DNA from: Nioella sediminis
GTDB lineage: Bacteria; Pseudomonadota; Alphaproteobacteria; Rhodobacterales; Rhodobacteraceae
Length of the DNA stretch: 51,345 nt
Assembly (NCBI RefSeq): GCF_001879695.1
Contig: NZ_MNBL01000026.1
Location: 1-51,345 of the forward strand
Direction of reading: 5' to 3'
Shown here: piece after piece, positions 1 to 51,345 of the stretch
Layout of the letters: each line of letters begins with the position of its first letter
Numbering within the stretch: position 1 is the first letter of the stretch
Notes under the pieces: generated by a model
Databases searched by the model: none
The model's input: the letters and a program-made list of their open reading frames with translations, nothing else
Told to the model about the DNA's origin: nothing
Made by a program: the position numbers and the translations under genes

Positions 1-16
1 TCACTCCGGCACCCAT
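1..16 (-). CDS. tolR: TolR, first codons only (partial)
   Basis: An ATG at position 16 on the minus strand follows the tolQ stop by three bases and reads M-G-A-G-V before the window ends. The tolQ-tolR order is the normal one for the Tol-Pal operon, where TolR is the single-pass partner of the TolQ proton channel. Only five codons are visible, so the call rests on position and this short N-terminus. Confidence 0.55.
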
Positions 17-19
17 GGG

Positions 20-712
20 TCAGTCCAACTGCCGCGACAGAAGTGTGGAAAACTCGTCGGCAAAACCCTCGTACCCCGCGACCAGCCGGTCGGCATCGGC
101 GGAAAGCTTGTTGTAGAGGATCACCGCCGGAATAGCGGCCAAAAGGCCAAGCCCGGTGGCCAGCAGCGCCTCGGCAATACCGGGGGCGACGACAGCAAGC
201 GAGGTATTGCCCGAAGTGGCAATCTCCTGGAAGGACCGCATGATCCCCCAGACCGTGCCGAACAGCCCGATGAAGGGCGCCGTCGCACCGGTGGTGGCGA
301 GGAAGTTGAGACCGGATGTCAGCCGCTCGGCCTCTCGTCCAATCGCCACGTCCATCGACCGGTCCACCCGCTGCTGCACGCCGGGAATGAGCGCCCCGTC
401 ATCGCGCAAGGATCGCTGCCATTCGGTCATGCCCGCGACGAAGACCCGTTCCGACGCGGACCGGGGCCGTTCGGCCACCTTGTCAAACAGCTCATCCAGC
501 GGCTCGCCCGACCAGAAGGCCGCATCGAACTGCGCGGCGCGACGGCGCGACAGCCGGTAGGTGGAGAATTTCTGGAAGGCAATTGCCCAAACCCAGATCG
601 ACGCCGCGAACAGCATCACCATGACGATCTGGACGACAAAGCTTGCGCGGAAGAACAGGGCCAGCAGCGAGAAATCCATCTCCTGCGCCATGCTCAGCGT
701 TTCGGTTTCCAT
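20..712 (-). CDS. tolQ: TolQ, Tol-Pal proton channel subunit
   Basis: A 230-residue inner-membrane protein of the ExbB/TolQ/MotA family. With TolR it uses the proton gradient to energise TolA and keep the outer membrane attached during division. Three hydrophobic segments lie near residues 27-50, 136-165 and 182-203. The second contains the family pattern TGATAPFIGLFGTVWGIM and the third is the Gly/Ala-rich helix ALLATGLGLLAAIPAV. The length is typical. The ATG at 712 follows an AGGAT element. ybgC lies 121 bp upstream and ruvCAB further upstream on the same strand, the usual alphaproteobacterial order. Confidence 0.95.
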   Translation of the reverse strand: METETLSMAQEMDFSLLALFFRASFVVQIVMVMLFAASIWVWAIAFQKFSTYRLSRRRAAQFDAAFWSGEPLDELFDKVAERPRSASERVFVAGMTEWQRSLRDDGALIPGVQQRVDRSMDVAIGREAERLTSGLNFLATTGATAPFIGLFGTVWGIMRSFQEIATSGNTSLAVVAPGIAEALLATGLGLLAAIPAVILYNKLSADADRLVAGYEGFADEFSTLLSRQLD

Positions 713-833
713 GAAGTGCGTATCCTATCTGCCCGGCCTCTGGTCGGATGCCATCTTGCTCGCGGCATCTCATTTGGAGGGGAATTTAGCAAAGAGGAAG
801 AGCAAACACCATTGGCTTGCGTCACGGTCGGTT

Positions 834-1235
834 TCACTGCTGAAACGTAACCAGCTTTTGGCGGATATCCGCCGGAATTCGCACCGCGCGGCCGGAATCC
901 GTCAAGCAAACCACCTGAACCTTGGCCGCGTAGAGCCGGTCTGCGCCCCGCCAGACGGACTGATCAAGGTCGAAACTGGCCCCTTTGACGCCGGTCAGCC
1001 GGGTTTCGACCCTCAGATCATCCTCGAATCGGGCGGGGGCGATGAAATCCATCTCCATCCGCCGCACCGCAAAGACGATCCCCTTCTCGGCTTTCAGCGC
1101 GGTCTGCGAAATCCCCGCCTCGCGCACCATCTCTGACCGCGCCCGTTCGATGAACTTGAGGTAATTGGCGTGATAAACGATCCCCGCCAGATCGGTGTCT
1201 TCATAATAGACGCGGGTTTGGAACTGGTGGGTCAT
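834..1235 (-). CDS. ybgC: YbgC-type acyl-CoA thioesterase
   Basis: A 133-residue hotdog-fold thioesterase of the 4-hydroxybenzoyl-CoA thioesterase/YbgC group. It carries the family active-site signature near its N-terminus (YYEDTDLAGIVYHANYLKF), with the conserved Asp. The family hydrolyses acyl-CoA or acyl-ACP thioesters and is linked to the Tol-Pal operon. The ATG at 1235 has AGGAG directly upstream; an in-frame extension to 1280 lacks family similarity and a ribosome site. It lies upstream of tolQ on the same strand. Confidence 0.92.
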   Translation of the reverse strand: MTHQFQTRVYYEDTDLAGIVYHANYLKFIERARSEMVREAGISQTALKAEKGIVFAVRRMEMDFIAPARFEDDLRVETRLTGVKGASFDLDQSVWRGADRLYAAKVQVVCLTDSGRAVRIPADIRQKLVTFQQ

Positions 1236-1346
1236 GCGGTCTCCTGTAAAGCGAACGCGTGTGGCCTTCCAAGCTGACACAAGTCACGGCGCACAGGAAG
1301 GTGGGCGTGGCGGGATGCTTTGGCAGCGCACGGGTCTGACTCTGGT

Positions 1347-1751
1347 CTATTGGGCGTCGCGCTTGGGAATGCTTGCGATGTCAGGCACCCAGGGCAATGT
1401 CGATTGGCACCAGACCTGCACTTTCGGAGTCAGCGACGCCCGCTGTCTGATCGTGCCGACACGAAGTCCGAAAAACGCGTTCGGGTCGTCTTCGGTACTG
1501 GCATGAATACGGGTTCCGCAGTTCGGGCAGAAACTCAGCTTTCGAATGCGGCCACTCTCTGCAGTCTTGTTGAACGACTTCAATTCCCCGGACAACAGCG
1601 TAAAGGCCCCGTCAACCACCCCGGCAACCAAACCGAAGGCGGCACCGGAATTTACCTGACAATCGTTACAGTGACATATCGCGACCCGGTCGGCGTCAAT
1701 TTCAGCTTCGTAGCGGACAAATCCGCAAAGGCATCCTCCATCAACCTGCAT
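1347..1751 (-). CDS. GFA/CENP-V-fold zinc protein
   Basis: A 134-residue protein of the glutathione-dependent formaldehyde-activating (GFA) fold. Zinc-binding cysteine motifs are visible in order: GGCLCG near the N-terminus, CHCNDCQ near residue 30 and FCPNCGTRI near residue 75. Family members bind zinc and some add glutathione to formaldehyde, but most are uncharacterised, so the substrate is not known here. The ATG at 1751 is preferred over a longer frame to 1796 because GGAGAAAG precedes it and the family starts there. It sits between ybgC and a protein of unknown function on the same strand. Confidence 0.85.
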   Translation of the reverse strand: MQVDGGCLCGFVRYEAEIDADRVAICHCNDCQVNSGAAFGLVAGVVDGAFTLLSGELKSFNKTAESGRIRKLSFCPNCGTRIHASTEDDPNAFFGLRVGTIRQRASLTPKVQVWCQSTLPWVPDIASIPKRDAQ

Positions 1752-1877
1752 GGCAGCTTTCTCCGGCTTTGACAGTTGGGTCAGCGTTGCACGCAAATCG
1801 CATCAATGCGACGGCTACTTGGCCAGACGCTACAATCAGCGCCGGTTCAGGGGTGCGCGCCGCGACAAAGCATAAGA

Positions 1878-2513
1878 TCAGGCCTGATGGCCAAGCGCCC
1901 CCACCCGTGCCGCCAGCCTCAGCCCGTGGCTCGGGTCGTTGGCGCTGGCGGGCATCACCGGGTCGTAGCCTGCGCGGATCACGTTGGCGATCTCGGGTTT
2001 CAGGACGGCTGGTTGCCCCGGCGCGGCGGCGAGGGGGGAGCTGTCGGTGAAGGCCGTGTCGGACCACAGCAGGATCACCTGCACCATCTGGGAAAGCGCG
2101 ATCGTTTCCGCCGGGACCTTGGCCATCTCCTCATCCATGCGGATGAAGACGAACCCCGCCTGAATGGCCCCCGTGTCGTCAAAACGGAAGCTGCGATACT
2201 GGTTGGCATCCGCCGCTTTCAGCCGGTCCACCGTGGCGGGCAGGTCTGGGATCAGCCGGTCGAGATTGGGCGTTTCAGTCAGTTCGTCCCACTCGCGGAA
2301 GAAAAAGACCATCAGGTTCGCGCCCAGTTCCGGGTCGGTCTCTGCCATCTTGTGACCGGCCAGAGCCACCACCGCCTCTATCGCGCCTTTCAGGATGCTG
2401 ACGGTCGCGTCCTCTACCCCGAAGACCACGGGCACGATGGGACGGCCCCACCGGGCAAAGAGATAGTTCCCGTCAGACCGGGTAAAAAGGCGCGTGACAG
2501 CGTCGGCATCCAT
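1878..2513 (-). CDS. Conserved hypothetical cytoplasmic protein
   Basis: A 211-residue protein I do not recognise. It has no signal peptide or membrane segment. Visible features are a mixed alpha/beta pattern, an aromatic-rich stretch (MVFFFREWDELTE, near residues 68-80) and a C-terminus that mentions no known motif. An AAGGAG element lies about nine bases before the ATG at 2513. The gene begins 12 bp after the secreted protein gene at 2526-3359, so the two are probably cotranscribed with ruvCAB upstream. Function is unknown. Confidence 0.7.
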   Translation of the reverse strand: MDADAVTRLFTRSDGNYLFARWGRPIVPVVFGVEDATVSILKGAIEAVVALAGHKMAETDPELGANLMVFFFREWDELTETPNLDRLIPDLPATVDRLKAADANQYRSFRFDDTGAIQAGFVFIRMDEEMAKVPAETIALSQMVQVILLWSDTAFTDSSPLAAAPGQPAVLKPEIANVIRAGYDPVMPASANDPSHGLRLAARVGALGHQA

Positions 2514-2525
2514 TCCGGGGGCTCC

Positions 2526-3359
2526 TTACAGGTTATTCTCAGCCATCCAGCCCGCGAATACCGGATCATAGGCGGCAGGGCCATAGACCTGCGGGGCGGA
2601 GCCGTTTTCATAGATTGCAGCAGCCGCCGCGCCGTCCGAAATGCGAATGCCCCAAGCGCCCGCCGAAATGTTGCAGGCATGGGCCATACAGCCCGCCCCA
2701 AGCACCCAATCGCCCCGCTGGATCACGCTGTTGGCCGGGCCGATCCGGTCGGACAGATCGCGGATCTGGTCTTCGGTCATGATGGTCAGGAAGCGGGCAC
2801 GTTCGCCGGGGTCGCGGAAGATCGCAAAGGGATGTTCCCCGATCCAGCGGGTCGCATCCGCGCCGGGACCAGCGGGAGTACCCGCAAAGGGTTGTTCGCC
2901 GGGCGTGGTCTCCATGCCCGCATCGCTGAACCGGTAGGTGGTGAATTGCTGGCGCATGCCGTCGACGAAGATGTCGAGTTCCAGCGCATCGGGTTCGATC
3001 CGCATATCGCTGACCGCACCCTCACAGGCCTCGGTTTCGCCCATCACCTGCACCGTGCCCTGGCCAACGCGGATCACCGTCACGCCCGGCCCGCACATAT
3101 TGCCGCCATGGTGGTGGGTGGCCAGCAGCCAGTCATGGTCCGATCCTTCAAGCGCCCAGGCCCCCAGGATTTCCCACATATAGTCCAGTTCCACCGGCAG
3201 GGTCGCACCGGACACCACCAGCCCCTGACTGGGGCTCGCCCCGACAACGGAGGCCGCGCCGAAACGGGTCTGGAACTGGTCATAGCTGCCGAAGTCTACA
3301 TCGGCACTTGCAGCGCTGGCCGAGAGGACAAGAAGGGCGGCACTTAGAAAACGGATCAT
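2526..3359 (-). CDS. Secreted protein of unknown function
   Basis: A 277-residue protein with a classical signal peptide (MIRFLSAALLVLSASAASA, cleavage probably before DVDFG). The mature part has a His-Gly cluster (THHHGGNMCG, near residue 105) and four cysteines that could pair in the periplasm: one near residue 108, one near 130, and two in GAGCMAHAC near 225. I do not recognise the family. It follows ruvB by 19 bp on the same strand and precedes another unknown gene by 12 bp. A periplasmic role is inferred from the signal peptide only. Confidence 0.7.
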   Translation of the reverse strand: MIRFLSAALLVLSASAASADVDFGSYDQFQTRFGAASVVGASPSQGLVVSGATLPVELDYMWEILGAWALEGSDHDWLLATHHHGGNMCGPGVTVIRVGQGTVQVMGETEACEGAVSDMRIEPDALELDIFVDGMRQQFTTYRFSDAGMETTPGEQPFAGTPAGPGADATRWIGEHPFAIFRDPGERARFLTIMTEDQIRDLSDRIGPANSVIQRGDWVLGAGCMAHACNISAGAWGIRISDGAAAAAIYENGSAPQVYGPAAYDPVFAGWMAENNL

Positions 3360-3378
3360 GGCAATGCTCCCGATCGGG

Positions 3379-4407
3379 TTAAATCAGGCTGCCCTGTTCG
3401 GGGGGCATCGGTGCGGCAAGACCCAGATGCGACCAGCCTTTGGATGCCAGCATCCTTCCGCGCGGGGTGCGCGCGATCAAGCCCTGTTGCAGCAGATAAG
3501 GCTCGATCACCTCTTCGATCGCATCACGGCTTTCCGACAGGGCCGCGGCCATGGTCTCCACCCCCACGGGGCCACCGCCGTAGTTCTCAGCCATCAGCAG
3601 CATGTAGCGCCGGTCGGCCCCGTCGAGGCCGAGGTGATCGACCCCGAGCCGTGTCAGAGCGCTATCGGCAATCGCCTGCGTCAACCGCCCGTCGCCTTCG
3701 ACCAGTGCGAAATCCACCACCCGGCGCAGCAGCCGCCCTGCGATCCGGGGGGTACCCCGGGCGCGGCGGGCAATCTCCAGCGCGCCTTCGGGATCGGACG
3801 GGATGCCCAACATCCGCGATCCGCGGGTCACGATCTCGTGCAGTTCCGGCACCGTGTAGAATTGCAGCCGCGTGGGAATGCCAAACCGGTCCCGCAACGG
3901 CGTTGTCAGCAGGCCGAGCCGGGTCGTGGCGCCAACCAGCGTAAAGGGCTGCAGCTCGATCCGCACCGTCCGCGCGGCGGGGCCTTCACCGATCACGAGG
4001 TCCAGTTCGAAATCTTCCATTGCGGGGTAGAGCACCTCCTCAACCGCCGGGTTAAGTCGGTGGATCTCGTCGATGAACAGCACATCCCGCGCCTCCAGAT
4101 TGGTCAGGATCGCGGCAAGGTCGCCCGCCTTGGCCAGAACCGGGCCAGAGGTCATGCGGAAGTTCACCCCCAGTTCCCGCGCCATGATCTGTGCCAGCGT
4201 CGTCTTGCCCAAACCGGGGGGGCCATGGAACAATACGTGGTCCATCGCCTCTTCCCGCCGCCGTGCGCTTTCAATGAAGACACGCAGGTTGGCGCGGGCC
4301 TCCTCCTGGCCGATGAACTCGGTCAGCTCCTGCGGGCGCAATGCCCGGTCAGGGCTTTGATCCTCTGGCAAGGGCGTCGCGCGCAGGGTGGGGTCGGGCT
4401 CTGTCAT
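3379..4407 (-). CDS. ruvB: RuvB, Holliday junction branch-migration helicase
   Basis: A 342-residue AAA+ ATPase that drives branch migration at Holliday junctions together with RuvA. Visible motifs are Walker A ([11 protein letters not shown], near residue 62), Walker B ([11 protein letters not shown], near 112), sensor I ([11 protein letters not shown]) and the arginine finger region ([11 protein letters not shown]), followed by the C-terminal winged-helix domain with TPRGRML near the end. Length is normal. The start at 4407 lies one base after the ruvA stop, which implies coupled translation in a ruvC-ruvA-ruvB operon. Confidence 0.97.
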
Positions 4408-4408
4408 C

Positions 4409-5074
4409 TCAATCCTTCGGGGCCAGCAGCTTCAGCGCCGCGCGGATCAGGGCCGGGGTTTCCGCATCCGGCGCGTCCCCTGCGGCCTGCGCCACGGCCA
4501 TGGCGGCCTCTGCCGGGGCATAGCCCAGGTTCTTCAGCGCCGAAAGGGCTTCGGCCTGCGAAGAGGATGACGGCCGCGCCCGGATCGGGGCCGCGATGTC
4601 GGGCTGTCCGACAGGTGCCGCCGCCGGGGCATCCCCCAAAGCCTCGATCACCTCGCCGCCCATGGCCATGACGCCCGGCGCCTTGTCCTTCAGCTCCATC
4701 ACCACCCGCTGCGCCAGTTTGGGGCCGACACCGGGCGCGGCCTTGACCGCCGCCGCATCGCCAAGCGAGATCGCCCGCGCCACGCCCTCGGCCCCCAAAG
4801 TGCCCAGAATGGCAATCGCCGCCTTGGCCCCCACGCCCTGAACGGAAATCAGCAGCCGGTGCCATTCGCGGTCGTAAAGCGTCGGGAAGCCGAAAAGCTG
4901 CAACAGGTCCTCACGCACCAGCAATTCGGTGAAAAGCGCCGCCGCCTCGCCCGGTCCCGGCAGGGCGGCCAGCGTCCGGTCGGAGCAGTAAACGACATAG
5001 CCCACGCCATTCACATCCAGCAGCACATGGTCGCTGCCCTTGTAATCCACCCGGCCTGTCAGTTTGCCGATCAT
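4409..5074 (-). CDS. ruvA: RuvA, Holliday junction binding protein
   Basis: A 221-residue tetrameric DNA-binding subunit of the RuvAB complex. The N-terminal OB domain starts [20 protein letters not shown]; tandem helix-hairpin-helix motifs follow ([18 protein letters not shown] and [17 protein letters not shown]). An Ala/Pro-rich linker (residues about 140-165) leads to the C-terminal domain that contacts RuvB ([17 protein letters not shown]). The ATG at 5074 overlaps the ruvC stop as ATGA. Confidence 0.96.
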
Positions 5075-5574
5075 CGCCCCGCCTCCACTGCCGCGGCCAG
5101 TCGGCCTGCGGTCTGCGCATGAAAGGCATGACAGATGGCAATGGCAAGCGCATCCGCCGCGTCGGGGCTGGATGGGTTCGCGCCCGGCAATTGCATCTTG
5201 ACCATATGCGCCACCTGCCCCTTTTCCGCATGACCCACGCCGACCACCGTTTTCTTGACCGCATTAGGGGCGTATTCCGCAACGCTGAGCCCCGCCTGCG
5301 CCGGCACCAGCAGCGCGATCCCCCGCGCCTGCCCCAATTTCAGCGTGGCCACCGCATCGCGGTTGACGAAGGTCTGCTCTACGGCGGCCTGGTCCGGCTG
5401 CCAGCGGTCCAAGACATCAGTCAACTGCCGGTGCAGCGACAAAAGCCGCGCGGCGAGGTCCTTTCCTTCGCTGTGACAGGTTCCATTGGCGATATGGCTG
5501 AGTCGCGATCCCCGCGATTCGATCACGCCCCAACCCATGTTTCTGAGCCCCGGATCGATCCCGATGATCCTCAT
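5071..5574 (-). CDS. ruvC: RuvC, Holliday junction resolvase
   Basis: A 167-residue RNase H-fold endonuclease that cuts Holliday junctions in the RuvABC resolvasome. The catalytic aspartate is in [17 protein letters not shown] and the second acidic residue in VEQTFVNRD; the C-terminal [15 protein letters not shown] holds the last acidic pair. The start at 5574 is chosen because MRIIGIDPG is the family N-terminus and GAGGGG lies upstream; a frame extending to 5646 has no support. A degenerate SOS-like box lies about 45 bp upstream (see that entry). Confidence 0.96.
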
Positions 5575-5911
5575 GCTGCCCGACCCCTCAAATTTCTTGC
5601 GACTTTTTTGCAGCACTAGCACGAAACAAGAACATTGACCAGACAAAGTCGGTTTTCGGCGTCCATTGAAACAAAAGCGACAAGCACCAGCGGGGATGTC
5701 GATTCAGGACAATTTCCTGATCCTGTTCCGACAGGAATTGTGGCGAATTTTTGCCCGAAATTCATGTCGTTACGTCCGATTCAGACCTATGCGCAGATTG
5801 CATATGACCCATGCGAAAATCGGTATTGCTCGGGCCAGCCCCGGCTCCTAGATGCCGGTTCAGCAAGCGAACACTTCGCAACCCACCCTCTTATCTGGAA
5901 GGAACATTCAG
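5575..5911. promoter_or_regulatory. Divergent intergenic region ruvC / DUF1127 gene
   Basis: A 337-bp gene-free, relatively AT-rich stretch between the two divergent genes. It holds the SOS-like motif at 5619-5633. It also holds an imperfect inverted repeat: ACAATTTCCTG at 5709-5719 and CAGGAATTGT at 5732-5741, with one extra T in the left arm and a 12-nt spacer. No convincing open reading frame or RNA gene was seen. The promoters of both flanking genes must lie here, but no hexamer pair is good enough to call. Confidence 0.6.
5619..5633 (-). promoter_or_regulatory. Degenerate LexA (SOS) box candidate upstream of ruvC
   Basis: On the minus strand the sequence reads GTTC-TTGTTTC-GTGC. The alphaproteobacterial LexA site is GTTC-N7-GTTC, so this has the right spacing and one mismatch. 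It lies 45-59 bp upstream of the ruvC start, where an SOS operator would be expected. The mismatch keeps confidence low. Confidence 0.35.
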
Positions 5912-6112
5912 ATGGCTACCGTGACCAACCGCACCGTTGACGCCGGCTTCAGCGTCGCCTCGATCCTCTCCATCTTCGTGGGTCGGATTGCAGCCTGGAA
6001 CGACGCCCGCGTGACCCGCAAAGCGCTGGAGGCTCTGTCCGATCGTGAACTGGACGATCTGGGCCTGAACCGCGGGGATATCGACTCGATTGCCAATGGC
6101 ATCTACCGCTGA
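5912..6112 (+). CDS. DUF1127 small protein
   Basis: A 66-residue protein with a C-terminal DUF1127 motif: W-N-D-A-R-V-T-R-K-A-L-E-A-L-S-D-R-E-L-D followed by DLGLNRGDI. Short arginine-rich DUF1127 proteins are common in alphaproteobacteria. The Rhodobacter sphaeroides member CcaF1 is an RNA-binding protein made under stress, so an RNA-related role is possible here. The ATG at 5912 is chosen because GGAAGGAAC lies just upstream; the in-frame ATG at 5852 has no such site. A strong intrinsic terminator follows at 6143, so the gene is monocistronic. Confidence 0.85.
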   Translation: MATVTNRTVDAGFSVASILSIFVGRIAAWNDARVTRKALEALSDRELDDLGLNRGDIDSIANGIYR

Positions 6113-6142
6113 GATATCTCTCTCTTCTCTCCCCGATTGAAG

Positions 6143-6174
6143 CCGCTCCGACCCCGGGGCGGTTTCTTTCGTTT
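6143..6174 (+). terminator. Rho-independent terminator of the DUF1127 gene
   Basis: A 7-bp GC stem (CCGCTCC at 6143-6149 with GGGGCGG at 6156-6162, one G-U pair) and a 6-nt loop, followed by TTTCTTTCGTTT. It lies 31 bp after the stop codon. Confidence 0.8.
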
Positions 6175-6182
6175 CAAGGGGG

Positions 6183-6533
6183 TCAGACCGGTGGACGCCC
6201 GATCGCGTCTCTCAAGGTCGTGCCGATCCAGACAGATACCGGATCCATGGACAGAACCCATGCCGCGGCCCGATGGCCGGTGGACTGGTCCGACAATTCC
6301 GCCAACCGCGCGGCGTAATCCGCCTCGCCCTGGTGCCAGATCATGAATCCCTTGAACAGGAAACAGCAGATCACCGCGAGTACCAAGCTGCGCCAGGGAA
6401 ACGACAGGCGAACACGTCGGCGGCGAGGCACGACGAGCCCGTCTGGCTGCACCACCACGCCATGTCCCTCGCCCGCGCCGGACGGATTCATCCTGCGCAG
6501 CCGTTCCTGAAACCGGTCATAATTCGCATCCAT
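6183..6533 (-). CDS. Small single-pass membrane protein
   Basis: A 116-residue protein with a basic N-terminal half (PRRRRVRLSFPW, near residue 40) leading into one hydrophobic segment (SLVLAVICCFLFKGFMIW, near residues 50-67). A C-terminal domain follows that should be periplasmic by the positive-inside rule. I do not recognise the family. The ATG at 6533 is preferred over an upstream in-frame start because AGAGG lies close by. It is 68 bp downstream of prmA on the same strand and convergent with the DUF1127 gene. Confidence 0.65.
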   Translation of the reverse strand: MDANYDRFQERLRRMNPSGAGEGHGVVVQPDGLVVPRRRRVRLSFPWRSLVLAVICCFLFKGFMIWHQGEADYAARLAELSDQSTGHRAAAWVLSMDPVSVWIGTTLRDAIGRPPV

Positions 6534-6601
6534 CGGGGCACCTCTTGCGCCTGCCCCACCCGTGCGCAAATTATCCGCAAATTATGGCAAAACTGTGCCG
6601 G

Positions 6602-7468
6602 TCAGCGGCGCAGGGTCAGCGTGGTCCATTCGCCAAGCTCGGCCCGATGCTCCAGGGTCATGCCCTGCGCCTCATAGGCCGCGACCACCTCGTCGCCCTG
6701 TTCATTGAGCAAACCGGACAGGATGACATGGCCACCTTCCGCGCAATGCGCCGCCACATCAGGGGCCAGCTCCACCAGCGGGCCTTTCAGGATATTGGCG
6801 AAGATCAGGTCATAGGGCGCGGCGGCATGCAGCTCCGCGTGATCGAACCCCGCCGCCTCAAGGCAGCGCACCCGCCCCGCCTCGCCATTGGCCGCGACAT
6901 TGGCCAGGGCCACATCCACGGCAACCTCGTCGATATCGGAGGCCATAACCGGCTCAGGCCAGACCTTGGCCGCCGCCAGCGCCAGAACGGCGGTGCCGCA
7001 GCCGATATCGACCGTGTTCTTCTTGACCTCACCGGCTTGGATCAGCCGCTCCAGTGCCTCCAGACAACCCTTGGTCGTCCCGTGATGCCCGGTGCCAAAG
7101 GCCATCGCCGCCTCGATCAGGAGGGGAACACACCCATCCGGCACCTTGTCCGCATCATGGCTGCCATAGACGAAGAACCGCCCGGCCTCTACCGGATGCA
7201 GCTCGCGTTTCACATGGGCCACCCAATCGGTTTCCGGTAGTTCAGACACCACGAAGGGCCTGGCATCATGGGCCGCCGCCAGCAGCGCCAGGGCCACCTC
7301 GTCCGGGGCCTCCACGAAATAGGCGCCCACTTCCCACAGGCCGGACCCATCCTCCATCTCGAAGACACCGACGCCCGTCGCCTCGGGCTCGATCTCTTCC
7401 AGGGCAAGGCCAAGCGCCTCGGCCTGATCCTTGTCTTCAAGGGTGGTGAGGGCGGTGAAGGTCGGCAT
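6602..7468 (-). CDS. prmA: PrmA, ribosomal protein L11 methyltransferase
   Basis: A 288-residue SAM-dependent methyltransferase that methylates ribosomal protein L11. An N-terminal L11-recognition domain (about residues 1-110) is followed by the catalytic domain. That domain has AFGTGHHGTTKGCLEAL near residue 145, SAM motif I VDIGCGTAVLALAAAK near 172, and the catalytic motif DLIFANILKGPLVEL near 235. The ATG at 7468 has AGGAG seven bases upstream. Confidence 0.95.
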   Translation of the reverse strand: MPTFTALTTLEDKDQAEALGLALEEIEPEATGVGVFEMEDGSGLWEVGAYFVEAPDEVALALLAAAHDARPFVVSELPETDWVAHVKRELHPVEAGRFFVYGSHDADKVPDGCVPLLIEAAMAFGTGHHGTTKGCLEALERLIQAGEVKKNTVDIGCGTAVLALAAAKVWPEPVMASDIDEVAVDVALANVAANGEAGRVRCLEAAGFDHAELHAAAPYDLIFANILKGPLVELAPDVAAHCAEGGHVILSGLLNEQGDEVVAAYEAQGMTLEHRAELGEWTTLTLRR

Positions 7469-7631
7469 CGGTCAACTCCTGTCAGGTCCCACACGCCTTA
7501 GGCGCAGGCTGCAAAAAACACAATGCGCCTTGTTCTTTGCCCAAATACCCAATTCCTGACCTGCCAGCCTTCTCCGCCGACCCAATGTCGCACCGCCCGC
7601 GCAGATATCCCACGGCAGCACGGATCGGTGA

Positions 7632-7651
7632 GGGCCCCCGAACGGGGGCTT
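7632..7651. terminator. GC hairpin downstream of msrA
   Basis: A 6-bp perfect stem (GCCCCC with GGGGGC, loop GAAC at 7640-7643) lies 29 bp beyond the msrA stop on the minus strand. There is no U-tract, so it may be a weak terminator or a 3'-end stabilising structure. Confidence 0.35.
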
Positions 7652-7679
7652 GAGCCGGGCCGTTCCCCGGTCGGCGCCG

Positions 7680-8330
7680 TCAGGCGTCGAGCCCGATGGG
7701 GCAGGTCACGCCGGTGCCGCCGATCCCGCAATAGCCCGAGGGGTTCTTGGCCAGGTATTGCTGGTGGTAGTCCTCGGCAAAGTAGAATTCCGGGGCGGGC
7801 AGGATCTCGGTGGTGATCGCGCCGAACCCGGCCGCTTTCAGCCGGGCCTGCATGCCCGGAAGACTGTCCTTGGCGGCCTGCTGCTGCGCCTCCGAGAACG
7901 TGTAGATCCCCGACCGGTACTGGGTGCCCATGTCATTGCCCTGGCGCATGCCCTGCGTCGGGTCGTGGTTTTCCCAGAACACCTTCAGCAGCGCCTCGTA
8001 GCTGACGACCTTGGGATCATAGACCACGCGCACCACCTCATTGTGGCCGGTCCGCGCGGTGCAGACCTCTTCATAGGTGGCATTGGGCGTGTGCCCGCCC
8101 GAATAGCCCACCATGGTCAGCCAGACGCCATCGAGTTTCCAGAAGATCCGCTCCACGCCCCAGAAACAGCCCATGCCGAACATGGCCACTTCCATGCCCT
8201 CGGGCACGTCCAGGGTCAGGGGGCGACCGGACAGGAAATGCGTCTGTGCCGTGGGAATCGGCTGCGCCCGTCCCGGCAGCGCCTCGGCAGCCGAGACCAT
8301 CTCCATCTTCTTTGCCTTGAACCCGAACAT
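7680..8330 (-). CDS. msrA: Peptide methionine-S-sulfoxide reductase MsrA
   Basis: A 216-residue enzyme that reduces methionine-S-sulfoxide in proteins and free methionine. The catalytic cysteine lies in [13 protein letters not shown], near residue 60, and the family motif [19 protein letters not shown] follows. The C-terminal [13 protein letters not shown] carries the resolving cysteines. The ATG at 8330 is chosen from AGGGAGA upstream; an in-frame ATG at 8357 is possible. It stands alone between prmA and the hydrolase gene. Confidence 0.94.
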
Positions 8331-8541
8331 TGCGCGTCTCCCTTTCGCTTCCGGCATCTTGCATCCGTCAATAGATGGGGCGCAAGCCGCATCACGACCA
8401 GATAATTCACACGCGCTTTCGCTCACGACTGCGCGATCCGGGAAGGACGGCGCGGCCTCCGGGACCAGAGAAACGGAGAGATGCCAGGTTCGCCTCTTCA
8501 GCTCTCCCAGATGACCAACGGTCCGTGACACTCCGGGGATT

Positions 8542-10488
8542 TCATTGCCAAGTTGTCGTGATCGTCTGTCCGTTCCACGTCCCGGCGATCCAGTCCGTGC
8601 CTGTCAGCCAGTCCTGATTGTAGTCGATCTGACCCATTTCCATCCCGTTCGAGGTCACGGTCAGCGTCAGGTTGATCCGCTCAATCTCGTAATCCTCGCC
8701 GGTCATCGTACCCGCTCCGCTGACGGAAACCCCGTCCCAGTAGCTGCAATCGCTGAACGTCAGTTGGGCCCCCTCGTCGGTTTCCACGGCCTCCAGTGTT
8801 CCGCCACGGGTGCAGCCGGAGGCGGCATCGTAGTCCATGGCATAGCCGAGGAACGCAAGATCCATATCCATTTCCAGCAGCACCGACCGCGCCAACCACA
8901 GTGGGTCCAACGGCTCGGTCGGCAGGCTCAGGGGGGTATAGTACGGAACGAAATCGGTCTGGCAGACCTGAATGGGCACTTCGGGCATTTCACCGTCCAC
9001 CAACAGGCGCACAACGGCGGATTCAATGCAGGGATAGTCCATGCGCCAGACGACATGGGGGCCACCTTCTAGAACAATCAATGCCGCATTCTGGCTGCGT
9101 TCAAAGACAGCGACCGCCTGGTCGATCGGCGTAATCGGATCGGTCGATGAATTCAGCACCAGCGTTGGATAGTCACCACCGACAAATGGCGGGCGCGGCT
9201 CGCTTGCCGGTAGCGCCATACGGGCGCAAATGCTGAGCTCCTGAAAATAGGTATCCAGGAAGCGCGGCAGCTCGGGGGCCATCATTTCGGTTGCGTGCAG
9301 AACGCGGGCCATCTCGGCGTCGGGGTCTTGGCCCTCGGTCCAGTCCTCGCAGACAATCGCGTAATAGGCCGCGCCGTAGAACCCTTCGTCTTCGTCGAGC
9401 AATGGCACGTTGCTTTCGATATCAACCGAAGACTCGTAGTAGCCGTCGCGCAGCAACGGGATCAGATCGCCCCGGCTTGCAGCTGCCAGAACCCGAAGGA
9501 ACCAGGATCGGCCACCAGGGGAATAAAGGTTGTTGAAGGTAGATGCCTGAAGGAATGCAAGATCCAGTTCCCTCGGTTCTGTTCCGCCCTCCGCAAGCGG
9601 ATAATCAACCATGATCGCGCCGTCCGATAGTAGCGTCTGAAGCGCCTCATACGCCTGCGCGGTCGGCATACCCATGTCTGCAGAACACTCTGCGTCGGCA
9701 TCGCAGAACGCGAACATCCTTTCCAGCAGCGCCTCTGATCCGGTCAGGGTACTTTCCTGAAATGCCGTCAGCGTCAGTTCGGGATCGACCACGGAATCCA
9801 AAATGACTCCGGCCACGGCGTCAGGGAACGTTGCCGCATATTCCTGAACGAATTCGGTGCCATAGCTGTGCCCGTACAGCCAAAGCTCGGGCGCACCGAT
9901 AGCCTGGCGCAAAACCTCCAGATCGCGGACTGCCTGGTCGGTTCCCACATGCGGCAGAACCTCCGGGTACGCCATCTCGGCGGTGCAATCCGCGATATAG
10001 GTGTCGACAGCTGTCACGATACCATCGCGGACATCTTTGGACCCAGGGTCAAAATGCATCCCGTCCGCGCGGAACAGGGCGTCCAGCGCTGTTGGGCAAC
10101 TGATCCCGTGTTCCGTGCCTACGCCACGCAGATCGAAGAACATGATGTCATAGGCATCGAGAACGTCTTGTGCGATATCCGACAGGTAGTAGTCGGCATC
10201 CACCACAGCGGTGCCGCCCGGTCCCCCCACCACATAGACCATGAGCCCGAGGCTTTCCTCAGCCGCCGGGCTCAGGGCGTAGGTGATCTGGATGGTTTCC
10301 CCAACGACCGGATCAAAATGGTTCAGGGGCACCTCAACGGACACGCACAGCAAGTCGCTGTCGTCGCAAACCTCCGCTCCGATAGCGGTGAAGGCTTCCG
10401 CCATGCTTTGAGAATGCGCGGGAAGGCCAAGCACAAGCGTCAGACCCAAAACGGTGGCTGCAGCACCACCCTGCACTGAGTATTTCAT
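8542..10488 (-). CDS. Secreted TAP-like alpha/beta hydrolase with C-terminal extension
   Basis: A 648-residue protein with a signal peptide (hydrophobic [18 protein letters not shown]) and a long alpha/beta-hydrolase domain. Visible motifs are the oxyanion-side [10 protein letters not shown], the nucleophile elbow [13 protein letters not shown] near residue 210, an acid-loop candidate [11 protein letters not shown] near 455 and the catalytic His candidate EGGPHVVWR near 485. This is the tripeptidyl-aminopeptidase-like layout of the proline iminopeptidase family. The last 130 or so residues form an extra acidic beta-rich domain ending [24 protein letters not shown] supports the ATG at 10488. 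The substrate is unknown; secretion suggests peptides or esters outside the cytoplasm. Confidence 0.85.
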
Positions 10489-10885
10489 TCCAAATCTCCC
10501 ATGAGAGTCCAACAGATCAACAAATGAACAAACTATAGGGGAAGAACCGGCAGAACTTGGGGCGCGGCGCCGGTCCAGTCAGTTGCGTCAGATGCCCATC
10601 TACGGGATATTCTATGGCGCGCTTCACAAGCATAGGTTGCGCCAAGACCGCAAGCAACAGATTTCATCAGCAATCCGAGCACATCTTCCCGAATGTCAAC
10701 CGGATCGAATGCTTGAGGGCAGTGATGCTTCACGCGCTTGCGACATCTTCCAGGGCGACCTCTGCCATGCACCAGACGCCTCGTGCATCAATTCGGACCT
10801 GCATGCTGGCAACGGCGTGCATGCAGGCGCATTCTTCGCTACGTTCCCCTTCCCAATCGCCGAAACCGCCCCTAACGTCCGCGCC
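10489..10885. promoter_or_regulatory. Divergent intergenic region, hydrolase / MFS
   Basis: A 397-bp stretch without a supported gene; an open frame runs through it into the MFS gene but shows no protein features. Near the hydrolase start, ACTATA at 10532-10537 could be its -10 box read on the minus strand. A perfect inverted repeat lies 59 bp before the MFS start: CCTGCATGC at 10798-10806 and GCATGCAGG at 10819-10827, with a 12-nt spacer. Its size and place suit a dimeric regulator. Confidence 0.5.
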
Positions 10886-12106
10886 ATGACACCCGCTTCC
10901 GCCCTCGACTCGCGCGCCTCATGGATGCGCCTTGCGATTTCCCTGACCATCGGTCTGGTGGGTAATGTCGGCATGTGGGCGATCATCGTCATCCTTCCCG
11001 CCGTGCAGGCCGAATTCAACGTGGACCGGGGCGATGCGTCCCTGCCCTACACGCTGACAATGGTGGGCTTTGCGCTTGGCAATTACTTCATCGGGCGGGC
11101 CGTGGACCGGTGGGGGATCACCGTCTCGATGATTGCCGCTGCCGTGCTGATCGCCCTTGGTTTCGCCGGGGCGGCCATGGCGCCCAACATCGCGACCTTG
11201 ACGGCCCTGCAATTGCTGATCGGCTTCGGAACCGCCACCTGTTTCGGACCGCTTATCGCCGACGTGTCGCACTGGTTCCTGCGCCGACGGGGGATTGCGG
11301 TGGCCATCGCCGCCTCGTCCAACTATCTTTCCGGCGCGATCTGGCCGCTGATCCTGGCCGATATCCTCGCCACTCAGGGATGGCGCACAGCTTATCTGGT
11401 GCTGGCGGTGGTCACGCTTCTGGTGATGGTCCCCCTGTCTTTGCTGCTGCGCGCCCGCGTGCCCGAGGCCGCACGCGTGGAGGCCGAGGCCTCCGCCGCC
11501 TTGCGCGCCCGCGCTGTCAGCTTTTCACCCCGGACCCTGACCATGCTGCTGGCCATTGCGGGCATCGGCTGCTGCGTCGCCATGTCGATGCCGCAGGTCC
11601 ATATCGTGGCTTTCTGCACCGACCTTGGCTACGGGCCGGCCATCGGGGCCGAGATGCTGTCTCTGATGCTGTTCGGCGGAGTGGCCTCACGGCTGGTTTC
11701 AGGTGCGCTGGCCGACTGGCTGGGAGGCGTGACGACGCTGCTTATCGGCTCTGCCCTGCAATGTATCGCGCTGTTCCTTTATCTGCCGACCACCGGACTC
11801 ACATCGCTCTATATCGTCAGCCTCGTCTTCGGGCTTAGCCAGGGGGGCATCGTGCCGAGCTACGCCATCATCGTGCGCGAATACCTGCCCCCGAGAGAGG
11901 CCGGCGCTCGCGTGGGGCTGGTGATGATGTCGACCATCGCGGGCATGGCCATCGGCGGCTGGATGTCGGGCTGGATCTATGACGTGACCGGCAGCTACCA
12001 ATGGGCCTTCATCAACGGCATCGCCTTCAATATTCTGAACATCGGAATCATGGCGCTGATCCTGCTGCAATCCCGGCCCCGCCGCGCGGCACCGGTGGCG
12101 GCCTGA
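10886..12106 (+). CDS. MFS transporter
   Basis: A 406-residue major-facilitator transporter with about twelve hydrophobic segments. The family signature between helices 2 and 3 reads NYFIGRAVDRWGITVSM, and its counterpart in the second half is SRLVSGALADWLGGVTT. It resembles monocarboxylate-type and drug-type MFS proteins, but the substrate cannot be read from sequence. No good ribosome site precedes the ATG at 10886; the next in-frame ATG, at 10925, is also possible. The frame is open upstream to 10583, but that part has no membrane protein character. The desaturase follows 155 bp downstream on the same strand. Confidence 0.8.
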   Translation: MTPASALDSRASWMRLAISLTIGLVGNVGMWAIIVILPAVQAEFNVDRGDASLPYTLTMVGFALGNYFIGRAVDRWGITVSMIAAAVLIALGFAGAAMAPNIATLTALQLLIGFGTATCFGPLIADVSHWFLRRRGIAVAIAASSNYLSGAIWPLILADILATQGWRTAYLVLAVVTLLVMVPLSLLLRARVPEAARVEAEASAALRARAVSFSPRTLTMLLAIAGIGCCVAMSMPQVHIVAFCTDLGYGPAIGAEMLSLMLFGGVASRLVSGALADWLGGVTTLLIGSALQCIALFLYLPTTGLTSLYIVSLVFGLSQGGIVPSYAIIVREYLPPREAGARVGLVMMSTIAGMAIGGWMSGWIYDVTGSYQWAFINGIAFNILNIGIMALILLQSRPRRAAPVAA

Positions 12107-12261
12107 TGCCGACCGACGTGGCCGGAGTCGACCAGAGCGGATTTTTCCGTTAAATTCCTGTCACCAAAATTTGAAATGGCTACGCGACGACCACATCTTC
12201 CAGATGCGAGGGACCGGGCCAGACCGGCACCTCGTGCGAGACAGAACAAGAGACCGGTTCA

Positions 12262-13257
12262 ATGTCGATACGAGAAGTCACCCGCGCCTATTGCGAGCGC
12301 AGCGACGCGCTTGCCTCGGCCAGTTATTTCGGCACTTTCGCCGTCTATTTCCTGACGCTCTACCTTGCCGTCCATTTCTACGACGCCTGGTATCTGGTGG
12401 CCCCGCTGGTGGTCATCAACGCGCTGTCGGGTGTCAGGCTTTACGTGCTGCAACATGATTGCGGGCACAGTTCGCTGTTTTCCAAGCGGTGGATGAACGA
12501 TTGGGCCGGTTACGGTCTGTCGACCTTCACGCTGACCCCATACCGGGCAATGCAGTACAACCACAACGAACACCACAAATTCCTTGGTGATCTGGAAGAA
12601 CGCCGGTCGGGCGAGATCCACACCATGACCCTGCGCGAATGGAACGAGGCCGACTGGAAAACGCGCCTGTTCTATCGCCTCTACCGCAACCCGCTGATCC
12701 TGATCCCTATCGGCGGCGTCTTCGTCTATGCCCTACGCTATCGCTGGCCCAAGAACACGCTGAAGGTCGGCGCCGCAGGGGTGCTGGCCCATGATGTGCT
12801 GCTACTGGGATGGATCGCGCTGCTCTACTGGCTTGGCGGCATGCCCGCGCTGATGGTCTATCTGGCCACCGTCTTCGTGGCAGCCTGTTCAGGCGTGTTC
12901 CTCGTCTATCTTCAGCACAATTTCGAGGACACTTACTGGGACCGCCGCCCCGACCTTCGCCACGATCAGGCGGCGCTGCAAGGGTCATCGGCGCTGGACC
13001 TCGGCTGGTGGTTCGATCTTGCGACCGGCAACATCGCCTATCACGACATCCACCATTTCAACGCCAATATCCCCAGCTACCGTCTGCGCAAATGCCACCG
13101 GGCCATCCGCGACCAGTTCGACCTGCCGACGATCAACTGGCCAGAGGCGATCCGCAGTTTCACCCTGAAGCTGTGGGACGAGGATCAGGAACGCCTGGTG
13201 CCCTTCCCGAGAGAACGGCGGGTGTTCAGCGGGTTGATGCAACGGATGACGGGCTAG
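12262..13257 (+). CDS. Membrane fatty acid desaturase
   Basis: A 331-residue integral-membrane di-iron desaturase. The three histidine boxes are present in order: HDCGH (residues about 65-69), HNEHH (about 100-104, followed by the group-typical GDLEERRSGEI) and HDIHH (about 260-264). Hydrophobic segments flank them. The second box context is that of delta-12/omega-3-like acyl-lipid desaturases, so insertion of a double bond into membrane acyl chains is likely; regioselectivity is not readable. AAGAGA precedes the ATG. The gene ends convergently on mtlK, with both stop codons formed from the same CTAG. Confidence 0.88.
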   Translation: MSIREVTRAYCERSDALASASYFGTFAVYFLTLYLAVHFYDAWYLVAPLVVINALSGVRLYVLQHDCGHSSLFSKRWMNDWAGYGLSTFTLTPYRAMQYNHNEHHKFLGDLEERRSGEIHTMTLREWNEADWKTRLFYRLYRNPLILIPIGGVFVYALRYRWPKNTLKVGAAGVLAHDVLLLGWIALLYWLGGMPALMVYLATVFVAACSGVFLVYLQHNFEDTYWDRRPDLRHDQAALQGSSALDLGWWFDLATGNIAYHDIHHFNANIPSYRLRKCHRAIRDQFDLPTINWPEAIRSFTLKLWDEDQERLVPFPRERRVFSGLMQRMTG

Positions 13258-14747
13258 CCGACATATAGCGCAATCGCGGCCTCTACCCCGTCTTGGGCAA
13301 GGATGCCCATCCAGTCCGCGAATGCGGTTGCAAATCGTGGGTCCTGCGCAAGATCGCCATAGATTGCCGACATCTCCAGCCATGCTTGCGGTCGGTCCAC
13401 GGCCTCTCTGGCGCGTTTCGTCAGCCGGTCCCATTGCGGGTCGTTTGCGGCGATGGCCTCCCCGGCCTCGGTCGTTCCCAGACAATAGCGCGCCCATAGC
13501 GCTTCGGTCAGGGCCAGCCCGGAAAACCCGCCGTCCGACAACAGGGCATCGCGCAGCGAGGGCAGCACGAAACCGGGATGCCTGCTGGAGCCGTCGAACG
13601 CCACACGCCGCGTGGTGTCAACGATGGACGGGTTGGAAAAGCGTCGCTTGATCAGCGTGATGTACTGGTCCGGCGTGAATTCTGCCACTGAGGGGACATG
13701 CGGCGCGACCTCTTCGCTCAACACCTTGTGCAGGAACGCCCCGACGGCCGGGTGCGTCGTCGCCTCCGCTATCGTTTCCAGCCCCAGCAGAGCCCCCGCA
13801 TTCGCCACCATCTGATGCCCTGCATTCAGAATACGCAGCTTCATCATCTCGTAGTCGTGAACCGAACCCGAATAGGTTACTCCGACCTTCTCCAGCGGCG
13901 GACGACCTGCGCAGAAATCATCCTCTATCACCCACTGCCGGAACGCCTCATGCGAGACGGGCGCGGCGTCGTTCACTCCGAAGGCCCGCGCGAAATCCAG
14001 CTCGCGTTCGCCGGTCGCGGGCACGATGCAATCCACCATCGAATTGGGGAAACTACAACTCTCTTCAATCCAGTCGGCCAGCGCAGGGTCGGAAAGGCGC
14101 GCCAACCCGAGGACAACGCCCCGCAGGATCGCGCCATTGCCCTGCAGGTTGTCACAGCTCAGCAGCGTGACGGGTCCGTCCCCCCTTTCCCGCCGCAGCC
14201 GCAGCGCCGCGATGATCGCGCCAAACACGGTGCCGGGCCGGTCGGGATTCGCCGCATCATGGACGATTTCGGGATGAGCGATATCCAGCTCCCCACCCAA
14301 CTGAAAATACCCGCCCTCCGTCACGGTCATCGCAACGATGCGAATGGCGGGATCGGCCATCGCCGCAATCAACGGGCCGTGACCTTCGGCAACCGGCACA
14401 TAGTCGATCATCGAGCCGATGACCTCTGCCGCCCGGTGATCGCCGTCCAGCTCGATCAGGGTGGTCAGGCAATCCTGCGCCAGCAGCTTGTCGCGCATCG
14501 CCGCATCATAGGGCCGGACCCCGGCCCCAAGGATGGCCCAGTCCTGCGCCAGCCCCATCTCCATCAGCCGGCTCAGATACCAGGCCTGATGCGCACGATG
14601 AAAATTGCCCACGCCGATATGGACGATGCCGGCGGTCAGGCCAGACCGGTCATAGCCAGGGCGCCGCACCTCTGCGGGCAAAGCCGCCAGAGTGGCATTC
14701 GACAGGGGAAGCAGGTCCGAGAATGTCTTTTGCACGGCGCTGGCCAT
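13254..14747 (-). CDS. mtlK: Mannitol 2-dehydrogenase
   Basis: A 497-residue long-chain polyol dehydrogenase that oxidises D-mannitol to D-fructose with NAD. The N-terminal cofactor domain shows VHIGVGNFHRAHQAWYL near residue 43. The catalytic Lys-Asn-His pattern of the family is in MMKLRILNAGHQMVANAG near residue 305. Length matches the family. It is the last gene of the polyol operon, 12 bp after smoS; this order and the enzyme pair match the Rhodobacter polyol operon. Related family members use arabinitol or fructuronate, but the neighbours favour mannitol. Confidence 0.92.
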   Translation of the reverse strand: MASAVQKTFSDLLPLSNATLAALPAEVRRPGYDRSGLTAGIVHIGVGNFHRAHQAWYLSRLMEMGLAQDWAILGAGVRPYDAAMRDKLLAQDCLTTLIELDGDHRAAEVIGSMIDYVPVAEGHGPLIAAMADPAIRIVAMTVTEGGYFQLGGELDIAHPEIVHDAANPDRPGTVFGAIIAALRLRRERGDGPVTLLSCDNLQGNGAILRGVVLGLARLSDPALADWIEESCSFPNSMVDCIVPATGERELDFARAFGVNDAAPVSHEAFRQWVIEDDFCAGRPPLEKVGVTYSGSVHDYEMMKLRILNAGHQMVANAGALLGLETIAEATTHPAVGAFLHKVLSEEVAPHVPSVAEFTPDQYITLIKRRFSNPSIVDTTRRVAFDGSSRHPGFVLPSLRDALLSDGGFSGLALTEALWARYCLGTTEAGEAIAANDPQWDRLTKRAREAVDRPQAWLEMSAIYGDLAQDPRFATAFADWMGILAQDGVEAAIALYVG

Positions 14748-14759
14748 GGCCGGTCTCCC

Positions 14760-15533
14760 TCAGCTCATCCAGTTGCCGCCGTCGACATTGTATGTCTGGG
14801 CGACGATATAGTCGGCCTCGTGCGAGGCCAGAAAAACGGCCATGCCGGTCAGATCCCGTGCAGTGCCCATGCGGCCGAAGGGAACGGCTTCACCGACCTC
14901 GCGCTTCTTCTGTCCGGGGGCCTTGTTTTCGTATTTGGCGAAGAAGGCGTCGACGCCGTCCCAGTGTTCCCCGTCCACAACGCCGGGGGCGATGGCGTTC
15001 ACGTTGATCCCGTGTTTAATCAGGTCCAGCCCCGCCGACTGGGTCAGGCTGATGATGGCAGCCTTGGAGGCGCAATAGACCCCGACAAGCGCCTCACCCC
15101 GACGACCCGCCTGGCTGGCCATGTTGATGATCTTGCCACCCTGCCCGCGCTCTATCATGTGCTTGGCAACCGCCTGCATCGTGAAAAGCGCACCGGAGAC
15201 ATTGATCTTGAACACCCGGTCGAAGTCTTCGCGGGTGATCTCGACGATCGGGGCGGCGGAAAAGATTGCAGCATTGTTGATCAGGATGTCGATCTGGCCG
15301 AGCCTGTCCAAGGTTTCCGCTACGGCCGTGTCGATGCTGTCCTGCCGGGTCACGTCCATCTCCACGGCAATCGCCGCCGCGCCGAGATCGGCCGCCGCGG
15401 CGCGGGCGCGCGCGATGTCGATATCGGCAATCGCAACCCGCGCACCTTCCGCGACATAGGCTTCGGCGAAAGCCAGGCCGATCCCTCGAGCGGCCCCCGT
15501 GATCAGAGCCGTTTTTCCCGCCAGCCGTTTCAT
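14760..15533 (-). CDS. smoS: Sorbitol dehydrogenase (SDR)
   Basis: A 257-residue short-chain dehydrogenase that oxidises D-glucitol (and galactitol in the Rhodobacter enzyme) with NAD. The cofactor motif [15 protein letters not shown] is at residues about 12-26, [10 protein letters not shown] near 88, and the catalytic residues in [19 protein letters not shown] near 140-160. The C-terminus NVDGGNWMS closely matches the Rhodobacter sphaeroides SmoS as I know it. The ATG overlaps the smoK stop by four bases. The product, fructose, is shared with the mtlK reaction. Confidence 0.93.
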
Positions 15534-16534
15534 GCGATGCGCAGCCCGTCAGCGTCGAACTTGTGGATCTGCTCTTCCTGCGCGGTAAGCCACACGGTGT
15601 CGCCGTGCTTGGCGCTGAACTCGCCGTCCACGCGCACGGTCATGGGGTCGGTCGCGCCTTCGCGGTGGACATGCAGGAACGTGTCGGACCCCAGATGTTC
15701 AGCCACGCCGACAGTGCCTTTCCAGGCGCCATCGGTGGTCGAGATCGTGACATGCTCGGGGCGGATGCCAACCGTATGGGCCCCCCGTTTGGCGGCCTCT
15801 TCACCGGTCAGAAGATTCATCTTGGGGCTGCCGATAAAGCCCGCAACGAAGATGTTGCGCGGCGTGCGATAAAGCTCCATCGGCGACCCAACCTGTTCGA
15901 TCACGCCCCCTTGCAACACCACGATCTTGTCGGCCATCGTCATCGCTTCGACCTGGTCGTGGGTCACGTAGATCATGGTCGTATCAAGCCGCTTGTGCAG
16001 TTCGCTGATTTCCAGCCGCATCCCGTGGCGCAGCGCTGCGTCAAGGTTGGACAGCGGTTCATCGAAGAGGAATGCCGCCGGTTCGCGCACGATTGCGCGG
16101 CCGATGGCGACCCGCTGACGCTGGCCACCAGAAAGCTGGCCGGGACGACGGTCGAGATAGTCGGTGAGGTTCAGCGCCTTGGCGGCAGCCTCGATCCGGC
16201 GGTTCTGCTCGTCCTGGGGGATGCCCGCCATCTTCATCGGGAAGGCGATGTTCTTGCGCACCGACATATGCGGGTAAAGCGCATAGGACTGGAACACCAT
16301 CGCAAGGCCGCGCTTGGCGGGGGGCACCATGGTGGCATCCGCGCCGTCGATGCTGATGACACCGCTGGTCACGTCCTCCAGCCCCGCGATCAGGCGCAGA
16401 AGGGTGGACTTGCCGCAGCCCGAGGGGCCGACGAAGACCACAAATTCACCGTCTTCAATGGTCAGGTCCAGCGGCGGGATGACTTCAACCTCACCAAAGG
16501 CTTTACGGACTTTATCAAGCGTAATGCGTCCCAT
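15530..16534 (-). CDS. smoK: Polyol ABC transporter ATPase SmoK
   Basis: A 334-residue ATPase of the MalK/UgpC group that powers the SmoFG permease. Motifs are Walker A ([14 protein letters not shown], near residue 37), Q-loop ([13 protein letters not shown]), ABC signature ([14 protein letters not shown], near 135), Walker B ([14 protein letters not shown]) and H-loop ([10 protein letters not shown]). The C-terminal TOBE-type domain (about 240-334) is the usual MalK regulatory part. AAGGAAC precedes the ATG; smoG ends 13 bp upstream. Confidence 0.93.
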
Positions 16535-16546
16535 GTTCTTGGTTCC

Positions 16547-17377
16547 TTATTTGACGGCGCCGAAGGTCAGGCCACGGACAAGTTGTTTCTGGCTGAACCA
16601 GCCAAGGATGAGGATGGGTGCGATAGCCATGGTCGAAGCTGCGCTGAGCTTGGCGAAGAACAGACCTTCCGGGCTGGAATAGCTGGCAATGAAGGCGGTC
16701 AGAGGCGCGGCATCGACCGAGGTCAGATTCAACGTCCAGAAAGCTTCGTTCCAGGCCAGGATGAAGTTGAGCAGCAAGGTCGAGGCGATGCCCGGCACGG
16801 CCATCGGGGTGAGAACATAGAGGATCTCTTCCTTCAGGCTCGCCCCGTCCATCCGTGCAGCTTCCAGGATCTCACCGGGGATTTCCTTGAAATAGGTGTA
16901 GAGCATCCAGACGATGATCGGCAGATTGATCAGCATCAGGATCACGACCAGGGCAAACCGGTTGTCGAGCACGCCAAGCTGAATGCAGAGCAGGTAGATC
17001 GGGTAGAGCACCCCCACGGCGGGCAGCATCTTGGTCGACAGCATCCACAGCAGAATATCCTTGGTCCGCTTCGAAGGAACGAAGGCCATGGACCAGGCCG
17101 CCGGGACCGCGATGATGATACCCAGGATCGTTGACCCACCCGCGATGATGATCGAGTTGCTCAGGAATCGGCCGTAGTTGGACCGCTCCATGACCTCGGC
17201 GTAGTTCTCCAGCGTCCAGTCGAAGGCGAAGAGGACCGGCGGGTTTGCGATCGCGTCTGCCTCGGTCTTGAACGATGTCAGGATCGTCCAAAGGATCGGG
17301 AAGAAGATGAGAAGGCCGATAATCCACGCAACCGCGGTGTTCAGGGCCTTGCGTTGAGTAGTGACAGCTCTAGCCAT
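16547..17377 (-). CDS. smoG: Polyol ABC transporter permease SmoG
   Basis: A 276-residue inner-membrane permease of the MalG type with about six hydrophobic segments. The cytoplasmic EAA loop, which docks the ATPase, reads EAARMDGASLKEEILYVLTPMAVPGI near residues 175-195 (shown in part: EAARMDGAS). The C-terminus LVRGLTFGAVK is characteristic of MalG-type sugar permeases. GAGGG precedes the ATG; smoF ends 10 bp upstream. With SmoF it forms the membrane channel for sorbitol and mannitol. Confidence 0.92.
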   Translation of the reverse strand: MARAVTTQRKALNTAVAWIIGLLIFFPILWTILTSFKTEADAIANPPVLFAFDWTLENYAEVMERSNYGRFLSNSIIIAGGSTILGIIIAVPAAWSMAFVPSKRTKDILLWMLSTKMLPAVGVLYPIYLLCIQLGVLDNRFALVVILMLINLPIIVWMLYTYFKEIPGEILEAARMDGASLKEEILYVLTPMAVPGIASTLLLNFILAWNEAFWTLNLTSVDAAPLTAFIASYSSPEGLFFAKLSAASTMAIAPILILGWFSQKQLVRGLTFGAVK

Positions 17378-17387
17378 TTCTAGTCCC

Positions 17388-18254
17388 TCACTTATCCAGG
17401 TTTTTGCCGACGATGCGCATCAGGAAGAGCGCAACGATATTGGCGAGGATGATGGCGTAGACACCGCCCGCCGAACCAAGGCCCACGTTCTGGCTTTCCA
17501 GCACACGCTGGAAGATCAGGTAGGTCAGGGTGCGGGTGCCGAAGGCTCCGCCCGTCGTCACGAAGATCTCTGCAAAGATCGCCAGCAGGAAGATTGTCTG
17601 GATCAGAACGACAATCGTGATGGCGCGGCTCAGGTGCGGCAGAGTGATGTAGAAGAAGCGCGACAGGGGCGAGGCGCCGTCCATTTCCGCGGCTTCCAAC
17701 TGCTCGCTGTCGAGCGACTGGATCGCAGTCAGAAGGATCAGCGTCGCGAAGGGCAGCCACTGCCAGGACACGATCATGACGATCGAAAATGTTGGCACTT
17801 CCGATAACCAGACCACCGGATCCGCGCCGAAGAAGCGCCAAAGGTGGGCAAAGACACCGTTCACGGAGTCCATGAACATGTTCTTCCAGACCAGTGCAGA
17901 CACGGTGGGCATCACGAAGAACGGCGCGATGACGAGGATACGGACGATCCCCTGTCCCCACATCGGCTTGTCCAGCAGGATTGCCAGAAGAACACCGAAG
18001 ACGATCGAGATCAGCAGCACACCGCCGACAATCATGAGCGTCGTCAAAATCGCGGGCCAGAATGCGCTCGAAGAAACAAACCGAACGAAGTTCTCAAGAC
18101 CGACGAAACCATTGTCGCCACCGCGCAGAGGGCGAAAGTCTCTGACCGAAAACCACAGGGTCATGCAAAGCGGGACAAGCATCCAGACTAGGAGAAAAAA
18201 GACCGCTGGTGCCATCATTATTCGGGCAGCGGATCGGGAATGCTGGGTAGCCAT
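17388..18254 (-). CDS. smoF: Polyol ABC transporter permease SmoF
   Basis: A 288-residue MalF-type permease with about six hydrophobic segments. The EAA loop reads EAAEMDGASPLSRFFYITLP near residue 190. The start is set at 18254 (MATQHSRSAAR) because AGAGAGGATCCC lies just upstream; a longer in-frame extension to 18485 would run back into smoE and through the intercistronic hairpin. A 148-bp gap holding that hairpin separates it from smoE. Confidence 0.92.
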   Translation of the reverse strand: MATQHSRSAARIMMAPAVFFLLVWMLVPLCMTLWFSVRDFRPLRGGDNGFVGLENFVRFVSSSAFWPAILTTLMIVGGVLLISIVFGVLLAILLDKPMWGQGIVRILVIAPFFVMPTVSALVWKNMFMDSVNGVFAHLWRFFGADPVVWLSEVPTFSIVMIVSWQWLPFATLILLTAIQSLDSEQLEAAEMDGASPLSRFFYITLPHLSRAITIVVLIQTIFLLAIFAEIFVTTGGAFGTRTLTYLIFQRVLESQNVGLGSAGGVYAIILANIVALFLMRIVGKNLDK

Positions 18255-18359
18255 GATGGGATCCTCTCTTTCTGTCGGCGCGGGTCGGGCGTCCGGAACA
18301 GAATGCCAAGGGGAAAAAGGGCCGGCCAGTTGCGACCAGCAAAATAGAGAGAGAGAGTT

Positions 18360-18384
18360 GGGGGGCGGATGAGGGCCGCCCCCC
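18360..18384 (-). promoter_or_regulatory. Intercistronic hairpin between smoE and smoF
   Basis: A perfect 9-bp stem (GGGGGGCGG with CCGCCCCCC, 7-nt loop) begins 18 bp after the smoE stop. No U-tract follows; a CT-repeat does. Hairpins in this place commonly protect the upstream mRNA or attenuate, giving more binding protein than permease. Confidence 0.75.
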
Positions 18385-18402
18385 GGGAGGAAGAAACCGG
18401 CC

Positions 18403-19713
18403 TTAGTAGCCCGCAGCTTCCATGGCTTCAGAGGTGATCGCCTGAGCGTTCGCCAGAGCCTCTTCGACGGTCTGCTGACCGGCATAGAAGGCCGAGAACT
18501 CCTGGCTTACCTCGGAGGCGATACCTGCGAACTCCGGAATGGCCGCGAACTGGATGCCGACATAGGGGCTCGGTTCAACGGTGGAGTTGTTCGGATCAGC
18601 CGACAGGATCGAGTCCAGCGTCATCTGCGCGAAGGGAACCGAGATGTAGTTCGGGTTCTCATAGAGCGAGGTCCGCGCACCCGGCGGGACGTTGGCCCAA
18701 CCTTCGTTCTCGGCAACCAGCTCGATATAATCGCTGGAGGTTGCCCATTCGATGAACTGCAGCGCCGCATCCGACTGCTGCGTGCCTGCGGGAATGGCCA
18801 GCGCCCAGGCCCACAACCAGTTGGACCGCACGCCAAGACCATTGTCGGGTGCAAGCGCAAAACCGACCGAGTCCGCAACTTCCGAATCTTCCGGGTTGGT
18901 CACGAAAGACGCCGCCACGGTGGCGTCGATCCACATGCCGCAAAGGCCCTGATTGAACAGGTTCAGGTTCTCGGTGAAGCCGTTGGTCGCGTAACCGGCG
19001 GGACCGGATTCGGACATCATGCCTTCGAAGAAGGTCAGCGTGTCGAGCCAGGGTTGGGTGTCGAACTGAGCGTTCCAGTCCATGTCGAACCAGCGTGCGC
19101 CGAAGGAGTTGGACATCGCGGTGATGAAGGCGCCGCCTTCACCCCAACCGGCCTTACCGCGCAGGCAGATGCCGTTGATGTCGTTTTCACGGTCGGTCAT
19201 TGCAGCCGCGGCTTCGCGGATGAACTGCCAGGTCGGGGCCTCGGGCATTTCGAGGCCAGCCGCTTCCATCAGGTCGGTGCGGTACATGACCATGGAACTT
19301 TCGCCGTAGAAGGGCGCTGCATAGAGCGTGCCCTCGTGGCTCAGACCGCCGCGCATGGCGGGCAGGATGTCGTCGACATTGTACTCTTCGGACAGGTTGT
19401 CCAGCGGAACCAGCCAGCCATTGGCGCCCCAGATCGGGGTTTCGTACATGCCGATGGTCATGATGTCGAACTGGCCGCCATTGGTAGTGATGTCGGTGGT
19501 CACGCGCTGACGCAGCACGTTTTCTTCCAGCGTTACCCACTCAACCGCGATACCGGTCGCCTCGGTGAACTGGTCCGTATAGCCCTGCATGCGGATCATG
19601 TCGCCGTTGTTCACGGTCGCGATGGTGATGGTCGTGTCCTGTGCCAGCGCTGCCGATGCAGTCAGGCAAAGTGCAAGTGCACTGGTGGTGCGAATAAGAG
19701 TCTTCGAAGACAT
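18403..19713 (-). CDS. smoE: Polyol-binding periplasmic protein SmoE
   Basis: A 436-residue extracellular solute-binding protein of the sugar/polyol (MalE-like) class. A signal peptide (hydrophobic LALCLTASAALA) should be cut before QDTTITIAT. Family patterns include GYTDQFTEATGIAVEWV near residue 45 and LYAAPFYGESSMVMYRTDLM near residues 130-150. It delivers sorbitol or mannitol to SmoFG. GGGAGGACAGG precedes the ATG. Two operator-like palindromes lie 50-83 bp upstream and the LacI gene just beyond. Confidence 0.93.
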   Translation of the reverse strand: MSSKTLIRTTSALALCLTASAALAQDTTITIATVNNGDMIRMQGYTDQFTEATGIAVEWVTLEENVLRQRVTTDITTNGGQFDIMTIGMYETPIWGANGWLVPLDNLSEEYNVDDILPAMRGGLSHEGTLYAAPFYGESSMVMYRTDLMEAAGLEMPEAPTWQFIREAAAAMTDRENDINGICLRGKAGWGEGGAFITAMSNSFGARWFDMDWNAQFDTQPWLDTLTFFEGMMSESGPAGYATNGFTENLNLFNQGLCGMWIDATVAASFVTNPEDSEVADSVGFALAPDNGLGVRSNWLWAWALAIPAGTQQSDAALQFIEWATSSDYIELVAENEGWANVPPGARTSLYENPNYISVPFAQMTLDSILSADPNNSTVEPSPYVGIQFAAIPEFAGIASEVSQEFSAFYAGQQTVEEALANAQAITSEAMEAAGY

Positions 19714-19763
19714 CCTGTCCTCCCTTGATGGATGTAATGCGCTGCACCATGCGGAAGAATCAT

Positions 19764-19795
19764 ACGCGCGTCAACATAATTTTTACGCGCGTAAA
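19764..19795. promoter_or_regulatory. Paired operator palindromes upstream of smoE
   Basis: Two copies of the palindrome ACGCGCGT, at 19764-19771 and 19785-19792, have centres 21 bp apart, about two helical turns. The distal copy extends to the perfect 14-bp palindrome TTTACGCGCGTAAA (19782-19795). On the minus strand the proximal copy overlaps TTGACG, a possible -35 hexamer for smoE. Alternating-CG centres are usual for LacI-family operators. The neighbouring LacI protein is the likely ligand. Confidence 0.7.
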
Positions 19796-19807
19796 TTTTA
19801 TGACCTT

Positions 19808-20839
19808 TCAGGCCGAAGCGCGAACCACCAGATGCGCGGGAAACAGGGTCTCCTGCCGGGATGAGAATCGCCCGCCGCTTTCGATCAGTTCCAAGAGGGT
19901 TTCCACACTGCGCCCCGCAACGGCGGTATAGTCATGGGCCGCCGTGGTCAGGGCCGGGCAGGTGAAACGCGAAAACGGATGATCGTCATGGGACGCCACG
20001 CGCAGATCACAATCCGACCCGCGTCCGACCTTCAGCCCCCGTTCATAACAGGCCGACAGTGCCCCGATGGCCAGACGGTCATTCGAACACAGGATGGTGT
20101 TGGTGGTGAAATCCCCGGCAGAGAGCGCCGCATGCGTGCCCTGCCGCCCGATCTCTTCAAAGGCCCACCCGTCACCTTCCATTCCCACAACCACGGGGTC
20201 CTGCCCGTGACGCTTCATCGCCTCAATATAGGCAATACGGCGCTTGTTGGCGTTCGGGTTCGCGGGGGTGCGCATTTCCAGAAAGCAGGGCGGTTCGCCG
20301 CTGCGCATCAGGTAATCGACCGTTTGATTGACGAAACTGGCGTTGTCGGACCCGACAAAGGCCTCGCCCATCCCCTCGATATTGCTGTCGAAAAGAACCG
20401 TCGGCACGTCCTCGCAAAACCGCTCAATGGCGGATCTATCCGAGGCCCGTCCCAGGGGGGCCAACAGAACACCCGCGGGTTTGAGCGACCGAAGGCTGTC
20501 GAGATTGTCGATTTCCTGCGATTGTTCGCCATGCGAGCTAAGCAGGATCGGGCGAAACCCCGCCTCGATACACAGATTCTCGATATTGCGGGCAATCTCG
20601 GCGAAGAAGGGGTCGGCCAGATAGGGCACGACGATCCCGAGATTCTTGGTCAGTCGCCGGTTCTGGTTGATGGCGAACACATTGGGGCGGTAGTCATATT
20701 GCTCCAGCGCGGCCTCGATCCGGGCGCGCGTGGTCTGGCGCACGCTGTCGGGGTCGTTGAAATACTTGGAAACGGTTGGCCGCGAGATGCCGCTGACGGC
20801 GGCGAACTCTTCCATGTTCCTGATCTTGCGGTCGCTCAT
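19808..20839 (-). CDS. LacI-family regulator of the polyol operon
   Basis: A 343-residue repressor. The N-terminal helix-turn-helix reads MEEFAAVSGISRPTVSKYF, then the hinge helix region YDYRPNVFAINQN, then the periplasmic-binding-protein-like effector domain (NLGIVVPYLADPFFAEIARN onward). The effector is presumably a polyol or fructose derivative. The start at 20839 is favoured: a longer frame to 20908 would run into an operator-like site. It lies 94 bp upstream of smoE on the same strand, so it may be partly cotranscribed with the operon it controls. Confidence 0.88.
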   Translation of the reverse strand: MSDRKIRNMEEFAAVSGISRPTVSKYFNDPDSVRQTTRARIEAALEQYDYRPNVFAINQNRRLTKNLGIVVPYLADPFFAEIARNIENLCIEAGFRPILLSSHGEQSQEIDNLDSLRSLKPAGVLLAPLGRASDRSAIERFCEDVPTVLFDSNIEGMGEAFVGSDNASFVNQTVDYLMRSGEPPCFLEMRTPANPNANKRRIAYIEAMKRHGQDPVVVGMEGDGWAFEEIGRQGTHAALSAGDFTTNTILCSNDRLAIGALSACYERGLKVGRGSDCDLRVASHDDHPFSRFTCPALTTAAHDYTAVAGRSVETLLELIESGGRFSSRQETLFPAHLVVRASA

Positions 20840-20907
20840 TGGCAGGTCGTTCCCTTCAAACCCAGGCCGGGCATCACGCGGCTGACCCAAAAAACGTGCA
20901 TCAAACA

Positions 20908-20919
20908 TGCCGCGCGTTA
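20908..20919. promoter_or_regulatory. Possible third operator, upstream of the LacI gene
   Basis: CCGCGCGT at 20910-20917 (ACGCGCGG on the minus strand) matches the smoE operator core at seven of eight bases and is flanked by AT-rich sequence. It lies about 70 bp before the regulator start, which would suit autoregulation. Confidence 0.4.
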
Positions 20920-20983
20920 AATATCTGCTCTTTCAAGGTAGGCAGCCTGCCCCGGACCCGTCAAGTTGAACGGGCTGAAAACC

Positions 20984-21187
20984 CTACCAGTGCGGTGGCT
21001 TCTGATCGGCCAGCGGCACCGAGCCGCCCTGATCAAGCTCGCGCTCTGCCTCGCGGTTCATAAGCATCTCGACCCGGCGGGTTAGAACCGCAATCTCCCG
21101 GTCTTGGCGCGCAATCACGTCAGACAGATCCTCGACCTGACGGGTCAGGTGGGCCAGTGTTTCCTCAAGATGGGTTGTGTCACTCAT
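20984..21187 (-). CDS. slyX: SlyX-like protein
   Basis: A 67-residue protein predicted to form one long coiled coil (THLEETLAHLTRQVEDLSDV with heptad-spaced Leu/Val) and ending in DQKPPHW, the SlyX-type C-terminus. SlyX proteins are small, conserved and of unknown function. It is transcribed divergently from hisS across a 98-bp gap. Confidence 0.82.
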   Translation of the reverse strand: MSDTTHLEETLAHLTRQVEDLSDVIARQDREIAVLTRRVEMLMNREAERELDQGGSVPLADQKPPHW

Positions 21188-21285
21188 ATGCTCTTCCTAC
21201 AGGGTTTTGCCCGAAAGGCCAGCCCGCCGCCTTGCCCCCACGCGCCCCCCAAGTTAAACGCCCGGTGAACCCCGGATCCTAACGG

Positions 21286-22824
21286 ATGGCAAGCATGGCC
21301 AAGCAAAAGAAACAGCCCCGCCCCAAGGCAGAAACGCCCAAGGGCTTCCGCGACTATTTCGGCGCGGAAGTGACCGAGCGCAAGGAGATGCTGGACCGGA
21401 TCGCCGAGGTCTATCATCGCTATGGCTTCGATCCGCTGGAAACCTCCGCCGTGGAAACGGTCGAGGCGCTTGGCAAGTTCCTGCCCGACGTGGACCGGCC
21501 CAATGCGGGCGTGTTCGCGTGGCAGGAGGAAGACGACGGAAAATGGCTGGCGCTGCGCTATGACATGACCGCGCCCTTGGCCCGCGTCGCCGCCCAGTTC
21601 CGCAACGACCTGCCTGCGCCGTATCGGCGGTTCACCATGGGGCCGGTCTGGCGGAATGAGAAACCGGGGCCGGGGCGCTTCCGCCAGTTCTACCAATGCG
21701 ACGCGGATACCGTTGGCGCGCCCTCCGTCGCCGCCGACGCCGAGATCTGCGCGATGCTCGCCGACACGCTGGAGGCCGTGGGCATCCCGCGCGGGGATTA
21801 CATCGTTCGGGTGAACAACCGGAAGGTGCTGACCGGCGTTCTGGAGGTAGCCGGCGTGATTACTTACTCAGGGCCACCGCACGACCTCAAGACAATTACC
21901 CATGAGCTCGAAGAAAACACCGCGCAGCAAGAAGCTGTCCTGCGCACCATCGACAAGTTCGACAAGGTGGGCGAAGCCGGTGTACGCGAGCTGCTCGGCA
22001 AGGGCCGCCTCGATGCCTCCGGTGCCTATATCGACGGCGTGGGGCTGAGCGACGCACAAGCCGAACCAGTGATCGCGTTCCTGACATCTAAGGGAGCGAA
22101 CGCAGAGGAGACGCTGGCAAATCTCCGTGCCGCCATCGGTGAGTCCACCACCGGCGCTGAAGGCGTCGAAGAGCTTGAAACCATCGCCTCCCTTCTCGAC
22201 GCGCAGGGCTACGGCCCCGACCGCATTGTCATCGACCCCTCGGTCGTGCGTGGTCTGGGTTACTACACCGGTCCGGTCTACGAAGCCGAACTGACCTTCG
22301 AGGTGCTCGACGACAAGGGCCGCCCGCGCCAGTTTGGCTCGGTGGCAGGCGGCGGGCGCTATGACGATCTGGTCAAGCGCTTCACCGGGCAGGCGGTGCC
22401 CGCGACGGGCGTCTCCATCGGGGTGGACCGGCTGCTGGCCGCGCTGCGCGAAAAGGGCCGGATCGGCGGCACCATGCAAGGCCCCGTGGTGGTGACCGTC
22501 ATGGACCGCGACCGGATGGCGGAGTACCAGAAAATGGCGACCGAGCTGCGCAATGCGGGCATCCGGGCCGAGGTCTATCTGGGCAACCCCAAGAATTTCG
22601 GCAACCAGCTGAAATACGCGGACAAGCGCGAAAGCCCGGTGGCGATCATCCAGGGATCCGACGAGGCTGAGCGCGGCGTGGTGCAAATCAAGGACCTGAT
22701 TCTTGGCGCGCAGATCGCGCAGGAGGCCAGCCTTGAGGAATGGAAGTCCCAACCTGCACAACGCGAAGTGCCGGTTGCCGATCTGGTCGCCGAAGTGAAG
22801 GCCATTCTGGACCGGGGCAAATGA
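21286..22824 (+). CDS. hisS: Histidyl-tRNA synthetase
   Basis: A 512-residue class II aminoacyl-tRNA synthetase that charges tRNA-His. Motif 1 lies around [16 protein letters not shown] near residue 45. Motif 2 reads [19 protein letters not shown] near 120 and the histidine-specific motif is [14 protein letters not shown] near 320. The C-terminal anticodon-binding domain contains [14 protein letters not shown]. At 512 residues it is longer than the roughly 420 of many bacterial HisRS, as is usual in alphaproteobacteria. An in-frame ATG at 21295 is an equally possible start. The stop overlaps hisZ by four bases. Confidence 0.95.
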
Positions 22825-23927
22825 CCGACAAGATCACCGTCCGGGCCGAGGCTGAGCGGCTCTTCGCCTTCTTCAAGGCGTCTGGCGCCATGGCCATCGA
22901 CGCCGATCTGCTGCAACCGGCGGATACGCTGCTGGACCTCTATGGCGAGGATATCCGTGCGCGGGCCTATGTCACGCAGGACCCGAACCGGGGCGAGATG
23001 ATGCTGCGCCCCGACTTCACCGTGCCGGTGGTGCAGACCCATATGGAACATGGCGGCGAGCCGGCACGCTATACCTATCTGGGCGAGGTGTTTCGGAAGC
23101 AGCAGGCCGATTCCGGTCGCGCCACGGAATACCTGCAAGTGGGGTATGAGCTTTTCGACCGCGAAGACCCGGAACGCGCCGATGCCGAGGTGTTTTCGCT
23201 GTTCAACGAGGTTCTGTCCCCGCTCGGGCTGCGTCCGGCCACCGGCGATATCGGCATTCTCAAGGCCGCCGTGGAAACTCTGACCACGACGGAACGGCGC
23301 AAGGGCGCCCTGATGCGCCATATCTGGCGACCCCGCCGGTTCCGCGCCCTGCTGGACCGGTTCACGGGCCGGGTGGACATGGACGCCGCCCGCAAAGCGC
23401 TGCTGGACCGGGTTGCCAAGGACGGGGCCGAGGCGGTTGTCCAAAGCGGCGGCCCCGAAATTGGCCTGCGCAGCCGCGAAGACGTGCTCGCCCGCATTGC
23501 CCATCTTCAGGCCGACGCCGCAGAACCCCCGATCAGCCGCAGCGAGGCGGAAGTTCTGGATGTGATCCTATCCTTGCGGGAAACCCTGCCGAACGCGCAT
23601 CAGCACCTGCGTGATATCACCGTCGACCTGCCCGGCATGGCCGCTTCCGTGGACCGCATGGCCCGGCGCATGGATGCGCTGGCCGCTGCCGGGATCACGG
23701 TCGAAGACCTGCCCTTCGAGGCGAGCTTTGGCCGCACGACGCTGGAATACTATGATGGCTTTGTCTTTGGCTTCGTCGCCGAGGGCCGCCCCGACCTGCC
23801 CCCCGTGGCCACCGGTGGCCGCTATGATGCGCTGACCCGCGTTCTGGGGCGCGGGCAGGAAATCCCCGCCGTTGGCGGCGTGATCCGCCCCGAACTGGTG
23901 CAGCAATTGCGGGAGGGTCTGGCATGA
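22821..23927 (+). CDS. hisZ: ATP phosphoribosyltransferase regulatory subunit HisZ
   Basis: A 368-residue HisRS-like paralogue that lacks a tRNA-binding role and activates short-form HisG in the first step of histidine synthesis. It keeps parts of the synthetase core: [18 protein letters not shown] near residue 60, YLGEVFRKQ near 90 and [16 protein letters not shown] near 305. The ATG at 22821 overlaps the hisS stop (ATGA), and its own stop overlaps hisG the same way, so the three genes are translationally coupled. Confidence 0.93.
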
Positions 23928-24613
23928 CCCTGAAACTCGGTGTGCCCTCCAAGGGCCGGCTGATGGAAAAGACCTTCGACTGGTTCGCCGACCGGGGCAT
24001 CGACATGCGCCGCAGCGGGTCGGACCGGGAATACGCGGCCCAAGTGGACGGGGCGGATGTGGACCTGGTGCTGCTTAGCGCCGGAGAGATCCCGCGTGAA
24101 TTGCAGGCAGGTCGCATCCATTTGGGCGTGACCGGCAGCGATCTCGTGCGCGAACGCATTCCCGCCTGGCAGGATGTTGTGCGCGAATTGCAGCCCATGG
24201 GCTTTGGCTTTGCCGATCTGATCATCGCGGTGCCCGCCTTCTGGGTGGATGTAAATTCGCTCGACGATCTCGATGCCGCCGCCGCCGATTTCCGCCGCCG
24301 TCACGGCCACCGCCTGCGAATCGCCACCAAGTATCACCGGCTGGTGAGAGAGTTCCTGCGCGATGCGGGCGTGGCGGACTATCAACTGGTCGATAGCCAG
24401 GGCGCGACCGAGGGCACTGTCAAGAACCTGACCGCCGAGGCCATCGCAGACATCACCTCGACCGGCGAAACCCTGCGCGCCAACCACCTGACGATCCTTC
24501 CCGGCGGGCTGATACATCGCAGTCAGGCGGTACTGTTCAAGTCGCGTACCGCAGATTGGTCCAATGGGAACAAAGAGATACTGGAAGAGCTGACGGACCG
24601 GCTGCAGGGGTGA
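23924..24613 (+). CDS. hisG: ATP phosphoribosyltransferase, short form HisG
   Basis: A 229-residue catalytic subunit that condenses ATP with PRPP to start histidine biosynthesis. Family motifs include LGVPSKGRLMEKTFDWF at the N-terminus, GVTGSDLVRER near residue 68 and the PRPP loop DSQGATEGTVKNLTAE near 158. It lacks the C-terminal ACT-like regulatory domain of long-form HisG, which agrees with the adjacent hisZ. It overlaps hisZ by four bases. Confidence 0.95.
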   Translation: MTLKLGVPSKGRLMEKTFDWFADRGIDMRRSGSDREYAAQVDGADVDLVLLSAGEIPRELQAGRIHLGVTGSDLVRERIPAWQDVVRELQPMGFGFADLIIAVPAFWVDVNSLDDLDAAAADFRRRHGHRLRIATKYHRLVREFLRDAGVADYQLVDSQGATEGTVKNLTAEAIADITSTGETLRANHLTILPGGLIHRSQAVLFKSRTADWSNGNKEILEELTDRLQG

Positions 24614-24910
24614 AGCAATTCGACCCGGCTCGGTTCGGGTGTTGGATTCTTTTCATGACGGTTTTTGCCAGCCTTTGCGCCCTGCCTTCTCTTTTTTCTT
24701 TGACTTTCATTGAAGCCACCCTAACTGAAACAAGTTTGCCACGGCTCAAGAGGAAAATTCCCGGATCGCTACGCAAACTGTATCAATCGAACGATTGCTT
24801 TTGTTAATCTTAGTTAACGGAGTCTTCCGAGTCCGTTCGCTTGCGGGACATCGACGGCAATTTCCGCCCCTGCCCCCAAGATAAAGACATTTAAAAATTG
24901 GAGAGCCGCA
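24614..24910 (+). promoter_or_regulatory. AT-rich leader of the porin-like gene
   Basis: A 297-bp gap, notably richer in A+T and pyrimidine runs than its surroundings. It holds CAATCG-AA-CGATTG at 24784-24797 and GTTAATCTTAGTTAAC at 24803-24818. The latter resembles the CtrA box (TTAA-N7-TTAAC) with a spacer of six. A weak stem (ACCCG 24623-24627 with CGGGT 24636-24640) after hisG could be its terminator. No gene was seen. Confidence 0.5.
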
Positions 24911-25873
24911 ATGAGCATTCGCATCCTGCTCGCTACTGCCGCCGTCATCGCCCTTCCCGGCGCTGCACTGGCCCAGACTGCCCCGTCCATGAGTTCAACG
25001 ATCACCCTGGGTTTTTCCAGCACCTCGCTGGATGCGCTTGGGACAGGTATCGACCTGACAACCACGTCTCTGGATGTGGATTCCGACATCTCTTTTGGCC
25101 CGAGCGTGAATGTCGGCCTGGACTTCGGCCTTTCGATGACCGAGATCGACACCCCGCTGCCAATCGGCATCGACGCCGATCTGATGAGCTTCGGGTTTGA
25201 ACCATCCTATCACTTCGCCAACGGTGCCTATATCGGTGCCTACTATCGCATGGGCGATCTGGACATCTCCGTTTCGCTTCTGCCCATCACGCTTGGCGTC
25301 GACACGCAGCAATCCGGTATCTTCGCAGGGTACGAGAGCGGGCCGCTCTGGGTCGAGGTCTTCTATGGCACCTCTGACACCGATCCCGGCATTGGCGGCA
25401 TCGACATCACCGACTATGGTCTGGCGGCGTCTTATGACGTGATGCCCAACCTGGAAGTCTTCGGCAGCTACACGCGCACCAATATCGACTTCGGCGGTGG
25501 CGATATCGACCTGAGCCTTTACGCAATCGGGGCCGACTATGACTTCGGCAACGGATTGTCGCTTTATGGCTCTGTCGGTCGTCTCGACGTCGGCCTGCCG
25601 CTCCCGATCAGCATCGACGCCACCCAGATCTCTTTGGGTCTGGCCTATGATCTGGCTCAGGCCGGTGGCGGCTTCCCCGGCATTGTCGCGCTTGAGGTTT
25701 CCAGAACCAACATGGATCTCGGCCCGATCACGGCTGATGCCACGTCCGTGGGGCTCAGCCTGACCATTCCGCTTGGCAACAACGCCTCGACGACGCCGCT
25801 GAACTCGCACAGCCAGGTGGCTCGTGGCGCATACCGCTCGGCGATCTCGGGTGGCCTCGCCGCTCTGCGCTGA
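24911..25873 (+). CDS. Outer-membrane beta-barrel (porin-like) protein
   Basis: A 320-residue protein with a signal peptide (IRILLATAAVIALPGAALA, cut before QTAPS). The mature part is made of alternating short amphipathic strands rich in Gly, Asp and Thr, for example GLSLYGSVGRLDVGLPLPI and IGADYDFGNG, as in outer-membrane barrels. I cannot assign a specific porin family; the C-terminus ends LAALR rather than with the usual terminal aromatic residue. GGAGAG precedes the ATG. A strong terminator follows 21 bp after the stop, so it is transcribed alone. Confidence 0.7.
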   Translation: MSIRILLATAAVIALPGAALAQTAPSMSSTITLGFSSTSLDALGTGIDLTTTSLDVDSDISFGPSVNVGLDFGLSMTEIDTPLPIGIDADLMSFGFEPSYHFANGAYIGAYYRMGDLDISVSLLPITLGVDTQQSGIFAGYESGPLWVEVFYGTSDTDPGIGGIDITDYGLAASYDVMPNLEVFGSYTRTNIDFGGGDIDLSLYAIGADYDFGNGLSLYGSVGRLDVGLPLPISIDATQISLGLAYDLAQAGGGFPGIVALEVSRTNMDLGPITADATSVGLSLTIPLGNNASTTPLNSHSQVARGAYRSAISGGLAALR

Positions 25874-25893
25874 AGCGCGTCAGCAATACAGCG

Positions 25894-25926
25894 AAAAGGC
25901 CGGGTGCATCAGCGCCCGGCCTTTTT
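25894..25926 (+). terminator. Rho-independent terminator of the porin-like gene
   Basis: A GC-rich stem (AAGGCCGGG with CCCGGCCTT) around a 10-nt loop, with a run of five T at 25922-25926. The A-rich left flank could make it work in both directions for the convergent gene at 25956. Confidence 0.85.
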
Positions 25927-25955
25927 CAGTTGCATAACGCTCCGGTGGCCGTGCG

Positions 25956-26390
25956 TCACAAAACCCCCAGATCGGCCAGGGCATTCTGCAGATCCAGCGG
26001 TAGCGTCTCTTCCTGCGCGCGGGCGCCGGACAGATCTCGCGGGGCATCCTCAGGCTTCAGATAGCGCCAGCCCTGAAAGGCCCGCTTGGGGGTTGCCTCG
26101 ACCCGGACGAGCCGCTTGTCCAACACGATGGCACAGCGGCGGATGCCATCCTGCCCGATGACCTCTTCCAGCCGCAGCACCTTTTGCCGCGCCTGAACGA
26201 ACCCTTTGATCACCCAGTAGATCGACCCGCCTGCCAAGATCTCGGCCTCGCGCTTGGGCCACATGCGGGTGACGTGGCGGGGCTGCCCGTCAGGCCAGCG
26301 GTCATGCGCCGTAGCCTGCCAGGCGGCAAGATCGTCGACCGTTTCCGTCCCGACGCTGAGCTTTAAGAGATGCGTAAACTTGGCTGCCAT
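25956..26390 (-). CDS. DUF1489-type conserved protein
   Basis: A 144-residue protein with patterns I associate with the alphaproteobacterial DUF1489 family: a TRMWPKREAEIL stretch near residue 41, GSIYWVIKGFVQARQ near 55, LVRVEATPKRAFQGWRYL near 94 and a C-terminal Leu-rich helix. Function is unknown. AAGGGGGA precedes the ATG at 26390. The frame stays open upstream into nrdJ, but that part is antisense shadow. It is divergent from nrdJ across 114 bp. Confidence 0.8.
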   Translation of the reverse strand: MAAKFTHLLKLSVGTETVDDLAAWQATAHDRWPDGQPRHVTRMWPKREAEILAGGSIYWVIKGFVQARQKVLRLEEVIGQDGIRRCAIVLDKRLVRVEATPKRAFQGWRYLKPEDAPRDLSGARAQEETLPLDLQNALADLGVL

Positions 26391-26441
26391 CGGTCCCCCT
26401 TGCTGATCTGCAACATAGGGCGGTTCCCCATGCCTGCCAAG

Positions 26442-26470
26442 TTGACCCGGGCAGGTCTTGTGGGTATCTT
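26442..26470 (+). promoter_or_regulatory. Probable nrdJ promoter
   Basis: TTGACC at 26442-26447 and TATCTT at 26465-26470 are separated by exactly 17 bp, 34 bp before the nrdJ ATG. The -35 hexamer lies in the loop of a small inverted repeat (CCTGCC / GGCAGG). Confidence 0.55.
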
Positions 26471-26504
26471 CGTCCGTCCCCCCTACCAATATGGATAATG
26501 ACCA

Positions 26505-28778
26505 ATGAGCCGCTTCTCCGCCCCGATTGCCGAAGCCATCTGGGACATGAAATACCGGCTCAAACAGGCCGATGGCACGCCCATTGACCAATCCATCGAG
26601 GATACGTGGCGCCGAATCGCCCGCGCGCTGGCCGAGGTGGAGACCGACCCCGCCACCTGGGAAGACCGGTTCTATGCCGCGCTGGAGGATTTCAAATACC
26701 TGCCCGCAGGCCGCATCACGGCGGGCGCAGGCACCGGGCGCAATGTGACGCTGTTCAACTGCTTCGTCATGGGCACGATCCCCGACAGCCTGGCGGGCAT
26801 CTTCGAAAATCTGAAAGAGGCCGCGCTGACCATGCAGCAGGGCGGCGGGATCGGCTATGATTTCTCCACCATTCGCCCCAAGGGCGCGGATGTGATGGGT
26901 GTGGCCGCCGATGCCTCGGGCCCGCTCAGCTTCATGGATGTCTGGGACGCGATGTGCCGCACGATCATGTCGGCAGGCAGCCGCCGGGGCGCGATGATGG
27001 CGACGATGCGCTGCGACCACCCGGATATCGAGGCCTTCATCACCGCCAAATCCGATCCCGCCCGCCTGCGCATGTTCAACATGAGCGTGCTGGTGACCGA
27101 CCCCTTCATGGAGGCGGTGAAGGCCGATGGCCCGTGGGAGCTGGTCTTTGGCGGCAAGGTCTACCATACCGTTCAGGCGCGGGATCTGTGGAACCGGATC
27201 ATGCAGTCGACCTATGATTATGCCGAACCGGGCGTGATCTTCATCGACCGTATCAATGCGGCCAACAACCTTGGTTATGCGGAAACCATCTCTGCCACCA
27301 ACCCTTGTGGCGAACAGCCCCTGCCGCCTTATGGTGCCTGCCTTCTAGGGTCCGTCAACCTTGCGCGGCTGGTCAGCGATCCGTTCACGGAGGCAGCCCA
27401 ACTGAACGCTGCCGCGCTGGACGATCTGGTCGCCACCGCCGTGCGGATGATGGATAACGTGGTCGATGCATCCAAATTCCCGCTGGAGGCGCAGGCGCAG
27501 GAGGCACAGGCGAAGCGACGTATCGGGCTTGGCGTGACGGGGCTGGCCGATGCACTGCTGATGCTGGGGCTGCGCTATGGCTCGGACGAGGCCGCCGCGC
27601 AAACGGAAGGGTGGATGAGGCAGATCGCCCATGCCGCCTATCGCGCCTCGGTCGATCTGGCGAAGGAACGCGGGGCGTTCCCGCTGTTCGACGCCGACGC
27701 TTTCCTTGCCTCGGGCAACATGCAGAACATGGACGAGGCCCTGCGCGACGACATAAGGCAATATGGCATCCGCAACGCGCTGCTGACCTCTATCGCACCA
27801 ACCGGGACGATCAGCCTTTATGCGGGCAATGTCAGTTCCGGCATCGAGCCGGTCTTCGCCTACGCCTATACCCGCAAGGTGCTGCAGCGCGACGGCAGCC
27901 GTACCCAGGAAGAGGTCGTCGATTACGCCGTCAAACTGTGGCGCGACCTGAAGGGCGACGCGCCCCTGCCCGACTATTTCGTCAACGCCCAGACCCTGCC
28001 GCCCGCCGATCACGTCAAGATGCAGGCCGCCGCGCAGAAATGGGTGGATTCCAGCATCTCCAAGACGATCAACTGCCCCGAGGATATCAGCTTCGAGGCA
28101 TTCAAGGATGTTTACATGCAGGCCTGGGATACGGGCTGCAAGGGCTGCACCACCTACCGGCCCAATGATGTGACGGGGTCGGTGCTGAGTGTCAGCGAGG
28201 CCGAGGACAAACCCGTTGCGGAACAACCCGACGCCGATGGGGACGTCGTCTACATCGCCGAACCGCTCGACCGCCCGCAGGAGCTGGAGGGCCAGACCTA
28301 CAAGCTGAAATGGCCGGATTCGAACCACGCGATCTATATCACCATCAATGACATCGTCATCGCGGGCCACAGACGTCCGTTCGAGATCTTCATCAACTCC
28401 AAGAACATGGAGCATTTCGCCTGGACCGTGGCCCTGACCCGCATGATCAGCGCCGTGTTCCGGCGCGGCGGTGACGTGTCCTTCGTGGTGGAGGAGCTGA
28501 AAGCGGTGTTCGACCCACGCGGCGGCGCGTGGATGCAGGGCAAATACGTGCCGTCCATTCTGGCCGCGATCGGCGGCGTGATCGAAAAGCACCTGATCGC
28601 CATCGGCTTCATCGAGGGGGAGGGCATGGGCCTGAAGGACGACCCCCGTGCCAAGGTCGCCGCCATCGGCACCCCCAACCCACGGGGCGCGGCCTGTCCG
28701 TCCTGCGGGGAATACGGGATGCGCATGGTCGAGGGCTGCATGACCTGCCCAAGCTGCGGCCACAGCAAATGCGCCTGA
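26505..28778 (+). CDS. nrdJ: Adenosylcobalamin-dependent (class II) ribonucleotide reductase
   Basis: A 757-residue vitamin B12-dependent enzyme that makes deoxyribonucleotides with or without oxygen. Motifs include GRNVTLFNCFVMG near residue 79, the active-site NPCGEQPLPPYGACLLGSVN near 266 and IAPTGTISLYAGNVSSGIEP near 430. A TSCPD-type domain follows at about 590-700. A C-terminal tail with CPSCGEYGMRMVEGCMTCPSC ends near the last residues (zinc ribbon and redox cysteines). No cobalamin riboswitch fits in the 114-bp upstream gap. Confidence 0.95.
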   Translation: MSRFSAPIAEAIWDMKYRLKQADGTPIDQSIEDTWRRIARALAEVETDPATWEDRFYAALEDFKYLPAGRITAGAGTGRNVTLFNCFVMGTIPDSLAGIFENLKEAALTMQQGGGIGYDFSTIRPKGADVMGVAADASGPLSFMDVWDAMCRTIMSAGSRRGAMMATMRCDHPDIEAFITAKSDPARLRMFNMSVLVTDPFMEAVKADGPWELVFGGKVYHTVQARDLWNRIMQSTYDYAEPGVIFIDRINAANNLGYAETISATNPCGEQPLPPYGACLLGSVNLARLVSDPFTEAAQLNAAALDDLVATAVRMMDNVVDASKFPLEAQAQEAQAKRRIGLGVTGLADALLMLGLRYGSDEAAAQTEGWMRQIAHAAYRASVDLAKERGAFPLFDADAFLASGNMQNMDEALRDDIRQYGIRNALLTSIAPTGTISLYAGNVSSGIEPVFAYAYTRKVLQRDGSRTQEEVVDYAVKLWRDLKGDAPLPDYFVNAQTLPPADHVKMQAAAQKWVDSSISKTINCPEDISFEAFKDVYMQAWDTGCKGCTTYRPNDVTGSVLSVSEAEDKPVAEQPDADGDVVYIAEPLDRPQELEGQTYKLKWPDSNHAIYITINDIVIAGHRRPFEIFINSKNMEHFAWTVALTRMISAVFRRGGDVSFVVEELKAVFDPRGGAWMQGKYVPSILAAIGGVIEKHLIAIGFIEGEGMGLKDDPRAKVAAIGTPNPRGAACPSCGEYGMRMVEGCMTCPSCGHSKCA

Positions 28779-28793
28779 CCGGTCGGGCGGGGC

Positions 28794-29612
28794 TCAGCCC
28801 TGCCCCATCAACCGGGCATGCAGGATCATTTCAGGGCGGTATTCGAAATGCATCCCGTCGTAATGGTGCCATTTGCCGCCCCAGATGAACCCGTAGCGTT
28901 CGAAGGCCTGCACGATCTCGGCGGGGATGCGGTTGTTGTACTCGGTCGCCTGCCCCTGCGCCGCACCCGACCATCTCCAGTAGCCGCCAAGTTCGGTGTT
29001 CAGATCGACGGCGATGCCGAAGCTGTGCACCGAAAGCCGGTCCGTGCCCGCAATGACCCGCCAGTTGAAGCTGCCGCCGGAATTCTCGAAATAGACTGCA
29101 TAATCGGGGCCAAGTGCCTCGATCTCGGTCAGGGCGGCGTCCAGCTGGACATGGACACAATGATCTTGCGTGACGTTGAAGCGGGTCGCGCCGCCCGGCC
29201 CGTCATAGCTGACCCGGGTCAGCGTGGCGCGCACCTCTGCCTGCGTCTCGGCATAAAGCGCGCGAAAGAAATCGTCGTTGCGCAGCCGGCCGGGATCATG
29301 GAACGCGCTGCGCCGGTCGGTCAGCGAGAAGTCCAGCGGGTAGACGTAAACAAACTGATCGCCAAGCGTTGCATCGATCAGCCGAGCCGCCGGGTCCACC
29401 TGCCGCGCCGGCGCAAAGGGCAGTACCGTGCCGCTGGCAAAGGTGACGGTCCCCGCTGCCCGGTCGAGGTCGAGCCCCGGATAAGCGGTTTCAAGCGCGG
29501 TTTCCACCGGATCGCCCACGCTGCGCAGCGGCAGGGTCAGCCAGTTCACCGGCGTACAATCGGCAGCCGCCGTAGAGGCCGCAAGGCAGAGGGCCAGACA
29601 GAGGCGCAACAT
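28794..29612 (-). CDS. Secreted M15-type D,D-peptidase-like protein
   Basis: A 272-residue protein with a signal peptide (LRLCLALCLAASTAAA) and a C-terminal domain like M15 (VanY/LAS) metallopeptidases. The zinc-site patterns are SVHSFGIAVDLN near residue 192 (His and Asp ligands) and KWHHYDGMHFEYRPE near 245 (second His). Such enzymes trim peptidoglycan stem peptides. Its start shares one base with the upstream stop (TGATG), so it is translationally coupled to the duplicated secreted protein at 29612. It is convergent with nrdJ. Confidence 0.82.
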   Translation of the reverse strand: MLRLCLALCLAASTAAADCTPVNWLTLPLRSVGDPVETALETAYPGLDLDRAAGTVTFASGTVLPFAPARQVDPAARLIDATLGDQFVYVYPLDFSLTDRRSAFHDPGRLRNDDFFRALYAETQAEVRATLTRVSYDGPGGATRFNVTQDHCVHVQLDAALTEIEALGPDYAVYFENSGGSFNWRVIAGTDRLSVHSFGIAVDLNTELGGYWRWSGAAQGQATEYNNRIPAEIVQAFERYGFIWGGKWHHYDGMHFEYRPEMILHARLMGQG

Positions 29613-30361
29613 CAGAACACGTCAACCCGGATCGCGGTGCCAGTGTTGCCATGGCCCAGGATCTCGACCCGTATCATCACCTCGCCATTCATGATGGCAT
29701 TGCGCGCCGCAGGCGAGATCGACCCGGCGGCCAGCATCTGCTCGGCGCGTGCGCGGTTGGTGAAACTGCTGAAGAAACTGTCCCACTGGTCGCCCGGATC
29801 GGCCTCGCCGTAGCGGTGGTAGTTGGCACGGTCCTGACGGATGATCTGCCATGGTTCCGTCAGGCGCTGGCCATTCGAATTGTAGTGATCGTTCCAGCTG
29901 AGGAAGGCGGTATAGCTTTCGATCACCGGCAGACCGCCCAGCTGCGGGGCCGGTTGACCTTGCATCGAGCCGCCGCCCGCGACATCGACCCGAATATGGG
30001 TGCCCGTCGCGCCCTGCCCCCAGATTTCGACCTGCACCAGAACCGGGCCGTTCACGATGGCATTGCGCGCCGCAGGCGAGACATAGCCGTTTGCCAACAT
30101 CTGTTCCGCCCGCGCCCGGTTGGTGAAATCGCTGAAGAAACTGTCCCATTGGTCCTGCGGGTCGGCCTCGCCGTAGCGGTGATAATTGGCACGGTCCTGG
30201 CGGATGATCTGCCAAGGCTCCGTCAGCCGCTGACCGTTGGAATTGTAGTGGTCATTCCAGCTGAGCAGCGCCGTATAGCTTTCCAGCAATTGCTGTGCCT
30301 GGGCCTGCGGGTGGCCTGCAAAGGCAACAATCACTGCGATGGCAGTCAGGATCAGTCTCAT
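29612..30361 (-). CDS. Secreted protein with a two-fold internal repeat
   Basis: A 249-residue protein with a signal peptide (LILTAIAVIVAFAGHPQA). Two copies of a 102-residue unit follow, at residues about 26-127 and 147-248, joined by a Gly/Pro/Gln linker. By hand alignment 86 of 102 positions are identical. The unit has ESYTA-L-SWNDHYNSNGQRL at its start, EPWQIIRQDRANYHRYGEAD in the middle, and a short beta C-terminus (IRVDV). I do not recognise the family. The DNA repeat is about 363 bp. It is the first gene of a pair with the M15-like peptidase, suggesting an envelope role. Confidence 0.75.
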   Translation of the reverse strand: MRLILTAIAVIVAFAGHPQAQAQQLLESYTALLSWNDHYNSNGQRLTEPWQIIRQDRANYHRYGEADPQDQWDSFFSDFTNRARAEQMLANGYVSPAARNAIVNGPVLVQVEIWGQGATGTHIRVDVAGGGSMQGQPAPQLGGLPVIESYTAFLSWNDHYNSNGQRLTEPWQIIRQDRANYHRYGEADPGDQWDSFFSSFTNRARAEQMLAAGSISPAARNAIMNGEVMIRVEILGHGNTGTAIRVDVF

Positions 30362-30558
30362 GGGCGGTGTCTCCTCTGCGCTGTGGCACGTCCGTTATGG
30401 CCTTGGCCACAACTCTGGCCGAGCCGGCGCAGGCGTGCCTTGAGCAGGATCAAACCGGGCAGGCCACAACGCCTAGCCCTGTCCCCGATGCTGTGATAAT
30501 CTGGCCGCAATTCCCGCATAGACCGGGGAAAAACCGGTAACGGACATGAGGCAGTGAT

Positions 30559-31488
30559 ATGTGGCAGGCAGTTCGCCAAGCAGGAGCCATCCTGTGTGCA
30601 CTTGGTCTTTCCAGTTCCTTGGCGTCGGCTCAGGGAATCTTTGACGGGCGTGAAACGCTCGGCCAGGCGCGCCTTTTCACCAACGACCTGATTGGCGATG
30701 GCCGCGACCGCTGGCGGTCCGGGGCCTATGGCATCAGCACCGTGCGCGGTCCGTCCTGGGACGGGTATCTGCCCCTGCGCATGGGCGAAATCATGGAATA
30801 CCGCTTTCGCGGCGAGGTGATCACACCGGCCAGCATCAGCAACCCCGCCCCCGGCGACCGGCTTTACGCCGGGGTGCTGTCTGTCGGCGCGCATACGCAT
30901 TTTTCATGGAACGGGTTCGACGTGGCGCTTGGCGCGGATATCGTTGCAATGGGCGAACAGACGGGCATCCGTCATCTCCAAGAGGTGGTACACGAGGCAT
31001 TCAGCCTGCAATCCAGCCGGGTCGAAAGCTTTCAGGTCGACAACGGTGTCTACCTGCATGGCACCGCCGAAATCGGGCGCGAGTTTTCTTTCGGACCGGG
31101 CCATGTGCGCCCCTTCCTGGAGCTGCAAGCCGGGGTTGAAACCATGGCGCGTGTCGGGTTCGACCTGACATTTGGCAACTACGGTCAGGGCGGGCTGCGC
31201 CTGCGCGACGTGACCACCGGCCACCGGATCAGCGCCATCGACAGCGAAGACGATCACGGGTTTTCCCTGCTGCTTGGCGGTGACTACGCGTGGGTCGAGA
31301 GTTCCCGCTACCTGCCGTCGGACCGGGGCTATACGCCCGAGGACACCCGTTATCGCCTGCGCGCCGGGATGAACTATGCCTTTGGCCATTCCAATATCTT
31401 CTACGGGCTAACCTATCTGTCCGAGGAATTCGTGGGCCAGAGCGAGGGCCAGACCATCGGGTCCGTCACCATCGCTCTGGAATTCTGA
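30559..31488 (+). CDS. LpxR-like lipid A 3'-O-deacylase family protein
   Basis: A 309-residue outer-membrane protein with signal peptide (ILCALGLSSSLASA). It has the LpxR/DUF2219 pattern: FTNDLIGDGRDRWRSGAYG near residue 40 (the Asn-Asp pair), RLYAGVLSVGAHTHFSW near 95, EQTGIRHLQEVVHEAF near 133 (candidate catalytic His), and repeated amphipathic strands ending in the barrel-typical terminal Phe (VTIALEF). Family enzymes remove acyl chains from lipid A in the outer membrane. It stands alone on the plus strand, so regulation is not apparent. Confidence 0.82.
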   Translation: MWQAVRQAGAILCALGLSSSLASAQGIFDGRETLGQARLFTNDLIGDGRDRWRSGAYGISTVRGPSWDGYLPLRMGEIMEYRFRGEVITPASISNPAPGDRLYAGVLSVGAHTHFSWNGFDVALGADIVAMGEQTGIRHLQEVVHEAFSLQSSRVESFQVDNGVYLHGTAEIGREFSFGPGHVRPFLELQAGVETMARVGFDLTFGNYGQGGLRLRDVTTGHRISAIDSEDDHGFSLLLGGDYAWVESSRYLPSDRGYTPEDTRYRLRAGMNYAFGHSNIFYGLTYLSEEFVGQSEGQTIGSVTIALEF

Positions 31489-31604
31489 CGCCCCGATTCG
31501 CATTTTTTCGAATCGCAGGCGAATCACCCCCTTCCCAAGGTGATTCGCCTCTGCTAGATTCTTGCTACTGGGCAAGAAGCACTAATAAAAACGGGCGGAA
31601 TACC

Positions 31605-32675
31605 ATGAGCACGGGCTATCGGGGCCTGACCATGATCGCATGGTCGCAAACCCTGATCGACGGCGTACCGGCAGAGAATAACAACGAACTGGCCGAAGGA
31701 ATGTCCTGGCGCTGGCAAGGACGCGCTCTTCCTCTGGAGGGCGATGGCGCCGCGCTGCTTCTGGGAGTCAGCCAGGATCACGCCGAGCTCCGTGCACGGG
31801 CCGCGCGGGTGGTGCGCAAATTGCTGCATCACCCCGCGCCCACCCCCAAACAGGATGCCGCCCTCGATGCGGACCCGCTCTTTGGCGATGCCTTCATGGT
31901 CGCCGACGGTCCGCGCTTCTACACCGTGGTGCCGGTGGCGGCGGGCAAGGGACGTCTGCCCATCCTGATCTTCCCCGAGGCCATTCCGCCGGTGAACCGT
32001 GACCTGACGATCATCCGCGTGAACCAGCCGCGCCCGATGGCAGCGGTCGAGAGCGCCTCGGTCATCTGCTTCACCCCCGGCACACGACTTCGGACCGAAC
32101 AGGGCGACATCGCCATCGAGGATCTCGGCCCCGGCGACCGGCTGCTCACCCGTGATGACGGCCCGCAAGAGGTCGTCTGGACCGGCCAGCGCCGCATGTC
32201 GGGGGCACGGCTCTTTGCCATGCCCGACCAGAGACCGATCCGCATCCGCGAGGGCGCGCTTGGCGTCTACCGGCCCGACGCCGATCTCGTGGTTTCCCCC
32301 GAACACCGCGTCATCGTGAAAGGGGCTGTCGCCCGCGACCTGTGGGGCGAGGCGGAGGTTCTGGTCTCGGCCCGCGATCTGGTCAGCGACAGGCTGGTGA
32401 CCGTCGATCACTCGATGCGCGAAACCTGGTATGTACACCTGATGCTGGAACGCCATCAGGTGATCTGGGCCAATGGGCTGGAGGTCGAAACCTTCCACCC
32501 CGGTTTCATGGGGCTCGACCATCTGGAAGGCGGCCAGCGGCGCAGCATGCTGTCGCTCTTCCCCGATCTGGCCGACGACCCTTTCAACTACGGCGCCCCC
32601 GCCCGACGAATGCTGGACCGGGCCGAAGCCGCCATATTGATGCACGGATACCGCAAGACCGCCGGCAGGCATTGA
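31605..32675 (+). CDS. Hint-domain (hedgehog/intein-like) protein
   Basis: A 356-residue protein. Its C-terminal half is a Hint domain of the type frequent in Rhodobacteraceae. It starts with the catalytic-type Cys in ICFTPGTRLRTEQGDIAIED near residue 157, continues with GDRLLTRDDGPQEVVWTGQ and VSPEHRVIV near 230, and closes with LERHQVIWANGLEVETFHPG near 285. The N-terminal 150 residues are not recognised; LPILIFPEAIPPVNRDLTII lies just before the domain. Inteins and hedgehogs use this fold for self-splicing or cleavage; whether this one is active is unknown. GGGCGGAA precedes the ATG. Confidence 0.82.
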   Translation: MSTGYRGLTMIAWSQTLIDGVPAENNNELAEGMSWRWQGRALPLEGDGAALLLGVSQDHAELRARAARVVRKLLHHPAPTPKQDAALDADPLFGDAFMVADGPRFYTVVPVAAGKGRLPILIFPEAIPPVNRDLTIIRVNQPRPMAAVESASVICFTPGTRLRTEQGDIAIEDLGPGDRLLTRDDGPQEVVWTGQRRMSGARLFAMPDQRPIRIREGALGVYRPDADLVVSPEHRVIVKGAVARDLWGEAEVLVSARDLVSDRLVTVDHSMRETWYVHLMLERHQVIWANGLEVETFHPGFMGLDHLEGGQRRSMLSLFPDLADDPFNYGAPARRMLDRAEAAILMHGYRKTAGRH

Positions 32676-32707
32676 CACCCCCAACCGCATGTGTAAAACG
32701 CGCGCAT

Positions 32708-32733
32708 CCCGGCAACCCGCTTGCCGGGGTTTT
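32708..32733 (+). terminator. Terminator after the Hint gene
   Basis: An 8-bp perfect stem (CCCGGCAA with TTGCCGGG, loop CCCGC) followed by GTTTT, 33 bp after the stop. It separates the Hint gene from rpsD. Confidence 0.8.
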
Positions 32734-32823
32734 CATTGGTGTTGGTGGCCCCCGCAAGGGGATGCCTGTCGGGCCTCGGCCAAAGGACAACGCCCTTCGA
32801 CACGTTAAGAAGGAGATCAGACG

Positions 32824-33444
32824 GTGACCAAACGCACCTCTGCCAAGTACAAGATCGACCGCCGGATGGGCGAAAACATCTGGGGTCGTCCGAAATCCCC
32901 GGTCAACCGCCGCGAATACGGCCCCGGCCAGCACGGCCAGCGCCGCAAGGGCAAGCTGTCGGACTTCGGTCTGCAGCTGCGCGCCAAGCAGAAGCTGAAA
33001 GGCTACTATGGCGACCTGACCGAGAAGCAGTTCCGCCGCATCTTCACCGAGGCCGAGCGCCGCAAGGGCGACACCGGTGAAAACCTGATCGGCCTGCTGG
33101 AAAGCCGTCTCGACGCCATCGTCTACCGCGCCAAGTTCGTGCCGACCGTCTTCGCCGCCCGCCAGTTCGTGAACCACGGCCACGTGACCGTGAACGGCAA
33201 GCGCGTCAACATCCCCTCCTACCGCGTGAAAGAGGGTGACGTCGTGGAAGTGCGCGACAAGTCCAAGCAGCTCGCCGTTCTGCTGGAAGCTGTCCAGCTG
33301 GCCGAACGTGATGTGCCCGACTACATCGACGCCGACCATTCCAAGATGAAGGCCACCTTCGTCCGCACTCCGGGCCTGGGCGACGTGCCCTACCCGGTGA
33401 TGATGGAACCGAATCTGGTCATCGAATACTACGCTCAGAACTAA
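32824..33444 (+). CDS. rpsD: 30S ribosomal protein S4
   Basis: A 206-residue primary 16S rRNA-binding protein. The N-terminus has [23 protein letters not shown]-type basic residues and [15 protein letters not shown] follow. The S4 RNA-binding domain spans about residues 95-160 ([34 protein letters not shown]). It starts at GTG 32824 with AAGGAG ideally placed. The 90-bp leader after the upstream terminator contains a CCCC-GCAA-GGGG hairpin that could be a site for S4 autoregulation. A terminator follows. Confidence 0.96.
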
Positions 33445-33467
33445 GCGTCTGACGCGTCGAACAGAGG

Positions 33468-33499
33468 GGGCCGCGCCGAAATCCGGTGCGGCCCTTTTT
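33468..33499 (+). terminator. Rho-independent terminator of rpsD
   Basis: An 11-bp stem (GGGCCGCGCCG with CGGTGCGGCCC, one G-U pair, 5-nt loop) followed by five T, 23 bp after the stop. Confidence 0.9.
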
Positions 33500-33533
33500 G
33501 CGTTCTGCCCCCGGAAAGAAGGATCCGCCGGAC

Positions 33534-34949
33534 ATGACCCACCCTGTCTACGCCCGTATTGACGGCCCCATCGTGATGATCGGCTTCGGCTCGATCGGAA
33601 AAGGCACCTGGCCGCTGATCGAGCGTCATTTCGACTATGACGCCGACAAGTTCATCGTGATCGAGCCTGATGCCGGTCAGGCCAACTTCCTGCGCCAGCA
33701 CAAGCTGAACCATGTGCAGACCGCGATCACGCCGGAGAACTACCGCGAGGTGCTTGGCGAGCTTCTGGAACCGGGCAAGGGGTTCTGTGTCAATCTCAGC
33801 GTCGACACCTCCTCGCTCGACCTCATGCGTTTCTGCCGAGAGATCGGGGTGCCCTATATCGACACCGTGGTCGAACCCTGGGCGGGCTACTATTTCGGCA
33901 CCACCGACAATGCTGCGCGCACCAACTATGCGCTGCGCCAGAAGGTGCGGGACGAGAAGGCCGCCAACCCCGGCGGCACCACGGCGGTCAGCTGCTGCGG
34001 CGCCAATCCCGGCATGGTCAGCTGGTTCGTGAAAGAGGCGCTTCTGACGCTGGCCAGGGATACCGGCCGTGACATCGCAACGCCCACGGACCGCGCCGGA
34101 TGGGGCCAGTTGATGCAGAGCCTCGGTGTGCAGGGCGTCCATATCGCCGAACGCGACACGCAGGCCCGCCGCCTGCCCCGCCCGAGCGGGGTGTTCGTCA
34201 ACACCTGGTCGGTCGAGGGCTTCATCTCCGAAGGCTTCCAACCCGCCGAACTGGGTTGGGGCACGCATGAGCCGTGGTTCCCGGAAAACGGCCACAGCCA
34301 CGACACCGGCTGCATGGCGGGGATCTGGCTGGACCGCCCCGGCGCGATCACCCGCGTCCATACCTGGTGCCCGACCCCCGGCCCGCAGTTTGGCTTCCTC
34401 GTGACCCATAACGAGGCGATTTCGATCTCGGATTACTACACGGTCGGCGACGCCGCCGCGCCCGAGTATCGCCCGACCTGCCACTATGCCTACCACCCCT
34501 GCGATGACGCGGTGCTGTCCCTGCACGAGATGTTTGGCTCCGGCCGCCAGCAGACCAAGCACCACATCCTGACCGAGGACGAAATCGTCGAGGGCATCGA
34601 TGAGCTTGGCGTGCTGCTCTACGGGCATGAGAAGAACGCGCTGTGGTTCGGCTCGCGCCTGTCGAACGAGGAAACACGGGATCTGGCCCCGTACCAGAAC
34701 GCCACCGGTCTTCAGGTGACATCCGCTGTTCTGGCCGGCATGGTCTGGGCACTGGAAAACCCCAATGCCGGGATCGTGGAAGCCGACGAGATGGACCACG
34801 CCCGGTGCCTGGAGGTGCAGCGCCCCTATCTCGGCCCCGTCGAGGCGCACTACACCGACTGGACGCCCCTGCAGGACCGGTGGGAGCTGTTCCCCGAAGA
34901 TATCGACGAAAGCGAACCCTGGGCGTTCCGCAACGTTCTGGCCAGCTGA
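33534..34949 (+). CDS. hss: Homospermidine synthase
   Basis: A 471-residue NAD-dependent enzyme that makes sym-homospermidine from putrescine (and spermidine). The Rossmann motif is VMIGFGSIGKGTWPLI near residue 12. Further family patterns are DTVVEPWAGYYFGTTDN near 105, the active-site segment SCCGANPGMVSWFVKEAL near 155 and HNEAISISDYY near 290. Length is typical. The ATG at 33534 follows GAAGGAT; the frame open to 33486 would include the rpsD terminator. It implies a homospermidine-type polyamine profile. Confidence 0.94.
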   Translation: MTHPVYARIDGPIVMIGFGSIGKGTWPLIERHFDYDADKFIVIEPDAGQANFLRQHKLNHVQTAITPENYREVLGELLEPGKGFCVNLSVDTSSLDLMRFCREIGVPYIDTVVEPWAGYYFGTTDNAARTNYALRQKVRDEKAANPGGTTAVSCCGANPGMVSWFVKEALLTLARDTGRDIATPTDRAGWGQLMQSLGVQGVHIAERDTQARRLPRPSGVFVNTWSVEGFISEGFQPAELGWGTHEPWFPENGHSHDTGCMAGIWLDRPGAITRVHTWCPTPGPQFGFLVTHNEAISISDYYTVGDAAAPEYRPTCHYAYHPCDDAVLSLHEMFGSGRQQTKHHILTEDEIVEGIDELGVLLYGHEKNALWFGSRLSNEETRDLAPYQNATGLQVTSAVLAGMVWALENPNAGIVEADEMDHARCLEVQRPYLGPVEAHYTDWTPLQDRWELFPEDIDESEPWAFRNVLAS

Positions 34950-34954
34950 TCACC

Positions 34955-34980
34955 AAAGCCGCCCTTCGGGGCGGCTTTTT
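34955..34980. terminator. Bidirectional terminator between hss and the YeeE gene
   Basis: A 7-bp stem with flanking A/T pairs (AAAGCCGCCC with GGGCGGCTTT, loop TTCG) and T-tract. The matching A-run allows termination of both convergent genes. Confidence 0.88.
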
Positions 34981-34992
34981 CGCAGGTATCGT

Positions 34993-36057
34993 CTAAGCGG
35001 GCTGCGCCACGGCACCCCGTTGGTCCAGCAGCCAGCTTGTCGCCATGCCGCCGATCCACATGCTCAACAGCGCCAGCCACGCCGTGCCCACGAAGATCGA
35101 GCCGCCGGTCACACCGGCCCCGATGGCACAACCGCCCGCCAGCATGCCCCCCATGCCCATGAACGCCGCCCCGATGAGCGCGCGGCTCATGTTGCCAGCG
35201 CCGTCAAAACCCTGCAGCTTTAGTTCCCGCCCCCAAAGGGCCGACAGGAAGGCCCCCAGGAACACGCCGGGCACGAGGCCGATATCGAACTCCAGCACCG
35301 GGCTGGAGGTCAGGAAGAACATCAGCGTGTTGGCGGACGGCCCCGTGAAGGTCGCGCTTTCCACCTGCACCGGATCGAAGGCCACCTGGCTTAGTGAATA
35401 GGTCAGCACCCATCCCGCCGCGACCGCGAACCCCACGCCAGACGCGGTGAACAGCAGCCGCAAGCTGACCCGGTTCTTGCGCGCGAGCCAAAGCGCCGCC
35501 AATGCAAAGCCGAGGCCGACCATGAAGCCGGACACGGGCGGCAGATGCAGCGTGGTAAGCAGGTTGAAATTGGTGCCACCGGGCGTGATCCACAGTCCCG
35601 CCACCCAGTTGCGCACCGGCGACAGCCAGCCCTGCAATGCCATCTGCGCCACCACGGCAAAGACCAGCCCCGAGACCAGCGACCGCATGTTCCCCGTTGC
35701 CGCCAGCACCAGCAACCGGCCCGAACAGCCCCGCGCCATGACCATGCCCGCGCCAAACAGAAGCCCGCCGACGACCGCACCCGAGATTGAGCCCGGCACC
35801 GCCATCATCCGCGCATCCTCGACCCGCATCATTCCCGACAATGCCGCAAGCTGCGTCCAGACCACCGCCGTCGAGAAGGCCAGCAGCCAGACCGCCATGC
35901 GGCTGCCGAGCTGGCCTTTCGCGAACTCCACTACCGAGGCGCGCAGGCAAAAGGACGACCGCTGCGCGGCGATGCCGAGCAGCAATCCGGTGATCAACCC
36001 GAACAATGCGGCGGTTTGGGGTTCTCCGATCCGGTCAACGAGGGGAACGATATCCAT
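34993..36057 (-). CDS. YeeE/YedE-family sulfur transporter
   Basis: A 354-residue membrane protein with about nine hydrophobic segments, of the YeeE/YedE (TsuA-like) family; characterised members import thiosulfate. The conserved cysteines are in RSSFCLRAS near residue 36, ARGCSGRLL near 110 and AGGCAIGAG near 315. These form the relay that passes thiosulfate across the membrane in the family. The ATG at 36057 has AGGAG seven bases upstream. It is divergent from an MFS gene, and the shared promoter holds ATTC-N8-GAAT (see that entry). Confidence 0.88.
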   Translation of the reverse strand: MDIVPLVDRIGEPQTAALFGLITGLLLGIAAQRSSFCLRASVVEFAKGQLGSRMAVWLLAFSTAVVWTQLAALSGMMRVEDARMMAVPGSISGAVVGGLLFGAGMVMARGCSGRLLVLAATGNMRSLVSGLVFAVVAQMALQGWLSPVRNWVAGLWITPGGTNFNLLTTLHLPPVSGFMVGLGFALAALWLARKNRVSLRLLFTASGVGFAVAAGWVLTYSLSQVAFDPVQVESATFTGPSANTLMFFLTSSPVLEFDIGLVPGVFLGAFLSALWGRELKLQGFDGAGNMSRALIGAAFMGMGGMLAGGCAIGAGVTGGSIFVGTAWLALLSMWIGGMATSWLLDQRGAVAQPA

Positions 36058-36123
36058 GATGATCTCCTGCAACTTGGCTGCGGTTTGGCCGATTGCAGCG
36101 GGTCAGACCTTGACTCATGTCAT

Positions 36124-36139
36124 ATTCAAAGGCTGGAAT
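36124..36139. promoter_or_regulatory. ATTC-N8-GAAT site (SqrR/BigR-like) in a divergent promoter
   Basis: ATTC at 36124-36127 and GAAT at 36136-36139 have exactly eight bases between them. This is the form reported for SqrR, the persulfide-sensing ArsR-family repressor of Rhodobacter capsulatus. It lies 67 bp before the YeeE gene and 48 bp before the MFS gene, so one repressor could control both. Confidence 0.55.
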
Positions 36140-36187
36140 GCGAATTTTTTGCTCGTCAGCCCGCAAGAAAGGCCCTAAGGCGTTCCC

Positions 36188-37435
36188 ATGTCCCGCCCGT
36201 CCCCCTTTCGCACCATGTCTCTGGCCGATGCCAAGGCCCTGCCGATCTGGCGGCAGCCGATTGCGCTGCTGGTGATCATGTCGCTGGCGATGCCGATTGC
36301 CTTCGCCACGTGGTCGGCGCTGCTGAACAATTTCGTTGTCGAGGTGGCCCAATTCGACGGGTCCGATATCGGCTGGCTGCACACGGTGCGCGAGATCCCC
36401 GGCTTTCTCGCCATCGGGGTCATTGCACTGATCATGGTGATCCGCGAACAGGTGCTCGGGCTGCTGTCTCTGGTCCTGCTCGGGATCGCCACGGCCATCA
36501 CGGCCAATTTCCCAAGTTTCGGCGGCATTCTGATGGTGACGCTGCTCAGCTCTATCGGGTTCCACTATTACGAGACGGTGAACCAGTCGCTGCAACTGCA
36601 ATGGCTGGATAAGAAACGCGCGCCGCAGGTGCTTGGCTGGCTGGTTGCGGTGGCGTCCGGCGGAACATTGCTGGCCTATGGGCTGATCATCCTCACATGG
36701 CGCGCCTATGACCTCAGCTTTTCCACCGTCTACTGGGTGGCAGGCGGCTTTACCGTTCTGGTCGCGCTGGCCTGCCTGATCATTTTCCCGCAATTCGAGG
36801 CCCCCAACCCGCAGCGCAAGCAGTTCATCCTGCGCCGCCGCTACTGGCTCTACTATGCGCTGCAATTCATGTCGGGCGCACGGCGGCAGATCTTCACCGT
36901 CTTCGCGGGCTTCATGATGGTGGAGCGCTTCGGCTTCGACGTGCACCAGATCACCGCGCTGTTCATGGTGACCCTTGTGCTGAACATGGGGCTTGCGCCG
37001 CTTCTGGGCAAATTCGTCAGCCTGTTCGGAGAGCGCGCGGCTCTGGTGTTCGAATACACCGGCCTGACTGGGGTCTTCCTGCTTTATGCCGGGATCTATT
37101 TCTTCGATTGGGGCGTGACGCTGGCGCTTGTCCTTTACGTGGTCGATCACCTGTTCTTCTCGCTGGCGCTGGCGATCAAGACCTATTTCCAGAAGATCGC
37201 CGATCCCGGCGACATAGCCCCGACAGCGGCTGTGGCCTTCACCATCAACCACATCGCGGCGGTCTTCCTGCCTGCATCGCTCGGATATCTGTGGCTGGTC
37301 TATCCCGGCGCGGTCTTTGCACTGGCCGCAGGTATGGCCATGGTGTCGCTGCTTTTGGCGACGCTGATCCCGCGTCACCCCGAGATGGGCAACGAAACCA
37401 TCCTCAAACCGCGCCTGCCTGCCCCGGCGGAATGA
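36188..37435 (+). CDS. MFS transporter
   Basis: A 415-residue protein with about twelve hydrophobic segments (for example IALLVIMSLAMPIAFATWSA near residue 25). The characteristic loop after helix 2 is poorly conserved (IGVIALIMVIREQ). The second half has FAGFMMVERFGFDVHQITAL. Family assignment is by overall topology; the substrate is unknown. Divergence from the sulfur transporter over a possible SqrR site hints at a sulfur-linked role, such as efflux. The stop abuts the stop of the convergent membrane-anchored protein. Confidence 0.75.
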   Translation: MSRPSPFRTMSLADAKALPIWRQPIALLVIMSLAMPIAFATWSALLNNFVVEVAQFDGSDIGWLHTVREIPGFLAIGVIALIMVIREQVLGLLSLVLLGIATAITANFPSFGGILMVTLLSSIGFHYYETVNQSLQLQWLDKKRAPQVLGWLVAVASGGTLLAYGLIILTWRAYDLSFSTVYWVAGGFTVLVALACLIIFPQFEAPNPQRKQFILRRRYWLYYALQFMSGARRQIFTVFAGFMMVERFGFDVHQITALFMVTLVLNMGLAPLLGKFVSLFGERAALVFEYTGLTGVFLLYAGIYFFDWGVTLALVLYVVDHLFFSLALAIKTYFQKIADPGDIAPTAAVAFTINHIAAVFLPASLGYLWLVYPGAVFALAAGMAMVSLLLATLIPRHPEMGNETILKPRLPAPAE

Positions 37436-37819
37436 TCAGGGTGCGGGGCACAGCGGTGTGATGTCGAACATCGTGATCTGATCGTCAAGCAGCACGAAAC
37501 GTACTTCGCTGCTGCAATTGCTGATCGTGGAGGCCGTGCCGGACAGTTCGGCCCGGCTGTTTTCTATGCTGATCGAGCTGAAGGAAACCTCGGCATAAGG
37601 CTCTGACCCTTCGAACATCTGCTGCAATTCTTCTTCGCTCGTCAACTGTTGCAACTGGGGGTGCAGCCGCGCATGTGCAGAGGCGAAATCGCCAGCCGAC
37701 ACATCCTCCACAAATCCGCGCGCGTGTTCCCGTGCCCCCGCGCTGAAAAACATCACGATCGCCAGAGTAAGCCCGACAAGGGCCACAAGTCCCAATATGA
37801 TATTGCGCAAAATCTTCAT
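37436..37819 (-). CDS. Small membrane-anchored protein
   Basis: A 127-residue protein with one N-terminal hydrophobic segment (ILGLVALVGLTLAIVMFFSA, residues about 8-27). A mostly helical then beta-rich periplasmic domain follows (SAHARLHPQLQQLTSEEEL, then VSFSSISIENSRAELSGTA). It has two cysteines in the soluble domain, one in ISNCSSE and one in ITPLCPAP, that may pair. I do not recognise the family. AGGAG precedes the ATG at 37819; the longer frame to 38041 is antisense to rraA. It lies 85 bp after the rraA-type gene and may be transcribed with the upstream cluster. Confidence 0.6.
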   Translation of the reverse strand: MKILRNIILGLVALVGLTLAIVMFFSAGAREHARGFVEDVSAGDFASAHARLHPQLQQLTSEEELQQMFEGSEPYAEVSFSSISIENSRAELSGTASTISNCSSEVRFVLLDDQITMFDITPLCPAP

Positions 37820-37904
37820 GCCCGATCTCCTGATCCTGTTGATGGGGTAATCTCCGCCATCTGCAGAAAAGGATAAACCAAGCGACCGGCCCCTTGCCAG
37901 CCTT

Positions 37905-38597
37905 TCAGGTGCGCGCCTTTTCGAAGGCCGTCCAGGCTTCCTCGAAGGCGCTGAAATCGAACCCTTCGGCGCGGGCTGGCTCCAGCACAAGCCGTTCGGT
38001 TTCCTGCATTTTTGCGATTGCAGCGGCCAGTTGATCGACAACCTCTGGCGGGATCACAACTGCCCCGTGCCGGTCGGCATGGATCAGATCGCCGGGGCGC
38101 ACATCCATGCCCATGATCCGCACGGGCTGGTTGATGCTGCGCACATGGACGAAGCCATGGCTTGGCCCGATGCTGCCCGCCACCACCGGGAAATCAGCGG
38201 CCATATCCCCAAGGTCGCGCATGACGCCATTGGTCAGCGCGCCGGACATGCCGAAGCCCTTGTGGATCGTCGTGTTGACCTCGCCCCAATAGGCGCCGAT
38301 GGCATTGGGGTAGTCGAGATCCTCCACCACCGCGACCGAGGGTTTCGGCCCCTCCGCCATCGCCTTGTAATAGGCCATGCGGCGGGCGCGGATCGTGGCG
38401 GCATCTTCCGTGGGGGGGGCGACAGCGGCGATCTGCGCGGTCACGGCGTAGCCCACCATCACGCCCGTGGGGTCGCTGGCCTGCATGGTGCCGCGCGTGA
38501 AGGCGTTGAAGCCGCGCTTGCCCTGCGCCACCTCGACGGCGTTGCAGACGGTGGGGGTGTCGACGTTGTTGAGCAGGGTCAGAAGGGCGGTGTCCAT
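37905..38597 (-). CDS. RraA-type 4-hydroxy-4-methyl-2-oxoglutarate aldolase family protein
   Basis: A 230-residue protein of the RraA/HMG-aldolase fold. The core active-site pattern is GALTNGVMRDLGDM near residue 120 (Arg-Asp) with DLIHADRHGAVVIP near 170 (metal-binding Asp). True family aldolases cleave 4-hydroxy-4-methyl-2-oxoglutarate or oxaloacetate, while RraA proper inhibits RNase E; the catabolic neighbours favour an aldolase or decarboxylase. The start shares one base with the upstream hydrolase stop (TGATG), so the gene belongs to the operon. Confidence 0.85.
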   Translation of the reverse strand: MDTALLTLLNNVDTPTVCNAVEVAQGKRGFNAFTRGTMQASDPTGVMVGYAVTAQIAAVAPPTEDAATIRARRMAYYKAMAEGPKPSVAVVEDLDYPNAIGAYWGEVNTTIHKGFGMSGALTNGVMRDLGDMAADFPVVAGSIGPSHGFVHVRSINQPVRIMGMDVRPGDLIHADRHGAVVIPPEVVDQLAAAIAKMQETERLVLEPARAEGFDFSAFEEAWTAFEKART

Positions 38598-39292
38598 CAG
38601 TCCTCCAGCCAGCGGATCAGGGCCGCCGTGGTGTGTTCAGGTTGTTCCAGCGTGGGCAGGTGGCCCGCGTTTTCGATGATGTCGAGGGTGCTGTTTTCCA
38701 GCAGGTCATGCATGAGTTCGTGCCGTTCCACGGGGCAAAGCGCGTCATGCCGCCCGCAAAGGACCAGCGCTTTGCCCTTGTAGGCGGCGAGTGTCTCCTG
38801 CTGGTCGGGCCGGTCGCGCAAGGCGATGGATTGATTGAGAAAAACCTGCGGGCCGAGGTCCAGCGCCATATCCATGCAGAGATCGAGGGTCTGTGGCTTT
38901 TGCGGGCTGTCCACAAGGTAATTCGGCTTCATCTCATCCCGCATCACCTCGCGCAGGCGGCCCGCTTTCACGGCCTCCATCTGCGGGGTGCGACGGGCCT
39001 TAACCTCGGACAGTTCCGCGCGGGGATTGGTGTCGAGCAGGGCCAATTTTTCAACCCGTTCCGGCGCTTGGCGCACGATCTCCATCGCCAGAATGCCGCC
39101 CATAGAGAGCCCCGCGAGGGCGAAACGGGGCGGGGCGTTTGCCAGCACGTCACGCGCGAGTTCGGCCATGCTCTCGGCCCCGACCATGGGTGCGACCATC
39201 ACCGCGCGCTTCCCGGAAAGCACTGATATCTGGGGGAAAAACAGCCGGGCATCGCACATCATGCCCGGCAATAGCAACAGCGGTCGCGTCAT
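38597..39292 (-). CDS. Alpha/beta hydrolase
   Basis: A 231-residue cytoplasmic alpha/beta hydrolase. The nucleophile elbow is LAGLSMGGILAMEI near residue 70, the acid residue is in VLCGRHDALCPVERHEL near 180, and the catalytic His is in IENAGHLPTLEQPEHT near 208. A broad-specificity esterase or lactonase-like role is possible; the substrate is unknown. The ATG at 39292 overlaps the upstream stop (ATGA) and its own stop overlaps the RraA-type gene. Confidence 0.87.
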   Translation of the reverse strand: MTRPLLLLPGMMCDARLFFPQISVLSGKRAVMVAPMVGAESMAELARDVLANAPPRFALAGLSMGGILAMEIVRQAPERVEKLALLDTNPRAELSEVKARRTPQMEAVKAGRLREVMRDEMKPNYLVDSPQKPQTLDLCMDMALDLGPQVFLNQSIALRDRPDQQETLAAYKGKALVLCGRHDALCPVERHELMHDLLENSTLDIIENAGHLPTLEQPEHTTAALIRWLED

Positions 39293-40416
39293 TGGCTTGC
39301 CAGTGCCGCCCCATCGGAGAGGGCTTTCAGCTTGGCATAGGCAATCTCGGGGTCGACGGCCCCGAACCCGGCGAACGTGCCGAAGCCGCAATCGCTGCCC
39401 GCGATTACGCGATCTGCGCCGACAATGTCGGTAAACCGTTGAATTCGCTGCGAAACCAGCTCCGGATGTTCCACGAAATTGGTCGTGGTATCAACCACGC
39501 CGGGCACGAGGATCTTGTCGTCCGGGATATCCGCTTTGCGGTCGCGGAAGACGGTCCATTCATGGCCGTGGCGGGGGTTTGAGGTCTCGAACAGGACATA
39601 GCGCGATTTGGTCGCCATGAGCGTGTTGAACATCTTGGCCATGGGAATGTCGCAGCAATGGGGCCCTTCGTAATTTCCCCAGCAAATATGAACCCTTACG
39701 CGATCCTGCGGCACATCCTGAAGGGCGTGATTGAGCGCCTCCACATGCATGTTGGCGACTTTCAGGAACTCATTATCCGACAAATCGGTAAACAACATGT
39801 GACGGGAGAGCGCCAAATCGGGGCAATCGAGCTGCAAATCCAATCCCGCGCCCACGATCGTCTCATATTCCGCCTTCATCGCATCGGCCAGCGCGGCCAG
39901 GTAGGCCTCTCGTGTCTTGTAGAAATCGTTCTGCAAAAACAGGGAGATAACGCCGGGGCTGGCAGCGTTCATGAAGCCACGCTCCACCCCGTGCTCCGCC
40001 ATCGCGGCCTTGAGATTGGCGATGTCCTTTTCCAGTTCGCCCTGCCCTTTCGAGCGAACCTCGCCGGTGCACATGGGCCGCGCATATTGGGGGGTGCCGC
40101 CGTCATCCGCTAACCGCTTGAGAAAGCTGGGAAACATCTTGAGATCGGCAGGTGCGTTGCGGGGGCTGTCACCTGAAAACCCAGTATAGCGATCCTTCAC
40201 ATAGGTGGCGTAGGAGATCTTCGACGTCTCGCCGTCCGAGACAATGTCGATCCCCGCATCTTTCTGTTTTTTCACGGTTTTCGAAACCGCCGCCGTCATG
40301 CAGGCGTCAAACGCGGCGTCATCAAAGGGTTCTTCCCGTTCGCGGGCGAAGATGAAATCCACCACCTCCTGCGTGCGTGGCAGGCTGCCCACATGTGTCG
40401 TCAGAACTCGGGTCAT
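39289..40416 (-). CDS. MetE C-terminal-domain-like zinc protein
   Basis: A 375-residue protein equal to the catalytic C-terminal domain of cobalamin-independent methionine synthase, without the N-terminal half. It begins TTHVGSLPRTQEVVDF. Zinc ligand patterns are HICWGNYEGPHCC near residue 245 and GSDCGFGTFAGFG near 345. Stand-alone proteins of this size include epoxyalkane:coenzyme M transferase and other thiol-transfer enzymes, so carbon-sulfur chemistry is possible. Methionine synthesis is less likely in this operon. GGGAGGAGAG precedes the ATG. A 150-bp structured gap separates it from the bicupin gene. Confidence 0.8.
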   Translation of the reverse strand: MTRVLTTHVGSLPRTQEVVDFIFAREREEPFDDAAFDACMTAAVSKTVKKQKDAGIDIVSDGETSKISYATYVKDRYTGFSGDSPRNAPADLKMFPSFLKRLADDGGTPQYARPMCTGEVRSKGQGELEKDIANLKAAMAEHGVERGFMNAASPGVISLFLQNDFYKTREAYLAALADAMKAEYETIVGAGLDLQLDCPDLALSRHMLFTDLSDNEFLKVANMHVEALNHALQDVPQDRVRVHICWGNYEGPHCCDIPMAKMFNTLMATKSRYVLFETSNPRHGHEWTVFRDRKADIPDDKILVPGVVDTTTNFVEHPELVSQRIQRFTDIVGADRVIAGSDCGFGTFAGFGAVDPEIAYAKLKALSDGAALASQ

Positions 40417-40440
40417 TTATGTCTCTCCTCCCTGTCGAAA

Positions 40441-40492
40441 ACAGGGGGGTGCCGTGCGTACACCCCCTGTACACCCCCCGTACACCCCCCGT
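40441..40492. repeat. 11-bp tandem repeat with hairpin upstream of the MetE-like gene
   Basis: Three head-to-tail copies of ACACCCCC(C/T)GT occupy 40460-40470, 40471-40481 and 40482-40492, one per helical turn. The first copy can also pair with ACAGGGGGGTG at 40441-40451 through a 9-nt loop, with one bulged G. On the transcribed minus strand this stem is followed by TTTT, so it could act as a partial terminator before the MetE-like gene. Confidence 0.7.
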
Positions 40493-40529
40493 GCAGACAG
40501 AACGGCCGTCCGCGCGAGGGTCCGGGGGC

Positions 40530-40560
40530 GAGGAAGGGCCCCCTGCGGGGGCCGCTCCTC
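40530..40560 (-). terminator. GC hairpin just after the bicupin stop
   Basis: A 7-bp inner stem (GGCCCCC with GGGGGCC, 3-nt loop) and a 5-bp outer stem (GAGGA with TCCTC) separated by a 2x2 mismatch, six bases beyond the stop. There is no U-tract. Confidence 0.5.
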
Positions 40561-40566
40561 CTATTG

Positions 40567-41535
40567 TCAGTTGCCCGACCAGGTCAGCCCGGCGGGGTCG
40601 CCCGTGGCGACGATGTGGTACATCGCGGCCTCGCCCGTCATCGACGGCACCGCGCTATGGGCCAGCCCCTCGGGCACGCTCATCGTGTCGCCGGGGGCGA
40701 GCGTGGCGCTGCCGCCGTCCCAGTCCACCCGCCAGTGGCCTTTCACCGGCATCAGGACGGAGGGCTTGTCATGGCTGTGCTTGGCATCCGTGGCGGAGGC
40801 GCGGGTGATGAAATCGACCTCGAACCCCGGCTTGTCGCGCAGGAGGCCGGATTCACCGATCACCTTGCAGGGCGTTTTGTCGGCCAGCGCCACCATGTCC
40901 CAGTAGCGGGCCACGTGGTTGGGCAGGACCTCTGCCGTGGTGGGTTCTCCCCGCTTGGCAAGCTCTTCGGCGGACATGAGCGGCATCGGTTTCACACCTT
41001 CGGGCAATGCCTCGCCCTTCTTGGTGTCGTAGAGCTTGCCGGTCTCGGCCAGCACCAGCCCGTGGTCGGCGGCGTCCTCGATCACCTGCGGCGCCCACAT
41101 GACGCCGCCCCCGGCATCATCGCCGCCGAGGATGGCCATGATCATCCCGTAATCGGTGCCGATATTCTCGAACCCGCGAAAGACGCCGGTGGGAATGTTG
41201 AAGATGTCGCCTTCTTCCAGCGTCACCTCACCCGCCGTGCCATAGCGACCCCAGAAAAACCGCCAGCGCCCGGAGAGGACGAAGAACGCCTCCGCCGTGC
41301 GGTGATCGTGCAGGGAATTCCGGCATTTGGGCGGCTGGCCCGCCGCGCCGATATTGAAGCCGTGGGGGATGGTGATGTGGACATGCTGATCGGGGGATTC
41401 CGACACGCCGCCGCCGATGATGGTGAAGTTTTCCTTCTGGTCGCTGCCGGGCGTGTGGGCGTCGATGAAGGCGGTCTTGCAGGGTTTGAGGTCGCCGTAA
41501 CGAACGATGCGGGCTTCCATTTCCTGAGGGGTCAT
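40567..41535 (-). CDS. Bicupin protein
   Basis: A 322-residue protein with two cupin domains. The first has the His-rich metal motif CRNSLHDHRTAEAFFVLSG near residue 70 and GDIFNIPTGVFRGFEN near 108. The second has DAKHSHDKPSVLMPVKGHW near 250 and PGDTMSVPEGLAHSA near 285. Duplicated cupins include dioxygenases (gentisate- and homogentisate-like), oxalate decarboxylases and isomerases. The metal-binding His in both halves suggests an enzyme, but the reaction is unknown. AAGGACAG precedes the ATG. Confidence 0.82.
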   Translation of the reverse strand: MTPQEMEARIVRYGDLKPCKTAFIDAHTPGSDQKENFTIIGGGVSESPDQHVHITIPHGFNIGAAGQPPKCRNSLHDHRTAEAFFVLSGRWRFFWGRYGTAGEVTLEEGDIFNIPTGVFRGFENIGTDYGMIMAILGGDDAGGGVMWAPQVIEDAADHGLVLAETGKLYDTKKGEALPEGVKPMPLMSAEELAKRGEPTTAEVLPNHVARYWDMVALADKTPCKVIGESGLLRDKPGFEVDFITRASATDAKHSHDKPSVLMPVKGHWRVDWDGGSATLAPGDTMSVPEGLAHSAVPSMTGEAAMYHIVATGDPAGLTWSGN

Positions 41536-41578
41536 TGTGCTGTCCTTTTTGAAACTGCGGGTTGGGAGAGGGCGAGGG

Positions 41579-41680
41579 TCAGCCCGTTCCCGGTGGTCGC
41601 AGGTTCAGCCGCCGCGCACGGCGGCTGGCGAGAAAGCCATGGAGGCGCAGGAGCGCCTGCGGGTTGCGCAGGGTGGCCAT
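41579..41680 (-). CDS. Possible 33-residue small ORF
   Basis: An ATG at 41680 sits one base after the stop of the NTF2-like gene and opens a 33-codon frame with a basic product (contains LHGFLASRRARRLNL). It covers the two hairpins in the 146-bp gap before the bicupin gene. Tight coupling is the only support; it may equally be noncoding. Confidence 0.25.
   Translation of the reverse strand: MATLRNPQALLRLHGFLASRRARRLNLRPPGTG
41607..41658. repeat. Two hairpins between the NTF2-like and bicupin genes
   Basis: Perfect inverted repeats AGCCGCCG-CGCA-CGGCGGCT at 41607-41626 and AGGCGC-AGGA-GCGCCT at 41643-41658 lie in a 146-bp gap. They could stabilise or punctuate the operon mRNA. Confidence 0.6.
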
Positions 41681-41681
41681 G

Positions 41682-42656
41682 TCAGACCTCGCCTGTCTGC
41701 ATGAAGATCTGTTTCCAGATCGAGACATGATCGAACAGCGTCCATTCGCGACGCAGCCCGTAGGGGCCGAATTCCGCGTGGGTGAAGCCCATGATGTAGA
41801 CCTCGGCCCCGGTGGGCTGGCCGAACATGCCCCAGCCATCGTGCTTGCCGTGGAGGCTCCAGCGGATCGCCGCGCGGGGGGACAGCATCGGATCTTCGCG
41901 GCCGATCTGGTGGTCGATGCTGAAGGTGGCATTGGGGAAGGATGACCGCAGGCCCATCCATTCCTTTTCCGTATCGGCCCAGGAATGCACGGTGGTGCTG
42001 GCGGGGTGTTCCGTCTGAACGGCGCGGTCGTATTCGGCGCGGACAACGCTGAAATCCTTGTCCATCATGCGGGTCAGGATGTCGGCCATGCGCTGACCCC
42101 ATTCATTGTCATTGCCCCGGCCCTTGTAGGGGCCGCCCACATCAATGGCCGGGCAGAAGGGCTTTACGCACTGGTCCGGCCCGCCCTCTCGGGCGATCAG
42201 GTCGCGGGCGAATTGCTGCGGGTCCATGCCCAGTTGTTTCACGATCCCGGCGGTGTCGCGGATCAGCCATTCATCGTTGATCACATCGCCCCGCGCCGCA
42301 CAGTCGGCAATAGCCCGGATGCGGAAGCGCCGCCCCGTGGGCGGGCCGAAATAGCCGCCGCCGGTATGGGTGCCCATGGTCAGAAGGCGGTGCGAGGAGA
42401 GGAACCCATGCTCTTCGCTTTCCGACCAGATCACGTCTTCGCCGGTCAGTTCGCGGTCGGGAAACTCCGCCAGCGTGGCCAATGTGCCGTTGATCGTGCG
42501 CTGGTTGCCGATGGAAATGCCCTCGGGGAAGCGCATCGGGATATCCGGGGCATAGTAGTGGTTCAGCGTGGCAAGACCCCGTTCTTCCCAGATTTCACGG
42601 GTGATCCCGAGAATGTAGTCGGGAAAGTCCTTCCAGCGGTTCGAATAGCCGGTCAT
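41682..42656 (-). CDS. Double NTF2/SnoaL-like domain protein (second of two)
   Basis: A 324-residue protein with two NTF2-like (SnoaL-type) domains, about residues 10-150 and 190-320. Domain patterns are FGPPTGRRFRIRAIADCAAR then DEWLIRDTAGIVKQLGMD in the first, and FGQPTGAEVYIMGFTHAEFG in the second; PPTG-like loops are typical of SnoaL cyclases. The fold serves cyclases, isomerases and dehydratases, so the reaction is unknown. The start at 42656 is favoured because it overlaps the LacI stop as ATGA with GAAGGAT upstream; an ATG three codons earlier is possible. A similar protein is encoded at 44433-45476. Confidence 0.75.
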   Translation of the reverse strand: MTGYSNRWKDFPDYILGITREIWEERGLATLNHYYAPDIPMRFPEGISIGNQRTINGTLATLAEFPDRELTGEDVIWSESEEHGFLSSHRLLTMGTHTGGGYFGPPTGRRFRIRAIADCAARGDVINDEWLIRDTAGIVKQLGMDPQQFARDLIAREGGPDQCVKPFCPAIDVGGPYKGRGNDNEWGQRMADILTRMMDKDFSVVRAEYDRAVQTEHPASTTVHSWADTEKEWMGLRSSFPNATFSIDHQIGREDPMLSPRAAIRWSLHGKHDGWGMFGQPTGAEVYIMGFTHAEFGPYGLRREWTLFDHVSIWKQIFMQTGEV

Positions 42657-43672
42657 TCTGTCCATCCTTCGGGAATGCGGGCCGAGCCACGCACGACGAG
42701 CGGGCCGTCAATGGCCACCCGGCGGGCGGGCATATTGGGGGTGTCGATCCGGGCCATCATGGTGCGGACGGTTTCCTCCACCATCCGGTTGGCGGGCTGG
42801 CGCACGGTCGTGAGGTTGTAGCTGGGCCAAGCGGAAATGATGACATCGTCATAGCCGACGACCGAGACATCTTCGGGGATGCCAAGGCCAAGCTCGTAAC
42901 GCAGCACATCCATCACCGCGAAGGCCATGTGATCGTTGGCGACAAAGACCGCGTCGGGGCGGTCATCGGTGTCGAAAAGCTGCCGCGCGGCGGACTGCGC
43001 CTGATCGGTGTGGAAATTGCCCGCGGCCCGCGAATGAAGCGAGAGGCCCGCGGCGGCCAGCCCCTCAAGGAACCCTTTTTCACGGTCGCGCTGCGTCGAG
43101 GCCCCTTCCCAGCCCGCGATATGGGCGATCTTGCGATGCCCACCCGCGACCAGGAATTCGGCCAGCTTACGCCCGCCCGCCACGTTGTCGGAGGCGACAC
43201 CGGACAGCGTTTCGTCATCCTGCAAGCGGTTGAACAGCACCACCGGCACGCCCGCCGCCTCGCAACGCCGCGTCAGGTCCGAGGACATGGCGACCGAGGC
43301 GAGGATGATTCCGTCGACCTGGTAGTCGAGAATCTCATCCATCACGCTGTCGATATTGTCGGCGGTATTGGACGCCATGAAGATCAGTACGTGATAGCCC
43401 TGCGCCTGCAACGCGTTCGACAGCTTCTCCAGCACTTCCGGGTAGAAGTGGTTTTCCAGATAGGCCACCACCAGCCCGATGATCCGGCTTCGCCCGGTGA
43501 TCATGGCACGGGCAAGGATGTTGGGGCGGTAGCCCAGTTCCCGCGCCGCCTTGCGCACCTTCTCCGCTGTTTTGGCCGAGACCGAGGCGCCGGGTGTAAA
43601 GACGCGGCTGACGGCGCTTTGGCTGACGCCCGCGCGTTCTGCGACCTGAAGGGATGTGACTTTCTCTACCAT
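42653..43672 (-). CDS. LacI-family regulator embedded in the catabolic operon
   Basis: A 339-residue repressor. The helix-turn-helix reads TSLQVAERAGVSQSAVSRVF, followed by LGYRPNILARAMITGRSRII and a sugar-binding-type effector domain ending in VVGYDDVIISAWPSYNLTTV. Its start shares one base with the SDR stop (TGATG), and its stop overlaps the next gene (ATGA), so it is made from the operon mRNA. That arrangement suits negative autoregulation by a pathway metabolite. A longer frame to 43909 is antisense shadow of the SDR gene. Confidence 0.88.
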   Translation of the reverse strand: MVEKVTSLQVAERAGVSQSAVSRVFTPGASVSAKTAEKVRKAARELGYRPNILARAMITGRSRIIGLVVAYLENHFYPEVLEKLSNALQAQGYHVLIFMASNTADNIDSVMDEILDYQVDGIILASVAMSSDLTRRCEAAGVPVVLFNRLQDDETLSGVASDNVAGGRKLAEFLVAGGHRKIAHIAGWEGASTQRDREKGFLEGLAAAGLSLHSRAAGNFHTDQAQSAARQLFDTDDRPDAVFVANDHMAFAVMDVLRYELGLGIPEDVSVVGYDDVIISAWPSYNLTTVRQPANRMVEETVRTMMARIDTPNMPARRVAIDGPLVVRGSARIPEGWTE

Positions 43673-44436
43673 CAGTCTGCCGTCCACCCCCCGTCCACCA
43701 TCAGCGCCGAGCCGGTGACAAGCGCCGAGGCCTCCGACGCGAGGAACACCACCGCGCCCATGATATCCTCGACCTCGCCCGGACGGCCCAGTTTGATCTT
43801 TTCCCTGATCCACGCCGCCCGTTCGGGATTGTCGAAGGTGGATTGCGTCAGCGGCGTCAGGATGAAGGTGGGACAGATCGTATTGACGCGGATCTGTCGC
43901 GGGCCCCATTCGATGGCCATCGACTTGGTGAAGCCTTCGACCGCATGTTTGCTCGCGCAGTAGACCGCGCGGTCGATGCCCCCCACATGGGCCATCTGGC
44001 TGGAAATGTTGATCAGCGATCCGGGCCGCCCGCTGGCGATCAGCCGCTCCGCCACGGCGCGGGTCAGGAAATAGGCCCCGCGCAGATTGAGCCCCATGGC
44101 CAGGTCGAAATCGCCCTCGGTCGTGTCAAGCGCCGGGGAATGGCGCGCAACCCCTGCGGAGTTGACCAGCACATCGAAGGGTTCCGCCCGCGCGATGGCG
44201 TCCTCTGTTGCGGCCACGTCGGAGACATCGAGGACCAGCGCCTCGGCGCTCATGCCTTCGGCCTGCATGGCCGCCACCGCCGCGCCGAGCTTGTCTGCGG
44301 AGCGCGCTGCCAGAACCACATGCGCCCCGGCCTCGGCCAGCGCCACGGCGGCCGCCAGCCCGATGCCGGAAGAGGCGCCCGTGACCAGAGCGCGTTTGCC
44401 GTCGAGGCGGAACGAGGGGGTGCGGGGCAGGATCAT
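43672..44436 (-). CDS. SDR dehydrogenase
   Basis: A 254-residue classical short-chain dehydrogenase. The cofactor motif is LVTGASSGIGLAAAVALAEA near residue 17, NSAGVARHSP near 92, and the catalytic residues are in ISSQMAHVGGIDRAVYCASK near 140-160. The C-terminus VDGGWTAD is typical. It resembles gluconate 5-dehydrogenase-like SDRs, so an alcohol or keto group of a sugar-acid-like substrate is a reasonable guess. It overlaps the upstream NTF2-like gene by four bases (start 44436, stop 44433) and is coupled to the LacI gene. Confidence 0.88.
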   Translation of the reverse strand: MILPRTPSFRLDGKRALVTGASSGIGLAAAVALAEAGAHVVLAARSADKLGAAVAAMQAEGMSAEALVLDVSDVAATEDAIARAEPFDVLVNSAGVARHSPALDTTEGDFDLAMGLNLRGAYFLTRAVAERLIASGRPGSLINISSQMAHVGGIDRAVYCASKHAVEGFTKSMAIEWGPRQIRVNTICPTFILTPLTQSTFDNPERAAWIREKIKLGRPGEVEDIMGAVVFLASEASALVTGSALMVDGGWTAD

Positions 44437-45476
44437 GCGTCTCTCCAATCCGGTTCGGGGATGGTGCCGGGAACGCGGGCCTTGTTGAATTCCCGCATCC
44501 GCCCCAGCACGTCCACCCCAAGCTGCCGGTAGGCGTCGAGAATGTCCACAAGCACCCAGTTTTCACGGATGAGCCCGCCCTCCAGCCGCCAGAAATCGAG
44601 GCTGCGCAGCAGGATTTCCGTGTCGGAGGGCGCAATCCCCATCCAGCCATCGCCCGACAGTGTCAGCCGCATGTTAGGCCAGCCGGTTTCGCAGACATAG
44701 TCGCCTTCACCGATCCAATGGGACATGAGATCGCCCATGGCGTCGAGCTTGCGGTCGGGCATGCCGCGCAGGAACGGGCCCTGGTGCCAGCTGCGGAAGC
44801 CGGAAATGCCGCGCGCTGTACCGATCCCGGCGGGGCCGTACCAATTCATTTTGGGGTGCCAGTACCGGTGAAGCTGCATGACCTCGGGGTCGGGGGTCGC
44901 GGGGAACTTGCACAGGTCCGTCAGCATGGCGATGACGTGATCCATGGCCGCCTGCCCGTCGCCCTCCATGGTCAGCCCGTCGCCCGACATGGGTGCAGGT
45001 GTGCACAAGAAGGCACCAAGCTGCGGCGCCATGGGCCAGGCCATCGCCTGCATCATCAGCTCGGGAATGTCCCAGATCGCCTGCATCTCTGTGATCTGGC
45101 CGCCTTCCAGCCGGAAGAACTCGTGATAGCGCATATGGGCGAGGTGCCCCGTCGGCGGGATGCCCAGAAATGGCGCGCGGAACGTGCCCATGTAATTGCC
45201 CATGCAGCCGGCCCAGTCCTGCCCCTCGGGCGTGGTGCCCGCCATGACGATCATGTCGCGGCGTTCGAGGTCGGGCATGGCCGCCAGAAGCGGCGCATAG
45301 GCGGTGTCGTAGAGTGCCTGAGCGCCTGACAGGTCGCCGAACGGGTGGCACAATCGTGCAGTTACGTCCGGCGCGATCTCCGCCAGAGCCTGCCGCACCG
45401 GAGCCTTTGCAAAATCCGCCATGGACGCCCGAAGCGGCGCAATCGCGGCTTTGATGCTGGCGCTGCGGTCAGTCAT
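44433..45476 (-). CDS. Double NTF2/SnoaL-like domain protein (first of two)
   Basis: A 347-residue protein with two NTF2-like (SnoaL-type) domains. The first contains FLGIPPTGHLAHMRYHEFFR near residue 108 and WDIPELMMQAMAWP near 140. The second runs from MQLHRYWHPKMNWYGPAGIG near 205 to SLDFWRLEGGLIRENWVL near 310. GAGGG precedes the ATG at 45476. The palindrome array lies immediately upstream. With the paralogue at 41682 it makes a duplicated pair within one operon; both may act on the same pathway or as partners. Confidence 0.75.
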   Translation of the reverse strand: MTDRSASIKAAIAPLRASMADFAKAPVRQALAEIAPDVTARLCHPFGDLSGAQALYDTAYAPLLAAMPDLERRDMIVMAGTTPEGQDWAGCMGNYMGTFRAPFLGIPPTGHLAHMRYHEFFRLEGGQITEMQAIWDIPELMMQAMAWPMAPQLGAFLCTPAPMSGDGLTMEGDGQAAMDHVIAMLTDLCKFPATPDPEVMQLHRYWHPKMNWYGPAGIGTARGISGFRSWHQGPFLRGMPDRKLDAMGDLMSHWIGEGDYVCETGWPNMRLTLSGDGWMGIAPSDTEILLRSLDFWRLEGGLIRENWVLVDILDAYRQLGVDVLGRMREFNKARVPGTIPEPDWRDA

Positions 45477-45503
45477 TGTGCCCTCGTGCGACACAGGCGG
45501 TGG

Positions 45504-45595
45504 ATGGCCCTTCGAAGGGCCATGGCAGACGCGATTTGCAAATCGCGTGGGAAGCGGTTTCGAAACCGCTTTTTGAAGGCGCTTCGAAGCGCCTT
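45504..45595. repeat. Array of four perfect 20-bp palindromes
   Basis: Four perfect 20-bp palindromes follow one another: 45504-45523 (half-site ATGGCCCTTC), 45529-45548 (ACGCGATTTG), 45552-45571 (AAGCGGTTTC) and 45576-45595 (AAGGCGCTTC). The gaps are 5, 3 and 4 bp, so centres repeat every 23-25 bp. Three are centred on TTCGAA and one on TTGCAA. The arms differ, so this is not a simple sequence repeat. In RNA each would fold into an 8-bp stem with a four-base loop. It fills the gap between the HisD-like and NTF2-like genes. Confidence 0.95.
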
Positions 45596-45608
45596 TCCCC
45601 CGCTCCGC

Positions 45609-46937
45609 TCATTCCGCCGCTTCCCGGTGGGGTGCGCCTTCGCCATAGGGCACATTGACCCCGCCATAGCGGCGCACGCGGATGTTGCATTGCTCGGCAT
45701 GGCCGACGAAACCCTCCAGCATGCACAGGCGGCTGCCATATTCGCCGATCATGACCGCCGCCTCATCGGTCAGCACCTTCTGGTAGCTGTGGGTTTTCAG
45801 GAACTTGCCAACCCAGAGACCGCCGGTATAGCGCCCCGCCTTCTTGGTGGGCAGCGTGTGGTTGGTGCCGATCACCTTGTCGCCATTGGCCACATTCGTC
45901 CGCGCCCCGAGGAACAGCGCGCCGTAGCAGGTCATGTTCTCAAGGAACCAATCATCGCGGTCGGTCATGACCTGCACATGTTCCGACGCGATGTCATCGG
46001 CCACGGCCAGCATCTCGTCATAGCTGTCACAAAGGATCACCTCGCCATACTCCTCCCAGCTTGTGCGGGCGGTGTCGGCGGTTGGCAGGATTGTCAGGAT
46101 CCGGTCGATCTCGGACAGGGTCTCCTCGGCCAGCTTCCGTGAGTTCGTGACCAGCACGGCGGGAGAGTTATAGCCGTGTTCGGCCTGACCAAGGAGATCG
46201 GTCGCGCAAAGCTCGCCATCCACGGTGTCATCGGCGATCACCATGGTTTCGGTCGGGCCTGCGAAAAGGTCGATGCCGACCCGCCCGTAAAGCTGGCGCT
46301 TGGCTTCGGCCACGAAGGCATTGCCGGGACCGACCAGCATGTGCACGGGTTCGATCGTCTCGGTGCCGAGCGCCATCGCCCCCACGGCCTGGATGCCACC
46401 AAGCACGTAGATCTCATGCGCGCCGCCCAGATGCATCGCCGCGATCACGGCGGGGTTTGGCTTGCCCTGCCAGGGGGGCGTACAGGCCACGATGCGCGGC
46501 ACACCCGCGACCGATGCCGTGGCCACCGACATATGGGCCGAGGCCACCATCGGGAACTTGCCGCCGGGCACGTAGCAGCCCACGGACTGAACGGGGATGT
46601 TCTTGTGGCCCAGGATCACGCCGGGCAGGGTTTCGACCTCGATATCGAGCATCGAGTCGCGCTGCGCCTGCGCGAACTTGACCACCTGTTCCTGGGCGAA
46701 CCTGATATCGGCCAGTTCCCGGTCGGACAGCTCGGCCATCAGCGCCGCGATCTCGGCCTCGGACAGCCGGTAACTCGCAGGCGAATAGCCATCGAACTTC
46801 TCCGACAACTCCCGCACCGCCGCGTCCCCGCGTTTCTCGATATCGGCCAGCGTCGCTTCCACCACGGCGCGGGTCTTGGCATCGTCTTCGGCGCGTTCAT
46901 TGGCCGGTTTGCCACGCTTGAGATAGTCGATGGTCAT
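45609..46937 (-). CDS. HisD-fold dehydrogenase, HpsN-like
   Basis: A 442-residue zinc- and NAD-dependent dehydrogenase of the histidinol dehydrogenase fold. Conserved HisD elements are VGCYVPGG near residue 118, the zinc ligands in [16 protein letters not shown] near 250, the catalytic Glu-His in IASEHVQVM near 320, the metal Asp in [14 protein letters not shown] near 345, and the last His in [10 protein letters not shown] near 415. The [17 protein letters not shown] form resembles HpsN, which oxidises dihydroxypropanesulfonate, more than biosynthetic HisD. No his genes surround it, so a catabolic alcohol-to-acid oxidation is inferred. Its true substrate is uncertain. Confidence 0.82.
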
Positions 46938-47003
46938 GTGTCTCGTCCTCGGTTGCCCGCCATCTGCGGGCCGTTCTTTTGTGGTTCGGTTTGCCGCCCC
47001 GGA

Positions 47004-47062
47004 GCAACCATGCCCCGGCGCGACGGGGTGGGCGGGTGGGCGGCGTGCCGGGGCACGGTTGC
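47004..47062. repeat. 16-bp inverted repeat enclosing a G-quadruplex motif
   Basis: GCAACCATGCCCCGGC at 47004-47019 and GCCGGGGCACGGTTGC at 47047-47062 pair at 15 of 16 positions. The 27-nt loop between them contains GGGTGGGCGGGTGGG at 47026-47040, four G-triplets with one-base loops. The G-rich strand is the plus strand, which is the template for the operon. It lies between the permease and HisD-like genes. Confidence 0.85.
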
Positions 47063-47070
47063 GCCCCCTC

Positions 47071-47952
47071 TCATCCCTTCACCGCCCCGGCGGTCAGACC
47101 GCTGACGATCTGGCGCTGGAAGAACATGACCAGCACGAAGAGCGGCGCGGTGGCCGAGACCACGGCGGCAACGGCGAACATCACGTTGCCCTCGGTCTGC
47201 GTCGTGCCAAGGAAGGCGGCGATGGCGGGGACCATGGTGCGGTTGCTTTCGCTCAGCAGCATCGAGGTCACGGCGAAGTCGTTATAGGCCAGCAGGAAGC
47301 TGAACAGCCCGGTGGTGATGACGCCCGGCCACATGACCGGCACGATGACCAGCCGGAACGCCTGAAACTGGGTGCAGCCATCGACCTTGGCGCTTTCGTC
47401 CAGTTCCTTGGGGATGTTCTGAAAGAACGAATGCAGCATCCACAGGGTGAAGGGCTGGTTGATCGCCACCAGCACGATAATCGTGGTGGGCAGGATCCCC
47501 CAGACATTCCATTCGAAGAAGGGCAGCAGGTAGCCCGAGACCAGCGTGATCGGCGGCATGGCGCGGAAGATCAGCGCGGTGATCAGCAGCCAGAACGTGT
47601 AGCGGTAGCCAGAGCGCGACAGAGCATAGCCGCCGAGTGTGCCGATGGTCAGCGAGGTACAAACCACGAAGAAACACACGATGAACGTGTTGATGACCGA
47701 GCGCCAGAACTCCTCTTGCACCCAGGCCCCTTCATAGCCCGCCCCGGTGAACGGGCTGCCATGGGTGCGTTCGGTGTTCGCGCCGGTCAGCGCATTGGTC
47801 CAGTCAGCGATGGAGAAGAAATCAAGCTCCACCTTGAAAGACCCCCAAAGCGTCCAGATGAAGGGGAACGCAGCCAGGATCAGCCAGAAGATGATGAAGC
47901 CCTTGGTCAGGACACGCAGCGACAGGGGCGCGCGGAGTGCGGAAGAAGCCAT
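47071..47952 (-). CDS. ABC transporter permease (MalG-type)
   Basis: A 293-residue inner-membrane permease with about six hydrophobic segments. The EAA-type loop that docks the ATPase is [20 protein letters not shown] near residue 195, in which the usual EAA is replaced by ESA. The C-terminus [13 protein letters not shown] is characteristic of MalG-type carbohydrate permeases. The start overlaps the preceding permease stop (TAATG), so the two subunits are translationally coupled. A long upstream frame to 48363 is antisense shadow. Confidence 0.9.
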
Positions 47953-48977
47953 TACATTTTCCCCTTGAAGTCGCGCCAGGTGCGCACCAGGACGGGCGAC
48001 AGCAGGATCGCCACACCGAGGATGGTCAGGACCGAGGTGGCCGCCGCAGCAGACAGCTGCCGGGTCTCGCCGCCCATGTCGTTGAAGATGATCCAGCTCA
48101 GGCTGGTGGCGTGGGCGGAGGCGTTGAAGCCCACGATCGGCTCGAACACGCGGAAATTGTCCATCAGCTGAATAAGCGCCACGAAGGTTACCAGCGGCAT
48201 CAGATGCGGCACCACGATATAGCGGACCTGCTGCCAGCGGGTGGCGCCGTCGATCTGCGAAGCCTCGATCTGATCCTCGGGCAGCGTTTGCAGCCCGGCA
48301 TAGAAGACGACGAAGGCGAAGGGCGCGGAATGCCAGACCCCGTAGACGATCAGCGCGATCCACATCAGCGGCGTGGAGGCTTTCACCGACAGGTCGGGGT
48401 CATTGACCAGCCAGGACAGGAAATTGCCAAGAACGCCGCGATTGTCGATCATCCAGAACATGATGAGCGAGCCCACAAGTGGCGTCACAATCATCGGCAG
48501 AAGCGAGAAGAAGATCACGATCCCCTTGAGCTTCTGGGTCAGCGTGTTGACCGCCAAAGCGATAGCCATGCCGAGGATGATCAGAAGCGGTGTGACCGTG
48601 AAGGTGTAGGTCAGGGTAAAACCGATGGCCCGATAGAAGGGCAGATCCCCCAGTTCCGAGAAGAAGGCCCCGATGCTGTCCGACGTGCGCCAAGCCTCTG
48701 CCACTTCGGCAACCGCAAGGTGACCACGATCAAGGTAGATATCCAGCCCGACGAAGCGGCCCAGGGGGCGCGCCTCGCGCAGCTCTCGCGTTGCTTCCTG
48801 GTCGATGGTGGTTTCTTCGGTGCAGCTGAAGGGCGTGCAGGTTTCCACCGTGATCAGCACCGGTTCGTGCTGCGCGGTGACGGATTGAATGACGACCGAC
48901 ACGATGGGCGCCGCAATGAACAGCAGCATCGCCAGCCCGGTGGGCAGGAAGAACCAGAAGAAGGTGCGATGTTTCAT
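47952..48977 (-). CDS. ABC transporter permease (MalF-type)
   Basis: A 341-residue permease with the EAA loop IEASQIDGATRWQQVRYIVV near residue 240. The first hydrophobic segment (residues about 8-32) is followed by an unusually long periplasmic stretch of about 90 residues containing the Cys pair CTPFSC, then the remaining membrane helices from about 120. An extended periplasmic loop is known in MalF but differs in sequence here. It follows the binding-protein gene by 65 bp. Confidence 0.89.
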   Translation of the reverse strand: MKHRTFFWFFLPTGLAMLLFIAAPIVSVVIQSVTAQHEPVLITVETCTPFSCTEETTIDQEATRELREARPLGRFVGLDIYLDRGHLAVAEVAEAWRTSDSIGAFFSELGDLPFYRAIGFTLTYTFTVTPLLIILGMAIALAVNTLTQKLKGIVIFFSLLPMIVTPLVGSLIMFWMIDNRGVLGNFLSWLVNDPDLSVKASTPLMWIALIVYGVWHSAPFAFVVFYAGLQTLPEDQIEASQIDGATRWQQVRYIVVPHLMPLVTFVALIQLMDNFRVFEPIVGFNASAHATSLSWIIFNDMGGETRQLSAAAATSVLTILGVAILLSPVLVRTWRDFKGKM

Positions 48978-49009
48978 GGGTCTTTCCGTGCTCGGTCAGA
49001 AAAGGGGAT

Positions 49010-49033
49010 GGGGCGGAGGATCTCCCCCGCCCC
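49010..49033 (-). promoter_or_regulatory. Intercistronic hairpin after the binding-protein gene
   Basis: A stem GGGGCGG with CCGCCCC and an inner GGAG/CTCC pairing, then ATCCCC and TTTT on the minus strand, 10 bp past the stop. It resembles a partial terminator that would raise binding-protein mRNA over permease mRNA, as also seen between smoE and smoF. Confidence 0.7.
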
Positions 49034-49042
49034 AACGGGGAT

Positions 49043-50272
49043 TTACTGAAGGTAACCCTGTTCGCGGGCGGCGGCGCGATAGGCGGCCTCCACATCAGCC
49101 AGGGCCTGTTCCGCGCTCTCATTGCCTTGCATGAAGTCGGTCAGCTCGGCACCGAGGGCGGTGTGCATCAGGCCCATGTAGGGCAGCATCGGGTACGGCA
49201 CCGAGCCCATTTCCGCAGCGGCGAAGACACCAACGGCCGCCGGGGTCGGCTCATAGCCGGGGATCAGCCAGACGGCCTGGGTACGGATATCTTCGTCTTC
49301 CATCATTTCGGGCCGGATGCCGTTCATCATGGCAATGAAGGTGGCCTCGGCCTCTTCGTCGGAGATGTTGCTGGCCACGGTCCAGCCGTCCCACCACAGG
49401 GTGGTCGCCGGGATGTCGCCGCCGCCCACGGTCATCGGACCGGCGATGGCGAATCCGTCGACAACTTCCTGCGGCACACCGTCCACGGTCACGAGGGTCG
49501 CGGCGCGGCTGCCCCACATGTTCATCAGCGCCACGTTGCCAGCCCGGTATTCGGCGTTTGTGGCGTTGGAGTCATGGGTCAGGAAGTCGGGGTTCATGTA
49601 TTCCGACAGCGCGCGCATCATTTCCAGCGCCTGAACACCGGCCTCGGAATTCACGGTGGGTTCTGCGGTGCCGGGCTCGAAGAACTGGCCCCCGTAGCCG
49701 ATGAACATGTTGTTGAATTCCTGCGCCAGGTTCCAGCCAGCCGCATAGGCACCGCCCACCGGGTTTTCCATGAGGCCCGCTTCGCGGATCGCCTCGGCAG
49801 CGGCCAGCATCTCCTCGTAGGTGGTGGGAACGTCGAGGCCGAGCTGGTCGAGGACGTCGGCGCGATAGACCAGGTGCTGAGCGTTCGCCATGAAGGCCAC
49901 GGCCATGACCTGACCATTGATGGTGATCAGCTGGTTGCGGTTCAGACCCTCGCCATGCGCCTCGACCAGATCATCCAGCGGGCGGATCACATCGGCATTC
50001 ATCAGCGCCACGATGGACGAGTTGGCGATAATGGCCGAGGTGTATTCCGCCGGGTTGCCCGACATGCCGGCCACGTTGATCTGCTGGTGATCGGCGGTCA
50101 GGTTGGTGGACACTTCGGCGCCCGAGCATTCCTGCGCGCCTGCGCCCACGGTCTGGATCGCCGGGAATTCGTTGCCGACGATGGACACACGTGCACTGAT
50201 TTCGCAGGAGAGCGCGGTGGTGGCCGAAAGCACGGCCAGCGCACCTGCGGTAGTGAGTGTCTTGAGATACAT
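49043..50272 (-). CDS. ABC transporter solute-binding protein
   Basis: A 409-residue periplasmic binding protein of the carbohydrate/polyol (MalE-like) type. The signal peptide is MYLKTLTTAGALAVLSATTA; the mature protein starts near LSCEISARVSIVG and has a second cysteine in GAQECSGAEV, so a disulfide is likely. Family-like patterns include NGQVMAVAFMANAQHLVYRA near residue 120 and NVALMNMWGSRAATLV near 245. It lacks a canonical lipobox. GGGAGGATC precedes the ATG at 50272. The ligand is unknown. Confidence 0.9.
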   Translation of the reverse strand: MYLKTLTTAGALAVLSATTALSCEISARVSIVGNEFPAIQTVGAGAQECSGAEVSTNLTADHQQINVAGMSGNPAEYTSAIIANSSIVALMNADVIRPLDDLVEAHGEGLNRNQLITINGQVMAVAFMANAQHLVYRADVLDQLGLDVPTTYEEMLAAAEAIREAGLMENPVGGAYAAGWNLAQEFNNMFIGYGGQFFEPGTAEPTVNSEAGVQALEMMRALSEYMNPDFLTHDSNATNAEYRAGNVALMNMWGSRAATLVTVDGVPQEVVDGFAIAGPMTVGGGDIPATTLWWDGWTVASNISDEEAEATFIAMMNGIRPEMMEDEDIRTQAVWLIPGYEPTPAAVGVFAAAEMGSVPYPMLPYMGLMHTALGAELTDFMQGNESAEQALADVEAAYRAAAREQGYLQ

Positions 50273-50296
50273 TGGGATCCTCCCGTTGGTGAACTT

Positions 50297-50349
50297 GGGT
50301 GCATCTTGCAAGCCTGCACCCCCATGATGTCCCGGACATGAGGTCCGGG
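50297..50349. repeat. Two hairpins between the ATPase and binding-protein genes
   Basis: GGGTGCA at 50297-50303 pairs with TGCACCC at 50315-50321; the loop holds the palindrome CTTGCAAG. CCCGGAC at 50331-50337 pairs with GTCCGGG at 50343-50349. Both occupy the 93-bp gap before the binding-protein gene. Confidence 0.6.
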
Positions 50350-50365
50350 GGCTTCAGTCTCGGGG

Positions 50366-51345
50366 TCAGTCCCCGATGCGGGCCCCTGTCTTCGTATCGA
50401 ACAGGTGGCAGTGATCCGCGGGGACTTCGATCGACACGGTGTCGTCGATTTCCGCACGGAAACTCTTGTCGGCCTTGGCACTGACCAGCGCGCCGCCGAT
50501 CTTCAGGCTGACCATTGTGGCCTCTCCCAGAAGCTCCAGCGTGTAGATCGGCGCGGTGATCTGGCCGCCCGCCTCCACAACGGTCGCATCCTCGGCCCGG
50601 AAGCCGAGCGTCACGGGGCCGTCCGGTGCATCCAGCCCGTGGATCGTGGTGTGGGGGGCCGTGAAGGTACCGCCCTTCAAGTCCCCCTCGACGAGGTTCA
50701 TCGCCGGGTTGCCGATGAAGCTGGCCACGAAGGTATTGGCGGGCTTGTCGTAGATCTCGGTCGGCGTGCCCAGTTGCTGCACGACTCCGTGGTTCATGAC
50801 CACGACGCGATCGGCCAGGGTCATTGCCTCGATCTGGTCATGGGTCACGTAGACGGTGGTGACCTTCAATTCATGGCTGAGGTTCTTGATCTGCGCCCGG
50901 GTCGAGACTCGCAGCTTGGCGTCGAGGTTCGACAGCGGCTCGTCCATCAGGAAGACCTGCGGCTGGCGCACGATGGCACGGGCAAGGGCCACCCGCTGCC
51001 GCTGGCCGCCCGACAATTCGGCGGGCTTGCGGTGCAGGAAGGGCTCCAGTTCCACCATGGCGGCGGCTTTCATGACCTTCTCGTCATGGGTCGCCGGGTC
51101 CACCTTGCGCACCTTCAGCGGGAAGCGGATGTTCTCGTAGACGTTCATGTTGGGGTAGAGCCCATAGCTCTGGAACACCATGGCGACGTCCCGATCCTTG
51201 GGTTCAAGGTTGTTCACGACGGTGCCGCCGACGATGATCTCACCCTCGGTCGGATCTTCCAGCCCCGCGATCATCCGCATCGTGGTGGTCTTGCCGCAGC
51301 CCGAGGGGCCAAGGAGAACAAGAAACTCCTCGTCCGCGATGGTCA
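50366..51345 (-). CDS. ABC transporter ATPase (MalK/UgpC-type), 5' end outside the window
   Basis: At least 326 codons of an ABC ATPase, open to the window edge. Motifs seen are Walker A (LGPSGCGKTTTM, just before position 51280), Q-loop (VFQSYGLYPNMNV), signature ([14 protein letters not shown]), Walker B ([15 protein letters not shown]) and H-loop (VYVTHDQIEAM). A C-terminal TOBE-type regulatory domain ends AKADKSFRAEIDDTVSIEVP and a short tail. About 15-20 N-terminal residues are missing. As the first gene seen in this operon, it may be preceded by more genes and the promoter. Confidence 0.92.
   Translation of the reverse strand, partial: TIADEEFLVLLGPSGCGKTTTMRMIAGLEDPTEGEIIVGGTVVNNLEPKDRDVAMVFQSYGLYPNMNVYENIRFPLKVRKVDPATHDEKVMKAAAMVELEPFLHRKPAELSGGQRQRVALARAIVRQPQVFLMDEPLSNLDAKLRVSTRAQIKNLSHELKVTTVYVTHDQIEAMTLADRVVVMNHGVVQQLGTPTEIYDKPANTFVASFIGNPAMNLVEGDLKGGTFTAPHTTIHGLDAPDGPVTLGFRAEDATVVEAGGQITAPIYTLELLGEATMVSLKIGGALVSAKADKSFRAEIDDTVSIEVPADHCHLFDTKTGARIGD

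Follow-up and report, generated by a model that had tools for sequence, protein, structure and literature searches.

Four perfect palindromes lie behind a gene in Nioella sediminis

The window analyzed here, a stretch of 51,345 nucleotides from the genome of Nioella sediminis (G000), raises the question of what kind of element would consist of several different sequences, each perfectly self-complementary. At 45504-45595, the initial annotation had described four consecutive perfect palindromes, and a recheck of the sequence bore this out: each is exactly 20 bp long, and the spacers between them measure 5, 3, and 4 nt. Unit 1 (ATGGCCCTTCGAAGGGCCAT, 45504-45523), unit 2 (ACGCGATTTGCAAATCGCGT, 45529-45548), unit 3 (AAGCGGTTTCGAAACCGCTT, 45552-45571), and unit 4 (AAGGCGCTTCGAAGCGCCTT, 45576-45595), to none of which a strand applies, are centered on TTCGAA, TTGCAA, TTCGAA, and TTCGAA, respectively. 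Nowhere else in the window is there a palindrome whose arms reach 9, and no palindrome with an arm of 10 arose in 20 simulated windows of matched dinucleotide frequencies, where the longest arm was 9. The window palindromes are far beyond chance, as had been claimed for them from the start.

The array is situated between two genes on the minus strand. A histidinol dehydrogenase-like gene (45609-46937, PF00815) ends with its stop codon 13 nt from the array, and a SnoaL-like gene (44433-45476, PF07366) follows downstream on the same strand. The start of the latter was set at the ATG at 45476, 27 nt past the array, with which the gene calls at the corresponding loci of the two closest relatives (L173 and L174) concur; alternative starts are 45422 in the gene call of the window and a GTG at 45494 in the longest open reading frame. 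A G-rich flank on the left (GCGGTGG, 45497-45503) and a C-rich flank on the right (CCCCCGC, 45597-45603) enclose the array and, judging from the sequence and the RNA fold, could pair as a closing stem with one mismatch.

The window also contains, at positions 40443-40492, another dispersed element, in which GGGGGGTGCC..GTACACCCCC precedes repeats of GTACACCCCCC; no array is present there, and a terminator-like site was called within the element on the minus strand (40467-40445). The same element lies beside a two-unit array at L148 (3354-3420) and also at L143, L144, L164, and L141, with flanks common to all five.

Arrays recur throughout the genome with a shared center and shared feet

The 21-mer at 45575-45595, which contains unit 4, is present at five sites in the genome, four of which carry a second, different perfect palindrome alongside. 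A covariance model built from seven units and searched against the 3.96-Mb genome yielded 186 matches with both strands counted, and 38 stretches, hereafter the own loci, were fetched around hits among the matches listed. The genome holds at least about 40 arrays that recur genome-wide at the 3' ends of genes, which fits the dispersed palindromic element envisaged in the initial annotation. The search proposed there, for further arrays in this and related genomes, found them in G000, in two other genomes of the genus (G002 and G003), and in other genera.

Arrays in N. sediminis comprise one to four units, mostly two to four, with a usual spacing of 2-5 nt and with arms that are unlike within an array, and the surroundings at the own loci are mostly G-rich on the left and C-rich on the right. 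Across own and public loci, 161 distinct arrays with 393 units were tallied, not counting duplicates or arrays no more than 40 nt from the end of a locus. Of these units, 312 are centered on TTCGAA, 43 on TTGCAA, and few on other sequences, so that 355 of the 393 units have one of these two palindromic centers. The consensus of one arm, taken from 143 distinct perfect cores, is A-(A/C)-G-(C/G)-(G/C)-N-(C/T)-T-T-(C/G). Common to the units are the center TT(CG/GC)AA and the feet A(A/C)G; the 91 own units comprise 42 distinct cores whose common sequence is limited to feet and center. Two units per array were most frequent (71 arrays), followed by four (37), one (31), three (19), and five (3), counts from which we claim no even-number rule.

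Units that lie close together are never the same. Among 37 own arrays other than the window array, none of 70 pairs up to 75 nt apart was identical (3.4 expected), while three of nine pairs at 76-160 nt were (0.4 expected). Corresponding values are 0/61 near and 4/8 wide pairs in G002 and 0/73 and 4/12 in G003, at largely the same loci as in G000. In G207, at chosen loci, 0/19 near and 8/9 wide pairs were identical, the latter value not being independent evidence because the loci were picked for the pairs that their listing showed. Widely spaced pairs (~88-130 nt) with identical arms are found at L160 (3491-3620), L161 (3522-3651), L135, and L294-L301; a comparison of G000 with G003 shows strong differences in the interior of L160 but not in its palindromes. 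On G000 contigs C41, C52, C126, C127, C162, and C163, several arrays are found no farther than about 500 bases from an end, and arrays may therefore break short-read assemblies.

Arrays follow stop codons and avoid divergent gaps

Positions relative to genes, which rest on home-made gene calls, were compared between arrays and other gaps of at least 60 nt at the same loci. The 41 rows of own arrays comprised 17 convergent, 18 tandem, and no divergent contexts, together with four at contig edges and two inside called genes; two arrays appear twice in these rows through overlapping contig ends (L141/L142 and L166/L171), and all four entries are counted as edge. Other gaps at the own loci were 5 convergent, 67 tandem, and 36 divergent, corresponding to an excess of convergent (p~1e-8, Fisher's exact test) and a deficit of divergent contexts (p~9e-6) among arrays. 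At public loci, with duplicates and arrays up to 300 nt from a locus end left out, 106 arrays were distributed as 42 convergent, 51 tandem, 4 divergent (5 under an alternative grouping), 5 edge, and 4 inside genes, compared to 31 convergent, 177 tandem, and 95 divergent among other gaps. The median distance from the nearest upstream stop codon to the start of the array was 8.5 nt (n = 96, public loci). Pfam backed all 18 flanking or window proteins that were checked, including both neighbors at five further array loci, and array contexts in G207, from gene calls with wider training, were likewise tandem or convergent.

This placement bears on two proposals of the initial annotation. A multi-hairpin RNA punctuation device fits arrays that recur genome-wide at gene 3' ends. 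A cluster of binding sites for the LacI protein encoded in the window does not: arrays adjoin unrelated genes and avoid divergent gaps, and the genome-wide spread and 3' location speak against operators of this kind (divergent contexts in 0/41 own rows and 4/106 public arrays). As for orientation, the unit AAGGCGC was proximal to the gene in 18, distal in 25, and otherwise placed in 4 cases of the family set, and proximal in 0, distal in 2, and otherwise placed in 12 of the own set; there is no clear polarity of units towards the gene.

Array stems hardly change between species

When the orthologous gap was aligned, all four window palindromes were found unchanged in the two closest relatives (L173 and L174), while the first spacer differed in both, the last in one, and the middle in neither. 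The initial annotation would have considered selection for palindromy or a repeat family unlikely had relatives shown this gap without palindromic pairing and had the genome held no other arrays; instead, the palindromes are kept in relatives while two of three spacers vary, and other arrays exist.

More broadly, 33 own arrays have a counterpart at the matching place in fetched stretches of G002 or G003. From 70 flank matches, 55 orthologous array pairs (141 palindromes) were retained after leaving out those below 87% identity, second-best matches, and the L174 repeat; the multi-copy loci L141, L143, L148, and L164 can pair with paralogues. In these pairs, 15 of 2,566 arm positions and 4 of 281 central bases differ, compared to 163 of 890 spacer positions (~18%) and 125 of 1,311 positions in the next 12 flanking bases. 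Several of the 15 arm differences fall outside the 20-bp core, at the outermost arm positions.

For comparison, we took ordinary hairpins lying no more than 70 nt from a stop codon at the same loci. Under equal scoring with G.T pairs allowed, core stems showed 4/2,483 differences and ordinary hairpins 30/560; with G.T pairs penalized in both sets, the values were 4/2,573 and 16/395, and under an earlier scoring 4/2,395 and 30/560. Between species, the stems thus differ at ~0.16% of positions, compared to 18% for spacers and 4-5% for stop-proximal hairpins of the ordinary kind. The rate of change in array stems appears to be some 25- to 33-fold lower than in the latter, in a comparison with G002 and G003 that favors conservation because the loci were fetched where the model had found palindromes. 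When one unit of every array pair is dropped (151 less 55), the value becomes ~0.26%, still some 15- to 20-fold lower than in ordinary hairpins. Compensatory change, which the initial annotation had considered as a source of the differing arms, is real but very rare: a single double change that preserves pairing, between L146 and L260, was observed in 1,197 stem-pair comparisons.

G.T pairs are scarce in these stems. With G.T allowed in both sets, own units contain 2 in 801 stem pairs, compared to 18 in 293 for ordinary hairpins; with G.T penalized in both, the values are 0 of 828 and 2 of 180. Among 15 mismatched units that lie beside perfect ones, a small sample, those in tandem arrays read on the sense strand have six A.C, no G.T, and six other mismatches; one G.T was seen in convergent arrays and one in edge arrays.

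Arrays are patchily distributed within the family

An exact copy of the 20-mer of unit 4 is present in no fewer than 113 public genome stretches (L006-L118, all of which contain it by selection), 80 of them listed by name. Nearly all of the 80 carry Rhodobacteraceae labels or genus names that we take to belong to that group, and a few carry broader labels. Four are labeled Enemella evansiae TN21-6, an actinobacterium (L021, L037, L052, and L060). Since L021 matches locus L196 of G007, a genome of the window's own family, with 100% identity over parts or all of four proteins, its label is probably wrong and the contig mislabeled or contaminated.

Within the genus, a degenerate motif in which the middle of the arm is not forced to be palindromic gave 66 hits in G000, 74 in G002, and 75 in G003, compared to 0-2 for the reversed motif used as a control, and none in G001, G004, and G005. 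Similarly, the covariance model matched 187 times in G002 and 184 times in G003 and, at E values as high as 0.1, found nothing in G001, G004, and G005. Of the six genomes of the genus, three therefore bear arrays and three show none. Further bearers include G007, G030, G207, G234, and G299; G006 showed no array. In a family scan with one genome per genus, the motif was found in 19 of 149 genera, 12 of which had five or more hits, and some of the single hits were imperfect palindromes. In a class scan, 4 of 289 genomes gave hits: G000, plus three with a single imperfect hit apiece. The distribution is patchy in the family, and outside it the class scan returned only those three imperfect single hits. 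No array match was found in phages, and the window array had no match in plasmids. One plasmid partially matches the L006 array (47% covered) at a site that is convergent by public annotation, and two other 50-kb stretches of it contain no array. At L309 (1516-1874, G299), an array region of ~243 bp is duplicated in tandem.

At the window gap and three other gaps that hold own arrays, G001, G004, and G005 have no array and no visible remnant wherever the gaps can be aligned; in G001, a contig ends within the window gap, and no alignment could be made across two other gaps. Where visible, the window gap of these genomes holds other G-run/C-run or terminator-like sequence (by eye). The lack of remnants in array-less gaps and the shared places in G002 and G003 indicate that arrays have been gained or lost as a set in the genus. 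A tail motif, GTATTTNNNCCAAGAAGAAG, first met after terminator-like hairpins in the window gaps of relatives, occurs in 13 of 149 genera, its bearers including G000, G007, G021, G025, and G221. Alternative terminator systems in different genomes were considered and rejected: G000 and G007 hold both GTATTTNNNCCAAGAAGAAG and arrays, and the two are thus not mutually exclusive.

Arrays resemble REP elements in placement

Among known systems, the nearest kind in place and habit is REP/BIME, which passages of PMC8266576 and PMC1590033 describe in E. coli and other bacteria as short intergenic palindromes, often grouped, at gene 3' ends. Our arrays are likewise intergenic, near gene 3' ends, and numerous in a genome. 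They differ from the elements described there in placing unlike perfect palindromes side by side and in having no sequence in common beyond feet and center (42 cores among 91 units). The REP tag GTAG, directed inward, stands beside 0.3% of 387 units, compared to a background of 1.4%, and is not enriched. The REP-associated tyrosine transposase (PF01797) was detected in 2 of 13 genomes (G003 and G196) and in none of the array bearers G000, G002, G007, G030, G111, G140, and G180; the REP transposase is therefore absent from seven of nine array bearers tested. The resemblance thus extends to neither tag, transposase, nor shared sequence.

The CGTC-tagged repeats described in parts of PMC3733652 are, like the arrays, palindromes dispersed in alphaproteobacteria. 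Looking for Rhodobacter, Roseobacter, Ruegeria, Paracoccus, or Alphaproteobacteria in the main text of that source gave no hit. Beside the 387 units, the CGTC tag has a frequency of 5.2% inward (background 6.4%) and 3.1% outward (background 6.3%). Two-way intrinsic terminators, in the sections of PMC5381666 that treat them, are hairpins common to convergent genes and more conserved than one-way terminators. Arrays, too, would form hairpins between convergent genes with strong conservation, but they differ from terminators so described in their multiple units, the lack of a U-tract, the near-absence of G.T, and a rate of stem change that seems some 25- to 33-fold below that of ordinary hairpins here. 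Repetitive hairpin-forming elements of sponge mitochondria keep their stems while loops vary, as excerpts of PMC2800124 report; those are in organelle DNA with few stem types per genome, compared to 42 cores among 91 units of one genome in our case. Rfam returned no match in the window, and at six array loci its gathering score was reached only by two tRNA genes, with none at L148. No description of such arrays was found in the open-licence literature that was searched.

A two-way element at gene ends is the leading reading

RNA folding predicted four hairpins from the window array on both strands, each with a stem of 8 bp and a 4-base loop, enclosed by a GC-rich closing stem (z = -4.8 and -4.2). 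Six folds were predicted in all: L158 and L138 resemble the window and L140 does so in part, while the two units of L147 are predicted to pair with one another and not as two hairpins. Single-stranded DNA is also predicted to fold as hairpins (two folds). The outer stem gave a covariation score of 4.07 (permuted mean 3.82, maximum 4.13 of 200) and a flank duplex energy of -15.95 (-15.34, sd 0.36), a weak signal with no clear covariation across arrays, and a covarying outer stem is not claimed. At L155 (5900-6060), the last bases of the upstream gene, its stop codon among them, are complementary to the right outer arm, CCCGCCTCACTC, so that a 12-bp outer stem would form (by eye). No intrinsic terminator was called at 45504-45595, where there is no U-tract.

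The bias towards stop codons and convergent genes favors a role in transcripts, while the scarcity of G.T, the lack of polarity, and the palindromic centers favor DNA or a need on both strands. Given these opposing signs, we rank first, tentatively and at somewhat less than even probability, a two-way gene-end element that would form hairpins in both transcripts, protecting mRNA 3' ends and partially terminating transcription; a site read at the level of DNA is ranked a close second. RNA hairpins as the working form and their effect on RNA ends are what we infer from these patterns. In such an element, RNA transcribed past the stop codon would pass at once through one to four short hairpins of 8 base pairs with a 4-base loop, bordered by G-rich sequence on one side and C-rich sequence on the other. 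Such hairpins could cap the mRNA 3' end against exonucleases and could slow or partly stop RNA polymerase. Because a perfect palindrome yields the same hairpins from either direction, two convergent genes could have one array in common; between tandem genes, an array might shield the upstream message and let some transcription through. A complete terminator is unlikely at the window, since no more than 27 nt lie between the array and the start of the next gene.

Several observations argue against the RNA reading. A hairpin in sense RNA should tolerate G.U, yet such pairs are almost absent (2/801 vs 18/293), and an RNA loop needs no palindromic center, yet 355 of 393 units have one. The closing stem has no clear covariation, a U-tract is lacking, the units of L147 pair with each other in the predicted fold, and sister genomes manage the same gaps with no array wherever these can be aligned.

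A structural site in DNA, a duplex palindrome or extruded cruciform recognized at gene ends by a protein that reads structure, is a possible explanation of only slightly lower probability. Candidate readers are a nucleoid, topoisomerase, or repair factor, convergent transcription being a place where supercoils pile up; feet and center would be read by sequence, and the middle of the arm would need only self-complementarity. Such a site would account for the G.T contrast just given, the lack of clear polarity, the two prevalent centers, the consensus of feet and center across 143 distinct cores, and the finding that near units are never identical (0/70, 3.4 expected) while wide pairs sometimes are (3/9, 0.4 expected). 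On the other hand, the link to stop codons and convergent genes is equally expected of an RNA element, stricter scoring leaves the G.T contrast on few events (0/828 vs 2/180), and palindromes of 20 bp are short for cruciforms. A more specific reading, again only slightly less probable, is a marking system that selects self-complementarity and not sequence: a lineage-specific factor would read the TT(CG)AA center and A(A/C)G feet, the middle of the arm would be free as long as it self-pairs, adjacent units would have to differ, and widely spaced partners would tend to match. Patchy occurrence among genera and all-or-none presence within one genus suggest that such a factor has been gained or lost.

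Plain two-way intrinsic terminators in tandem would likewise be expected near stops and between convergent genes and would have GC-rich hairpins, as arrays do. We nevertheless consider them improbable: the window array has no U-tract and no called terminator, only 27 nt separate it from the next start, the stems appear to change 25 to 33 times more slowly than ordinary hairpins with almost no G.T, and in at least two loci, L148 and L164, the array is flanked by separate terminator-like stretches (by eye). Slightly less probable again is a mobile or selfish palindromic repeat, REP/REPIN or MITE-like, that is tolerated at gene ends. Mobility would be in keeping with the patchy presence in the genus (three genomes with arrays, three with none), with the recurrence of one 20-mer across many genera, and with the longer repeated stretch around a two-unit array common to five own loci, but a Y1 transposase is present in only 2 of 13 genomes (two of nine bearers, neither of them G000 or G002), the tags GTAG and CGTC are not enriched, and 33 own arrays occupy matching places in G002 or G003 and evolve far more slowly than neighboring DNA. 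Finally, template switching, proposed in the initial annotation as a generating mechanism, would through correction of quasi-palindromes give perfection and scarce G.T in the absence of selection, but as a purely mutational account it is very improbable and insufficient alone, since arms should then accumulate matched changes about as fast as free DNA does and instead hardly change (one of 1,197 stem pairs, with spacers at 18%), a contradiction unless the arms are also selected.

As arrays lie just past stop codons and are nearly free of change, they may represent an unrecognized kind of gene-end signal. At least about 40 loci of one genome would then carry non-coding signals with stems that appear some 25- to 33-fold slower to change than those of ordinary hairpins at gene ends. 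That arrays so slow to change are absent from genomes of the same genus is a contrast that makes their function directly testable. The presence and absence of arrays thus provide a natural experiment on the role of palindromic DNA at gene ends, a question long left open by REP elements.
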